A stretch of 43,294 bases of DNA from a virus, in IMG/VR virus record IMGVR_UViG_3300011116_000403, positions 1 through 43,294 of that record; one strand, given 5' to 3'. Position 1 is the first letter of the stretch, and every line of letters begins with the position of its first letter. Shown here piece by piece: positions 1 through 43,294 of the stretch. A program made the position numbers and the translations under genes. The notes under the pieces were generated by a model. It worked only from the letters and a program-made list of their open reading frames with translations. It searched no databases and had not been told where the DNA came from.

Positions 1-127
1 AGTAGCGGGACTGTGTTTGGCAGCATTGGTTCTGGAGGTGCATTTGATTTTCAGGTAGGTGGTCACGCAATCACTTCTTATAACACAGGTCAAATTATGA
101 TGAGAATGTTTGCTCCATCAGGGCAAA
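1..127. repeat. Terminal direct repeat, left copy (circular-contig overlap)
   Basis: These 127 bases are identical to 43168-43294. The repeat lies inside the tail-fibre reading frame and the frame continues across the join. A 127-base overlap is what a de Bruijn assembler leaves at the ends of a circular contig when k is 127, so this is probably an assembly signature and not a biological terminal repeat. It implies a circularly permuted or circularised genome of about 43,167 bp. Confidence 0.95.
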
Positions 128-927
128 CTGCCAATATTCAAAACTGGTATGTCAATAGCACAATTGTTTCAAGTATTGGTCCAGCGGGAAATATCTCAAT
201 ACTTCTCAACTCCGCCTCAACCGTCGGTTTAATCGTCAAAGGCGCACCATCCCAATCTGCTAAATTGCAAGAATGGCAAAATAACAGTGGCACAACACTA
301 GCATCTGTAAATAATAATGGTGTTTTTGAAACTAGTGCTAGTATTTATACTCCATATTTACAACCTGTTAATGGTGGCGGTTCATATTTATCACTTACAC
401 AAGGAAATCCTGTTACTGCAAATACATCAAGTGCATCAGTTGTTCCATTTGCTGTCAAAGGCGCGGCATCCCAAACAGCCAACCTACAAGAATGGCGGAA
501 CTCTGCAGGGACTGTGTTGGCAAGTATTAACGCTAGCGGAAATGCAACTTTTAACACATTGACAGTCAATACAAATAATACTGTTTACTTTGGAACAAGT
601 AGTGGAATCTATGGTACCACAGTTGCAATAAAGACATATACCGATTCAAATGTTGGGCTTGTTGTCCAAGCAACTGGTTCTGGACAGACTGGCAATTTAC
701 AAAATTGGAATAATAGTGTTGGTATTGTGTTGGCAAAAATTAGCGCATCAGGCAACATTGTGGCAGGAGATATGGCCATTGCCACTTCATCAGTATCAAC
801 AATACATATTTCTAACGGCACTATTCCATCAGCAAATCCAACAGGCGGTGGTGTCTTATATGTAGAGGCAGGAGCACTTAAATTCAGGGGTTCAAGTGGA
901 ACAATTACTACAATAGCGGTAGCATAA
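1..927 (+). CDS. Tail fibre protein, C-terminal part (gene continues from 42223 across the contig join)
   Basis: This is the downstream half of a fibre of about 623 residues whose GTG start is at 42223. The frame is open from base 1 and continuous with the right end. It carries four of the eight copies of a motif like SQTANLQEWQNSxGTVLASI, near bases 115, 238, 457 and 670. Such repeats are typical of beta-structured trimeric fibres or receptor-binding shafts. The C-terminus (GTIPSANPTGGGVLYVEAG) is a common end of phage fibre proteins. The role is presumably host recognition at the tail tip; the receptor is unknown. Confidence 0.8.
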   Translation, partial: SSGTVFGSIGSGGAFDFQVGGHAITSYNTGQIMMRMFAPSGQTANIQNWYVNSTIVSSIGPAGNISILLNSASTVGLIVKGAPSQSAKLQEWQNNSGTTLASVNNNGVFETSASIYTPYLQPVNGGGSYLSLTQGNPVTANTSSASVVPFAVKGAASQTANLQEWRNSAGTVLASINASGNATFNTLTVNTNNTVYFGTSSGIYGTTVAIKTYTDSNVGLVVQATGSGQTGNLQNWNNSVGIVLAKISASGNIVAGDMAIATSSVSTIHISNGTIPSANPTGGGVLYVEAGALKFRGSSGTITTIAVA

Positions 928-988
928 TAATAGATTTCATAGGTCTATGGGGGCTATGATTACAAAACAACTAACAAAGGAAAACACA

Positions 989-1234
989 ATGGCAATAGAT
1001 TACTCAGCACTTTTAACAGACGCTCAAAAGCGCGAAATATTGGAACAGCGTTTAACTCAATTTGTTTCAGAGGCATACCAACATGATATTAACAAGAAAA
1101 TCGCAACTACATCTAACAACACAGAAGGCGTCAAAGCCGCTGACGATGCTTTAGTAATTCTTGATACAGCCATTTTTGTTCATCAAGAAGCACTTGCCGC
1201 ATTACCTGTTAAAGCAGATGCTTTACCAAGTTAG
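989..1234 (+). CDS. Small protein of unknown function, 81 aa
   Basis: The ATG at 989 is chosen because AAAGGA lies just upstream at 976-981; an in-frame ATG at 947 has no such site. The protein (MAIDYSALLTDAQKREILEQ...) is polar and predicted helical, with no cysteine, signal peptide or membrane segment. It sits directly after the tail fibre, so it could be a fibre-assembly chaperone or a minor virion component. That rests on position only. Confidence 0.6.
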   Translation: MAIDYSALLTDAQKREILEQRLTQFVSEAYQHDINKKIATTSNNTEGVKAADDALVILDTAIFVHQEALAALPVKADALPS

Positions 1235-1281
1235 TCGCTGTTTGTAAAAACTACTAGTTATGTGATAGGTGACCTTTTCTA

Positions 1282-1674
1282 ATGACTCCAAACATAGGAA
1301 TTATAGCAAGTGGAATAAGACCGCCTGTAACTCCACCTGTTACTCCACCTGTTACTCCACCTGTTACTCCACCTGTAACTCCACCTGTTACTCCACCTGT
1401 TACTCCACCTGTAACTCCACCAGTAACTCCACCAGTAACTCCACCAGTCACACCACCAGTCACACCACCAGTAACTCCACCAGTAACTCCACCAGTAACT
1501 CCACCAGTCACACCACCTGTTAGTCCACCTGTTAGTCCACCGCCAATATATTATGCATTTATATGCTCATCACAAGATGTTATTGATGGTTATTGTTCAT
1601 ATGTATATCAATGTTCTGGCGCAGCAAGCACTAGCGGCATATGTACATGTTCGCCAAGTTATATACCATGTTGA
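1282..1674 (+). CDS. PPVT-repeat stalk protein with cysteine-rich C-terminal head, 130 aa
   Basis: AGGTGA at 1267-1272 precedes the ATG. After 13 residues the protein has 16 perfect tandem PPVT repeats (12-nt units, 1321-1512), then two PPVS repeats. A C-terminal domain of about 40 residues follows, with six cysteines (FICSS, GYCS, YQCSG, GICTC, IPC) that could form three disulfides in a small knot. The repeat should form an extended polyproline II rod. The design suggests a virion spike or adhesin stalk next to the fibre gene. A P4H-like oxygenase lies 0.6 kb downstream and could hydroxylate these prolines; this is inference. Confidence 0.75.
   Translation: MTPNIGIIASGIRPPVTPPVTPPVTPPVTPPVTPPVTPPVTPPVTPPVTPPVTPPVTPPVTPPVTPPVTPPVTPPVTPPVSPPVSPPPIYYAFICSSQDVIDGYCSYVYQCSGAASTSGICTCSPSYIPC
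1321..1536 (+). repeat. 12-nt tandem repeat encoding PPVT x16 and PPVS x2
   Basis: There are eighteen in-frame 12-base units of the form CCACCWGTNACN (the last two end in AGT, giving serine). Third positions vary between units (GTAACT, GTTACT, GTCACA). The peptide is more conserved than the DNA, which points to selection on the protein and not to recent slippage alone. Identical neighbouring unit pairs show that local duplication also occurs. Confidence 0.95.
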
Positions 1675-1692
1675 TTTATAGAAAAGGACATC

Positions 1693-2055
1693 ATGCTAAC
1701 TGACGCATCAATCGCATATGTTAAAACAGACATAAAAGGCATAGCCCTTGTTTGGGTTATTGATGGTCAATGTCTTTATGATTTGCCATTGAATAAACAA
1801 TATGCAGATATATTCTTAAATGCAGACAATGTAATAGATATATCTAATCAACATACCGAGCATAGTGGTATTACTGTTCAAATCAAAAAAGGAAATGAAA
1901 TATTAGAAGAATTTCAAACCTCAGAATACTTTGGAACTATTCTTTTGAGCAATCCCCAAGTCTTAGATTTAAGTCTTTACGCTGGGGGAAACACAATAAT
2001 TTCTCCAAATGCTACATTTGATGGAGAAAAGTTCTTAGCAACAGAATCAAAGTAA
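1693..2055 (+). CDS. Unknown protein, 120 aa
   Basis: AAAAGGA lies just upstream of the ATG at 1693. The sequence alternates short hydrophobic strands with polar turns (GIALVWVIDGQCLYDLP, GITVQIKKGNEILEEF, FGTILLSNPQVLDLS), suggesting a small all-beta fold. There is no recognisable catalytic motif, signal or membrane segment. It lies between the PPVT-repeat gene and the zinc-ribbon and oxygenase genes with short gaps, so it is probably co-transcribed. Function unknown. Confidence 0.65.
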   Translation: MLTDASIAYVKTDIKGIALVWVIDGQCLYDLPLNKQYADIFLNADNVIDISNQHTEHSGITVQIKKGNEILEEFQTSEYFGTILLSNPQVLDLSLYAGGNTIISPNATFDGEKFLATESK

Positions 2056-2062
2056 CAAACAC

Positions 2063-2290
2063 ATGGGAACAAGATGGGAAGAATATAAAAAGAAAAATGG
2101 CGTAACCCCATTAGACATGCTTAGTCCACAGACTATAAAAGCCTCTAATGAATTGGCTGAACAAAGGTTTGATATATGTAAAACATGCCCAGAGTTGATA
2201 CAATTAACAAAACAATGTAAAAAATGTGGGTGTTTTATGACTGCAAAAACTAGATTACAAGCAGCAAAATGCCCAATAGGGAAGTGGTAA
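2063..2290 (+). CDS. Small zinc-ribbon protein (DUF6171-like), 75 aa
   Basis: The protein has cysteines at 39, 42, 52, 55, 57 and 70, arranged as FDICKTCPEL, then QCKKCGCFM, then KCPIGKW at the extreme C-terminus. This layout (CxxCP, CxxCGCxM, then A-K-CP-x-x-KW) matches a widespread small phage and cyanophage zinc-ribbon family, which I recall as DUF6171. Four of the cysteines probably bind one zinc ion. It begins 8 bases after the preceding stop and ends just upstream of the oxygenase start. The biochemical role of the family is not known. Confidence 0.75.
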   Translation: MGTRWEEYKKKNGVTPLDMLSPQTIKASNELAEQRFDICKTCPELIQLTKQCKKCGCFMTAKTRLQAAKCPIGKW

Positions 2291-2292
2291 TT

Positions 2293-2859
2293 ATGATAGA
2301 ACTAGCACCAGGAATAGTGATATTTGAAAATGTATTTCCTAAGTCAATGGATTATATTGTTAAAATTCAAGAAGCAGGTATTTCTTGGAGAGCAGCAGAA
2401 GTGCTTGTAAATCAAAATGAACACGAATCTGGAACAGACTTTAGGGCTAGAGATACAGATTTGATGATGCTTCCTCACCATACTGAAGATGGAGATAGCA
2501 TACTTCATGAGTTTACAAAAGAATTTCACGCAAGAATGACGGAATGTTTAAACCAATATCTAAGCGCTTACTATGCGAAGATAGAAAAGTTTGAAGTTCC
2601 TCAGTTGCTTAGGTATGGCAAAGAACAAAAGTTTCATGACCATATAGATGACCACCCATTTTTTACTAGAAGAATATCATTGACTTATTACTTAAATGAT
2701 GAGTATGAGGGTGGAGATGTAGAGTTCAAAAGACATGGGTTAAGGTTTAAGGCAAAGAAAAACGACCTTCTTATCTTTCCATCAAACTTTGTATATAACC
2801 ATGAAGTGCATCCAGTAATTTCTGGAACAAGATATGTGGTGGTTCAATGGATGGCATAA
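2293..2859 (+). CDS. 2-oxoglutarate/Fe(II) oxygenase, prolyl 4-hydroxylase-like, 188 aa
   Basis: The C-terminal half matches the P4H family pattern: LLRYGKEQKFHDHIDDH, then YYLNDEYEGGDVEF, LLIFPSNFVYNH, HPVISGTRY and a final W. Expected iron ligands are H117, D119 and H170; R180 should bind 2-oxoglutarate. The start is the ATG at 2293 because the in-frame ATG at 2269 lies inside the previous gene. Family members hydroxylate proline or other side chains using O2 and 2-oxoglutarate. The nearest plausible substrate in this genome is the PPVT-repeat protein at 1282-1674. It overlaps the next gene by 13 bases. Confidence 0.85.
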   Translation: MIELAPGIVIFENVFPKSMDYIVKIQEAGISWRAAEVLVNQNEHESGTDFRARDTDLMMLPHHTEDGDSILHEFTKEFHARMTECLNQYLSAYYAKIEKFEVPQLLRYGKEQKFHDHIDDHPFFTRRISLTYYLNDEYEGGDVEFKRHGLRFKAKKNDLLIFPSNFVYNHEVHPVISGTRYVVVQWMA

Positions 2860-3407
2860 ACAAAGAAGTTGGGTTAATCAAAAATGTTTTAAGTCTTACT
2901 GATTTTGATAGAATTCGTATGTATTTTAAGAATCATCAAGGTTTAGCCTCATTAGATACAGATGAATTTGGCAGAAAATTGCTTGGAGATAAAACAGATT
3001 TAATACTAAAAGAGTTTAGTGAGATGTTATTGCCAAAAGTAAAAGACTACTTTGGCAGTCAGACAATGCTTCCATCATACTCATTGTTTGCCGAGTATTC
3101 TGATGAGGTAATTAGCCTTCATAAGCACAAAGACGCGAATGCCTGCACATATACACTTGATTTGGTGCTTTACCAAAATGACCCATGGGCTTTATTTGTA
3201 GAGGGTAAAGCCTACTCAGCCAAGCCAAACGAAGCAGTCTTATTTATGGGCGAAGAATATGAACATTGGAGAGAAACTCTCTATAATAATACTGGAAAAA
3301 TTGGAGTTGTATTCTTTCATTATGTTGAACCACATCATTGGTGGTTTACAAAAGGTCCAGAATACATACAAGAAATTCTAAACAAAAAGAGAATGGAACA
3401 ACAATGA
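2847..3407 (+). CDS. Oxygenase-like double-stranded beta-helix protein A, 186 aa
   Basis: The core block LHKHKDANACTYTLDLVLYQ contains H94-x-D96, followed by NEAVLFMGEEYEHWRE with H140 and R142, then VVFFHYVEPHHWWF. This is the HxD...H iron-binding layout of 2OG-Fe(II) oxygenases. The usual arginine about ten residues after the distal histidine is absent; R142 or K151 may replace it. The protein at 3404-4090 is a clear paralogue. The gene is translationally coupled to its neighbours (13-base overlap upstream, ATGA downstream). Substrate unknown. Confidence 0.65.
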   Translation: MDGINKEVGLIKNVLSLTDFDRIRMYFKNHQGLASLDTDEFGRKLLGDKTDLILKEFSEMLLPKVKDYFGSQTMLPSYSLFAEYSDEVISLHKHKDANACTYTLDLVLYQNDPWALFVEGKAYSAKPNEAVLFMGEEYEHWRETLYNNTGKIGVVFFHYVEPHHWWFTKGPEYIQEILNKKRMEQQ

Positions 3408-4090
3408 GGGCGGTTAATACAAAATTAGTAGAAAACTTTCTTTCAGTAGAATTATTTGAGAAAGTAAAAACACAGGTGCTTGCTAAGCAACTAGGTCCAG
3501 AAGGTCCACATTTTTATCATACTGTTGCTGGGCGTTGGCTTACTGAAATACATTTTGATGCTGAAACAGAAGCCCAAATCTTAGAAATAGCAAAGAAAAC
3601 ATTTGGCGAAGAAGATATAAAGCGTGCTGGTTTTCATACTGGAAGATATCAAATTCAAAATGGTATCAAACCCCAACTATGGAAACATTACGACCAATCT
3701 GCCTGTCAGTTTTCATTAGATATTTGTATAGAGAAAACAATAGACTGGCAGTTAGTTGTTGAAGATGTAGTGTTTAATGAAAAACCAAATAGTTGCGTTG
3801 TTTTTTCTGGGAACAACAACATGCATTGGAGAACACCTTATCCTTCTGACAATGAAAATGATTATGTAACTCTTATATTTATGCAGTTTGCAAAACCTGA
3901 CCATTGGTTTTTTACTGAAGGCGCGGAAGGTTTTAATCGTCATGGTCATAAAGCAGACTATAAATTTAGAGAAAAGATGGGTTATTGGTCGCAACCCGAT
4001 TACAGTAATGACCGACCAATATGCGCATGTTGTGATTATAGACCCGTGCTTAATTTTGAGGAACAATACTTAAAAGAAAAAAATATATGA
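3404..4090 (+). CDS. Oxygenase-like double-stranded beta-helix protein B, 228 aa
   Basis: This is a paralogue of the preceding protein. LWKHYDQSACQFSLDICIE gives H95-x-D97, and SCVVFSGNNNMHWRTP gives H141 and R143, with a parallel LIFMQFAKPDHWFF block. The C-terminal extension carries CACCDYRP (C207, C209, C210), possibly metal-binding. The start is the ATG at 3404 in an ATGA overlap with the upstream stop; the longer in-frame ORF from 3338 runs inside the previous gene. Enzyme activity is inferred from the motif only. Confidence 0.65.
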   Translation: MRAVNTKLVENFLSVELFEKVKTQVLAKQLGPEGPHFYHTVAGRWLTEIHFDAETEAQILEIAKKTFGEEDIKRAGFHTGRYQIQNGIKPQLWKHYDQSACQFSLDICIEKTIDWQLVVEDVVFNEKPNSCVVFSGNNNMHWRTPYPSDNENDYVTLIFMQFAKPDHWFFTEGAEGFNRHGHKADYKFREKMGYWSQPDYSNDRPICACCDYRPVLNFEEQYLKEKNI

Positions 4091-4278
4091 TAAGTAGATT
4101 CTATAAGTTTTTTTCTAAATATAAAAAAACAATTTATTGCCATAAAAAATACTGCAGTATTTCTAATCATATATATAAACCTAGGGATATTAACTGGGTT
4201 GAGCAGAATAGAATGCTTAAAGATTTAAGACAAAAGCAACAAGGGCAACCAGAAAAAACAGTCTGGTGGTCTATATGA
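4087..4278 (+). CDS. Small basic protein, 63 aa
   Basis: It starts in an ATGA overlap with the upstream gene and ends in an ATGA overlap with the next micro-gene. The N-terminal half is rich in Lys and Tyr with CHKKYC (cysteines 18 and 23). The C-terminal half has NWVEQNRMLKDLRQKQQG, predicted helical. No family recognised. The chain of overlaps supports real translation. Confidence 0.5.
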   Translation: MISRFYKFFSKYKKTIYCHKKYCSISNHIYKPRDINWVEQNRMLKDLRQKQQGQPEKTVWWSI

Positions 4279-4343
4279 TTACTGGCTTACTTCTAGGCTT
4301 TATTTGTGGTGTAATTGTTGGATACATATACGGCAAGAACTAA
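4275..4343 (+). CDS. Micro-protein with one transmembrane segment, 22 aa
   Basis: The ATG at 4275 overlaps the previous stop (ATGA) and the TAA is at 4341-4343. Nearly the whole peptide is hydrophobic with a glycine-rich face (TGLLLGFICGVIVGYIYG), followed by a charged KN end, so it looks like a single-pass membrane peptide. It immediately precedes the AAGGAG ribosome-binding site of the minor tail gene. It could be an accessory lysis or membrane peptide, or simply a coupling ORF. Confidence 0.45.
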   Translation: MITGLLLGFICGVIVGYIYGKN

Positions 4344-4352
4344 GGAGAGCAA

Positions 4353-5480
4353 ATGGCTACTACCAGTTATAGGTATTTATTTGCTGACCTAGTAACAAAC
4401 GACATACTTGCTGAATTACCCTTGACCAATGTTCAATTTACACAAGTTCTAAATAGTCCAGGAAGTTTCTCAGGAGAGATATTAGGTTCAGACGCGCGCG
4501 AATTAGCCTACGATATTCCAACAAGTACCGAACCAGCACGAACAGCCATTTATGTAGATAGAGATGGCGTACTAATCTGGGGTGGAATTATATGGCTAAG
4601 AACTTGGGATACTGATTCTCAAAAGTTTACTTTCTCTGCTCGCGAGTTTGGTTCGTATTTTGAACGCCGAAGAATTACGGGTGACATGATGTCTGGTCAA
4701 CAAGCACTTGTATATCTAAATGAAGACCAAGTATTTGTAGCGCAAGACCTTATGACCTTAGCGCAGGCTGTAACGGGTGGAAACATTGATGTAATCGTGC
4801 CTAACAATACTTCAGGCGTTCTTGTAACTCGTGTCTATTATGACTATGAATTCAAAGATGTTTGGGGTGCTATCAAAGACCTTAGTAATTCACAAGATGG
4901 TTTTGACTTCAATATAGATGTTGCTTATGACGCTAATCTTGAACCTAGAAAATACGCACACACAGATTATCCAGCGCGCGGAGTAGTTTATACACCTAGC
5001 CCTTCTGCCCTAGTTTTTCAGTTTCCTGGAAACATTGTTGCTTACGAATGGCCTGATGATGGCTCAATTACAGCAAACACAATGTATGGAATTGGTCCAC
5101 AGTCTAACGAGGCTAAAATCCGAGCAACTGCTGTTAGTCCTATTGACCAAATAGCCGCAGGTTACGCGTTATTAGAAGACACAGTTTCATATACAGACCA
5201 ATACGACCCCGATTTATTACAACAACAAACGCTTGGTGAAGTAACTGCCAAGCAAGTAGCAGTAGTTACGCCTAGAATTATTGTTCCTGCTTACGCTGAC
5301 CCAGTATTAGGTTCTTACAAAACAGGCGACCAATGCCTGCTAAGAATTACAGACGATAGATTTCCTAATAACGGAAGTGGATTTGGCTTATCTGTCGTAA
5401 AACGCATTGTTTCTATAAATGTGCAACCTGGAGAAAATGGTCCTGAACGCGTTACACTTACTCTGACCGACCCTACTTAG
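4353..5480 (+). CDS. Gp37-like minor tail protein (tail hub), 375 aa
   Basis: A strong AAGGAG lies just before the ATG. The protein resembles the siphovirus ReqiPepy6 Gp37-like family, with an early FTQVLNSPGSFSGEI segment, IYVDRDGVLIWGGIIW and the FSAREFGSYFERRRI block. Length is normal for the family (about 370). Members form the tail-tip hub or baseplate in actinophages and other Gram-positive phages. It is separated from the distal tail and fibre genes by the oxygenase cluster, an unusual insertion in the tail module. Confidence 0.8.
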   Translation: MATTSYRYLFADLVTNDILAELPLTNVQFTQVLNSPGSFSGEILGSDARELAYDIPTSTEPARTAIYVDRDGVLIWGGIIWLRTWDTDSQKFTFSAREFGSYFERRRITGDMMSGQQALVYLNEDQVFVAQDLMTLAQAVTGGNIDVIVPNNTSGVLVTRVYYDYEFKDVWGAIKDLSNSQDGFDFNIDVAYDANLEPRKYAHTDYPARGVVYTPSPSALVFQFPGNIVAYEWPDDGSITANTMYGIGPQSNEAKIRATAVSPIDQIAAGYALLEDTVSYTDQYDPDLLQQQTLGEVTAKQVAVVTPRIIVPAYADPVLGSYKTGDQCLLRITDDRFPNNGSGFGLSVVKRIVSINVQPGENGPERVTLTLTDPT

Positions 5481-5488
5481 GAGTAGCG

Positions 5489-5722
5489 ATGCCATATATC
5501 AATTTGCCACCTGTGGTATCTGAAATGTTTTGGGATTTAGATAGACGCATACGCTCGTTAGAAACTTCTTTTAGATTCAACGCTCCGTCATTAGATTTTT
5601 CTACTGACCTGCCAACAAGCCCACGCGAAGGTGATATGTATTATGCTACGAACATAGGACAACTTGTTTATTACAATGGAACTGCTTGGCACAAACTAAA
5701 TCAATCTACCTATACTCCATAA
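5489..5722 (+). CDS. Small tail-associated protein, 77 aa
   Basis: GGAG lies just upstream of the ATG. The motif LPTSPREGDMYYATNIGQLVYYNGTAWHKL is the short module found in many phage fibre and appendage proteins: parameters are set, then 'YYNGTxW'. Related segments occur in this genome at 25351-26730 and at the start of the 42223 fibre. It is probably a small tail-tip component or a fibre adaptor. Confidence 0.65.
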   Translation: MPYINLPPVVSEMFWDLDRRIRSLETSFRFNAPSLDFSTDLPTSPREGDMYYATNIGQLVYYNGTAWHKLNQSTYTP

Positions 5723-5742
5723 CCGAAAGGTCTAATGAAAAA

Positions 5743-5973
5743 ATGTCTATTCCTGATTGGGCTACTACCGCCTCTGGCGTTCTAGCCATACTTGCCTGTT
5801 TTTGGGCTATTCATAGATATCTAACTCGCTCAATGATTCGCGATTATCTAAGTGAATTACGCCCTAATGGTGGGTCAAGCGTCAAAGATAAGGTTGATTC
5901 AATAGACCGACAAGTATCTAAATTAGAAAATCGCATAGACCAAATCTACTTATTATTGATAAACAAAAAATGA
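5743..5973 (+). CDS. Membrane protein with coiled-coil tail, candidate holin-like protein, 76 aa
   Basis: The N-terminus has one strong membrane segment (TASGVLAILACFWAI, residues about 8-24). A basic patch (HRYLTRSMIR) and a charged heptad-like helix (VKDKVDSIDRQVSKLENRIDQIYLLL) follow. The ATG at 5743 is preferred; the longer frame from 5686 overlaps the previous gene. Its place before the endolysin suggests a holin or an anchor. Topology (one span, cytoplasmic coiled coil) also fits small phage membrane proteins of unknown role. Confidence 0.6.
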   Translation: MSIPDWATTASGVLAILACFWAIHRYLTRSMIRDYLSELRPNGGSSVKDKVDSIDRQVSKLENRIDQIYLLLINKK

Positions 5974-6440
5974 TAGATGTAAATAAAATCAAGGCATTAT
6001 GTGAAGCATCTATTGGCTATACAGAGGGCGCTAACAACGACACAACTTTTGGCAAGTGGTATGGGCTAAACAATCAACCTTGGTGTGCTATGTCTGCTTC
6101 TAAAATGTATTTTGACGCTGGATTTCTTTCATCAGTTGCTAACACTAAAAAAGGGTTTGCATCTTGCGACGCATGGCTAAAGTATTTGACTAAAAATAAC
6201 CAACTTGTACCAATAGGACAAGCGCAAAGAGGCGACCTTGTATTCTTTCAATTTGATGATGATGTTGAACCCGACCATGTAGGCATTGTTGGTTATCACA
6301 ATACTGTTCTAAAATACCTACAGGTCTATGAGGGCAATACCAGTTCAGGCAAAACAGGCAGTCAATCAAACGGCGATGGCTATTACCTAAAGAAGCGTAC
6401 CTACGCTACAATTATGGCGGTTGCCCGACCAAAACCCTAG
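5970..6440 (+). CDS. Endolysin, CHAP/NlpC-P60-type amidase, 156 aa
   Basis: The papain-like catalytic cysteine is C39 in NNQPWCAMSAS. The histidine is H103 in EPDHVGIVGYH, and E121 or N123 in VYEGNT completes the site. AQRGDLVFFQFDDD before the histidine is typical of CHAP domains. It cleaves peptidoglycan peptide bonds at lysis. The protein is a single catalytic domain without an evident cell-wall-binding module. There is no signal peptide, consistent with holin-dependent export. It overlaps the preceding membrane protein gene by ATGA. Confidence 0.85.
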   Translation: MIDVNKIKALCEASIGYTEGANNDTTFGKWYGLNNQPWCAMSASKMYFDAGFLSSVANTKKGFASCDAWLKYLTKNNQLVPIGQAQRGDLVFFQFDDDVEPDHVGIVGYHNTVLKYLQVYEGNTSSGKTGSQSNGDGYYLKKRTYATIMAVARPKP

Positions 6441-6454
6441 GGAAGGACGAAAAG

Positions 6455-6697
6455 ATGTCACCAATTATGATGAGTGTTGCCAAATCCTATCTTCGCGGAG
6501 TGCTTGTAGCAATTACCCCGCTTCTTGTTATTGGCTCAGTTGATGTTAAGGCTTATATTGCTGCTGTTGGCGCAGGAGTTATTTCGCCAGCGCTTCGCGC
6601 TATGGATAAAAATGACCCTGCTTTTGGAAAAGTAGCAGATGTTTTAGAAATTGAACTAGATAAACTTGCTAAAGCAGACAAGAAAAAGAAGAAATAA
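6455..6697 (+). CDS. Putative holin, 80 aa
   Basis: GGAAGGA precedes the ATG. Two hydrophobic stretches (YLRGVLVAITPLLVIGSV and AYIAAVGAGVISPALRAM) are followed by NDPAFGKV and a C-terminal lysine run (KADKKKKK), the usual layout of small class II holins. It lies directly after the endolysin. It should form membrane lesions that release the endolysin. Confidence 0.75.
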   Translation: MSPIMMSVAKSYLRGVLVAITPLLVIGSVDVKAYIAAVGAGVISPALRAMDKNDPAFGKVADVLEIELDKLAKADKKKKK

Positions 6698-6700
6698 CTA

Positions 6701-6946
6701 ATGGGTTTGCTGGAAGACCTCGGCGACGAGAGCAATTTTCCTCTTGGTTCAAAACAAAAATGTTCTGTCTGTATATTATTGCTTGAACTGCCTGATAAAG
6801 AACGCAATTTGTTGCAAGGTAGGTTTGATAACAAAAAAATATCACACACTACTTTACACAAAGTTCTAAAAAATAATGATATTCACATTAGTGATAGCGT
6901 TATAGGCAGACACCGCAGGGGGGTTTGCGCTGGTGTCACTAAATGA
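6701..6946 (+). CDS. Small putative DNA-binding protein upstream of metallophosphoesterase, 81 aa
   Basis: The pattern MGLLEDL, then KCSVCILLLELPDKERNLLQGRF, KISHTTLHKVLKNNDIHISDSVIGRHRRGVC matches small actinophage proteins found just before calcineurin-like phosphoesterase genes. The C-terminal half looks like a helix-turn-helix (SHTTLHKVL, then SDSVIGRHRR). C21xxC24 and C76 may bind metal. It overlaps the next gene by 14 bases. The target is unknown. Confidence 0.6.
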   Translation: MGLLEDLGDESNFPLGSKQKCSVCILLLELPDKERNLLQGRFDNKKISHTTLHKVLKNNDIHISDSVIGRHRRGVCAGVTK

Positions 6947-7964
6947 CGATTTAGAAAAACTTGAAAAAGATTCTGACCCTGAAATAGTTGAACTGCGTAA
7001 AGCGTTACAGCGAGCGCAAAAACAACTACAACAACAAAAGCAACGCACAGATGAATTAGTTGAAGCAACTATTCAGGCTTCACATGATGCTGTCATTAGT
7101 TTTGGCAAAATTGCTCTTGTGCCTGAACCGATTATAGACAAACGCAAGTCTAAATCGGAAGTGGCTTTATGGCATTTGACCGACTGGCAAGGCGCAAAAC
7201 GCACATCATCTTACAATAGTCAAATAATGCACAAACGCGTTATGGCTTTTTGTGAAAAGGCTATACGAATTACAGATATTCAAAGAGCAGACCACCCCGT
7301 CAAAGACCTAACAATTATGTTTGGCGGAGATATGGTCGAAGGACTATTCAACTTTCCCTCACAAGCATTTGAAATTGACGCAACACTCTTTGAACAATAT
7401 GTGAATGTTTCTCGCCTTTTAGTAGAAGTAGTCCGCTATGCTTTGGCTAACTACGAGAAGGTGACTGTGGTTCCTGAATGGGGAAATCACGGTCGGATAG
7501 GAAGCAAGCGTGACAATGTCCCTCGTTCCGACAATTTTGACAGAATGTGCTACGAACTTGCCCGACAACTACTTGCTAAAGAAAAAAGACTTATATGGCA
7601 AGAGTGTCCTGAAGATATCCAAAGAGTCGAAATCGGAAACTATAAAGCACTCCTTATACACGGAGATGAAGTTGGGCGAAACGGTTTTGCAAGTCCAGGC
7701 GCAATCGTGCAACACGCGAATCGTTGGCGAAGCGGAGCATATCCTTGGGATTTCCGAGATGTCTATATTGGTCACTATCACACACACGCAGAGTGGGCTA
7801 TGGCAAATGGACAAGGAAGCGTCTATCAAACTGGTTCAACTGAGTCAGACAATCGCTATGCTGGTGTTATGTTGGCAGCATCAGCAACGCCTTCGCAAAG
7901 ACTGCACTTTATTGACCCAGTCAAAGGTAGAGTCACAGCAGCATATAAAGTTTGGTTAGATTAG
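6933..7964 (+). CDS. Calcineurin-like metallophosphoesterase, 343 aa
   Basis: The start is GTG at 6933 with a strong AGGGGGG at 6917-6923. Residues 5-45 form a Gln/Lys-rich coiled coil. Catalytic blocks follow in order: HLTDWQ (D84, with Q86 in place of the usual H), FGGDMVEG (D133), EWGNHGR (N185-H186), LIHGDE (H243) and GHYHTH (280-285). These are the two-metal site residues of the family. The D-x-Q first motif is common in Mre11-like and phage members. A role in nucleic-acid processing is likely; the substrate is not shown. Confidence 0.85.
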   Translation: MSLNDDLEKLEKDSDPEIVELRKALQRAQKQLQQQKQRTDELVEATIQASHDAVISFGKIALVPEPIIDKRKSKSEVALWHLTDWQGAKRTSSYNSQIMHKRVMAFCEKAIRITDIQRADHPVKDLTIMFGGDMVEGLFNFPSQAFEIDATLFEQYVNVSRLLVEVVRYALANYEKVTVVPEWGNHGRIGSKRDNVPRSDNFDRMCYELARQLLAKEKRLIWQECPEDIQRVEIGNYKALLIHGDEVGRNGFASPGAIVQHANRWRSGAYPWDFRDVYIGHYHTHAEWAMANGQGSVYQTGSTESDNRYAGVMLAASATPSQRLHFIDPVKGRVTAAYKVWLD

Positions 7965-7965
7965 T

Positions 7966-8235
7966 ATGGACGCAGACGATATTATGGCAGAAGCAAGTTG
8001 TCTGCTAAAAGAAACAAGACAAGAAACTTATGGAGATTTTTGGGATAACCACAGACGAGTTGGAGTTATGTGGGGAGAAATGCTAAGGCTTGAAGAAGCA
8101 ATAGCCCCTGATATGGTCGCAATTATGATGGCGATTGTAAAACTTTCTAGAATTGCTAATGACTCAACGCACACGGATAACTACATAGACGCTACGGCAT
8201 ATATCGCTGGCGCAGGAGAAATAGCAACAGAATAG
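7966..8235 (+). CDS. DUF6378-like phage protein, 89 aa
   Basis: The sequence RQETYGDFWDNHRRVGVMWG, then APDMVAIMMAIVKLSRIAND, then HTDNYIDATAYIAGAGEIA matches the compact helical family recalled as DUF6378. That family is very common in phages and has a layout resembling all-alpha NTP pyrophosphohydrolases. Nucleotide-pool cleaning is possible but unproven. It is the last gene before a strong terminator and so closes the tail-lysis transcript. Confidence 0.7.
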   Translation: MDADDIMAEASCLLKETRQETYGDFWDNHRRVGVMWGEMLRLEEAIAPDMVAIMMAIVKLSRIANDSTHTDNYIDATAYIAGAGEIATE

Positions 8236-8244
8236 AAGAAAGAT

Positions 8245-8277
8245 AAGCCCTCACTTCGGTGGGGGTTTATTTTTTTT
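8245..8277 (+). terminator. Intrinsic terminator with UUCG tetraloop
   Basis: AAGCCCTCAC pairs with GTGGGGGTTT (10 pairs including two G-U) around a TTCG loop, then ATTTTTTTT follows. It lies 9 bases after the plus-strand stop at 8235 and 4 bases from the stop of the convergent minus-strand gene. It ends the late/lysis transcript. On the minus strand the hairpin is followed by CTTATCTTTCTTC, so it may also work weakly in that direction. Confidence 0.9.
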
Positions 8278-8280
8278 GCC

Positions 8281-8493
8281 CTAAACTTCTTCTTCTTCCT
8301 CGTCTTCATCATCAAACTCTCCATCAGGACTCATCACATTGATTCCAGTTGCTTTTGCTTGGGCTAATGTTGTTCCAAATAAAACAGCAGCACGATTACA
8401 TAAATCGTTAAGTTGGTCTGGGTAAACATCTGAATCAACTTCGACCCAAATTTGTAATTCACCGCAGGCTATTGTGATAAGTGCTTTTGCCAT
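8281..8493 (-). CDS. Small acidic-tailed protein, the only minus-strand gene, 70 aa
   Basis: Read on the minus strand, the ATG at 8493 has GGGAG about 12 bases upstream. The body (MAKALITIACGELQIWVEVD...) has a plausible alpha/beta composition, and the protein ends in a run of Asp and Glu (FDDEDEEEEEV). The acidic tail may mimic DNA or mediate binding to a basic partner. It is convergent with the lysis operon and divergent from the early genes, a typical place for an early anti-host or regulatory protein. Function unknown. Confidence 0.6.
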   Translation of the reverse strand: MAKALITIACGELQIWVEVDSDVYPDQLNDLCNRAAVLFGTTLAQAKATGINVMSPDGEFDDEDEEEEEV

Positions 8494-8740
8494 AGCCGCA
8501 GAATACTCCCTACAAATCTGTCTTTTGACCGACCCGCTTTGACCGACACACCCTTCTAGAAAACTGCCCTAGCCTGCCCTACAAGGCGTGGTTAGCCTTT
8601 TTGAATATAAACATATCGGAACGATACCAACCCACCCCAAAGGGCAGTCTATGGCTTCTAATGGGTAGGCAGGAGTAGGCAGGTTCCTAAAGGTAACCTT
8701 TTGGCACAAATTGGGCGCTAAAAATATATTGGCTAAATTG

Positions 8741-8768
8741 TTTACTTTGCACTCTCAGAGTGTAAAAT
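8741..8768 (+). promoter_or_regulatory. Early promoter with palindromic operator between -35 and -10
   Basis: TTTACT (8741-8746) and TAAAAT (8763-8768) are separated by 16 bases and resemble a vegetative promoter. Between them lies the 13-base palindrome CACTCT-C-AGAGTG, which could bind a dimeric repressor. The expected start point falls about on the A of an ATG at 8775, suggesting a leaderless transcript. The assignment is by eye. Confidence 0.5.
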
Positions 8769-8774
8769 AGTTCC

Positions 8775-8846
8775 ATGACAATGACCCGCACCGAAGGCGC
8801 TTATCACGCACGCGTTGCAGTTGTTCGCTCATATGTACTTTCATAA
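8775..8846 (+). CDS. Possible leaderless micro-ORF, 23 aa
   Basis: The ORF MTMTRTEGAYHARVAVVRS... starts about 7 bases after the -10 hexamer, with no ribosome-binding site. That is the geometry of leaderless mRNAs, which are frequent in Actinobacteria. It may be a leader peptide of the early operon. It could also be chance, because the peptide is too short to judge by composition. Confidence 0.3.
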   Translation: MTMTRTEGAYHARVAVVRSYVLS

Positions 8847-8870
8847 CTAAATAGTAGAAACTAGATATTT

Positions 8871-8979
8871 TGTAACACTTCGGTGTTATGTAAATCCTGC
8901 GGCGCAACGCCCGTAATCAAATTGCTAGATGCTTATTCCCGTAAATCGGATGCATTAAGCGCACTGCGTTAAGGATAAG
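8871..8979 (+). other. Region rich in hairpins, possible structured leader RNA or origin
   Basis: A hairpin TAACAC-TTCG-GTGTTA (8873-8888, extendable by two G-U pairs) is followed by GGCG-CAA-CGCC. A larger imperfect helix follows, in which CTTATTCC pairs with GGATAAG and encloses TTAA(g)CGC-ACT-GCGTTAA. GTAAATC occurs twice (8890-8896 and 8941-8947). No U-tract and no tRNA features are present. It could be a leader RNA of the early transcript or a double-stranded origin. Confidence 0.35.
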
Positions 8980-9003
8980 ACTAAAAAGAATAGTTTGCAA
9001 TAT

Positions 9004-9079
9004 AAATACATAGAACGAAACTGCCTTATTTACAATGGCAGTCTTACACTAAATAGTGTAACTGACGAGTTCAGTATTT
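9004..9079 (+). ncRNA. Type II hammerhead ribozyme 1
   Basis: Stem II 5' strand is GAAC (9013-9016), followed by GAAA (9017-9020). Stem III is CTGCC/GGCAG with an 11-nt loop. U9042-C9043 is the cleavage dinucleotide of GUC. Stem I is TTACACT-AAAT-AGTGTAA, then come CTGACGA (9062-9068) and GTTC (9069-9072). The 10.1-11.1 pair is the canonical G-C and A15.1 pairs with U16.1. An outer helix AAATAC (9004-9009) with GTATTT (9074-9079) extends stem II across a small internal loop. Cleavage is predicted between 9043 and 9044. AAAGGGTAA follows as ribosome-binding site of the 9095 gene. Confidence 0.92.
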
Positions 9080-9094
9080 GAAAGGGTAAATCAA

Positions 9095-9439
9095 ATGACT
9101 ACAATCAAAATCACCTATAAGGCTTTCGCACATAACGCTCGCCCAACAACTCAAGGTGTTACAACTGCTCAGTTTGAACTAGAAACTGCTGATGTTCTTG
9201 ATAATGACATAATGAATGTCATTTACAAAGTAACAAATCTTCAAGATGACCTGAATGAGTTTGGTGCATCAAACTTTGAAATCAAACTATGGGAAACAAT
9301 CAAAGCAATACTTCCTGCAAATCGCACTCACACTTCACTTTCTATTGGTGATGAAATTCAAATCGCTGGCAGGAACTATGAAGTATCAAATGTCGGATTC
9401 AAAATGCTTTCAATCGCAGGTTTTCCTGAATCAATCTAA
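9095..9439 (+). CDS. Unknown early protein between ribozymes 1 and 2, 114 aa
   Basis: The ribosome-binding site is AAAGGGTAA at 9081-9089. The protein has an N-terminal beta-rich segment (TTIKITYKAFAHNARPTT, then AQFELETADVL). Its C-terminal part, LSIGDEIQIAGRNYEVSNVGFK, resembles a small beta-barrel found in plasmid and phage proteins. There are no cysteines or membrane segments. The last base of its TAA is the first base of ribozyme 2. Ribozyme cleavage on both sides would yield a 419-nt single-gene mRNA. Confidence 0.75.
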   Translation: MTTIKITYKAFAHNARPTTQGVTTAQFELETADVLDNDIMNVIYKVTNLQDDLNEFGASNFEIKLWETIKAILPANRTHTSLSIGDEIQIAGRNYEVSNVGFKMLSIAGFPESI

Positions 9440-9490
9440 GGCGAAACTCCCTTCGGGGAGTCTAGGTGTAACGCACCTACTGATGAGCCT
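9439..9490 (+). ncRNA. Type II hammerhead ribozyme 2
   Basis: AGGC (9439-9442), GAAA (9443-9446), stem III CTCCC-TTCG-GGGAG (a c(UUCG)g tetraloop), U9461-C9462, stem I TAGGTG-TAACG-CACCTA, CTGATGA (9480-9486), GCCT (9487-9490). All core positions match the hammerhead consensus. Predicted cleavage is after C9462. Stem II overlaps the upstream stop codon by one base. An outer CTGA/TCAG helix (9426-9429 with 9495-9498) may extend stem II. Confidence 0.93.
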
Positions 9491-9521
9491 CTTATCAGAC
9501 ACTAATTGAAGGGTAATTCAA

Positions 9522-9653
9522 ATGAAAACATCTACAAAAATTCGCGAGTGTGACATCTGCTCATGCTGTGAAGGCACATCTGTTCTATCAAACGGCACTA
9601 AATTGATTCGCGTCTGTGTTGAGTGTGTTGCACCTGCTGGATACTCAAAATGA
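9522..9653 (+). CDS. Micro zinc-ribbon protein, 43 aa
   Basis: GAAGGGTAA at 9508-9516 precedes the ATG. The peptide has ECDICSCCEG and later RVCVECVAP, a CxxC...CxxC ribbon. It overlaps the next gene by ATGA. This is the first gene of the ribozyme 2-3 segment. The size suggests a small protein-binding or nucleic-acid-binding factor. Function unknown. Confidence 0.65.
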   Translation: MKTSTKIRECDICSCCEGTSVLSNGTKLIRVCVECVAPAGYSK

Positions 9654-9808
9654 AAGAATATGAAGTAACTGTTACAGTCAAAATGATAATTAGTGCAGGA
9701 AATGAATTTGCTGCTGAAGCGGAAGCCGTTGATTTGCTGCAAATCTTTCCTAATGTATTTAGTGCTAAAGCAACAAAATCCAAAATCAGCAAGTATATGA
9801 AGGCATAA
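9650..9808 (+). CDS. Small unknown protein, 52 aa
   Basis: The ATG overlaps the previous stop. The sequence KEYEVTVTVKMIISAGNEF, then AEAEAVDLLQIFPNVF, then ATKSKISKYMKA suggests a beta-hairpin followed by a helix, as in small DUF-type phage proteins. The last base of its TAA is the first base of ribozyme 3, repeating the arrangement seen at ribozyme 2. Confidence 0.6.
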   Translation: MKEYEVTVTVKMIISAGNEFAAEAEAVDLLQIFPNVFSAKATKSKISKYMKA

Positions 9809-9869
9809 GGCGAAACCACTTTCACTTTTCCGAAAGTGGTCTATGGGTTTCTCCCATACTGACGAGCCT
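9808..9869 (+). ncRNA. Type II hammerhead ribozyme 3
   Basis: AGGC (9808-9811), GAAA (9812-9815), an 8-bp stem III CCACTTTC/GAAAGTGG (9816-9839), U9840-C9841, stem I TATGGG-TTTCT-CCCATA (9842-9858), CTGACGA (9859-9865), GCCT (9866-9869). Predicted cleavage is after C9841. Stem II is identical to ribozyme 2, but stems I and III differ in sequence with full compensatory pairing, which supports structure under selection. It is followed by ACTAATTGAAGGGTAA. Confidence 0.93.
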
Positions 9870-9897
9870 ATCGTTTGACTAATTGAAGGGTAAAAAA

Positions 9898-10014
9898 ATG
9901 GCAAAAGAAACAAAAGCAACAAACCTTCTAGAAAAAGCACAAAATGTTGCAAGCCGTTTTGAAGAACAGTCTGCGCTAGAAGAATTGTCTGCTCTATTGG
10001 AAGGAAATAACTAA
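9898..10014 (+). CDS. Small helical protein, 38 aa
   Basis: GAAGGGTAA at 9885-9893 precedes the ATG. The sequence MAKETKATNLLEKAQNVASR and FEEQSALEELSALLEGNN is amphipathic helix throughout, with an acidic C-terminal half. This is the first gene in the ribozyme 3-4 segment. No family recognised. Confidence 0.6.
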   Translation: MAKETKATNLLEKAQNVASRFEEQSALEELSALLEGNN

Positions 10015-10015
10015 A

Positions 10016-10267
10016 ATGCAATCAACAACTGAAATGTTGGAAAATGCTACAACAACCTACAACGGTAAAACTGGTTGTGCTTGTGGGTGTGGCGGAGATT
10101 ATGCAGAACCAAACACACTTGCAGGGCAAAAACGCATCAACAAAATTATGAACGCCGACCAAAGAAAAGTCGCGTTTGTACCTTTTGGCGGTGGCGAAGG
10201 TTGTTTAGAAATTGAAAACCAAGACGGAACCCGTGTAACGCGTGTCTATATAAAGGACGCAAAATGA
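10016..10267 (+). CDS. Small cysteine-rich protein with GCACGCGG motif, 83 aa
   Basis: The gene starts one base after the previous stop, so coupled translation is likely. NGKTGCACGCGGDYAEPN forms a compact CxCxC cluster. KRINKIMN and VAFVPFGGGEGCLEIENQDGTRVTRVYIKD follow, the latter a beta-rich end. Similar small proteins are frequent in actinophage early regions; their role is not known. It overlaps the next gene by ATGA. Confidence 0.65.
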   Translation: MQSTTEMLENATTTYNGKTGCACGCGGDYAEPNTLAGQKRINKIMNADQRKVAFVPFGGGEGCLEIENQDGTRVTRVYIKDAK

Positions 10268-10494
10268 AAAGTTATGTCACATCTAGTCCAGGAACTTACT
10301 ATCAAGAAGCCTGTGTTCGCAAGGGCTGGTGTAAAACAGAACAGCATGTTGTAGTTGATTTTGATAAATGGCTAAATTGGTACAACGCTGGCGATACACA
10401 CAATCCAATTCTTCCCCCACCTGCATTTGTTGGAGATACTTGGGAAATTGCAGACAAAGTTTGCGACGAACTAAGTGCTGAGGTCAAATCCTAA
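10264..10494 (+). CDS. Unknown small protein, 76 aa
   Basis: ATGA overlap with the preceding gene. The protein has SSPGTYYQEACVRKGWC, FDKWLNWYNAGD and a proline patch NPILPPPAFVGDTW, then a helical end. Its TAA abuts ribozyme 4, which begins at the next base. No family recognised. Confidence 0.6.
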   Translation: MKSYVTSSPGTYYQEACVRKGWCKTEQHVVVDFDKWLNWYNAGDTHNPILPPPAFVGDTWEIADKVCDELSAEVKS

Positions 10495-10547
10495 GAACGA
10501 AACTGCCTTCGGGCAGTCCGTAGGTAATTGCCTACGCTGACGAGTTC
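10495..10547 (+). ncRNA. Type II hammerhead ribozyme 4
   Basis: GAAC (10495-10498), GAAA (10499-10502), stem III CTGCC-TTCG-GGCAG, U10517-C10518, stem I CGTAGG-TAATTG-CCTACG, CTGACGA (10537-10543), GTTC (10544-10547). Stem II and stem III strands match ribozyme 1, but the long loop is replaced by UUCG and stem I differs. Cleavage is predicted after C10518. It lies directly after the stop of the 10264 gene and before the DUF932 gene. Confidence 0.93.
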
Positions 10548-10568
10548 AGAATAATGAAGGGTAGTAAA

Positions 10569-11555
10569 ATGGCAGCAAATATAGAAACATTTGAAGATGG
10601 CACTTCCGCCTTCTTTTCAAATCGTGAAGTTGCTTGGCACAAATTAGGTGTTGTTACTGACAGCGCACAAACAGCAAGTCAAGCATTACAAGTTGCTCAA
10701 TTGGATTCATTAGTAAAAGTTAGTGAAAATCCCGTTGGTGCAGTTGTTGATGGCAAGGTCATCACCTTTTCTAATAAGTTCATTACTTATCGGGAACACC
10801 CTAAAAAAGGCACAACGGCGCTTGGCGTTGTTGGCAAGCGTTACACACCTATTCAAAACAGCGAGGCATTTGATTTTCTAAATGTTCTTGCTGACGAATC
10901 AGGTGCAGTATTTGAAACTGCTGGCTCACTAGGTAATGGTGAAAAAGTGTTTATGACTATGAAGTTTCCTGAGTCAATGACGCTAGGCGGAAACGATGTA
11001 GTAGATAACTATATTATGGCAGTCAATTCACACGACGGCACAACTGCCTTTACTGTTGCCGTAACTCCTATCCGCGCAGTTTGCACAAATACTGTTCGGC
11101 TGGCTTTAGAAAAGGCGCAGTCTAAAATCTCGCTTCGTCATACGGCTAATGCCACACAAAAAGTTCAACAGGCTCGCGACACACTCAACATTGTTTGGAA
11201 GTATCAAGAAGAATTCCAAAACGAAGTTGAATTGCTGCTATCTGAAAAGTTCAGCGATGCAGAATACAAGCGTTTCATCGAGGTTCTTGTTCCTGAACCA
11301 AAAGGCAAGGACATCTCTCAGCGTCAAATCAATTCAGTTCTTGAAGTTCGTTCTGATTTGATGGGTTTGTGGAAAGCACCTACCCAGCAAAATATCGCTG
11401 GAACTAAGTGGGCGGCTTACAACGCTGTTGCTGAATACGAAGACTGGGCTAAACCAGTTCGTAGCAAGGAAAATAAAGATGTTGTTCGCGCAGAACGCAT
11501 CATCAACGGTGGCGCAGAGGTTATGAAAACACGCGCACAGTTACTACTAGCATAA
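10569..11555 (+). CDS. DUF932 family protein (phage/plasmid-like), 328 aa
   Basis: The start is the ATG at 10569, preceded by GAAGGGTA; the in-frame ATG at 10554 lies within that ribosome-binding cassette. Family features are AFFSNREVAWHKLGVV near the start, LGVVGKRYTPIQNSEAFDFL, IMAVNSHDGTTAFTVAVTPIRAVCTNTV and the C-terminal WAAYNAVAEYEDW. Length is normal for the family, whose members occur in phages and conjugative plasmids with unknown biochemical role. It is the first gene after ribozyme 4 and is followed by a strong hairpin. Confidence 0.85.
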   Translation: MAANIETFEDGTSAFFSNREVAWHKLGVVTDSAQTASQALQVAQLDSLVKVSENPVGAVVDGKVITFSNKFITYREHPKKGTTALGVVGKRYTPIQNSEAFDFLNVLADESGAVFETAGSLGNGEKVFMTMKFPESMTLGGNDVVDNYIMAVNSHDGTTAFTVAVTPIRAVCTNTVRLALEKAQSKISLRHTANATQKVQQARDTLNIVWKYQEEFQNEVELLLSEKFSDAEYKRFIEVLVPEPKGKDISQRQINSVLEVRSDLMGLWKAPTQQNIAGTKWAAYNAVAEYEDWAKPVRSKENKDVVRAERIINGGAEVMKTRAQLLLA

Positions 11556-11567
11556 ACAAATAAGTAA

Positions 11568-11595
11568 AGCCCCGTAGTAATTCGGCTACGGGGCT
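11568..11595 (+). terminator. Strong hairpin after the DUF932 gene, no U-tract
   Basis: AGCCCCGTAG pairs perfectly with CTACGGGGCT around an 8-base loop. No run of T follows; instead the leader CTAATTGAAAGGGTAA of the next gene begins. It occupies the same place as the hammerheads do upstream. It may stabilise an mRNA 3' end, attenuate transcription or be an RNase site. Confidence 0.6.
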
Positions 11596-11616
11596 AACTA
11601 ATTGAAAGGGTAAAAA

Positions 11617-11856
11617 ATGTATATAGCAATTATGGGGTTTGTAAGTGGAATTCTTGGAACAATTTTAGCACTACGCCTTATGGCTTTAGACGCAAAAGAA
11701 ACTCCTACAAAACTAACTGTTCGTGGTCGTATTGTTGTTGGGTTGCTTTGCGGAATAGCCGTAGCACTTGTAGTCATACTACTCAATGGTATGTGGTGGA
11801 ATTGCGACCTAAGAGCAGGCGCTACAACACCTTGTAAGTTATATTTGGGCTTCTAA
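11617..11856 (+). CDS. Small two-span membrane protein, 79 aa
   Basis: GAAAGGGTAA at 11604-11613 precedes the ATG. Two hydrophobic segments are evident (residues about 3-21, IAIMGFVSGILGTILAL; and about 38-58, VVGLLCGIAVALVVILL), with a basic loop between. C-terminal cysteines lie in WNCDLR and TPCKLY. Function unknown. The stop shares a base with the next ATG (TAATG). Confidence 0.65.
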   Translation: MYIAIMGFVSGILGTILALRLMALDAKETPTKLTVRGRIVVGLLCGIAVALVVILLNGMWWNCDLRAGATTPCKLYLGF

Positions 11857-12542
11857 TGCAAACATTTATGACGGCAAATGATTATGCGACTGTGTCGTAT
11901 CAACTTGACAATAAGCGTCTAGGAAAGCAACGCGTAGAAGCCTATCAAATACTGCGCTCGCTTACAGGCGCTTCAAACGGTTGGATAAATCACCCTGCTA
12001 CAAAAATGTGGCAAGGTTATGAATACAGCCTTGCTGAATACGGATTACAAATCTGTGACGAGTGGCTAAGTCGCGGATTCAATGATTCACTATATTCAAA
12101 ATTTGCAACTGCATTAGATTTCTTGCCAATATCAACAACGCCTTGGTGGGTAAACAATGAATTGTTACACCGCACTCATCAATCAAACTTACTGCGCAAA
12201 GATTTTGCGCATTATTCCGAACATTTCCAAGTACAAAATGACTTACCTTATGTCTGGCCAATGACAGATAAGCAGACATTTCGTCTTGGAAATCTTAAAG
12301 ATAGGACATCAAACATGGGAATGATAAACGGAGTAATTTATCTAACAGCAACGCAAGTTGCTGAAATGTGCGGAGTTACTAAAGGCACAATCAGCGCGTA
12401 TAAAGCGCGTGGACAAATGCCACCGCCAGATAAAGAGTTTGGACGCACACCTTTATGGTCATACGACACAATACAAGCGTGGCGCAGTCCAACAGGACAG
12501 ATTCCAAAACCTGTCTTTCAACAATATAAACCAACAAACTAA
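11856..12542 (+). CDS. MSMEG_6728/pyrimidine-dimer-glycosylase-like domain fused to a helix-turn-helix, 228 aa
   Basis: Residues 1-120 contain LDNKRLGKQRVEAYQIL, NGWINHPATKMWQGYEYSL and LLHRTHQSNLLRK. These resemble the MSMEG_6728 / endonuclease V-like (Pyr_excise) family, found in actinobacteria and phages. Residues 162-186 (YLTATQVAEMCGVTKGTIS) are an excisionase or MerR-type helix-turn-helix, followed by a wing with W201 and W209. The fusion suggests targeted DNA repair or nicking, or a regulator built on an enzyme fold. The enzyme activity is not established. Confidence 0.6.
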   Translation: MQTFMTANDYATVSYQLDNKRLGKQRVEAYQILRSLTGASNGWINHPATKMWQGYEYSLAEYGLQICDEWLSRGFNDSLYSKFATALDFLPISTTPWWVNNELLHRTHQSNLLRKDFAHYSEHFQVQNDLPYVWPMTDKQTFRLGNLKDRTSNMGMINGVIYLTATQVAEMCGVTKGTISAYKARGQMPPPDKEFGRTPLWSYDTIQAWRSPTGQIPKPVFQQYKPTN

Positions 12543-12560
12543 AATAAGGGAGAAGGCAAT

Positions 12561-13334
12561 ATGAGTACATCACTAGCAATAGCAAGCGACCAGTCCTTTT
12601 GGACTGACACGCAAATCTCAGCACTAAAAACTTTAGGACTATCCAATGCGTCTAAAGGTGATTTGACATTCTTTTTTCATCAAGCGCAACGCACAGGACT
12701 AGACCCATTTGCAAGGCAAATCTATATGATTGAACGCGGTGGTCGCTTTACTATTCAAACCAGTATTGATGGCTTTCGTATTATTGCGCAACGAAGCGGA
12801 AAATATCGTGGTCAGGCAGGTCCGTATTTCTGCGGTGAAGATGGAAAATGGGCAGATGTATGGCTAAAAAACACACCGCCTCTAGCGGCTAAAGTGGGTG
12901 TATATGCAGACGGTTGGTCTGAACCACTTTGGGCAGTTGCTAAATGGGATTCATATGCACAACAAAGTCCAATATGGAGAAAAATGCCTGACCTTATGTT
13001 AGCAAAATGTGCAGAATCATTAGCATTACGCAAAGCCTTTCCAAATGATTTGTCTGGTATTTATACTGAAGATGAGATGAGTCAAGCAGAAGTTGTCGAG
13101 CCAAAAATCAAACCTCAAAAAGTGGACTTGAAGGCTGTTCCCGATGTTCCCGTTGCAGTAGATAAAGTTATTGTGTGGGAATCATTAATGCCTTTGATAG
13201 ACGACGCTAAAACAAAAGACGAACTTAAAAAGATATGGGATTACCACAAGTTAGCGTTGGACACCGTAATTCCAAATACGCAACAAACTTTGCGTGATGC
13301 GATAATAGATAAAAAAGACTCCTTAGATGAGTAA
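12561..13334 (+). CDS. bet: Bet/RecT family single-strand annealing recombinase, 257 aa
   Basis: GGGAGAAGG precedes the ATG. The phage Bet pattern is clear: FFHQAQRTGLDPFARQIYMI, GRFTIQTSIDGFRIIAQRSG, YRGQAGPYF, and KCAESLALRKAFPNDLSGIY before EDEM. The C-terminal 80 residues are a charged extension. It anneals complementary single strands in recombination-dependent replication. It is paired with the Cas4-like exonuclease at 14769 and the SSB at 18691. It overlaps the next gene by 8 bases. Confidence 0.9.
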   Translation: MSTSLAIASDQSFWTDTQISALKTLGLSNASKGDLTFFFHQAQRTGLDPFARQIYMIERGGRFTIQTSIDGFRIIAQRSGKYRGQAGPYFCGEDGKWADVWLKNTPPLAAKVGVYADGWSEPLWAVAKWDSYAQQSPIWRKMPDLMLAKCAESLALRKAFPNDLSGIYTEDEMSQAEVVEPKIKPQKVDLKAVPDVPVAVDKVIVWESLMPLIDDAKTKDELKKIWDYHKLALDTVIPNTQQTLRDAIIDKKDSLDE

Positions 13335-13506
13335 AGTAATTGACCCAATAGTCTGCGACTTTTTAGTCAAAACATCAAAAAATCTATTCAATGCTTCACA
13401 AAGCGGTGACTGCGAGTTAGCGGAAGCCGTATTAGTCAATTTGAAATCAGTAATTGACTCTTATATCCAAGCGTTACAAGAAGGGAAGCAAAGTGGACCT
13501 TATTGA
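13327..13506 (+). CDS. Small unknown protein, 59 aa
   Basis: The ATG at 13327 overlaps the end of the bet gene and the TGA is at 13504-13506. The sequence IVCDFLVKTSKNLFNASQSG, then CELAEAVLVNLKSVIDSYIQ, is helical, with two cysteines. It overlaps the next gene's GTG start, forming a continuous coupled chain. Function unknown. Confidence 0.6.
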   Translation: MSKVIDPIVCDFLVKTSKNLFNASQSGDCELAEAVLVNLKSVIDSYIQALQEGKQSGPY

Positions 13507-14065
13507 AAACATTTGCCATTGGTGCGAAGTGCGCATTACAAAAACAAGTGAAAATCTTATGTGGATTTGCGATTATGAATCTGCAGACTGCGAATTTCAC
13601 CCAACGGCGTGGGATTCTGTAACACTACGACCAACAAACACTTCAGCACCACACCAAACATCAAAAGAAGTAGAAAATATCATCAGGCAGTATCAGGTGA
13701 TGGTTGTTTTGCAGCGAGATAAGTCTAAAGGACTACGCTCGGTTGATTCCAATGTAGTTTCTATCAGCAGAAAGCCACAACGGACTAGCCGTAATGCTGC
13801 TAAGGCACTACTGCCAAACTCAGGCACGATACGCAGATTAGTGTATGACCAAATCAAAGTTCAAAATGACTATGGCATGACTGACTATGAACTTGAAATG
13901 GTATTGCGTGGAAAACATCAGACCATCTCGGCTAGCCGCCGTTCGCTAGTTGTTGATGGTTGGGTAGTTGATTCAGGCAAAACTAGAAAAAATCCACAAC
14001 AAAACGACTGCATAGTTTGGGTCGAAAAAGACGAGATGTTTAGCGAAGTGTTATTTAATGTCTAA
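13493..14065 (+). CDS. Zinc-finger and winged-helix protein, 190 aa
   Basis: The GTG at 13493 is chosen because AAGGGAAG lies just before it; the longer ORF from 13454 would run back through the previous gene. The N-terminus has ICHWCEVRI, then WICDYESADCEFHPTAW, a four-cysteine zinc site. The C-terminal part (SGTIRRLVYDQI, GMTDYELEMVLRGKHQTISASRRSLVVDGWVVDSG) is a winged-helix fold common in phage replication regions. Probably a DNA-binding accessory or regulatory protein. Confidence 0.7.
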   Translation: MDLIENICHWCEVRITKTSENLMWICDYESADCEFHPTAWDSVTLRPTNTSAPHQTSKEVENIIRQYQVMVVLQRDKSKGLRSVDSNVVSISRKPQRTSRNAAKALLPNSGTIRRLVYDQIKVQNDYGMTDYELEMVLRGKHQTISASRRSLVVDGWVVDSGKTRKNPQQNDCIVWVEKDEMFSEVLFNV

Positions 14066-14228
14066 AGAATACTCGTGGCGTGATGGGTGGGGTTTAGATT
14101 ATCCTCACCCGTTACCGCCAAAGCCAAAAATATCGCGTCCAGAAAACATTATGCGCTGCATTTGTGGCGGTTGGTTATACAAAAATCAATTATGCGCAAC
14201 TTGCGCACTTATCGAAGGAGAAAAATGA
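14058..14228 (+). CDS. Small zinc-ribbon protein, 56 aa
   Basis: The ATG at 14058 overlaps the upstream stop by 8 bases and the TGA at 14226-14228 forms an ATGA with the next gene. The N-terminal half is proline-rich (YPHPLPPKPKISRP). The C-terminal half is a MRCICGGW...LCATCA ribbon. It resembles the other micro zinc ribbons of this genome. Function unknown. Confidence 0.6.
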   Translation: MSKEYSWRDGWGLDYPHPLPPKPKISRPENIMRCICGGWLYKNQLCATCALIEGEK

Positions 14229-14569
14229 TTACACCAGAAAAAGTTGAAGCCAGATTATATGAACTAAGCAAAGAAATTGATGTTGCTCACGACGAGTTAG
14301 TAGATGCAGAACGAAATTATCATATTGCTAAAGCCGCGTTTGAAATTGCTATTGCTGAATCCAGAATAAGTATCGGGTTGAATAATATGAAACTACGCGT
14401 AGGAGATGTTGCAGATAAAGCACTTTTGGAATGTCGTGCGCAATGGTCTGCTATTCAATTAGCGGAAGCAGTAGTCAAAGCAGCAAGAGGTAATGCTCAA
14501 CGAGTAAGAACACAAGTTGATATTGCTCGTTCAATCGGAACAAGCGTGCGCGCCTCAATGGACGCATAA
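14225..14569 (+). CDS. Helical recombination-module protein, 114 aa
   Basis: The ATG at 14225 has a GGAG just upstream and an ATGA overlap. The protein is almost entirely helical and Ala/Val/Arg-rich (RLYELSKEIDVAHDELVDAE, then LLECRAQWSAIQLAEAVVKAARGN, VDIARSIGTSVRAS). This matches a small actinophage family found between Bet/RecT and exonuclease genes. A structural or accessory role in recombination is likely. Confidence 0.65.
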   Translation: MITPEKVEARLYELSKEIDVAHDELVDAERNYHIAKAAFEIAIAESRISIGLNNMKLRVGDVADKALLECRAQWSAIQLAEAVVKAARGNAQRVRTQVDIARSIGTSVRASMDA

Positions 14570-14589
14570 CTAACGGAAAGAAGGGTAAA

Positions 14590-14772
14590 ATGGAACAGGA
14601 AGTGCTAGAAAAAATAATAACAAAAATAGAATCATGGCAGAATAGTAAAAGTTTGGAAACTATAGAACTGGTGCACAGCAAGCAATATCGTTACGGCTTT
14701 TTGGAAGGGTTACGCCTTTCTAAAGCAATTGCTATGCAATTCAGACCAACAACAGAAGGGGAAGAAGAATGA
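14590..14772 (+). CDS. Small unknown protein, 60 aa
   Basis: AAGAAGGGTAAA precedes the ATG, a close variant of the early ribosome-binding cassette. The protein is helical with a central YRYGFLEGLRLSKAIAM and an acidic end (EGEEE). It overlaps the exonuclease gene by ATGA. Function unknown. Confidence 0.6.
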   Translation: MEQEVLEKIITKIESWQNSKSLETIELVHSKQYRYGFLEGLRLSKAIAMQFRPTTEGEEE

Positions 14773-15707
14773 CAATAGCAAATGACCTAATCAAAGCAAT
14801 AACTACCACCAGCAGGGGTTCTGCACGCAGTAATCAAGTGCAAATTGGACCATCAGAAATTGGTGGCTGTCGCAGAAGAACTTGGAACAGGCTGAACAAT
14901 GTAATAGAAACAAATCCCAATACATTGAATTTAGCGGCAATCATGGGAACAGCAATTCACACCTATATTCAAGAAGCGTTCCACGCGCAAGACCCTTTTG
15001 GCGAACGCTATTTATTAGAACAGGCGTTCGAGTATGGCGAACTAAAAGGACATGTTGATATGTATGACACAGAAAAAATGGAAGTTATTGACTGGAAAAC
15101 TACTAAAAAGTCAGGGCTTACATATTTTCCTAGCAAGCAACAACGCTGGCAGGTTCAATTATACGGCTATCTAATAGAACAAAACAATAAACCAGTCACG
15201 ACTGTAACGCTTGTGGCTATTCCTCGCGATGGTGATGAACGGGATATTGTTTATCATTCAGAACCTTACGACCCGTCAATAGCGTTGGAAGCGTTAGGGT
15301 GGTTGCGTGATGTGAAATCAAGAACAGACGCACCTGTTCCTGAAAAAGATTTGTCGTTCTGCAAACTTTATTGTTCTTACTACGACCCGACAGGAGAAGT
15401 TGGTTGCCCTTCACGCCCAAAAGCAGAGGCGGAAGGTATCGTTCTAACTGACGATATAGCCATCTCCGCCGCTCAGACATATATTCATATCCTTGATGAA
15501 GAAAAACGGCTACAACAGGCTAAAGACGCCGTAAAGGATTTACTAGAAGGCGTCAATGGCATAACTCCTGATGGAATCAAAGTCTTTTGGACTCAGGTTG
15601 CAGGTCGTAAATCTATTGATGAAGATAAAGTTCGAGAACTTTTGGGAGATGTTCCATTGAAATACGGAAAAGAATCTTTCCGCCTTAATGTAAAAGGCTT
15701 AGACTAA
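14769..15707 (+). CDS. Cas4-like PD-(D/E)XK exonuclease, 312 aa
   Basis: The nuclease core shows IMGTAIH (H64), GHVDMYD (D97), VIDWKTTK (D108 and K110) and WQVQLYGYL, the motif order of RecB/Cas4-type exonucleases. C34 (GGCRRR) with C198, C202 and C213 forms the cysteine set expected for a 4Fe-4S cluster. The likely role is 5' or 3' resection producing single strands for Bet. The ATG is in an ATGA overlap. It ends in a TAATG overlap with the replication initiator gene. Confidence 0.85.
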   Translation: MTIANDLIKAITTTSRGSARSNQVQIGPSEIGGCRRRTWNRLNNVIETNPNTLNLAAIMGTAIHTYIQEAFHAQDPFGERYLLEQAFEYGELKGHVDMYDTEKMEVIDWKTTKKSGLTYFPSKQQRWQVQLYGYLIEQNNKPVTTVTLVAIPRDGDERDIVYHSEPYDPSIALEALGWLRDVKSRTDAPVPEKDLSFCKLYCSYYDPTGEVGCPSRPKAEAEGIVLTDDIAISAAQTYIHILDEEKRLQQAKDAVKDLLEGVNGITPDGIKVFWTQVAGRKSIDEDKVRELLGDVPLKYGKESFRLNVKGLD

Positions 15708-16543
15708 TGGGCTGGGTACGAATTGATGATAATTTTGCTGACCACCCTAAAATCATAGGTCTATCTGATTATGCATTTCGACTTTACATAATCGCGTTGT
15801 GCTATTCAAATAGGCAACTAACTGATGGACATATTCCCTATGCTATGTGTAACGCTTGGATTCCAACGCCTGAAAATAAACCCACAGACGAATTAGAAGA
15901 AGCAGGTTTGTGGGAAAGAACTGATGGTGGATTTCTAATTCGTTCATATACAGAGTATCAACCAACGCGAGATAAAGTGAACGAAAAGCGAGACGCAGCA
16001 AAAGAACGCTTGCGTAAGTTCAGGGAAAAGCAGGGAAACGCAGATGAAACGCAAAAGAAACATTTGCCCCAACCCATACCCAACCCAACCCAACCCAACC
16101 CAAAGATAAATACAAAAGATAACTACTTCCCTGAAATAATTGAGGAAGAAAATGAGATGGAACACTTACCTGTTGTTGTTATGCCTAGAAACAAAATGGC
16201 AAAACTAGCAGTTGAGGCTATTGTGGATAAACTTGAACATGCTAGGCGTAATGGAGTTAACTCTTGGAATCTATCTAAATTAGTAGAAGAACAATGGGAC
16301 GAATTACATATAGCAGATGATATTGGTGGCTGCATAGCCTTGACTGCGTGGTATGTGAGTGAACTACAATCTCGGAAACTGGAAAGTAGTGAAATTGGGC
16401 GAATCGGTCAAATGACAAAACGGTTTGGGCGTATTTCATTACTTGCCATTGATGAAGCCGCAAGCAAGGACTTAGATGACCTTGTAAGTTATGCGTTCAG
16501 GGTGGCTCAAAGAATGTATGCGGAGAAAAAGGCAAAACAATGA
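15707..16543 (+). CDS. Replication initiator-like winged-helix protein, 278 aa
   Basis: The N-terminus (MGWVRIDDNFADHPKI, then LSDYAFRLYIIALCYSNRQLTDGHIP and LWERTDGGFLIRSYTEYQPTRDKV) is the winged-helix domain of phage replication organisers. A flexible linker follows with PQPIPNPTQPNPK. The C-terminal helical region may bind a helicase. The linker is encoded by a CCCAA repeat tract (16067-16101) that could lie in or near the origin, as origins often lie within initiator genes in phages. No helicase or polymerase gene is seen, so the host replisome is probably recruited. Confidence 0.7.
   Translation: MGWVRIDDNFADHPKIIGLSDYAFRLYIIALCYSNRQLTDGHIPYAMCNAWIPTPENKPTDELEEAGLWERTDGGFLIRSYTEYQPTRDKVNEKRDAAKERLRKFREKQGNADETQKKHLPQPIPNPTQPNPKINTKDNYFPEIIEEENEMEHLPVVVMPRNKMAKLAVEAIVDKLEHARRNGVNSWNLSKLVEEQWDELHIADDIGGCIALTAWYVSELQSRKLESSEIGRIGQMTKRFGRISLLAIDEAASKDLDDLVSYAFRVAQRMYAEKKAKQ
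16067..16101 (+). repeat. CCCAA tandem tract, G-quadruplex-capable on the minus strand
   Basis: Seven C-runs occur in 35 bases. The last five CCC runs (16079-16101) are spaced at exact 5-base steps as CCCAA. The complement is a run of GGGTT units able to form a G-quadruplex. It encodes the proline/asparagine-rich linker of the initiator. Confidence 0.85.
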
Positions 16544-16767
16544 TTATTGGTGACTATGAAATCCCAGAAGGGTTTGAATCTATGAGTTGTATTTACAATT
16601 GTGGATTTATACTTGTATGGAGTCACAAGGAAGGAGCAGGCGATGTTGGAAGCGTTATGGATAACCACATAGCGCTTACGCACATAAAGCCTGAAATGCC
16701 ACTTCTACATAGATTCTTTCTACGAAAGGAAAAGGGCAAAGATGAGCGACCCGAACAAATGTTCTAA
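16540..16767 (+). CDS. Unknown protein, 75 aa
   Basis: ATGA overlap with the initiator gene. The sequence IIGDYEIPEGFESMSCIYNC, then GFILVWSHKEGAGDVGSVMDNHIALTHIKP, resembles a small beta fold. Cysteines 17 and 21 and several histidines could bind metal, but no family is recognised. It overlaps the next gene by 26 bases. Confidence 0.6.
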   Translation: MIIGDYEIPEGFESMSCIYNCGFILVWSHKEGAGDVGSVMDNHIALTHIKPEMPLLHRFFLRKEKGKDERPEQMF

Positions 16768-17026
16768 TCTCGATTGTTCTTATGGTTGGGTGATATTCAA
16801 GTATTTAGATGTAAAAAGTGTTAGACTAAGAACTGGCGAAATCAAAGAAATAAAAACAGAATACGAAGGGGCGCAACCTTGCCCCGTCTGTGACCCTAGC
16901 CGAGCGGAATTATTCGCCACCGCACAAAACCAAGACGAACTACAAATATCCTTAATGAATCGTTCGACACATAAGCGCTTAGAAGCCTATAACAAAACCG
17001 AAGATTCTAAAACTAAGGTGTTGTAA
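16742..17026 (+). CDS. Zinc-ribbon protein, 94 aa
   Basis: CSNLDCSYGW (C7, C12) and QPCPVCDPSRAELF (C47, C50) make a DnaJ-like zinc site, separated by a beta segment. The remainder is charged and helical. The ATG lies within the end of the previous gene. AAAGGGCAAAG is just upstream. Function unknown; small zinc-ribbon accessory proteins are common in actinophage replication modules. Confidence 0.65.
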   Translation: MSDPNKCSNLDCSYGWVIFKYLDVKSVRLRTGEIKEIKTEYEGAQPCPVCDPSRAELFATAQNQDELQISLMNRSTHKRLEAYNKTEDSKTKVL

Positions 17027-17035
17027 GGAGTATGA

Positions 17036-17473
17036 ATGAAAACCAAAAACCCAAGAAATGCCGCTACAAGCCGTTCTAAAAAATGGTCGATAAGAATATG
17101 GGCAGTTGTATCCCTAACGGCTGTAATGACCGTTTCTGCCCCTATAAGCACCGTGAAAGCGCCACCGTTCGACCAATCTAAAGCCTTTGCTGAGGACATG
17201 GACTATCAAAAATATGCTGCGGAACTAGCCTTTGATAAGTATGGCTGGGGTGCTAAACAATTTGATTGTCTAGACTCTATTTGGACTTACGAGTCGCATT
17301 GGAATCCCTTAGCCGATAATCCAAAAAGTACTGCATTTGGAATTGCACAAATGTTAGGAGAAGACTCGCGTAACGGATTAGAACAAATTAGTAACGGATT
17401 ACGCTATATTGAACACCGTTACAAAACTCCTTGCAACGCTTGGCTATTTTGGCAGAAAAGATACTGGTACTAG
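17036..17473 (+). CDS. Exported transglycosylase-like muralytic protein, 145 aa
   Basis: AAGGAG precedes the ATG. The basic N-terminus and hydrophobic stretch (WAVVSLTAVMTVSAPIS, residues about 22-38) form a signal peptide or anchor. The catalytic domain has WTYESHWNPLADN, with E86 the probable acid. STAFGIAQML, QISNGLRYIEHRY and TPCNAW follow, as in lytic transglycosylase / resuscitation-promoting-factor folds. C78 and C133 could form a disulfide. Being in the replication module and secreted, it is unlikely to be the main lysin. It may remodel the host wall or act in superinfection exclusion. Confidence 0.75.
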   Translation: MKTKNPRNAATSRSKKWSIRIWAVVSLTAVMTVSAPISTVKAPPFDQSKAFAEDMDYQKYAAELAFDKYGWGAKQFDCLDSIWTYESHWNPLADNPKSTAFGIAQMLGEDSRNGLEQISNGLRYIEHRYKTPCNAWLFWQKRYWY

Positions 17474-17851
17474 ATGAGTGCGTTCTTTGTAAAAGGAAGA
17501 CCTGTTCCGCAGGGTTCTTTGAAGTTTATACAAGGGCGTGCAATTCATGTTCGTGCGGTTGATTTAGCAGTATGGCGTGCAGATATAGCGCGAAACGCAG
17601 AACTTTCTGGTTTCAGTCCTATTTCAGGCGCGGTGAAGGTAACTGCTGACTTTATATTCAAGCGACCAAAATCAACTCCTAATAGAATCTATCCACATGT
17701 CAAACCTGATTTAGACAAATTAGTCCGAGCGGTTTTAGATGGCTTGACGGCTGTAGCATACGAAGATGATTCGCAGGTTATTCTAATTCAAACAACAAAG
17801 ACATACGGCGAACACGAAGGCGTATGGATAAACATTGAGCAAATAATATGA
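17474..17851 (+). CDS. rusA: RusA-like Holliday junction resolvase, 125 aa
   Basis: The protein starts directly after the previous stop. RPVPQGSLKFIQGR opens the fold. YPHVKPDLDKLVRAVLDGLT and YEDDSQVI contain the acidic residues of the RusA active site (D79, D81, D89, D98/D99, with K82 or nearby lysine). It cleaves four-way junctions, helping resolve replication intermediates before packaging. Length is normal for the family. Confidence 0.85.
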   Translation: MSAFFVKGRPVPQGSLKFIQGRAIHVRAVDLAVWRADIARNAELSGFSPISGAVKVTADFIFKRPKSTPNRIYPHVKPDLDKLVRAVLDGLTAVAYEDDSQVILIQTTKTYGEHEGVWINIEQII

Positions 17852-18366
17852 AACTGCTTGAAGAAATCCTTAGCGACTATCCGCGAATATGGGAATTCTA
17901 CAAGCAAGATATTAGCGAGCGCGAAAGAACTCCAAAGCACGCTCAGCGTTACCCATTGCCTATTGGAACTCTAAGTATGATTATTGATTTCCACAAATGG
18001 ACTCACGCTACAACAAGGCTAGTATCTTCTGAAATTGGAATAGAAGTGCCAAATCACATTCGCAAGGTAGGAGTAGGACCAGACCCCGTTGTAATGTTTC
18101 GGATTCACTGGATAGATGCAAACTGGAATGCTATTGAAACAAGAAGAAAAAGTCTTGCTAAAACACTAGGCAGTGAGGTTGAACAATGGCACACCCGTAT
18201 TAGAGTCAAAGTCAATGATGCGGATATTTATGCCTACCAGTCCGACACCTTTTGCCAAAGTTGTTTCCACCGTTCCGTAGTGCGTATGAACAACACTTAT
18301 ATCTGTGTCAATGTGGCTTGCCGAAATCCGCTTACAGGAGAGTTTCTTACTTGGCAAATAAACTAG
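17848..18366 (+). CDS. Zinc-finger protein of replication module, 172 aa
   Basis: ATGA overlap with rusA. The first 125 residues are helical with HAQRYPLPIGTLSMIIDFHK and a basic middle. The C-terminus has FCQSCFHRSVVRMNNTYICVNVACRNP, a four-cysteine zinc site. This arrangement is common in actinophages next to RusA genes. DNA binding is likely; exact role unknown. Confidence 0.65.
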   Translation: MKLLEEILSDYPRIWEFYKQDISERERTPKHAQRYPLPIGTLSMIIDFHKWTHATTRLVSSEIGIEVPNHIRKVGVGPDPVVMFRIHWIDANWNAIETRRKSLAKTLGSEVEQWHTRIRVKVNDADIYAYQSDTFCQSCFHRSVVRMNNTYICVNVACRNPLTGEFLTWQIN

Positions 18367-18701
18367 ATTTGATAAGGCAGATTGTCTATACACGCTGTAA
18401 AGGTTACTGCGAAAAATGTGGAATGCAACTACCTGAATCTTGGGCTTTACACCACCGCAAACTGCGCTCGCGAGGCGGCAAAGACGAAGTATCTAATTTT
18501 GTAGCGTTACATCATTCCTGCCACAATATGGACACAGACTCAGTTCACTTCAATCCGACACATTCACAAGACAAAGGTTTGATGGTAAGTAGTTGGCAAG
18601 ACCCATTAGAGTGTCCTCTAACGCTTTCCGACGGTAGTATAGTTACACTTACCAAGGAAGGCACTTATCACTTCTTAGAAAGGAAGTCCGATGGCTGGTG
18701 A
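18351..18701 (+). CDS. HNH endonuclease, 116 aa
   Basis: The TTG at 18351 is the best start, with CAGGAGAG just before it; an in-frame ATG at 18252 lies deep in the previous gene and lacks a site. CKGYCEKCGMQLPE, then WALHHRKLRSRGGKDEVSNFVALHHSCHN, is a full zinc-HNH motif (H-H-N-H core with CxxC and C-H-N). It nicks or cuts DNA. Its place between the zinc-finger protein and SSB suggests a replication/repair role or a homing-like free-standing nuclease. Confidence 0.8.
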   Translation: MANKLDLIRQIVYTRCKGYCEKCGMQLPESWALHHRKLRSRGGKDEVSNFVALHHSCHNMDTDSVHFNPTHSQDKGLMVSSWQDPLECPLTLSDGSIVTLTKEGTYHFLERKSDGW

Positions 18702-19095
18702 ACCAATCATTACTGTTACAGGTAATTTAGGAACAGATGCAGAATTCCGAAAAACAAGTAACGGAACGCCTGTTACATCTTTCAGTATTGCAAACACAAC
18801 GCGTAAAAACAAAATGGGTGTATGGGAAGATGCAGATACAACTTGGTTTCGTATTTTTGTTTGGGAAGAAGAAGCAGCAGGAACTGCTAACACTTTCAAA
18901 AAAGGCGACAAAGTAATTGTTACAGGTCGCTTCAAAGTAAGTCATTACACAACAAAAGAAGGTGAAGAACGCCAATCATTAGAAATCAACGCAGATAGCG
19001 TAGGTTTAGTGCCAAAGAAAGCACCTGAACCTTCGTCTATGGCTGAGGTGAAATTTGGTGAAGAACAAGTACTTGCAGATGACTTTGCGTGGTGA
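18691..19095 (+). CDS. ssb: Single-stranded DNA-binding protein, 134 aa
   Basis: The OB-fold is evident: ITVTGNLGTDAEFRKTSNGTPVTSFSIAN, then WFRIFVWEEEA, KGDKVIVTGRFKVSHY and RQSLEINADSVGL. The C-terminal acidic tip DDFAW is a variant of the bacterial DDIPF tip that recruits replication partners. AGGAAG just upstream and a short overlap with the HNH gene indicate coupled expression. Confidence 0.92.
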   Translation: MAGEPIITVTGNLGTDAEFRKTSNGTPVTSFSIANTTRKNKMGVWEDADTTWFRIFVWEEEAAGTANTFKKGDKVIVTGRFKVSHYTTKEGEERQSLEINADSVGLVPKKAPEPSSMAEVKFGEEQVLADDFAW

Positions 19096-19198
19096 ATCTA
19101 AAACAGTAGATGTTCAATGTTGTCAATGCGGCAAATGGTTTATAGTGGAAAAAAAAGAAATAAGGGCTATCAATTATTGTAACGACTGTAAGGACTAA
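19079..19198 (+). CDS. Micro zinc-ribbon protein, 39 aa
   Basis: The ATG at 19079 lies within the last codons of ssb and the TAA is at 19196-19198. VQCCQCGKWF and YCNDCKD form a CxxC...CxxC zinc ribbon. No strong ribosome-binding site is visible, so translation is probably coupled to ssb. Function unknown. Confidence 0.55.
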   Translation: MTLRGESKTVDVQCCQCGKWFIVEKKEIRAINYCNDCKD

Positions 19199-19199
19199 T

Positions 19200-19415
19200 A
19201 TGAATAACGAAGGCGATGGACTTATTGATTCTGAAGTAGCAGCAATGTTGCTTGGTATAAGCAAGAATAATCTACGACAGTTGGTATATCGGAAGGCATT
19301 AGTGCCGCAAGGCAGACATAAGCGCAGAAGCCGTTTTCTTCTCGCAGATGTGTTGGCACTAGATAAGACACGCCTAAGCAAGACTATTCAAAGGGAAGGA
19401 ATAGTTCGACACTAA
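19200..19415 (+). CDS. Excisionase/MerR-like helix-turn-helix protein, 71 aa
   Basis: The ATG starts one base after the previous stop with AAGGA upstream. LIDSEVAAMLLGISKNNLRQLVYRKALVPQ is the helix-turn-helix and GRHKRRSRFLLADVLAL the wing, as in small DNA-binding excisionase-like proteins. No integrase exists here, so a role as transcription regulator is more likely than excision. It is the last gene before a strong hairpin. Confidence 0.75.
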   Translation: MNNEGDGLIDSEVAAMLLGISKNNLRQLVYRKALVPQGRHKRRSRFLLADVLALDKTRLSKTIQREGIVRH

Positions 19416-19440
19416 GGTGTGTTACACTTTCTGCCAATGG

Positions 19441-19497
19441 GAGAGGTCTATCCAAATGCGTTTCTTACCCTTCCGCGTTTGGGTAGCCTTTTCTCTC
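19441..19497 (+). terminator. Long hairpin terminator between replication and sugar modules
   Basis: TATCCAAATGCG (19449-19460) pairs with CGCGTTTGGGTA (19474-19485), 12 pairs with two G-U. An outer GAGAG/CTCTC (19441-19445 with 19493-19497) may close it. GCCTTTTCTCTCT follows the stem. It probably ends or attenuates the replication transcript before the sugar-nucleotide genes. Confidence 0.6.
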
Positions 19498-19512
19498 TAA
19501 TAGGGGGCATAA

Positions 19513-20445
19513 GTGAAGCGCATACTTGTTACAGGCGGAGCAGGTTTTCTAGGTTCTCACTTAACACAAAGATTGTTAGATGAAGGCAACGAAGTTATTG
19601 TTGTTGATAATTTATATACGGGCAAAAAGAAAAACATAGAATCTTTTCGCAACAATCCAAACTTTGAGTTTATACTGCACGACATAACTTTTCCCTTATA
19701 TGCAGAAGTAGATGAGATTTACAATTTAGCGTGTCCTGCATCACCTGTTCATTATCAAAGAAATCCTACTCAAACAACTAAAACAAGTATTCACGGCGCT
19801 ATAAATATGTTGGGATTAGCAAAGCGCACTGGTGCAAGAATTCTACAAGCATCTACATCGGAAGTCTATGGTGACCCAGAGATTCACCCACAACCAGAAA
19901 CTTACTGGGGCAAAGTAAATCCAATAGGCATTCGCGCTTGTTATGATGAAGGCAAAAGAGTCGCAGAAACATTATTTTTTGATTATTGGCGTCAATATGA
20001 TTTACAAATCAAAGTTGCCCGCATATTCAACACATACGGCCCTCGAATGGATAAAAATGACGGGCGCGTTATTAGCAACTTTATTATGCAAGCGTTACAA
20101 GGACACGACATTACGATTTATGGTGACGGTTCTCAAAGCCGCAGTTTTTGTTATGTAGATGATTTAGTGCGTGCGCTAATTGGCTTGATGGAAACGCCTA
20201 AACACATTGTTGGTCCTATGAATCTTGGAAATCCTGTTGAGTTTTCAATGCTTGAATTAGCCGCTATGGTTATCAAATACACAGACAGCGATTCAAATAT
20301 AGTTTTTCAAGCGTTGCCGCAAGATGACCCGCGACAACGAAAGCCAGATATTACTTACGCGCAAGAACAATTAGAGTGGGTTCCGCGAGTATTCTTAGAC
20401 GAAGGATTACAAAGAACAATCGCTTATTTCAAAGAAATAATCTAG
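19513..20445 (+). CDS. UDP-glucuronate decarboxylase (UDP-xylose synthase)-like SDR enzyme, 310 aa
   Basis: The start is GTG at 19513 with AGGGGG upstream. [10 protein letters not shown] (residues 7-16) binds [41 protein letters not shown] and [12 protein letters not shown] (catalytic Y144 and K148) match UDP-glucuronate decarboxylases more closely than generic epimerases. [10 protein letters not shown] and [14 protein letters not shown] follow. It converts UDP-glucuronate to UDP-xylose in the cytoplasm. The product could feed the glycosyltransferase at 21116. The exact product is inferred from motifs. Confidence 0.85.
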
Positions 20446-20454
20446 GAGAGCAAA

Positions 20455-21114
20455 ATGGCAGAGAAGGCAAAAGAACAATTTGTTGCGGTAATGACAAAAA
20501 TAAGTGAGTTGAAACCTCACCCAAGAAACTACCAACAACACCCAGAAATACAACTGCGTCACATAATAAAGTCAATTGAAACACACGGCTTCTATCGAAA
20601 CATAGTTGTTGCAAATGACAACACAATTTTAGCAGGACACGGCGTAACAGAAGCCGCAACCCGTATGGGATTAGAAGAAGTGCCTGTTATCAAAATGGAT
20701 ATCAGTCCAGATGACCCGCGCGCTATCAAATTACTTACAGGCGATAATGAAATCAATAATCTAGCAATAGTCAATGACAGAATGCTTACCGAATTACTAA
20801 AAGAAGTAATGGGCGATAGCACAATAGGACTAACAGGCACAGGATTTGATGAAGGACAATTAGCAACCTTGCTTATGATTACTCGACCAACTGCTGAGAT
20901 AAAAGATAAAAATGAAGCAGCCGAATGGTTAGGTATGCCAGAGTTTGAAATACAAAACGGACCTTACAAGCAACTTACAGTAAGTTTCACCTGCGAAGAA
21001 GATAGAAAAAAGTTTGCAGAGATACTTGGTTATAGTTTCACAGACAAAACTAAATCTGTGTGGTTTCCCGACAGACCTATGGACGATATTTCCTCAGTAG
21101 CGTTCGAGGGATAG
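20455..21114 (+). CDS. ParB/sulfiredoxin-fold nuclease-like protein, 219 aa
   Basis: GGAGAG precedes the ATG. ISELKPHPRNYQQHPEIQL, HGFYRNIVVANDNTILAGHGVTEAATRMGLEEVPVIKMD is the ParB N-terminal domain with the G-H-G-x-T-E/R box that binds NTP. In phages such domains often sit near DNA-modification genes. It ends just before the glycosyltransferase gene. It may load onto DNA or act in the modification pathway; substrate unknown. Confidence 0.8.
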   Translation: MAEKAKEQFVAVMTKISELKPHPRNYQQHPEIQLRHIIKSIETHGFYRNIVVANDNTILAGHGVTEAATRMGLEEVPVIKMDISPDDPRAIKLLTGDNEINNLAIVNDRMLTELLKEVMGDSTIGLTGTGFDEGQLATLLMITRPTAEIKDKNEAAEWLGMPEFEIQNGPYKQLTVSFTCEEDRKKFAEILGYSFTDKTKSVWFPDRPMDDISSVAFEG

Positions 21115-21115
21115 T

Positions 21116-22033
21116 ATGAGTTTGTTGCCTCAGTTTCCTGTCTATGTAATTAGTAAAGGGCGAGCAGATGTTGGGCTTACCGCTAATTTTCTTATTCGTG
21201 ATGGTGTGCCTTTTCATCTTGTAATCGAGCCGCAAGAAGAAGAAGAATACGCAAAGTATTACGACCGCAAAAAACTACTAATCTTACCTTTTAGCAACTT
21301 AGGCTTAGGTAGTATTCCTGCTCGTAACTGGGTTTGGGAACACTCTAAAGAAGCAGGATATAAGCGTCATTGGATTTTAGATGACAATATCTATAACATT
21401 TATCGTTACTTTAGAGGCAAAAGAGTTCGAACTGCGTCTGGTGCTGCGTTCAAGATTATAGAAGACTTTTCCGAGCGTTACACAAATGTGGCTATTGCTG
21501 GAATGAATTACACAACCTTTGTGGGTCTAGGCGCTAATTCCACCAGCACCAAAATGCCGCCTTTCTATCTGAACACGCATGTTTATTCTTGTTTGCTTAT
21601 ACTTAACGAAATACCACAAAGATGGCGTGGAAGATATAACGAAGATACAGATTTATGCCTACAAGTTCTTGCAGATGGCTTATGTACAGTAGCGTTCAAC
21701 GCGCTTTGCCAACATAAAGTCGCCACAATGACTATGAAAGGCGGCAACGCAGACGAACTTTACAAAGGTGATGGTCGTTTAGAAATGGCTAGAACACTTG
21801 AACGCTCTTGGCCGTATGCAGTTCAGGTAAAAAGAAGATTTGACAGACCACAACATGTTGTTCATAACGCATGGCAAAAGTTTGACACTCCGTTGAAAAG
21901 GCGAGATGATATTGATTGGGAAGCAATTGAATCAAATACTTACGACCTAAAACTGGTTCAAGTAAAAGATGAAATAAAGAGCGAACGAGTGCGTTCCCTG
22001 CTAAGGGAGAGCAACGATGAAATCAAGAAGTAG
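21116..22033 (+). CDS. TET-associated glycosyltransferase family protein, 305 aa
   Basis: The N-terminus (PVYVISKGRADVGLTANFLIRDGVPFHLVIEPQEEEEYAKYY) and the block LGLGSIPARNWVWEH, RHWILDDNIYNI follow the pattern of the TET-associated glycosyltransferase (TAGT) family, a GT-A-like fold with DDN as candidate metal/nucleotide-sugar site. RYNEDTDLCLQVLADG resembles the conserved acidic block. Family members are linked to glycosylation of hydroxymethylated bases in phage DNA. I find no TET dioxygenase or DNA cytosine methylase here, so the acceptor is open. Confidence 0.75.
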   Translation: MSLLPQFPVYVISKGRADVGLTANFLIRDGVPFHLVIEPQEEEEYAKYYDRKKLLILPFSNLGLGSIPARNWVWEHSKEAGYKRHWILDDNIYNIYRYFRGKRVRTASGAAFKIIEDFSERYTNVAIAGMNYTTFVGLGANSTSTKMPPFYLNTHVYSCLLILNEIPQRWRGRYNEDTDLCLQVLADGLCTVAFNALCQHKVATMTMKGGNADELYKGDGRLEMARTLERSWPYAVQVKRRFDRPQHVVHNAWQKFDTPLKRRDDIDWEAIESNTYDLKLVQVKDEIKSERVRSLLRESNDEIKK

Positions 22034-22850
22034 CCTGCTAAATCAATCGCCTGAGTTATCTTTACTACAATTTCAACAAATACTTGTAAGCGAAGGCATA
22101 CAAAACACCGAGCAACTAAAGGAAATCGCCAAACAAACTATCAAGTATCTTGGTGGAAATCACGACGCTCGCAATAGCCTTATGCACGGGCAAATGTTAG
22201 AAACTCGCTGGTATGAATCACTTGCAGCAGGAGTTCCAGACTATTCTGTATATGAAACCGACTACTATTTAGCAGAATTGTGGGCTTGTTGGGTAGTTTA
22301 CTCACGCAGATACCTAAAAGAGATGGAAAAGACGACTTCATTATTGCCTTTAGGAGTTCTTGAAGATATAAGTCCAAGCGTAATAGTAGATGTAGGTTGC
22401 GGCTTTGGTTATACGACTGCAAGCCTTAAACAACTCTTTCCTAATGCAAGAGTTTATGGCACAAACTTACCCGACACCTTGCAGTATAGAGTCGCAAGCC
22501 GTATGGCTGAGATGTACGACTTTACTCTTGTGCCTGATGTTTCTTACATTTCAGAACAAGCGGACTTAGTATTTGCCTCAGAGTATTTCGAGCACTTTCC
22601 TGAGCCTATTACTCATCTAGAAAGCATAATCGCGGCGATAAAGCCTAAATCTTGGCTAATTGCTAATGCGTTTACAGCACAAGCGATAGGACACTTTACA
22701 AGTTATCTTGTAAACGGTGCGCCTGCGAACGGAAAAATAACAAGCAAAGTATTCGCCAACACGCTAAAGCGTTACGGATATGAGAAGATTAGAACTAAAC
22801 TATGGAACAATCGCCCTTCCTACTGGAAGAAAATTACTAATGGCGCGTAA
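22017..22850 (+). CDS. Class I SAM-dependent methyltransferase, 277 aa
   Basis: Residues 123-135 (VIVDVGCGFGYTT) are SAM motif I. RVYGTNLPDT and DLVFASEYFEHFPEPI are motifs II and IV. The layout is that of small-molecule or sugar methyltransferases and not of DNA base methylases (no DPPY or PC motif). The N-terminal helical region contains LMHGQMLETRWYESL. It overlaps the glycosyltransferase gene by 17 bases, suggesting a shared pathway such as methylation of the transferred sugar. Confidence 0.75.
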   Translation: MKSRSSLLNQSPELSLLQFQQILVSEGIQNTEQLKEIAKQTIKYLGGNHDARNSLMHGQMLETRWYESLAAGVPDYSVYETDYYLAELWACWVVYSRRYLKEMEKTTSLLPLGVLEDISPSVIVDVGCGFGYTTASLKQLFPNARVYGTNLPDTLQYRVASRMAEMYDFTLVPDVSYISEQADLVFASEYFEHFPEPITHLESIIAAIKPKSWLIANAFTAQAIGHFTSYLVNGAPANGKITSKVFANTLKRYGYEKIRTKLWNNRPSYWKKITNGA

Positions 22851-23325
22851 GTTAAAAATAACTCAGGACATAGTAGATAAGATTTGTCTTGCTATTCGCG
22901 CAGGAAACTACGCTAAAGTATCTGCAGAGATGGCAGGAATAGGTGAAACAACCTACTATCGCTGGCTGGAAGAAGGACAAAAAGAAGGCGCTCGCAAAGA
23001 ATATCGGGAGTTCTGGGAGTCAATCAAGCGTGCTGAAGCCGATGCTGAAGTTGCTGCTGTTGCACTAATAAGACAAGCAGCGAACAATGGAACTTGGCAA
23101 GCCGCAAGTTGGCTATTGGAAAGAAAACATGGCGAACGCTGGGGTCGGAATGATAAGTTACGACAAGAAATAACAGGTGCGAATGGTGCTCCTGTGGCAC
23201 TAACTATTGAAGAAGCGAAGAAGGCAGTCTTAGCATTCTTAGATGAGGGCGATTCAACAAATGAGTTTATCAATACGGGAACAGATACAACGCAAACCGA
23301 AAGTGGAACAACAGCGTTGGATTGA
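22840..23325 (+). CDS. terS: Terminase small subunit, 161 aa
   Basis: The ATG at 22840 lies in the end of the methyltransferase gene; the longer frame from 22780 is not needed. ITQDIVDKICLAIRAGNYAKVSAEMAGIGETTYYRWLEEGQ is the DNA-binding helix-turn-helix. The central part is a helical oligomerisation region (AEVAAVALIRQAANNGTWQAASWLLERKHGERWGRN). It recognises the packaging site and regulates the large subunit, whose gene overlaps the end of this one. Confidence 0.85.
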   Translation: MARKLKITQDIVDKICLAIRAGNYAKVSAEMAGIGETTYYRWLEEGQKEGARKEYREFWESIKRAEADAEVAAVALIRQAANNGTWQAASWLLERKHGERWGRNDKLRQEITGANGAPVALTIEEAKKAVLAFLDEGDSTNEFINTGTDTTQTESGTTALD

Positions 23326-24688
23326 AGCACAACCGACTGAATTAGTCCGCGAATTATCACGCAAGCCTTGGTGGTATATCGGCAGACCTGAACAACAAGA
23401 ACCAGAAGGCGATTGGCTTATTTGGCTTATTCTTTCAGGACGCGGTTGGGGAAAAACACGCACAGGTGGCGAATGGTTAGCAAAACAAATCATTGAACAC
23501 CCAGTTGCAGATGATGGCGCACCAACACAATGGGCAATAATTGCTCCGCGTTTTAGTGATACAAAAAATGTGTGCGTTGAAGGTCCATCAGGATTTTTGA
23601 AAGCGTTACAACATAAAGGACTAGTCGCTGATACTGACTACATCTATAACAAATCGTCATACAAAATAGTTTTCAAAGCAGGACAAGTTGTTCATATGTT
23701 TGGTGCAGATTCACCTGACGCTGGACGCGGATTGAACCTTTCAGGTGCGTGGCTAGATGAATTGGCTATGTGGCCTTATCCCTATGAAACTTGGACAGAA
23801 GGTTTAGCACCTGCACTTCGTATTGGAATTCGACCACGAGTTGTAGTTACTACAACACCAAAGCCAATCAAACTTCTTCGCGATTGGACTTCGCGTTCAG
23901 ATGGCTCAGTTCATGTTACACGGGGTTCAACATTTGATAACTCCAAGAACTTGTCTGCAACTGCGCTCGCGGAACTTAAAGCGAGATATGAAGGCACTCG
24001 CACAGGAAGGCAAGAATTATATGGCGAACTTCTTGATGCCGCCGAAGGTGCATTATGGACTCGCAATTGGATAGAAGAAACTCGTATCACACCCGATAAG
24101 GTTCCAGCACTTTATCGAATTGTTGTTGCGATTGACCCTGCGGTTACAAGCGGAGAAGACTCAGATGAAACAGGAATTGTTACGGCAGGACTTGCTAACA
24201 ACGGACACTTCTATGTCCTCGCTGATGATACTTTACGGGCTACTCCAAATGAATGGGGAAAAAAGGCAGTTGAGGCATTTAGAAAATGGAAAGCAGATAG
24301 AATTATTGCCGAAACAAATAACGGCGGCGATATGGTCATCATGGTATTACAGCAAGTAGATAGAAATATCCCTGTGACTAAAGTTCACGCAACACGCGGT
24401 AAGCGTATGCGAGCAGAACCTATCTCTGCGCTTTACGAACAAATGAGAGTTCATCATGTTGGAGCGTTTCCTGAAATGGAAGACCAAATGGTGATGTGGA
24501 CACCTGATTCATCTGATTCACCTGATAGGCTTGATGCGTTGGTTTGGGCTTTGACAGAGTTGAAGGATAATGCAGTCGCACATACAAGTCTTGCAAGTAT
24601 GGCTATAATCTGCGCAGGTTGTCAAATGCCTAACTTGAAAACAGCAAAGATTTGTCAATACTGTAATGGTTCTTTGAATGGAGAATAA
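23261..24688 (+). CDS. terL: Terminase large subunit with C-terminal zinc ribbon, 475 aa
   Basis: The ATG at 23261 has GAGGG upstream; an in-frame ATG at 23243 does not. Walker A is LSGRGWGKT (K about 65), Walker B is GAWLDELAMW (about 165), and TTTPKP is the coupling motif. The nuclease acidic residues lie in AIDPAV (about 292), IIAETNNGGD (about 350) and SPDRLDALVWAL (about 423). After the nuclease the protein ends with CAGC...CQYC, a zinc ribbon that is not a standard part of terminases. It powers DNA packaging and cuts concatemers. Confidence 0.92.
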   Translation: MSLSIREQIQRKPKVEQQRWIEAQPTELVRELSRKPWWYIGRPEQQEPEGDWLIWLILSGRGWGKTRTGGEWLAKQIIEHPVADDGAPTQWAIIAPRFSDTKNVCVEGPSGFLKALQHKGLVADTDYIYNKSSYKIVFKAGQVVHMFGADSPDAGRGLNLSGAWLDELAMWPYPYETWTEGLAPALRIGIRPRVVVTTTPKPIKLLRDWTSRSDGSVHVTRGSTFDNSKNLSATALAELKARYEGTRTGRQELYGELLDAAEGALWTRNWIEETRITPDKVPALYRIVVAIDPAVTSGEDSDETGIVTAGLANNGHFYVLADDTLRATPNEWGKKAVEAFRKWKADRIIAETNNGGDMVIMVLQQVDRNIPVTKVHATRGKRMRAEPISALYEQMRVHHVGAFPEMEDQMVMWTPDSSDSPDRLDALVWALTELKDNAVAHTSLASMAIICAGCQMPNLKTAKICQYCNGSLNGE

Positions 24689-25045
24689 GTGGCAGTCACA
24701 TATAACACCACAATAGACCAAGGTGCAGACTGGTATCTCAATGTTACTTACAACGACCCAAGCGGCACTCCTATTGACATAACTGGCTACACGGCATCAA
24801 TGCAGATGCGTACTTCACCTTTAGCAACAACAGCAGTATTAACTTTAGATGATGTCACTGGTATTACAATTACTGGCGCATCAGGATTGTTAGAATTACA
24901 CGCAACAGCAACAGATACAGCAGCGATTACAAATGGTAGGTATTCTTATGATTTAGAAATTACCTCACCCCCATCACCAGTAGTTGTTACGCGTCTAATC
25001 GAAGGCACTATTATCGTAAGTCCGCAGACAACAAGGACGCCATGA
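24689..25045 (+). CDS. Small structural protein, possible head fibre or decoration protein, 118 aa
   Basis: GTG start at 24689 with GGAG close by. The sequence (TIDQGADWYLNVTYNDPSGTP, IDITGYTASMQMRTSP) is the all-beta type common in phage structural proteins, often encoded near the terminase and portal. The next gene overlaps it by ATGA. A virion role is likely from context. Confidence 0.6.
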   Translation: MAVTYNTTIDQGADWYLNVTYNDPSGTPIDITGYTASMQMRTSPLATTAVLTLDDVTGITITGASGLLELHATATDTAAITNGRYSYDLEITSPPSPVVVTRLIEGTIIVSPQTTRTP

Positions 25046-25341
25046 CCGATATTATTGTAATTCAACCTGTTGCTCCAATTATTGAAGTTCAACCTGTTGT
25101 TCCAATTATTGAAGTAACCACTCCAGGTCCACAAGGTCCCGCAGTTGTTGTTTCCTACACTCATACACAAGCAGTACCAAGTGCAGTATGGACTATTAAT
25201 CATAATTTAGGCTTTAATCCTATTTCGGTAGTATTAGATTCAAGCGGAACACAATGCGAAGGCACAACAAGTTATCCAACAACAAACCAGATGGTGATAA
25301 CCTTTACAGGTGCATTTGCTGGCGTCGCATACATAGTCTAG
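25042..25341 (+). CDS. Small fibre-like protein with PIIEV repeats, 99 aa
   Basis: The N-terminus repeats QPVAPIIEV then QPVVPIIEV, followed by a short collagen-like TPGPQGPA. The C-terminal domain (VWTINHNLGFNPISVVLDSS, MVITFTGAFAGVAYIV) closely resembles the C-terminal domain of the next protein (THNLGTRDVIVSVYD). This suggests a shared trimeric tip domain. It overlaps the preceding gene by ATGA. Probably a short head fibre. Confidence 0.6.
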   Translation: MTDIIVIQPVAPIIEVQPVVPIIEVTTPGPQGPAVVVSYTHTQAVPSAVWTINHNLGFNPISVVLDSSGTQCEGTTSYPTTNQMVITFTGAFAGVAYIV

Positions 25342-25350
25342 GAGAAATAA

Positions 25351-26730
25351 ATGGCTCGTAAGTTTTTGGTCAGTATTGACCTTAACAAAAATGAATTACA
25401 AAATGCAGTAATCCAAAACCTTGCGACTGCACCCGCTTTACCTACTGCTGGACAGATTTACTACAACACAGTTGATAATCAACTCTATATTTACAACGGT
25501 ACGCGCTGGGAAGTTGCTGGTAATGCCGTTTTATCAGGTTTATTAGCAAGCCGTCCTAGTGCCGCAACTGTTGATGCTGGAACAATTTACTATGCCACCG
25601 ACACTTATCTTTTCTATTACTCAGACGGTTCTACTTGGACGCAGACAAATGCGTTCGGTGCAGTAACAGCACAAACAACTTATGGTGCCGCAAGCGGTAA
25701 CGGTTCCGCAACCACTTATGCTCGCAACGACCACACACACGGAACTCCGTCACTTGGAACATCAACTCCCAACGCAATTAGCGGAGCAGCAAGCAGCGCA
25801 GGTTCAGCAACAGTTCCATCTAAAGAAGACCACACGCACGCATTTACTCCTTCACAAGATTTATCAATGGCGACATACAAGATTACAAGTCTTGGAACTC
25901 CCGCTTCAGGAAGTGATGCTGCAACAAAAGATTATGTTGACGGCGTAGCACAAGGTTTAGATATCAAAGCATCTTGCCGTGTAGCAACAGTAGTCGCAGG
26001 AACACTTGCTACTTCTTTTGCCGCAGGTCAAGTAGTTGATGGCATAACACTTGTTGCTGCAGATAGAATTCTTATCAAGAATCAAGTTGCTGGTTCAACA
26101 AATGGTATTTATACTGTCAATTCATCAGGCGCCCCTACTCGTTCAACTGATGCTGACACATCTGCTGAAGTTACTAGCGGTATGTTTACTTTTATTGAAG
26201 AAGGCACAGTCAATAATTCAACAAGTTGGGTATTAACTACACCAAATCCAATTACACTTGGAACAACTGCACTTACCTTTACACAATTTTCTGGCGCAGG
26301 AACTTATACCGCGTCTAATGGCGTATTGCTTACAGGTTCTAACTTTACTTTTGCTCCACGCGCTAACTATGGATTACAGACAGGTGCAAGCGGCGCAGAA
26401 ATCAAACTTGCTACTACATCAGGTCTAAATATAACTTCTGATTTAGCCGTAGGTGCTGGAAACGGTATTTCTGTTCTTACTAATACTGTTGCGATTAATA
26501 GTGCAGTTGTAGTATCTAAATATGCAGCAAGCATAGGTGATGGTGCCGCCACTTCATACACAGTTACACATAATCTAGGAACTCGTGATGTGATTGTTTC
26601 TGTTTATGATAATTCAAGTCCATACGCAGAAGTGATTACTGATGTTGCACACACAACAACTAATACTGTTACTATCGCATTCTCTGTAGCACCAACTTCA
26701 AATCAATATCGTGTAGTAGTACACGCTTAG
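25351..26730 (+). CDS. Head-fibre or tail-fibre-like protein, 459 aa
   Basis: AGGAG precedes the ATG. The protein has two IYYNTVDNQLYIYNGTRWEV-like modules. YARNDHTHG and KEDHTHAF repeats follow, then ATKDYVDGVAQGLDIKASCR with RILIKNQVAG...NGIYTV and SWVLTTPNPITLGTTALTF. These are standard fibre segments. The C-terminal domain resembles that of the 25042 gene. Its place between terminase and portal suggests attachment to the head, not the tail. Confidence 0.7.
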   Translation: MARKFLVSIDLNKNELQNAVIQNLATAPALPTAGQIYYNTVDNQLYIYNGTRWEVAGNAVLSGLLASRPSAATVDAGTIYYATDTYLFYYSDGSTWTQTNAFGAVTAQTTYGAASGNGSATTYARNDHTHGTPSLGTSTPNAISGAASSAGSATVPSKEDHTHAFTPSQDLSMATYKITSLGTPASGSDAATKDYVDGVAQGLDIKASCRVATVVAGTLATSFAAGQVVDGITLVAADRILIKNQVAGSTNGIYTVNSSGAPTRSTDADTSAEVTSGMFTFIEEGTVNNSTSWVLTTPNPITLGTTALTFTQFSGAGTYTASNGVLLTGSNFTFAPRANYGLQTGASGAEIKLATTSGLNITSDLAVGAGNGISVLTNTVAINSAVVVSKYAASIGDGAATSYTVTHNLGTRDVIVSVYDNSSPYAEVITDVAHTTTNTVTIAFSVAPTSNQYRVVVHA

Positions 26731-26740
26731 GGGGCAACGC

Positions 26741-28615
26741 GTGGGTCTATTTGATAGATTTGCTAGAGCAGTTGCCGCAGAATTAGAAAAGGCTCCGCGC
26801 CTTCCATCTGGTTCTGTGACAATGACGGAATCAGAAATGGTTTCACGCTCTGGAGTAATGAATCAACAATACGGTTCTGCGGTTGCGCTTCCGCGTAATG
26901 CGATATGGCCTAACGTTCCATTCAATCCTGGAAACCCTCTTATTCCTGGAGCAATAAATCCTGTAAGGGAAGATGGACGCGCTGACCCACGCCGTTATGA
27001 ATATCAAGTCGCACAGAACATCAATATCACTCCGACAAAACTTATTCCCTTTACAACACTTCGCCAAACAGCAGACCAAGTAGATATTATTCGCCGTTGT
27101 TTGGAAGTAGTAAAGAATAAATTAGGCAGTATGGATTGGGATATTATTTTGTCCGATGATGCTTCTGAAAGAATTGCTGCTAATTCAGACAAAGACCATG
27201 TTCGTGCGATGGCAGAAGCACGCGCTGAATTTACAGATGAAATAGCACGCCTGCGTAATTTTTGGGAGCAACCAGATAAGCAAAATGGATACACTTGGCA
27301 AGATTGGCTAAACATCTCGCTTGAAGATATTTTAGTGCTTGATGCTTGGGCTATTTGGCCACAACAATCCGTTGGCGGAGAACTTTACGGCTTTCAGATA
27401 TTAGACGCCTCAACTATCAAACCTCTTATTGACGACAGAGGTATGCGTCCAATGGCACCAAATCCTGCATTTCAACAAATTCTATTTGGCTTTCCTCGTT
27501 CAGAGTTTATGGCAACAAATGAAGTTGAAGATGCTGATGGAGAATTTACCGCAGACGAATTAGCCTATTTAGTTCGCAACCGCAGAACTTGGACTGTGTA
27601 TGGGTTTAGTCCAGTAGAGCGAGCGCTACCTTTAGCAGACATTTATCTTCGTCGTCAAGACTGGATTCGCAAAGAATACACAGACGGAGTTACTCCTGAA
27701 TTGATGATGGAAACCGACGCGAACTTTGGTAACAATCCAGACATGATTCGCGCTTACGAAAATATCTACAATGACGATTTAGCAGGGCAGACCGCTCAGC
27801 GTATGCGTGTGCGTATTCTTCCAGCAGGCTTCAAACCTATTCAGTTTGATGGCTACGGTGAAAAGTTCAAAGATGTATTAGACAACTATTTGATAACAAG
27901 CATCTGTGGACACTTTGGAGTTCTTCCAAGTGAAATCGGATTTAGCGGTTCAGGCTCACTAGGCGCTAGCGGCTTACAACAAGGCGAAACTTCATCAGGC
28001 GAGGCTATTGGTATTGCACCTTTGGCTAACTGGTTGAGTAAGCAAATTACAAATCTTTCTTATACCTTTTTAGGCATGTCGCGTGAATTAGAATTCAAGA
28101 TTGTGTTTGAGTCTAAGGTAGATACTGAAGGCGAAGCACGCAAAGTAGATATTGAACTTAAAAACGGTGGTAGAACAGTAAACGAAGCACGCAGCAATAT
28201 GGGGCTTCCGCTACTTGATACGCCACAGGCAGATATGCCTATGCTTTATGCAGGCACAGGACTTTATTTCTTATCACCAGACGGGATTATAGATGCAGCA
28301 ACGGCCAGCGGTGCTTCGGCTCTTAGTGGCGAGGACGCAACTCCTGTCGCAGACACACTTACAATCGGAAATAAACCAGAAACTGAAACAGGAAAGCCTG
28401 AAGCAGAAGTGGTTGAGGAAGCGCCGACTAAAGAAACTGATAAGGCTACTGAAGAAGTTCGAAAGTTTCTAAGATGGATACGCAAAGGCAATTTCAAGCG
28501 TTCATTTAGTTTTGAAACTATTGAACCAGATTACGCCGAAGTGCTAAACAAATATGTAGGCATAGGCGACTTAGAATCTGCTCGTTGGTATGCTGAAAGA
28601 TATTTAGGGCTGTAA
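26741..28615 (+). CDS. Portal protein, 624 aa
   Basis: GTG start at 26741 with AGGGGGC upstream. The portal fold is indicated by FTTLRQTADQVDIIRRCLEVV, LEDILVLDAWAIWPQ, RRTWTVYGFSPVERALPLADIYLRRQDW, and ITSICGHFGVLPSEIGFSGSGSLGASGLQQGE. The latter is a characteristic portal segment. A Pro/Glu-rich disordered linker near 545-580 precedes a basic C-terminal domain. It forms the dodecameric DNA channel at the head vertex. Confidence 0.9.
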   Translation: MGLFDRFARAVAAELEKAPRLPSGSVTMTESEMVSRSGVMNQQYGSAVALPRNAIWPNVPFNPGNPLIPGAINPVREDGRADPRRYEYQVAQNINITPTKLIPFTTLRQTADQVDIIRRCLEVVKNKLGSMDWDIILSDDASERIAANSDKDHVRAMAEARAEFTDEIARLRNFWEQPDKQNGYTWQDWLNISLEDILVLDAWAIWPQQSVGGELYGFQILDASTIKPLIDDRGMRPMAPNPAFQQILFGFPRSEFMATNEVEDADGEFTADELAYLVRNRRTWTVYGFSPVERALPLADIYLRRQDWIRKEYTDGVTPELMMETDANFGNNPDMIRAYENIYNDDLAGQTAQRMRVRILPAGFKPIQFDGYGEKFKDVLDNYLITSICGHFGVLPSEIGFSGSGSLGASGLQQGETSSGEAIGIAPLANWLSKQITNLSYTFLGMSRELEFKIVFESKVDTEGEARKVDIELKNGGRTVNEARSNMGLPLLDTPQADMPMLYAGTGLYFLSPDGIIDAATASGASALSGEDATPVADTLTIGNKPETETGKPEAEVVEEAPTKETDKATEEVRKFLRWIRKGNFKRSFSFETIEPDYAEVLNKYVGIGDLESARWYAERYLGL

Positions 28616-29442
28616 TGAAGCCAAATCGGACGCGACTAAAAACTCAATTCGCCGTTCGCCATGCTCGTTCAATACGGCTAGGAATCAAAGACATGTTCTC
28701 TATTGAGGACATTTTGAATTCTTGGTACTCATTACATCACCCAGACGCACATCAACAAACTGAAATATCTACCACAAATGCAAGAGATTGGGCTAAAGTC
28801 TATATCAACAGGGTTGATACAAGCCGACTCAACTCCGCACTTGCAAGAATTTATGCAGACGCTTACACGCTTGGAGTGGATGTAACTACTTATGAATTAG
28901 CGCGAGCGCTAGGAATACACAAAGCCGCTCCAAGTCGAAAAGAACTTTCCAACGCTCTCAAAATAGACTGGGATAATTGGAAGCCAGGAAATAGAGCCGC
29001 AGCAAACCTAGTAAACCCGCCAAATGCCCTTAGACGCCTTTTAGACAGTCGTGGAGTTACGATACAAGGAATCAATAACACCACACTAAATCGCATCGGC
29101 ACACGCCTTGCTGATGGTCTAAATGCAGGTGTTTCGCGCAAGGAAATGGCTAAACTTGTCAATGAAGTTCTTGATGATTCAGAAAGAGCGCTTGTAATTG
29201 CAGGCACAGAAATGGCTTCGGCAGTTGTGCAGGCAAGCAAAGAACTCTATGCTGACTCAGGTGTTGAACAAATAGAATGGCTTGCGTCTAATCCTTGTGA
29301 TGAATGTCAAGAAAATAATGACCAATCTCCCATTGGTATCGATGAACAATGGATAAATGGCGACCCACCTGTTCACCCAAATTGTTTCTGTGACATAGCA
29401 CCTTATGTGGTAGATACGCAATTACTAAATGAAGATAACTAA
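28615..29442 (+). CDS. Head morphogenesis protein (Mu F / SPP1 gp7-like), 275 aa
   Basis: The stop and start share one base with the portal gene (TAATG). The C-terminal segment VEQIEWLASNPCDECQENNDQ, INGDPPVHPNCFCDI is the zinc-like C-D-E-C...H-P-N-C-x-C signature of the Mu F / gp7 family, minor head proteins that associate with the portal and are ejected with DNA. The preceding region is helical. Confidence 0.85.
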   Translation: MKPNRTRLKTQFAVRHARSIRLGIKDMFSIEDILNSWYSLHHPDAHQQTEISTTNARDWAKVYINRVDTSRLNSALARIYADAYTLGVDVTTYELARALGIHKAAPSRKELSNALKIDWDNWKPGNRAAANLVNPPNALRRLLDSRGVTIQGINNTTLNRIGTRLADGLNAGVSRKEMAKLVNEVLDDSERALVIAGTEMASAVVQASKELYADSGVEQIEWLASNPCDECQENNDQSPIGIDEQWINGDPPVHPNCFCDIAPYVVDTQLLNEDN

Positions 29443-29456
29443 AGTAAAGGACAACA

Positions 29457-31277
29457 ATGAGCAATTCAACTAATGTCTATGCCGAGATTCTAAAGTTTGA
29501 TGACAATGGCGATGGCACACTTACTGTTTACGGTAAGGCGACTGATGATTCATTAGATATTGATGAGCAAATCTGTGACCCTGTATGGCTTGACCGCGCT
29601 ATGCCTGACTGGTTTCGCACAGGCGGAAACATTAGAGAACAACACAGCAATATCGCCGCAGGCGTTGCTAAAGAATATGAATCAAAAGCAGACGGACATT
29701 ATATCTCTGCGCTTGTTGTTGACCCAGTATCAGTAAAGAAAGTCCAAAATCGCGTATTGCGCGGCTTTAGTATTGGTATCAAATCACCTCGCGTAGTAAG
29801 AGATACAAAAGCGGCTAACGGCAGAATCATTGATGGTCAAATTGTTGAAGTATCTTTAGTGGATAGACCCGCTAATCCTAACTGCCAACTTATATTGGCT
29901 AAGTCTGTTATCGGAGAAAAAACATTATTGAAAACTGAAGAACTTATTGAAAAGTATAATGAAGAACACGATGAAAGTGGTCGGTTTGGTTCTGGCGGTG
30001 GCGGTTCAGATAAGCCTGAAGAAAGTCAAAATGATAATGAAGCAACAAGACAAGCAGAACGACGAGATGATGCTGTTGCTAAAATCGAAAGCAGTAATGT
30101 TGATGAAGTTAGAGTTGGGCTTAGCGATACAAGAGATGCTGTATTAGATATTGATGAGGATAAAGCACAAGACGCGGCTGCTTCAATAAAAGAAGCACAA
30201 GACCTAACAGATAGTGCTATGAATAGTTTAGATGACGCTAAAGACGCAGACAGCGTTGGAAGCCACGCAGGTCATATTGAAGATGCAGTACGCGACTTAG
30301 AAGTAGCGCAAGGTAAGATTGAAGATGCACAAAGTTCTTTGGGTCAAGTTGAATATGACGCAGAAGACCAAGAAGATGAACTTTCAGATATGCACGACGA
30401 AATAGAATCAACTCTTGAATCATTAGAAACCTATTTAGATAATCTTTATGGTCGTGGAGAAGAAAAATCAGCAACAAACAAAAACAACAAGGAGCCTAAA
30501 ATGGCAAGACAACGCAGGGCAGCAAAGTCTGCCATTGAAAAAGAAGTAGCAACTAACGAGGAAACACCTATGAACGGTGAAGCCAAAACAGTTCCTTCAA
30601 GAGATGAAATGATTGAACGCTATGCTAGCGCTCGCAAAGCATTAGATGATGTTACAATGGAATGTAAGTCTTATGGTTATGACGACATTGATAAAGCGTA
30701 TGGCGAAACTGCCGAAGAAGAATCTGCAGAAGGTCCAGCAGGTAGCGGTGCTGAACACGAAGTTGGTGAAGCAGAAGGTAAAAAAGAATTAGTTGATAGC
30801 GATGGAAACGAAACAGACAAATCTTCTACCTTGACAGAGATTATTCCTGACCCTAGTATTGAAACGCTGCCAACAACAACAGAAGAAACAATAGAAGAAT
30901 TCGTAGAAGATGATTCTGCGAGTAAGACCCTGCTCGCTGATGCTAGATTAGACAGCATCATTGAGAAAGCCGTAAAGAGTGCTATGAAGTCGGTTGAAGT
31001 CGAAGTTGCCGAGTTGAAGACTGCTTATACAGCAGTAGAGAACAAAGCCGCATCGCTTGAAACAGAATTAGCAACGGCCAAATCTCTCGCGATAGGTGGC
31101 GGTCCAAAACGGGCAACCATAGCGACAGGTGCTACAACAACAAATGAGTGGAAAGCCAAAGCAGATTTATACTTTGCTAAAGCATCTTCCACCACCGACC
31201 AAGTTCTTGCAAAGGGCTACCGCGATATGGCGAAAGATTTCTTAGCCAAAACCGCGTCCTCTGCAGAAACAAACTAA
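29457..31277 (+). CDS. Prohead protease fused to scaffold domain, 606 aa
   Basis: AAAGGA precedes the ATG. Residues 1-150 are an HK97-type (S78-like) protease: REQHSNIAAG (H63), ALVVDPVSVKKVQNRVLRGFSIGI (S105), QIVEVSLVDRPANPN. A Gly-rich linker (GRFGSGGGGSDK) leads to an acidic coiled-coil region. A scaffold-like C-terminus (residues about 349-606) follows. This exceeds the usual protease length (about 200) and resembles the lambda C/Nu3 arrangement. It cleaves itself and the capsid proteins during maturation. Confidence 0.85.
   Translation: MSNSTNVYAEILKFDDNGDGTLTVYGKATDDSLDIDEQICDPVWLDRAMPDWFRTGGNIREQHSNIAAGVAKEYESKADGHYISALVVDPVSVKKVQNRVLRGFSIGIKSPRVVRDTKAANGRIIDGQIVEVSLVDRPANPNCQLILAKSVIGEKTLLKTEELIEKYNEEHDESGRFGSGGGGSDKPEESQNDNEATRQAERRDDAVAKIESSNVDEVRVGLSDTRDAVLDIDEDKAQDAAASIKEAQDLTDSAMNSLDDAKDADSVGSHAGHIEDAVRDLEVAQGKIEDAQSSLGQVEYDAEDQEDELSDMHDEIESTLESLETYLDNLYGRGEEKSATNKNNKEPKMARQRRAAKSAIEKEVATNEETPMNGEAKTVPSRDEMIERYASARKALDDVTMECKSYGYDDIDKAYGETAEEESAEGPAGSGAEHEVGEAEGKKELVDSDGNETDKSSTLTEIIPDPSIETLPTTTEETIEEFVEDDSASKTLLADARLDSIIEKAVKSAMKSVEVEVAELKTAYTAVENKAASLETELATAKSLAIGGGPKRATIATGATTTNEWKAKADLYFAKASSTTDQVLAKGYRDMAKDFLAKTASSAETN
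30501..31277 (+). CDS. Probable internal-start scaffold protein nested in the protease gene, 258 aa
   Basis: A textbook AAGGAG (30489-30494) lies 6 bases before an in-frame ATG at 30501 (MARQRRAAKSAIEK...). A second in-frame ATG at 30570 follows GAGG. The product would be the scaffold domain alone, including the acidic region and a coiled coil near the end (VEVEVAELKTAYTAVENKAASLE). Lambda Nu3 is made the same way. Overproduction of scaffold relative to protease fits capsid-assembly stoichiometry. Confidence 0.6.
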   Translation: MARQRRAAKSAIEKEVATNEETPMNGEAKTVPSRDEMIERYASARKALDDVTMECKSYGYDDIDKAYGETAEEESAEGPAGSGAEHEVGEAEGKKELVDSDGNETDKSSTLTEIIPDPSIETLPTTTEETIEEFVEDDSASKTLLADARLDSIIEKAVKSAMKSVEVEVAELKTAYTAVENKAASLETELATAKSLAIGGGPKRATIATGATTTNEWKAKADLYFAKASSTTDQVLAKGYRDMAKDFLAKTASSAETN

Positions 31278-31301
31278 CCTCTTTACAGGAGAAATTACTC
31301 A

Positions 31302-32984
31302 ATGGAAAACTTAAAAGTTCAGGACTTATTCAATGAGTCCAACCCAAAAGTTGCCGCAGAGCGCCACGATGAATACATTGGAGAACTAAGCAAGTCGCTT
31401 TCTTCCCCACGGTCATTTACTAATGGCGAGATGGGTCCAGATGCTTCAAAGCAACTAGAACAACTTGCTCTTAGCAAGTCACTAGCGCCTGACGCACTAG
31501 CCTCTCTACAAACTGCTCTCGCTCAGCAACGCGGTGCCACAGCAGATATTGCTAAAGAAATTACTTTGACAAGTCCTTTGTCATCTTCTTTCGCAGCATT
31601 TGACTTGGAAGCGCCAGCAAAACTTCTTACACCTCGTCCAACACCACTTCGCAACAAGATTCCTCGTAAAAAAGGAATTGGTACATCTCGTCGCGTCAAG
31701 AGAATTCTTGGCTACACAGGTACAGGTACAGGCGGAATTGGAAATCAATGGCCTGGAGTTACAGAAACAACCCAAAACAATTTTGCACCTGGGTCTAACA
31801 ACGCGCTAAACCTTATTCGCGGACCGCAGATTTCTTATGCTGCTGACGATTTGGTTTTGCCATATAACTCTTACTCACTATCTGACCAAGTTTCGTTTGA
31901 CGCAAACTTCTCAGGTATGGGTTATCAAGACCTTCGCCAACTTTCATCTACTTCAACACTTTACGCAACAATGTTGATGGAAGAAAGAATGTTCCTTTAT
32001 GCACGCGGAACAGCATCAGGTTATTCAGGTGCTTTAGCAGCACCAGCAACTCCAGCATTAACTTCACCTGTCGCGTCTGGTTCTGAAACAGCACTAGCCG
32101 CAGCAACTTATTATGTGTATGTAACATCTAACGCAGGTATCTCAGGCTCAGGCTTTGGTGAATCTGTTGTTACGACTGTTCAAAGCACAGCAGTTTCATC
32201 TGGTGATGTTCTAAAAGTAACTCTTTCTGCAGCCGTTTCAGGCGCAGTTGGATACAACCTTTATGTTGGAACAAGCACAGGTCTTGCTAACTGTACTTTC
32301 CAAGGTCATTTCAATGGTCTTGTCGCAACAGTACAAGGTGCAGGCGCAACAGGATTGACAGGCGACAACTTCGCTTATTCAACAACTGGCGCTGCTGCAA
32401 CACGCGCAACAGCAGACACATCTGCTTATGCAACTGGATATGATGGAATTCTTCCAACTGTTCTTGGTGCTAACTCAGGCTATAACAACAACCTTGCAGG
32501 TGCAATGTTCAGCACAGGTAATCCTGGAACTGAATATCAATCTGTGTTCTATCAACTCTATAACAGCGTAAAGGCTGACCCAGATGAAATTCTTATCAAC
32601 GGTTCAGACCGCAAGCAGTTATCAGATGCTATTAAGAATGGTTCAACCGCTAACTATCGTCTAAACCTAACTCAAACTGAGCGTGGCGACTATGTAGGCG
32701 GCGCAACTATTGGTGCGCTTTACAATGAAATCACAGGAAAGATGGTAGATATTACTGTTCACCCTTGGTTGCAGCAAGGCGTTTCACCTGTTCTGTCTTA
32801 CACACTTCCAATTCCTGATACTGAGGTATCAGATGTTTGGTCAGCAATTAACGTGCAAGATTACATGGGTATCCAATGGCCTGTAGTTCAATTCACTTAT
32901 GACTTCTCAACTTACTACCGAGGAACTTTCTTCTGCTACGCACCTGCGTGGAATGGAGCAGTTTCAGGTATTGGTTCTGTCTGA
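31302..32984 (+). CDS. Major capsid protein, HK97 fold with Ig-like insertion, 560 aa
   Basis: AGGAG lies upstream. N-terminal delta-like region to about residue 100, then the mature part with LLTPRPTPLRNKIPRKKGIG and SRRVKRILGYTG, and a central VSFDANFSGMGYQDLRQLSSTSTLYATMLMEERMFLYARGT. After this come about 130 residues of Thr/Ser-rich beta sequence (AAATYYVYVTSNAG, LKVTLSAAVSGAVGYNLYVGT), an Ig/fibronectin-like insertion probably exposed on the capsid. The C-terminal HK97 segment follows. It forms the head shell. Confidence 0.88.
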   Translation: MENLKVQDLFNESNPKVAAERHDEYIGELSKSLSSPRSFTNGEMGPDASKQLEQLALSKSLAPDALASLQTALAQQRGATADIAKEITLTSPLSSSFAAFDLEAPAKLLTPRPTPLRNKIPRKKGIGTSRRVKRILGYTGTGTGGIGNQWPGVTETTQNNFAPGSNNALNLIRGPQISYAADDLVLPYNSYSLSDQVSFDANFSGMGYQDLRQLSSTSTLYATMLMEERMFLYARGTASGYSGALAAPATPALTSPVASGSETALAAATYYVYVTSNAGISGSGFGESVVTTVQSTAVSSGDVLKVTLSAAVSGAVGYNLYVGTSTGLANCTFQGHFNGLVATVQGAGATGLTGDNFAYSTTGAAATRATADTSAYATGYDGILPTVLGANSGYNNNLAGAMFSTGNPGTEYQSVFYQLYNSVKADPDEILINGSDRKQLSDAIKNGSTANYRLNLTQTERGDYVGGATIGALYNEITGKMVDITVHPWLQQGVSPVLSYTLPIPDTEVSDVWSAINVQDYMGIQWPVVQFTYDFSTYYRGTFFCYAPAWNGAVSGIGSV

Positions 32985-32986
32985 TA

Positions 32987-33085
32987 ATGTGTCTTGAATG
33001 TGGTTGTAATCAACCAACGCAAAGTCATGGTCGTAATGATGTGACTACTGCTGTAATTGTTACACCAACAGAAACACCGAACTAA
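32987..33085 (+). CDS. Micro-protein MCLECGC type, 32 aa
   Basis: ATG at 32987, two bases after the capsid stop, and TAA at 33083-33085. MCLECGCNQPTQSHGRND matches a recurrent actinobacterial and actinophage micro-protein with a CxxCxC knuckle. It lies in the same place (next to capsid or head genes) in other phages I recall. The metal-binding role is inferred. No strong ribosome-binding site, so coupling to the capsid gene is likely. Confidence 0.6.
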   Translation: MCLECGCNQPTQSHGRNDVTTAVIVTPTETPN

Positions 33086-33093
33086 TTACTAAC

Positions 33094-33128
33094 GAAAGGT
33101 GCGTCATACCGAAAAGGGCGCACCTTTC
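33094..33128 (+). terminator. Hairpin after capsid genes
   Basis: GAAAGGTGCG (33094-33103) pairs perfectly with CGCACCTTTC (33119-33128) around a 15-base loop, then TTA follows. The 10-bp stem without a full T-run probably attenuates or terminates part of the transcription after the highly expressed capsid gene. It may also protect the capsid mRNA 3' end. Confidence 0.65.
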
Positions 33129-33155
33129 TTAGGTAAAGGCTAAGGAAGGAAACCA

Positions 33156-33443
33156 ATGCCAAAAATGATTCCCCCAACAGGGCTTAGAGAAGTATCAGTA
33201 AAAACAGAACGCGGAACTAAAGTTTATCGGGCAGACAAAAGTGGGCTTATTAATGTTGATAACCCTAGTCACGCTAAACAAATGAAGCACGAAGGTATAG
33301 GTGAAGCAAGTTTGATGGGAACAACCCAGAACTTACATTTAGGATTTACTTGTTCTGCTTGTGGATTTGGTTCTTGGTTTTCACTTTGCTCGCGTTGTGG
33401 AACTCAAAACGAACGAATAGAAATGGACGGGTCAAGTGGCTAA
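33156..33443 (+). CDS. Zinc-ribbon head-region protein, 95 aa
   Basis: GGAAGGA precedes the ATG. The N-terminal half (GLREVSVKTERGTKVYRADKSG) is a small beta domain. The C-terminal half has FTCSACGFGSWFSLCSRCGTQ, a CxxC...CxxC ribbon. Between capsid and connector genes, so a minor head or head-tail joining component. It overlaps the next gene by 8 bases. Confidence 0.65.
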   Translation: MPKMIPPTGLREVSVKTERGTKVYRADKSGLINVDNPSHAKQMKHEGIGEASLMGTTQNLHLGFTCSACGFGSWFSLCSRCGTQNERIEMDGSSG

Positions 33444-34329
33444 CGCAATCAATCCCACTACACATGGGTTTAGTACGCCGTATCTAACAAATGACGAATA
33501 CACAAATGCACCCACATCTATTGATATTGACAACTTAGTATTCAATTCCAGCGACCCTGCAATACAGGCTAGTGAACTTACCAATGTTATTGCTCGCGCT
33601 TCTTCGTGGATAGATACATATTGCAATCAAGTTTTAGGCGCGACTAACGAAACTGAAACGCAACGCGCTCGCATAAGTTCAGACGGTTATATCAAATTTC
33701 ACCCACGCTACAATCCAGTTATTGCACTTACCGCGCTTTCATATGGCAATCCTTCAACCGAACTTACTACTGTTACAGACTGTTCCGTTGCATGGATAGA
33801 AGACCAACAAATACTTTTTCCTTATGCTTACAACTCCGCTTTATATACTTCACAAGGTCCATTACAACTTGGTGGTGGAAGTTCAGGTTCTCAGGTTTAT
33901 CTGAAGTACTCTTATGTCAATGGTTATGCAAATACTACTATTGTGACTGCTGTGGCTTTAGCGACAAGTTTAGTTACTAAATCAGGTTTGGGAATTACTG
34001 CAGGACAAGAACTAAAGATTTATGATGGTATGTACAGCGAGAATGTAACGGTAGATACTACCTATGTCTCAGGCTCGACCACAGTTCCAATAACAACAGC
34101 ATTGGTCTATAACCATGCCGCAGGTGTTTCTATCTCAGCCTTGCCACCAGCAATCAAGGAAGCGTGCATATTAGCAACAACCGCTATGCTTAAAATACGC
34201 GGAGATGCTTCAATGACTATGGGCATAGGCACTTCACCTAATACCGCTTCAAATGGGGTCAATGAAAACATTGGCAACGATATGAGTATGGCTATGGATT
34301 TACTGAAACCGTACCGTAGGATTCGTTAA
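33436..34329 (+). CDS. Head-tail connector protein, 297 aa
   Basis: GTG start at 33436 with AAATGGACGGG upstream. The N-terminal ASELTNVIARASSWIDTYCNQVLGA and RISSDGYIKFHPRYNPVIALTALSYG, and the C-terminal PAIKEACILATTAMLKIRGD, form the helical core seen in gp6/gp15-type adaptors. A beta domain is inserted between them. It probably docks to the portal. It shares a base with the next start (TAATG). Confidence 0.7.
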   Translation: MANAINPTTHGFSTPYLTNDEYTNAPTSIDIDNLVFNSSDPAIQASELTNVIARASSWIDTYCNQVLGATNETETQRARISSDGYIKFHPRYNPVIALTALSYGNPSTELTTVTDCSVAWIEDQQILFPYAYNSALYTSQGPLQLGGGSSGSQVYLKYSYVNGYANTTIVTAVALATSLVTKSGLGITAGQELKIYDGMYSENVTVDTTYVSGSTTVPITTALVYNHAAGVSISALPPAIKEACILATTAMLKIRGDASMTMGIGTSPNTASNGVNENIGNDMSMAMDLLKPYRRIR

Positions 34330-34832
34330 TGAGCCGCGCTGTAGTACGCGCAAGAGTCCAAGATTGGATTTATAGCGCTCAAATTACAACCCTAAACCAA
34401 GTATTTTCATCATTTCCTAAACGAATAAACTTTCAGGTTGATTCATTTCCTGGACAAGTTTCACGCGCAGCCGCAGTAGTTTTTATTGAAAGTGAAAGCG
34501 AATCACGCCTAGCAATCGGTGGAGTTACCACTACAGGACAAGGCTTAGGTATTAAAAGAATAGACTATAATGTTGCTTTACAGGTCTATCATCATTCACT
34601 ACAGCGCGAACCAGAAGACGCGATGGACGATTTTGATGCCTTGATTGACGCAATTAAGGATAGACTACGCAATGGCTTTCATGAACTAGGAGAAGATGAA
34701 CCGACTGTGATATGGCAAGCCGCAGAACCATCAATAGATGTTCAATACGGAGAACCGCTAACAAACGAAGGCGGTGCTACCGAAACTTGGGCAGCAATTC
34801 GTTTTATGGTAACACAGATGATTAATAACTAA
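34329..34832 (+). CDS. Tail terminator or head-tail joining protein, 167 aa
   Basis: The pattern of an N-terminal helix, VVFIESESESRLAIGG, KRIDYNVALQVYHHSLQREPEDAMDDFDALIDAIKDRLR and a final WAAIRFMVTQM is typical of tail terminator proteins in siphoviruses. Position between the connector and the tail-tube gene agrees. It caps the finished tail and joins it to the head. Confidence 0.7.
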   Translation: MSRAVVRARVQDWIYSAQITTLNQVFSSFPKRINFQVDSFPGQVSRAAAVVFIESESESRLAIGGVTTTGQGLGIKRIDYNVALQVYHHSLQREPEDAMDDFDALIDAIKDRLRNGFHELGEDEPTVIWQAAEPSIDVQYGEPLTNEGGATETWAAIRFMVTQMINN

Positions 34833-34843
34833 GGAGAATCCCA

Positions 34844-35080
34844 ATGCCTCGCTATGAATACAAAGGTGAAGTGCCTAGAGCATTTCCAACTTTAGGTATC
34901 ACAGTAAAAAATGGTGACTCATTTGATGGTCCTGAAGGGCTAAAGGCTCAGGGATTGTCACTTGTTTCGTCTGCTAAAACCGCACCTGCGGTTCCAACAG
35001 CACCAAAAGAAGTACAAAAAGAAGAAATAAAGGAAACACCTAAACCGTCTGCCCCGTCAGACATAATCGCAGGAGCGTGA
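34844..35080 (+). CDS. Small head-tail region protein, 78 aa
   Basis: AAGGAG precedes the ATG. The N-terminal half (YEYKGEVPRAFPTLGITVKNGDSFDGPEGL) is a compact beta module. The C-terminal half is Pro, Lys and Glu rich (APAVPTAPKEVQKEEIKETPKPSAPS) and probably disordered. A similar module occurs as a tail-related small protein in actinophages. Function unknown. Confidence 0.6.
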   Translation: MPRYEYKGEVPRAFPTLGITVKNGDSFDGPEGLKAQGLSLVSSAKTAPAVPTAPKEVQKEEIKETPKPSAPSDIIAGA

Positions 35081-35084
35081 ATAA

Positions 35085-36074
35085 ATGGCATCAGCCCAAC
35101 CATCAGTCCGTAGTTACCTCGGCATAGCCAAAGAAACTACACCAGCAACACCAGTCGCAGCAACAGACTTTATTCCAGTTACAAAAGACTCGCTAAAGCC
35201 CGTTGATATTATTGCACCACTTTACGACACAGGACTTCGCGGTTCTATGGCGGAGAATTACAACTATGTACAAGGTCGCAGACACACAGAAATTGATGTT
35301 GCAGGTCCAGCATTTCCAGACACATTCCCTTGGTTTGTGGGCGGAATTATGGGAGCAGTAACAACATCAGGAGCAGTTGCACCTTATACGCACGTCATTT
35401 CGCTAAAGAACGCAACAGCAATTGGCGCAGATGCACAACCAACTTCGCTAACTCTTGAAGACTTTTATGTTGCTGAAAACCGCTTCTATCCAGGGTGCAA
35501 GGTTACAGACCTTACCCTTACCTTTAACTCAGATGGAATGTTGGAATACACAGCAAAGTTGATGGGTCACCCTTCATCTACAACTGCAGCAGCAACTCCC
35601 TCATTTAGCACAGTTCCACCAACTCCTGTATGGCGTGGAGAAGTTTCAATTGGTGGTTCTACTATCGGTTATACAACTGCTGGCGCAATTACATTAACTC
35701 GTAAAGCCGAAGCAATCTTTGGAATTAACACAGACCAAGGACCTTATGAGGTCTTTGTTGGTGCATTGGACACAACAGGACAATTCACTTTTGTGATGGA
35801 AAATGATGATGTTCTTGCTGATTTTCTTTCCAATACACAACCTGAACTTATTGTTGTTTTTGCACAAGGAGCAAGTACATTAGCAACTTCTATCGCCTTT
35901 ACTATTACAAAAGGTGCTTACACTACAGCAGTAATTGACCGAGGTGGCGACCATGTTGCTATTACAGTTGATTTCTCCTCTATCGCAAATACCACAAACG
36001 CAGGTCCATCAGGCGGATATTCCCCTATCATCTGGTCAATCGATAATGCTGTTGCTACTAATATCTATCAGTAA
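35085..36074 (+). CDS. Major tail (tube) protein, 329 aa
   Basis: The protein (SVRSYLGIAKETTPATPVAATDFIPVTKDSLKP) follows the usual tube-protein start. GRRHTEIDVAGPAFPDTFPWF, KVTDLTLTFNSDGMLEYTAKLMG and DTTGQFTFVMENDDVLADFL match. It forms hexameric rings of the tail tube. It directly precedes a structured intergenic region and the chaperone genes, as expected for a highly expressed tail gene. Confidence 0.85.
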   Translation: MASAQPSVRSYLGIAKETTPATPVAATDFIPVTKDSLKPVDIIAPLYDTGLRGSMAENYNYVQGRRHTEIDVAGPAFPDTFPWFVGGIMGAVTTSGAVAPYTHVISLKNATAIGADAQPTSLTLEDFYVAENRFYPGCKVTDLTLTFNSDGMLEYTAKLMGHPSSTTAAATPSFSTVPPTPVWRGEVSIGGSTIGYTTAGAITLTRKAEAIFGINTDQGPYEVFVGALDTTGQFTFVMENDDVLADFLSNTQPELIVVFAQGASTLATSIAFTITKGAYTTAVIDRGGDHVAITVDFSSIANTTNAGPSGGYSPIIWSIDNAVATNIYQ

Positions 36075-36089
36075 GCAATAGCGCAGTTC

Positions 36090-36153
36090 GCTAATAGGGG
36101 TTGTATAAGAGTAAAAGAGCCGCCTTCCCTCTTTCGCTCCGACCCCTATTAGC
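36090..36153 (+). terminator. Large intergenic stem-loop after the tail-tube gene
   Basis: GCTAATAGGGGT (36090-36101) pairs perfectly over 12 bp with ACCCCTATTAGC (36142-36153). Inside, AAAGAG (36114-36119) pairs with CTCTTT (36129-36134). There is no T-run. The likely role is to terminate or to process and stabilise the tube mRNA. Confidence 0.65.
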
Positions 36154-36155
36154 CC

Positions 36156-36161
36156 TATAAT
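36156..36161 (+). promoter_or_regulatory. Possible promoter -10 box for tail genes
   Basis: A perfect TATAAT lies 2 bases after the large stem-loop and 29 bases before the start of the chaperone gene. No good -35 is found; TTTCGC at about 18 bases upstream is weak. An internal promoter for the tail assembly genes is possible. Confidence 0.4.
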
Positions 36162-36189
36162 GTGAAGGCAACCCTACGGAAGGAATACA

Positions 36190-36546
36190 ATGTCAGAAAA
36201 GAAAGTAATCACACTCCCATCGGGAGCAACAGCAACATTCAAAGACCCAACAACGCTTCGGGTAAAAGACCGTAAGAAAGTTTTGCGAGCAGCAAGTGCC
36301 GAAGAAGGTCTAATGCAGGCACTATCCATTGTTGATGGACTAATTGCCATCTTAGTTGAAGAATGGTCATTTGATATGTTGCCACCAGCAGTTAGAATTA
36401 CAAGCCTAGACGAATTGACTATGGCTGATTATGACGCACTTAGCGAAGAAGCAGGAAAAGCACAAGAGATACTATTTCCTGGACTAGTCAAAGGTGAAAA
36501 TAACGAAGGGAATGTAGATAGCCCTTTCGGAAACTCCAACGGCTAA
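36190..36546 (+). CDS. Tail assembly chaperone (gpG-like), 118 aa
   Basis: GGAAGGA precedes the ATG. The protein (MSEKKVITLPSGATATFKDP, then LRVKDRKKVLRAASAEEGL) is the usual small acidic-helical chaperone located between tube and tape measure. A CCCTTTC slippery site near the end allows a -1 extended product. It binds the tape measure during tail assembly. Confidence 0.8.
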   Translation: MSEKKVITLPSGATATFKDPTTLRVKDRKKVLRAASAEEGLMQALSIVDGLIAILVEEWSFDMLPPAVRITSLDELTMADYDALSEEAGKAQEILFPGLVKGENNEGNVDSPFGNSNG

Positions 36547-36734
36547 AGTGGGTTCTTGAAGGCGGCGAAAGGCACGAAGCCTTTACTTATCCTGATGATG
36601 AGTATTTCTACTATTTAGCCGCCGAAAAGTTTGGTTGGACACCAAGTCAGATAGATGAAGAACCTGCCTATTTGATAGATTGGCTATTGTCTATTTCTAT
36701 TGTCGTTGATGAAGTGAAAGCGAAAAAACAATGA
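36190..36734 (+). CDS. Tail assembly chaperone -1 frameshift product (gpGT-like), about 181 aa
   Basis: The zero frame slips back one base at CCCTTTC (36522-36528) and continues as RKLQRLKWVLEGGERHEAF... with YYLAAEKFGWTPSQIDEEPAYLIDWLL to TGA at 36732-36734. The -1 frame has a stop (TAG 36519-36521) immediately before the site, so the shift must occur at or after it. The C-terminal extension is a coherent protein sequence. The gpG/gpGT ratio set by frameshifting is a conserved feature of siphoviral tail assembly. Confidence 0.85.
36522..36528 (+). promoter_or_regulatory. -1 ribosomal frameshift slippery heptamer CCCTTTC
   Basis: In the zero frame the site reads C-CCT-TTC, so both tRNAs re-pair after a one-base slip to CCC and TTT. 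It fits X-XXY-YYZ exactly. Located 18 bases before the zero-frame TAA (36544-36546). Confidence 0.82.
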
Positions 36735-37177
36735 TTCCAAACAACCTAAGATTAGTTCAAGGTGTATGGAAACAAGCATCTACTAAAGTGGACATTAAAG
36801 CGCGCATGGCTCGCGACGATATGATGACTGCTCTTATTCAAATGACTAAAGAAACTTTGAACAATGAAGGTAAAAGACCTTATAGCACAGGTCCTCGCGG
36901 TGGGCGTGTTTATACTAAAGCAATATCAGGACACCCGCCAATGATGCGAACAGGTGATTTGAAACGGTCTATTCGCGGCGAACGATTCCACACAGGTTTT
37001 GCTAATTACTCTGCTATCGTAGGACCAACAATTAGTTATGGTCGAGTGCTAGAATTGGGCGGCAATCCTAACTGGGCTTCTGGAACTAAGTTTCCTTATA
37101 TGGCTCCAACTTGGGCTAAGTTTCAAGGCGTTGTCGCCGCACAAATTGTTCAACGATACTTTGGGAAAGGAATCTAA
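36731..37177 (+). CDS. HK97 gp10-like minor tail/completion protein, 148 aa
   Basis: The ATG overlaps the stop of the frameshift product (ATGA). The sequence GRVYTKAISGHPPMMRTGDLKRSIRGE, YSAIVGPTISYGRVLELGG and YMAPTWAKFQGVVAAQIV is that of gp10-like proteins of head-tail joining or tail completion. Such genes usually precede the tube gene. Here it lies between the chaperones and the tape measure. The fold assignment is by motif. Confidence 0.7.
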   Translation: MIPNNLRLVQGVWKQASTKVDIKARMARDDMMTALIQMTKETLNNEGKRPYSTGPRGGRVYTKAISGHPPMMRTGDLKRSIRGERFHTGFANYSAIVGPTISYGRVLELGGNPNWASGTKFPYMAPTWAKFQGVVAAQIVQRYFGKGI

Positions 37178-40100
37178 ATGGGCGGTTTTCTACCACCAGT
37201 CATATTCCAAATCCAAGCCAATGCGACACAAGCACTTACATCTTTTTCAAAAGTCAATGCTCAACTAACAGCGATGGAAGCCAAAGCACTCAAAACAGGT
37301 GTTGCTTTGACGCGCATGAATAAAGCCTTAGTTCTTAGTACTGCGGTACTAAAAACAACTGCTATTGCCTTTGTTGCACTTGCCGCATGGGGCGTAAAGT
37401 CTAACATGGATATTGAAAAGTCATACAGCCGTTTAGGTCAGGCTATGGCTAACCAAGGTTTAGCAACAAGAGAAAACTTAGCCGCAACATCTGAATTAGT
37501 AAATCAGTACGAATCTCTTGGTTTTGGTAGTGAAAAAGCCGCAGATGCTTACAATGTCTTGATTACTGCTACAGGTGATATGACTAAAAGCAATCACTTA
37601 CTAGCCTTATCCGCAGACCTTGCGCGCGCAAAGGACATGAGTTTAGAAGCCGCTGCGTCACAACTTGTTCGCGCAAGTAATGGTGCAGGTAGAGTATTCA
37701 AGCAATTTGGAATTACATTAGATGCTACTAAACCAAAAGCGGAAGCAACTGCTGAGGCTATGGGTAAATTGGAAGCAAAACTAAAAGGACAAGCAGAAGC
37801 ATACGCTAAAACAACTGCTGGTCAATTACTAATTATGAAAGAACAAATAGGCGATATTGGCGAGGCTATCGGTAATGTTGCTTTGCCAGCGTTCAATAAA
37901 TTCTTATCTGGGCTTAGAGCGATTGGCAAATTCTTAGCCGACCATAAACTTATCTTACTTAGTATTGCTACAGGAATTACAATAGTTTTGATTCCCGCAG
38001 TAGTGCTTTTGACTAAGAAACTAATCGCCCAAGCAGTTGCTTTTGCTGCGGCTAACTGGGAGATACTTGCTATTGCTGCCGCTATTGTTTCTGCTGGTGC
38101 AGCATTTGTATGGGCGTGGAATAAATTTGAAGGATTTAGAAAACTTGTAGTCAATATTGGTAAGGCATTTATTACTTTTGGTCAGGTAATTGTTGAAACA
38201 GTTGTGACTATTGTAAATGGATTTTTGTTATTAGTTAGAGGAACTGCTAATGTTCAAATAGCATTAGGCAAACTTTTCAATAACAAAGAAATGGTCAAAA
38301 CGGGTCAAAGCACTTTGACTATGATTGATGATTTCAACGCTAAAGCCAAAACGCTAATAAGCAGTTTTGATACAGCAAAGAAAAAACTTGATGGACTTGT
38401 AGGTACTAAAATTGACTTATCCAAATTCAAATTTGGCGTTCCTCAAATCAAAGGTTCAGAAAACGGCGCAGGTGGAATAGACGATACTACTACTGCGGTC
38501 AAAGAATTAGCGGAAGCATTACTAACTGCTCAGCAAAGGGCATTAGATTTCAAGAACGCGATGATAGATACCGCTAAAGAAATCTATGTATCTTGGAAAA
38601 CTTTAGTCAAGCGCGACATAAAAGACGCTATTCGTTTTGGTTTGTTAGACCCTGTTGACCAACTTGTAGAAAAAACAACTAACTTAATGTCGGCTTACAC
38701 AACCGCTTCATCTAAGTTCGCGGGTGCAAATAATGCTCTTATTGTGGCACAAAAAGCCTATGAGAAGGCAGTTCAAGGAACAGATAAAGCCCTAATAGCA
38801 TCTACTGAAAGCGCCTTAAAACGCGCTGAAGAAATAGTTACAAAAACAATGGATAACATTAGCAGTGCATTAGGCGACTTAGAAGCATTACAAACTGAGA
38901 TTATTAACTCAATAGTTAAGTTATATCAAGAGATAGCAGACCTACAAAAAGAACGAATCAAGGTTATTGCTGATGGTCAATTAGAAGAAACTAAACTAAC
39001 TAAAGAACATCTAATTACCCTTGCTGAATTGCACTCAGATTACGATAAGAAAGTAGCCGAGGCTCAGACAGATGCTTCCAAGCGTAGTGCTGAACTTGTA
39101 AAACAATCTATTGACCAACTACGCGGTGTTTACCGTTCCGCCACAAGTAAAACTATTGGCGATATTTTCTCTGCGCTTACCTTTGAAGGCAAGTATCTAA
39201 AAGGTGGCACTATTGAAAAACTGCTTGGTGCTCTTGGATTACAAACAGGCAAGGCTAAGGTATTGGCTGATGACGCGGCTAAACTTAGCGGCTTAGGATT
39301 TACTCAGACATTTATTGAACAAGTCGTAGCGCAAGGTCCTGATGTTGGTCATCAACTTGCTCAGACTATTATTAGTGCTACCCCTGCTTCACAGAAATCA
39401 CTTCAAGAATACTGGGCTGCGCTAGATAAGCAATCTCAACACGGCGTAGATGCTATCGCTACACAGATGAACTCAGGCTTAACTCTTGCCACAGAAGAAC
39501 TAACCGCGCAATTAGCACAGGTTGGTAAAGACCTAACAGCACAATTAGCAGGATTTACTAAAGAACTTGTAGATGCTACTGCTGCACAAGTCGCTGATTA
39601 TGCAGAAAAACTAAAACAAATTCGCGACCTTACTAAAGCGGCTGTGGCAGATATTGATGCAAGTATTAGTAAAAAACAAGGTCAAGTTGCGCAATTAGAA
39701 AAGGCGCTAGAAGTAATTGACAAAGCCCCTGCACCAGACACTAATGTTCTTGTACCATTTATTCCTGCTGAAGATTTGCCGTATTATCCTAAAGAGCCAC
39801 TACCGTTTTCTGAGACAACACCTGATACACCAAAAGAAACTGTGACTGCGCCCGTTACGACTTCAACTGCTAAATCAACAACAAGCACTTCAAAATATGT
39901 GGTCAAACCTGGAGATACACTAAGCGCTATTGCTAAGGCTAACGAAATTTCACTAACTAAATTGCTTGCGGACAATCCTAAGTTTACCGAAGTGGATAAA
40001 TATAAAGGCGGAAATATGATATGGGCTGGAACAACAGTCAATATCAAGACTACTACTAACGCTACGGCTCAATCAATCGCAAATGATGTTGGCTGGGCTA

Positions 40101-40183
40101 TTAGAACTTCTAGTGATGTTCAGTATGGTAGTTCTGTAACATCGGCTCCTGACTATGTTTCTTACAGAGCGGGAGAAAGGTAA
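37178..40183 (+). CDS. Tape measure protein with LysM domain, 1001 aa
   Basis: AAAGGA precedes the ATG. The protein is long and largely helical (LQTGKAKVLADDAAKLSGLG, LTAQLAQVGKDLTAQLAG...). Hydrophobic segments lie near residues 257-280 and 294-315, the membrane-crossing part of tape measures. Near residues 905-955 there is a LysM domain (YVVKPGDTLSAIAKANEISL, LLADNPKF, IWAGTTVNI), which binds peptidoglycan N-acetylglucosamine. It sets tail length and probably helps cross the wall. The end overlaps nothing; the distal tail gene follows closely. Confidence 0.88.
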   Translation: MGGFLPPVIFQIQANATQALTSFSKVNAQLTAMEAKALKTGVALTRMNKALVLSTAVLKTTAIAFVALAAWGVKSNMDIEKSYSRLGQAMANQGLATRENLAATSELVNQYESLGFGSEKAADAYNVLITATGDMTKSNHLLALSADLARAKDMSLEAAASQLVRASNGAGRVFKQFGITLDATKPKAEATAEAMGKLEAKLKGQAEAYAKTTAGQLLIMKEQIGDIGEAIGNVALPAFNKFLSGLRAIGKFLADHKLILLSIATGITIVLIPAVVLLTKKLIAQAVAFAAANWEILAIAAAIVSAGAAFVWAWNKFEGFRKLVVNIGKAFITFGQVIVETVVTIVNGFLLLVRGTANVQIALGKLFNNKEMVKTGQSTLTMIDDFNAKAKTLISSFDTAKKKLDGLVGTKIDLSKFKFGVPQIKGSENGAGGIDDTTTAVKELAEALLTAQQRALDFKNAMIDTAKEIYVSWKTLVKRDIKDAIRFGLLDPVDQLVEKTTNLMSAYTTASSKFAGANNALIVAQKAYEKAVQGTDKALIASTESALKRAEEIVTKTMDNISSALGDLEALQTEIINSIVKLYQEIADLQKERIKVIADGQLEETKLTKEHLITLAELHSDYDKKVAEAQTDASKRSAELVKQSIDQLRGVYRSATSKTIGDIFSALTFEGKYLKGGTIEKLLGALGLQTGKAKVLADDAAKLSGLGFTQTFIEQVVAQGPDVGHQLAQTIISATPASQKSLQEYWAALDKQSQHGVDAIATQMNSGLTLATEELTAQLAQVGKDLTAQLAGFTKELVDATAAQVADYAEKLKQIRDLTKAAVADIDASISKKQGQVAQLEKALEVIDKAPAPDTNVLVPFIPAEDLPYYPKEPLPFSETTPDTPKETVTAPVTTSTAKSTTSTSKYVVKPGDTLSAIAKANEISLTKLLADNPKFTEVDKYKGGNMIWAGTTVNIKTTTNATAQSIANDVGWAIRTSSDVQYGSSVTSAPDYVSYRAGER

Positions 40184-40187
40184 AGTT

Positions 40188-41084
40188 ATGGCTGTTACCT
40201 CGCTTGTCAATTACCGTTTTGCTTTCAATGACTTTGAGTTTGGTGGGGGAGATTCTGTCTATCAAATACTTACGCTTGACGGTTTAGAAGATTTACCTGT
40301 AATTCGCAATCAAGATGACAACCGAGGCTACCAAGATGGTATGTGGACAGGTCGAGATTTTCTTTCAGGTCGCACACTTATCTTTGAAATAATTGTATTA
40401 GGTGATAGCAACTATTCAATGAATTACTATTTAGATTTGTTACAAAAAAACCTAATTCCACAACAACAAGGCACAGGATTACTGCAGTTTCAACTTCCTG
40501 GAAGTGATTTACAACGCATCAACGCTCGTGTTCGCCGCCGTAATGTACGCATAGACACCAGTTATTCATCAGGTATGGCAACAGTAAGTTATGAATTCTT
40601 TTGTCCTGACCCACGCTATTATGACGATACTCAACAAACAACCGACCTTATCAATGCGACAGCCACCGCAGGCAGAACTTACAATCGCGTTTATACCGCA
40701 TCTGCTTCTTCGGGTGCTAATCCATTCACAACAGGCATGAGTTTTGGCGGCGGTGCTGGTTCTGCTAACCTAATTGTAAATAACGGTTGGGCTACAACAA
40801 GTCCATTGATTACAATTACGGGTCCAGCAATTACGCCTAGAGTCACAAATGTAACGCTTGGCTATTATCTGCAAGTGAATACTACGCTTGGAACAGCAGA
40901 TGTTTTAGTTCTAAATACAGACCTAATGACAGTTACTCTTAATGGAGTTTCTAGCAGGGCGTTACTTAACAACGCATCAACTTGGTTTGCAGCACCTCCA
41001 GGAACTTCATACTATACTTTCACCGCTACAGGAACAGACAGCAATACAACTTGCGCTGTTTCGTGGCGCTCGGCTTACATTTAG
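40188..41084 (+). CDS. Distal tail protein (Dit-like), 298 aa
   Basis: The ATG at 40188 has GAGAAAGG upstream; the longer frame from 40155 overlaps the tape measure. The N-terminal half (YRFAFNDFEFGGGDSVYQI, GYQDGMWTGRDFLSGRTLIFEIIV, LLQFQLPGSDLQRINARVRRRNV, YEFFCPDPRYY) is the siphovirus tail-component / Dit fold. The C-terminal half is a beta-sandwich (LIVNNGWATTSPLITITGPA, LNTDLMTVTLNG) that may carry a carbohydrate-binding-like domain. It anchors fibres at the tail tip. Confidence 0.8.
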   Translation: MAVTSLVNYRFAFNDFEFGGGDSVYQILTLDGLEDLPVIRNQDDNRGYQDGMWTGRDFLSGRTLIFEIIVLGDSNYSMNYYLDLLQKNLIPQQQGTGLLQFQLPGSDLQRINARVRRRNVRIDTSYSSGMATVSYEFFCPDPRYYDDTQQTTDLINATATAGRTYNRVYTASASSGANPFTTGMSFGGGAGSANLIVNNGWATTSPLITITGPAITPRVTNVTLGYYLQVNTTLGTADVLVLNTDLMTVTLNGVSSRALLNNASTWFAAPPGTSYYTFTATGTDSNTTCAVSWRSAYI

Positions 41085-41092
41085 GAGAATCA

Positions 41093-42226
41093 ATGACACT
41101 ACATAATCCACCGAGTTGGTTACAAAATGGTTCGCACCCTGCTGTAAATGACAGGCTAACAACAACTGGTATTTTGTGGCAGACAGAAGGCGTGTCAGAT
41201 TACAACGCTTACAAAGTTTCTCAATCAGGAACTCCTGCTATGACTGTGTCTGTTGCTGGTGGTCACGCTGTTATTGAAGGCGACGAAGTAGCAAATCAAG
41301 GTTTCTATATTGCTTTTAATGATGCCGCCGTTACAGTTGCGATTACTGCTGCAGATGTAACTAACCCACGAATAGATAGAATTTGTGTAGCCATTCAAGA
41401 CTCTTATTATAGCGGAGCAACAAATCTTGTAGTTCTTTCAGCAATTGCAGGAACACCAGCAGGAAGTCCAGTGGCACCTGCTGCACCAGCAAACTCTCTT
41501 ACTCTTGCTTATATCGCCGTTGCTGCCAATACCACCACTATTGTAAACGGTAACATTACAGATGCACGCACGCGCGCGCAGTTTACTGATACACAATTTA
41601 CTGCCGAAAATGTTGCTGCGAATACTATTCAAATCAATGGTATAGCATCACAAACTGGTAAAGCCTTAAAAATTAATGACTCAACAGGAACACAAAAGTT
41701 TGCTGTTGCGATTGATGGCACCCTTACTTTCCAAGATGGTTCTACTCAAACAGTCGCTGCTGCAGGTGGAGTCACTAGCGTAAGCGGTGGTAATGGCATA
41801 ACTGCCACAGGAAGTACCTCAGTCAGCGTAGCAATAGATACAACAATTACTGCTGATTTAACTTCTACTCAGGCATTAACTAATAAAACTTTGACTGCAC
41901 CTAAGATAAACTTAGGAATCAATGCACAGACACTTACTACTTATACAACAGTTTTAGCGGATAATGGCAAACTTATAACGCAATCAAATAGTTCATCTAT
42001 TGCTACGACAATTCCTCTTAATTCTAGCGTAACTTATCCCATTGGCGCACAACTTACCTTTTCACAACTTGGCGTTGGTCAAGTAACTGTAAGCGGAAGT
42101 GCTGGCGTAACAATAGTTTCAACAGGCGCAACAGCCGCAACACCTAAAACTCGCGTTCGATATTCTACAATGACTCTTATTCAAACATCAACAGATAACT
42201 GGTTAGCGGTAGGTGATATTGCGTGA
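41093..42226 (+). CDS. Baseplate/fibre protein, 377 aa
   Basis: The ATG at 41093 has AGGAG upstream; the ORF extends further back without one. The N-terminal domain (PPSWLQNGSHPAVNDRLTTT and IVNGNITDARTRAQF) is typical of upper baseplate or fibre-base proteins. The C-terminal part (STQALTNKTLTAPKI, YPIGAQLTFSQLGVGQVTV, NWLAVGDI) is a widely shared fibre end domain. One GIASQTGKALKIND motif is a diverged form of the fibre repeat. It overlaps the next gene by GTGA. Confidence 0.75.
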   Translation: MTLHNPPSWLQNGSHPAVNDRLTTTGILWQTEGVSDYNAYKVSQSGTPAMTVSVAGGHAVIEGDEVANQGFYIAFNDAAVTVAITAADVTNPRIDRICVAIQDSYYSGATNLVVLSAIAGTPAGSPVAPAAPANSLTLAYIAVAANTTTIVNGNITDARTRAQFTDTQFTAENVAANTIQINGIASQTGKALKINDSTGTQKFAVAIDGTLTFQDGSTQTVAAAGGVTSVSGGNGITATGSTSVSVAIDTTITADLTSTQALTNKTLTAPKINLGINAQTLTTYTTVLADNGKLITQSNSSSIATTIPLNSSVTYPIGAQLTFSQLGVGQVTVSGSAGVTIVSTGATAATPKTRVRYSTMTLIQTSTDNWLAVGDIA

Positions 42227-43294
42227 GTCGTTTAGCACTGACTCCTACTAATGTGCCAGCAAGCGCATCGGATATTTCTACGCCAACTTTACGCACAGGC
42301 GATATGTATTACAATACTTCTGTTGGGCTAAAGATTTACAATGGGTCAGCGTGGACTATTGGTCCTTCTTTAATTGTACCTATATCAGTATCTTCAATTG
42401 GTTTAATTATTAAAGGCGTTGCATCACAAACTGCCAATCTTCAAGAGTGGCAGGATAGTGCTGGAACAGTTTTAACCTCTATTCGCTCTGATGGAAGGCT
42501 GTGGGCTGGCACAACAACAGAAGGCTATGCAACATTACAAGCAAAAACTTATAATGTTGGTGCTTTAGCGGCAAGTTTTGAAGGAATTACAAGTGGAACT
42601 CAGACTGTAGTTTATATTAAATCAATCGGTGCAGCACAGCCAGGCTTAGTGATTCGCGGCGCAACTTCACAAACTGCAAACTTACAAGAATGGCAAAATT
42701 CGGCGGGAACAGTTCTTGCTAGCATTAATTCAAGTGGACTTCTAATTCCCTCAAACGGGCTATTATCTGCAAATAATTTGACTGGTATTTCCGCTGTCGG
42801 AGAATTAGCAACAGGATTTACTTATGTTAAACTTGGCACCGCTTCAGATTTTGCTACTGCTGCTAGTATAAATTTTGGTGCTTTAGTAAATATAGGTTCT
42901 GGCGGTAATGCTGCGTTTGTTCCATTAGCGATTCGTGGTTCTGCATCCCAAACTGCAGACCTTCAACAATGGCAGAACTCTAGTGGAAGCATATTAAGTC
43001 GCATTGCTTCAAATGGTGTTATAAAAGCAAATGTTGGTCTAGTCGCTGAAAACAATACCTCGGGAAACTACACAGCGCTACAGGTAAATTCTTATGTGCC
43101 AAGCGGCGTTGGCATAATCGTCAAAGGCGCAGCCTCACAAACCGCCAACCTTCAAGAATGGCAGAATAGTAGCGGGACTGTGTTTGGCAGCATTGGTTCT
43201 GGAGGTGCATTTGATTTTCAGGTAGGTGGTCACGCAATCACTTCTTATAACACAGGTCAAATTATGATGAGAATGTTTGCTCCATCAGGGCAAA
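42223..43294 (+). CDS. Tail fibre protein, N-terminal part (gene continues at base 1)
   Basis: GTG start at 42223 overlapping the upstream stop. The N-terminus has LRTGDMYYNTSVGLKIYNGSAW, an attachment module shared with the small protein at 5489. Four copies of the SQTANLQEWQ motif follow (near 42418, 42655, 42934 and 43123). The frame at 43168 is the same as at base 1, so joining gives 945 + 927 nt = 1872 nt, 623 residues. The true gene is not broken; only the contig is cut here. Confidence 0.85.
   Translation, partial: MSRLALTPTNVPASASDISTPTLRTGDMYYNTSVGLKIYNGSAWTIGPSLIVPISVSSIGLIIKGVASQTANLQEWQDSAGTVLTSIRSDGRLWAGTTTEGYATLQAKTYNVGALAASFEGITSGTQTVVYIKSIGAAQPGLVIRGATSQTANLQEWQNSAGTVLASINSSGLLIPSNGLLSANNLTGISAVGELATGFTYVKLGTASDFATAASINFGALVNIGSGGNAAFVPLAIRGSASQTADLQQWQNSSGSILSRIASNGVIKANVGLVAENNTSGNYTALQVNSYVPSGVGIIVKGAASQTANLQEWQNSSGTVFGSIGSGGAFDFQVGGHAITSYNTGQIMMRMFAPSGQ
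43168..43294. repeat. Terminal direct repeat, right copy
   Basis: Exact repeat of bases 1-127; see the left copy. One of the two copies should be removed to obtain the circular genome of about 43,167 bp. Confidence 0.95.

What the first reader, a model, noticed from the sequence alone, without database searches (positions are those of the whole stretch)
9004..10547. Array of four type II hammerhead ribozymes punctuating an early phage operon
Seen: four full hammerhead cores (9004-9079, 9439-9490, 9808-9869, 10495-10547), each with CTGANGA, GAAA, GUC, G-C at 10.1-11.1 and closed stems I and III. Stems differ in sequence but remain fully paired, strong evidence of structural selection. Known: type II hammerheads occur in bacteria and phages. 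Inference: self-cleavage would split one transcript at 9043/9044, 9462/9463, 9841/9842 and 10518/10519. This gives mRNAs of 419, 379 and 677 nt, each with a stem I hairpin at its 5' end and a stem III hairpin at its 3' end. I do not recall a described case of four in tandem acting as an operon-processing system.
Basis: partly seen in the sequence, partly recalled or inferred. Interest (0 to 1): 0.96.

Follow-up and report, generated by a model that had tools for sequence, protein, structure and literature searches.

The report
Self-cutting RNAs separating phage genes
A bacterial virus carries four self-cutting RNAs (hammerhead ribozymes), each fitted between the stop of one gene and the start signal of the next, probably to chop one long message into separate protected messages; the tail of many such viral ribozymes can fold back onto their own catalytic centre, probably to shut them off after cutting.

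Summary
Four type II hammerhead ribozymes lie at 9004-9079, 9439-9490, 9808-9869 and 10495-10547, the only ones in the window. A covariance model built only from other phages scores them 57, 54, 51 and 42 bits; the next window match scores 9.7. Rfam's own model misses them at its cutoff.

Five related phages carry 2-6 ribozymes in the same region, one always preceding the DUF932 gene. In IMG/VR the arrangement is common: stop codon, ribozyme, ribosome-binding site, start codon.

Clustered phage hammerheads cutting operons into gene-length mRNAs were described, and tandem arrays shown to self-cleave, in 2011 (PMC3088659).

What looks new is a structural element. In about a third of these ribozymes the 3' tail can pair with the catalytic core CUGAN7GA, which excludes the active fold. 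Core position N7, normally free to vary, covaries with the tail (p = 4e-12), confirmed on a prediction made before new scans (p = 3e-6). The pairing is anti-correlated with the known loop I-tail pseudoknot.

Best reading: cleavage yields hairpin-ended mRNAs, after which the tail captures the core and makes cutting irreversible. No cleavage was tested.

The parts
9004..9079 (+). type II hammerhead ribozyme 1 in the operon leader (core element 9013-9072; stem II extended by 9004-9009 with 9074-9079); predicted cleavage 9043/9044
   Evidence: 50.5 bits; MFE is the hammerhead fold
9439..9490 (+). type II hammerhead ribozyme 2; first base is the last base of the upstream stop codon; predicted cleavage 9462/9463
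   Evidence: RF02276, below cutoff; 53.6 bits
9808..9869 (+). type II hammerhead ribozyme 3; first base is the last base of the upstream stop codon; predicted cleavage 9841/9842
   Evidence: 41.8 bits
10495..10547 (+). type II hammerhead ribozyme 4, between the stop codon 10492-10494 and the DUF932 gene; predicted cleavage 10518/10519; same position in five relatives
   Evidence: (57.2 bits)
9061..9075 (+). possible core-capturing tail hairpin of copy 1 (ACUGA 9061-9065 with UCAGU 9071-9075); weak alone, competes with stem II extension
9480..9498 (+). core-capturing tail hairpin of copy 2 (CUGAUGAG 9480-9487 with CUUAUCAG 9491-9498, 8 pairs)
9861..9875 (+). core-capturing tail hairpin of copy 3 (GACGA 9861-9865 with UCGUU 9871-9875)
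10537..10549 (+). possible core-capturing tail hairpin of copy 4 (CUGA 10537-10540 with UCAG 10546-10549); weak alone
9082..9087 (+). AAGGGT ribosome-binding site after copy 1 (the same at 9509, 9886 and 10557 after copies 2-4)
9095..9439 (+). ORF, 114 aa, unknown; carried on processed RNA 9044-9462
9522..9653 (+). ORF, 43 aa, cysteine-rich, unknown; with 9650-9808 on processed RNA 9463-9841
9650..9808 (+). ORF, 52 aa, unknown
9898..10014 (+). ORF, 38 aa, unknown; with 10016-10267 and 10264-10494 on processed RNA 9842-10518
10016..10267 (+). ORF, 83 aa, weak match to PHROG 5930 (unknown function)
10264..10494 (+). ORF, 76 aa, conserved in two of the five relatives
10569..11555 (+). DUF932 gene (PF06067); a hammerhead precedes it in all six phages
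11568..11595 (+). strong plain hairpin upstream of the next AAGGGT site, in the place where three relatives carry another hammerhead after the DUF932 gene

Best explanation
[quoted passage not shown] Each folds as it is transcribed and cuts after C17. Every upstream mRNA then ends in the stem III hairpin just after its stop codon (2',3'-cyclic phosphate), and every downstream mRNA begins with the stem I hairpin (5'-OH) just before its ribosome-binding site. These end structures probably protect the single- or few-gene mRNAs and uncouple their levels. Once the upstream product leaves, the freed 3' tail of many copies pairs with CUGAN7(GA). This forms a second hairpin stacked on stem I, destroys the core, blocks religation and caps the 5' end. 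Shown here by sequence: the ribozyme motifs, their placement, and the N7-tail covariation. Inferred: cleavage, protection and the order of events.
For: Motifs and significance. Stems I and III are present in 324 of 355 pattern matches that were chosen only by core and stem II. Among 441 ribozymes with sufficient flanks, 304 have a stop codon no more than 10 nt upstream, 400 have a start codon with a ribosome-binding site downstream (median 24.5 nt), and 0 of 301 loci carry them on both strands. The site before DUF932 is occupied in six phages with different but paired stems. Tail-core pairing: N7 against tail 45/4/2/21, p = 3.5e-12, with none of 43 other trinucleotides alike. Out-of-sample GGTC-AG versus GATC-AG, p = 3.1e-6. 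Within GGTC, N7 = C occurs only when AG follows, p = 7.7e-7. Hairpins of at least 6 bp: 78 against 50.6 +/- 3.9 when tails are swapped. Cleavage of similar tandem arrays was shown in vitro, and of one array in E. coli, by Perreault et al..
Against: No cleavage data exist for this phage. The tail hairpin is as stable as or more stable than the active fold in many full-length RNAs (276 of 411), so it could instead inhibit cleavage. Pairing of only 4 bp, as in copies 1 and 4, is no more frequent than with swapped tails (338 against 337). About two thirds of type II hammerheads lack a tail hairpin of at least 5 bp. Copy 1's tail can also extend stem II.
Confidence: 0.62

Rival explanations
1. The tail hairpin is an off-switch. 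It competes with stem II in the uncut RNA, so a ribosome, protein, ligand or temperature decides how much transcript is cut, in the manner of a riboswitch.
For: The alternative fold is at least as stable as the active secondary structure in 20 of 25 family members and 276 of 411 overall. Stop codons abut stem II, so a terminating ribosome could mask its 5' strand. Same covariation as for the best explanation.
Against: No ligand pocket or further conserved element was seen. In copy 1 the uncut RNA prefers the hammerhead fold. The 2D energies ignore the tertiary contacts that favour the active fold.
Confidence: 0.22
2. The ribozymes are active, but their main effect is to lower or differentiate expression by creating unstable fragments, not to protect mRNAs.
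For: Ribozyme-cleaved mRNAs are often unstable in engineered systems (own knowledge). Nothing here measures stability.
Against: Both new ends carry hairpins close to the coding region. After DUF932 a plain hairpin stands where relatives have a ribozyme, which suggests that the end structure is what is kept.
Confidence: 0.1
3. Cleaved fragments are joined into circular or trans-spliced RNAs by reverse ligation or by RtcB.
For: Cleavage at adjacent sites leaves 5'-OH and 2',3'-cyclic phosphate ends on the same fragment (follows from hammerhead chemistry and the tandem sites).
Against: Perreault et al. looked for spliced and circular products and found none. The tail hairpin would disfavour religation.
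Confidence: 0.03
4. The motifs are chance or degenerate hairpins without catalytic function.
For: None passes the Rfam cutoff in the window.
Against: Perfect cores; E of 6e-12 or lower with an independent model; no hits in reversed sequence; conserved position before DUF932 in six phages.
Confidence: 0.02

Closest known systems
Clustered hammerheads in prophages (Perreault et al. 2011, PMC3088659)
   Same: Several hammerheads, including type II, flank single genes or short gene blocks in one orientation; processing to gene-length mRNAs was proposed; cleavage of tandem arrays was shown in vitro, and of one (A. tumefaciens, triple) in E. coli.
   Different: Here there are four (up to six in close relatives), with stop codon and ribosome-binding site abutting the ribozyme. 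The tail often pairs with the catalytic core rather than with loop I; that pairing was not found among the passages of the paper searched here.
Rfam RF02276 Hammerhead_II
   Same: Same permutation (open stem II), core, cleavage site and closed stems I and III; relatives L005 and L006 score above the cutoff.
   Different: The window copies score below the cutoff; only copy 2 appears in E-value mode (28.8 against 37 bits).
Type II hammerhead with loop I-tail pseudoknot (Perreault et al. 2011)
   Same: The same short tail directly after stem II is used for base pairing.
   Different: The partner differs: loop I there, the core CUGAN7 here. The two uses are anti-correlated in 635 sequences.
HDV-like theta ribozymes in gut phages (PMC10879173)
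   Same: Self-cleaving ribozymes associated with phage genomes (from the title and abstract).
   Different: Another fold, linked to tRNA-based recoding rather than to mRNA boundaries.

Membership tests
Hammerhead ribozyme, type II | Core CUGANGA ... GAAA with A15.1-U16.1, G10.1-C11.1 and H17 (not G) at the cleavage site | tested here: met
   All four copies, C17 in each
Hammerhead ribozyme, type II | Stems I and III closed by loops, stem II open | tested here: met
   Stem I 6-7 bp, stem III 6-9 bp including A15.1-U16.1, stem II 4 bp
Hammerhead ribozyme, type II | Score at or above the Rfam RF02276 gathering cutoff | tested here: not met
   Window copies are below it; relatives in L005 and L006 and other arrays are above it. 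This is a limit of the model's sensitivity, not a structural criterion.
Hammerhead ribozyme, type II | Stems conserved by compensatory change across relatives | tested here: met
   99.4% of cells paired, 13 of 18 pairs with changes on both sides; rows had been selected for pairing, so the less biased figure is 324 of 355 core + stem II matches with both other stems
Hammerhead ribozyme, type II | Self-cleavage | not testable with these tools
   Needs an in vitro assay or 5'-OH end mapping
Type II hammerhead with loop I-tail pseudoknot | At least 4 bp between loop I and the tail just after stem II | tested here: inconclusive
   Enriched over all sequences (z = 4.6 and 5.6). Copy 1 could pair AAAUA with UAUUU (sequence); the other copies offer weak pairing at best.
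Clustered phage hammerheads processing an operon | Two or more ribozymes in one direction flanking genes | tested here: met
   Four here; 121 held locus strands carry 2 or more, 42 carry 4 or more
Clustered phage hammerheads processing an operon | One transcript is actually processed at these sites in cells | not testable with these tools
   No transcriptome data available

The most novel reading that the evidence does not exclude
A widespread subclass of phage type II hammerheads is self-terminating. The ribozyme's own 3' tail is complementary to its catalytic core, including the otherwise unconstrained position N7, so that after cutting, or as a timer before it, the core is locked into a hairpin that becomes the 5' cap structure of the downstream mRNA.
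Probability: 0.55. Interest if true: 0.75.

Novelty: new variant of a known kind. Interest (0 to 1): 0.62.

Why it matters
The role of hammerheads in phages has been an open question since 2011. The anatomy here (stop codon, ribozyme, ribosome-binding site, start codon), found in hundreds of viral contigs, makes the idea of protein-free mRNA punctuation directly testable. The tail-core covariation adds a specific mechanism to test: a ribozyme that disables itself after one cut. It gives N7 a role and may explain how a reversible ribozyme is made irreversible. Arrays like this one are missed by standard Rfam annotation.

Tried and rejected
Rfam at gathering cutoffs: nothing in the window; other Rfam E-value hits (snoZ221, S15 leader, ctRNA, GIR1) are chance. 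tRNAs: none. Degenerate extra hammerheads in the window: none above 9.7 bits. DUF932 relatives in Arthrobacter, Rhodococcus/Gordonia and Microbacterium phages (L368-L370): no hammerheads nearby. About 75 more distant DUF932 loci: none either, so the ribozymes do not travel with DUF932 in general. A special stem I hexaloop in the tail-hairpin class: only p = 0.04, not claimed. Sigma-70-like promoters: no more than expected by chance. Replication of the NTCA covariation among the other stems of the new scans: same direction, too few to count (p = 0.17). A script for explicit energies of copy 1 failed; the fold serves instead. The first two family-search calls failed on wrong frames and were rerun.

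Full report
CHECK OF THE OBSERVATION. My own scanner asks for CTGANGA, GAA+A, a non-G cleavage base and three helices. It finds exactly four type II hammerheads in the window, all on the + strand: 9013-9072, 9439-9490, 9808-9869 and 10495-10547, with C17 at 9043, 9462, 9841 and 10518. Rfam reports nothing at its gathering cutoffs and only copy 2 in E-value mode (28.8 bits, cutoff 37). A covariance model built from 19 ribozymes of other phages, none from the window, gives 57.2, 53.6, 50.5 and 41.8 bits, and the next match in the window has 9.7.

SURROUNDINGS. To the left lie a tail protein, an endolysin and an exonuclease, then by eye a terminator-like hairpin near 8250 and about 500 bases without convincing genes. 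The array follows, with small ORFs of unknown function between the ribozymes, then DUF932, a pyrimidine-dimer glycosylase-like/MerR protein, RecT, an exonuclease, a replication initiation protein, ParB-like, terminase, head and tail genes. 'Early operon' is thus reasonable from gene order, but no transcription data exist. The stop codons before copies 2 and 3 end on the first base of the ribozyme, and the one before copy 4 ends one base before it. Each ribozyme is followed by AAGGGT and a start codon. Of the nine AAGGGT on this strand, four follow the ribozymes and a fifth (11606) follows a plain hairpin (11568-11595) in the intergenic space where three relatives have another ribozyme.

RELATIVES. 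The DUF932 search gave five near relatives (57-75% identity). They carry 2, 5, 5, 4 and 6 type II hammerheads in the same region; the roughly 75 more distant loci carry none. A ribozyme sits directly before DUF932 in all six phages, with different stem sequences that stay paired. In the first three scans, 324 of 355 distinct matches also have both other stems. The first of these patterns gave only 27 stretches in 257 Gb of prokaryote genomes against at least 120 in IMG/VR, so the motif is mainly viral. Rfam's own model finds arrays of seven to nine in some of these contigs (L269, L257, L348). Context over 441 ribozymes: a stop codon no more than 10 nt upstream in 304, a start codon with a ribosome-binding site downstream in 400 (median 24.5 nt), 42 locus strands with four or more, and never on both strands of one locus (0 of 301).

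THE TAIL. The bases after stem II often repeat the complement of the core, for example CTGATGA-GTCC-ATCAG and CTGACGA-GTCC-GTCAG. Across 411 non-redundant ribozymes, N7 and the tail base before TCA pair as T/A 45, C/G 21, T/G 4, C/A 2 (Fisher p = 3.5e-12); of 44 trinucleotides tested only TCA shows this. Three phages hold both states (L006, L262, L363). I then predicted that if the stem II strand is GGTC followed by AG, N7 should be C, and if it is GATC followed by AG, N7 should be T. New scans gave C 51/T 17 and T 27/C 10 (p = 3.1e-6). Within GGTC, C occurs only when AG follows (54 of 72 against 0 of 14; p = 7.7e-7). Over 635 ribozymes from 393 loci, hairpins of at least 5 bp occur in 216 (swapped tails 177 +/- 6; shuffled tails 58 +/- 7) and of at least 6 bp in 78 (swapped 51 +/- 4). 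The sequences are related to each other, near-duplicates apart, so these p-values are not tree-corrected. The known loop I-tail pseudoknot is also supported. The two uses are anti-correlated (23 both, 119 pseudoknot only, 193 hairpin only; p = 1.4e-7), though one short tail can hardly do both. In the window, copy 2 has 8 pairs and copy 3 has 5. Copies 1 and 4 have 4-5, which alone is not above the swap control.

HOW IT PROBABLY WORKS. The tail hairpin uses C3, U4, G5, A6 and N7, so it cannot coexist with the active core. In the uncut RNA it competes with stem II; after cutting, the 5' strand of stem II leaves with the upstream mRNA and the tail is free to capture the core. The hairpin would then stack directly on stem I at the new 5' end. 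I favour the post-cleavage lock because stem II forms first during transcription, because copy 1 prefers the active fold before cutting, and because the result places two hairpins just upstream of an open ribosome-binding site. An off-switch is the main rival, since 2D energies favour the hairpin in 276 of 411 full-length RNAs. Cleavage, protection and timing are inferred.

COMPARISON. Perreault et al. 2011 described clustered hammerheads, including type II, flanking genes in prophages, proposed processing to gene-length mRNAs and showed cleavage of tandem arrays. A 2017 review calls the role in prokaryotes open (PMC6155905). Searches of the open-access library found no report of core-tail pairing, but many subscription papers are not held there. 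The array is therefore a new member of a known kind. The core-capturing tail, if confirmed, is a new variant.

Noticed in passing
window 11568-11595: A strong 10-bp hairpin without a T run stands before an AAGGGT start site, where relatives L003, L005 and L006 have a fifth hammerhead after DUF932; it may have replaced a ribozyme.
   Followed up: partly
L178, L206, L281, L309, L315: Several hammerheads have a stem III with a shared internal loop (CCUA...GAUGG) that resembles a GNRA tetraloop receptor; the contiguous-stem filter misses them.
   Followed up: no
window 8735-8775: By eye, a palindrome (CACTCTCAGAGTG) between TTTACT and TAAAAT boxes upstream of the array, a possible operator and promoter; the promoter scan itself is not above chance.
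   Followed up: no
window 8860-8975: A tiny ORF starting inside a hairpin (AACACTTCGGTGTTATG) encodes a CxxC zinc-ribbon-like peptide in the leader before the array.
   Followed up: no
window 21116-22033: A glucosyltransferase-like protein (PHROG 842) next to a ParB-like protein hints at DNA base modification.
   Followed up: no
L374, L382 and other GTDB contigs: Type II hammerheads, some with the ATCAG tail (L374, L382), occur in bacterial contigs of very different phyla, probably prophages.
   Followed up: no
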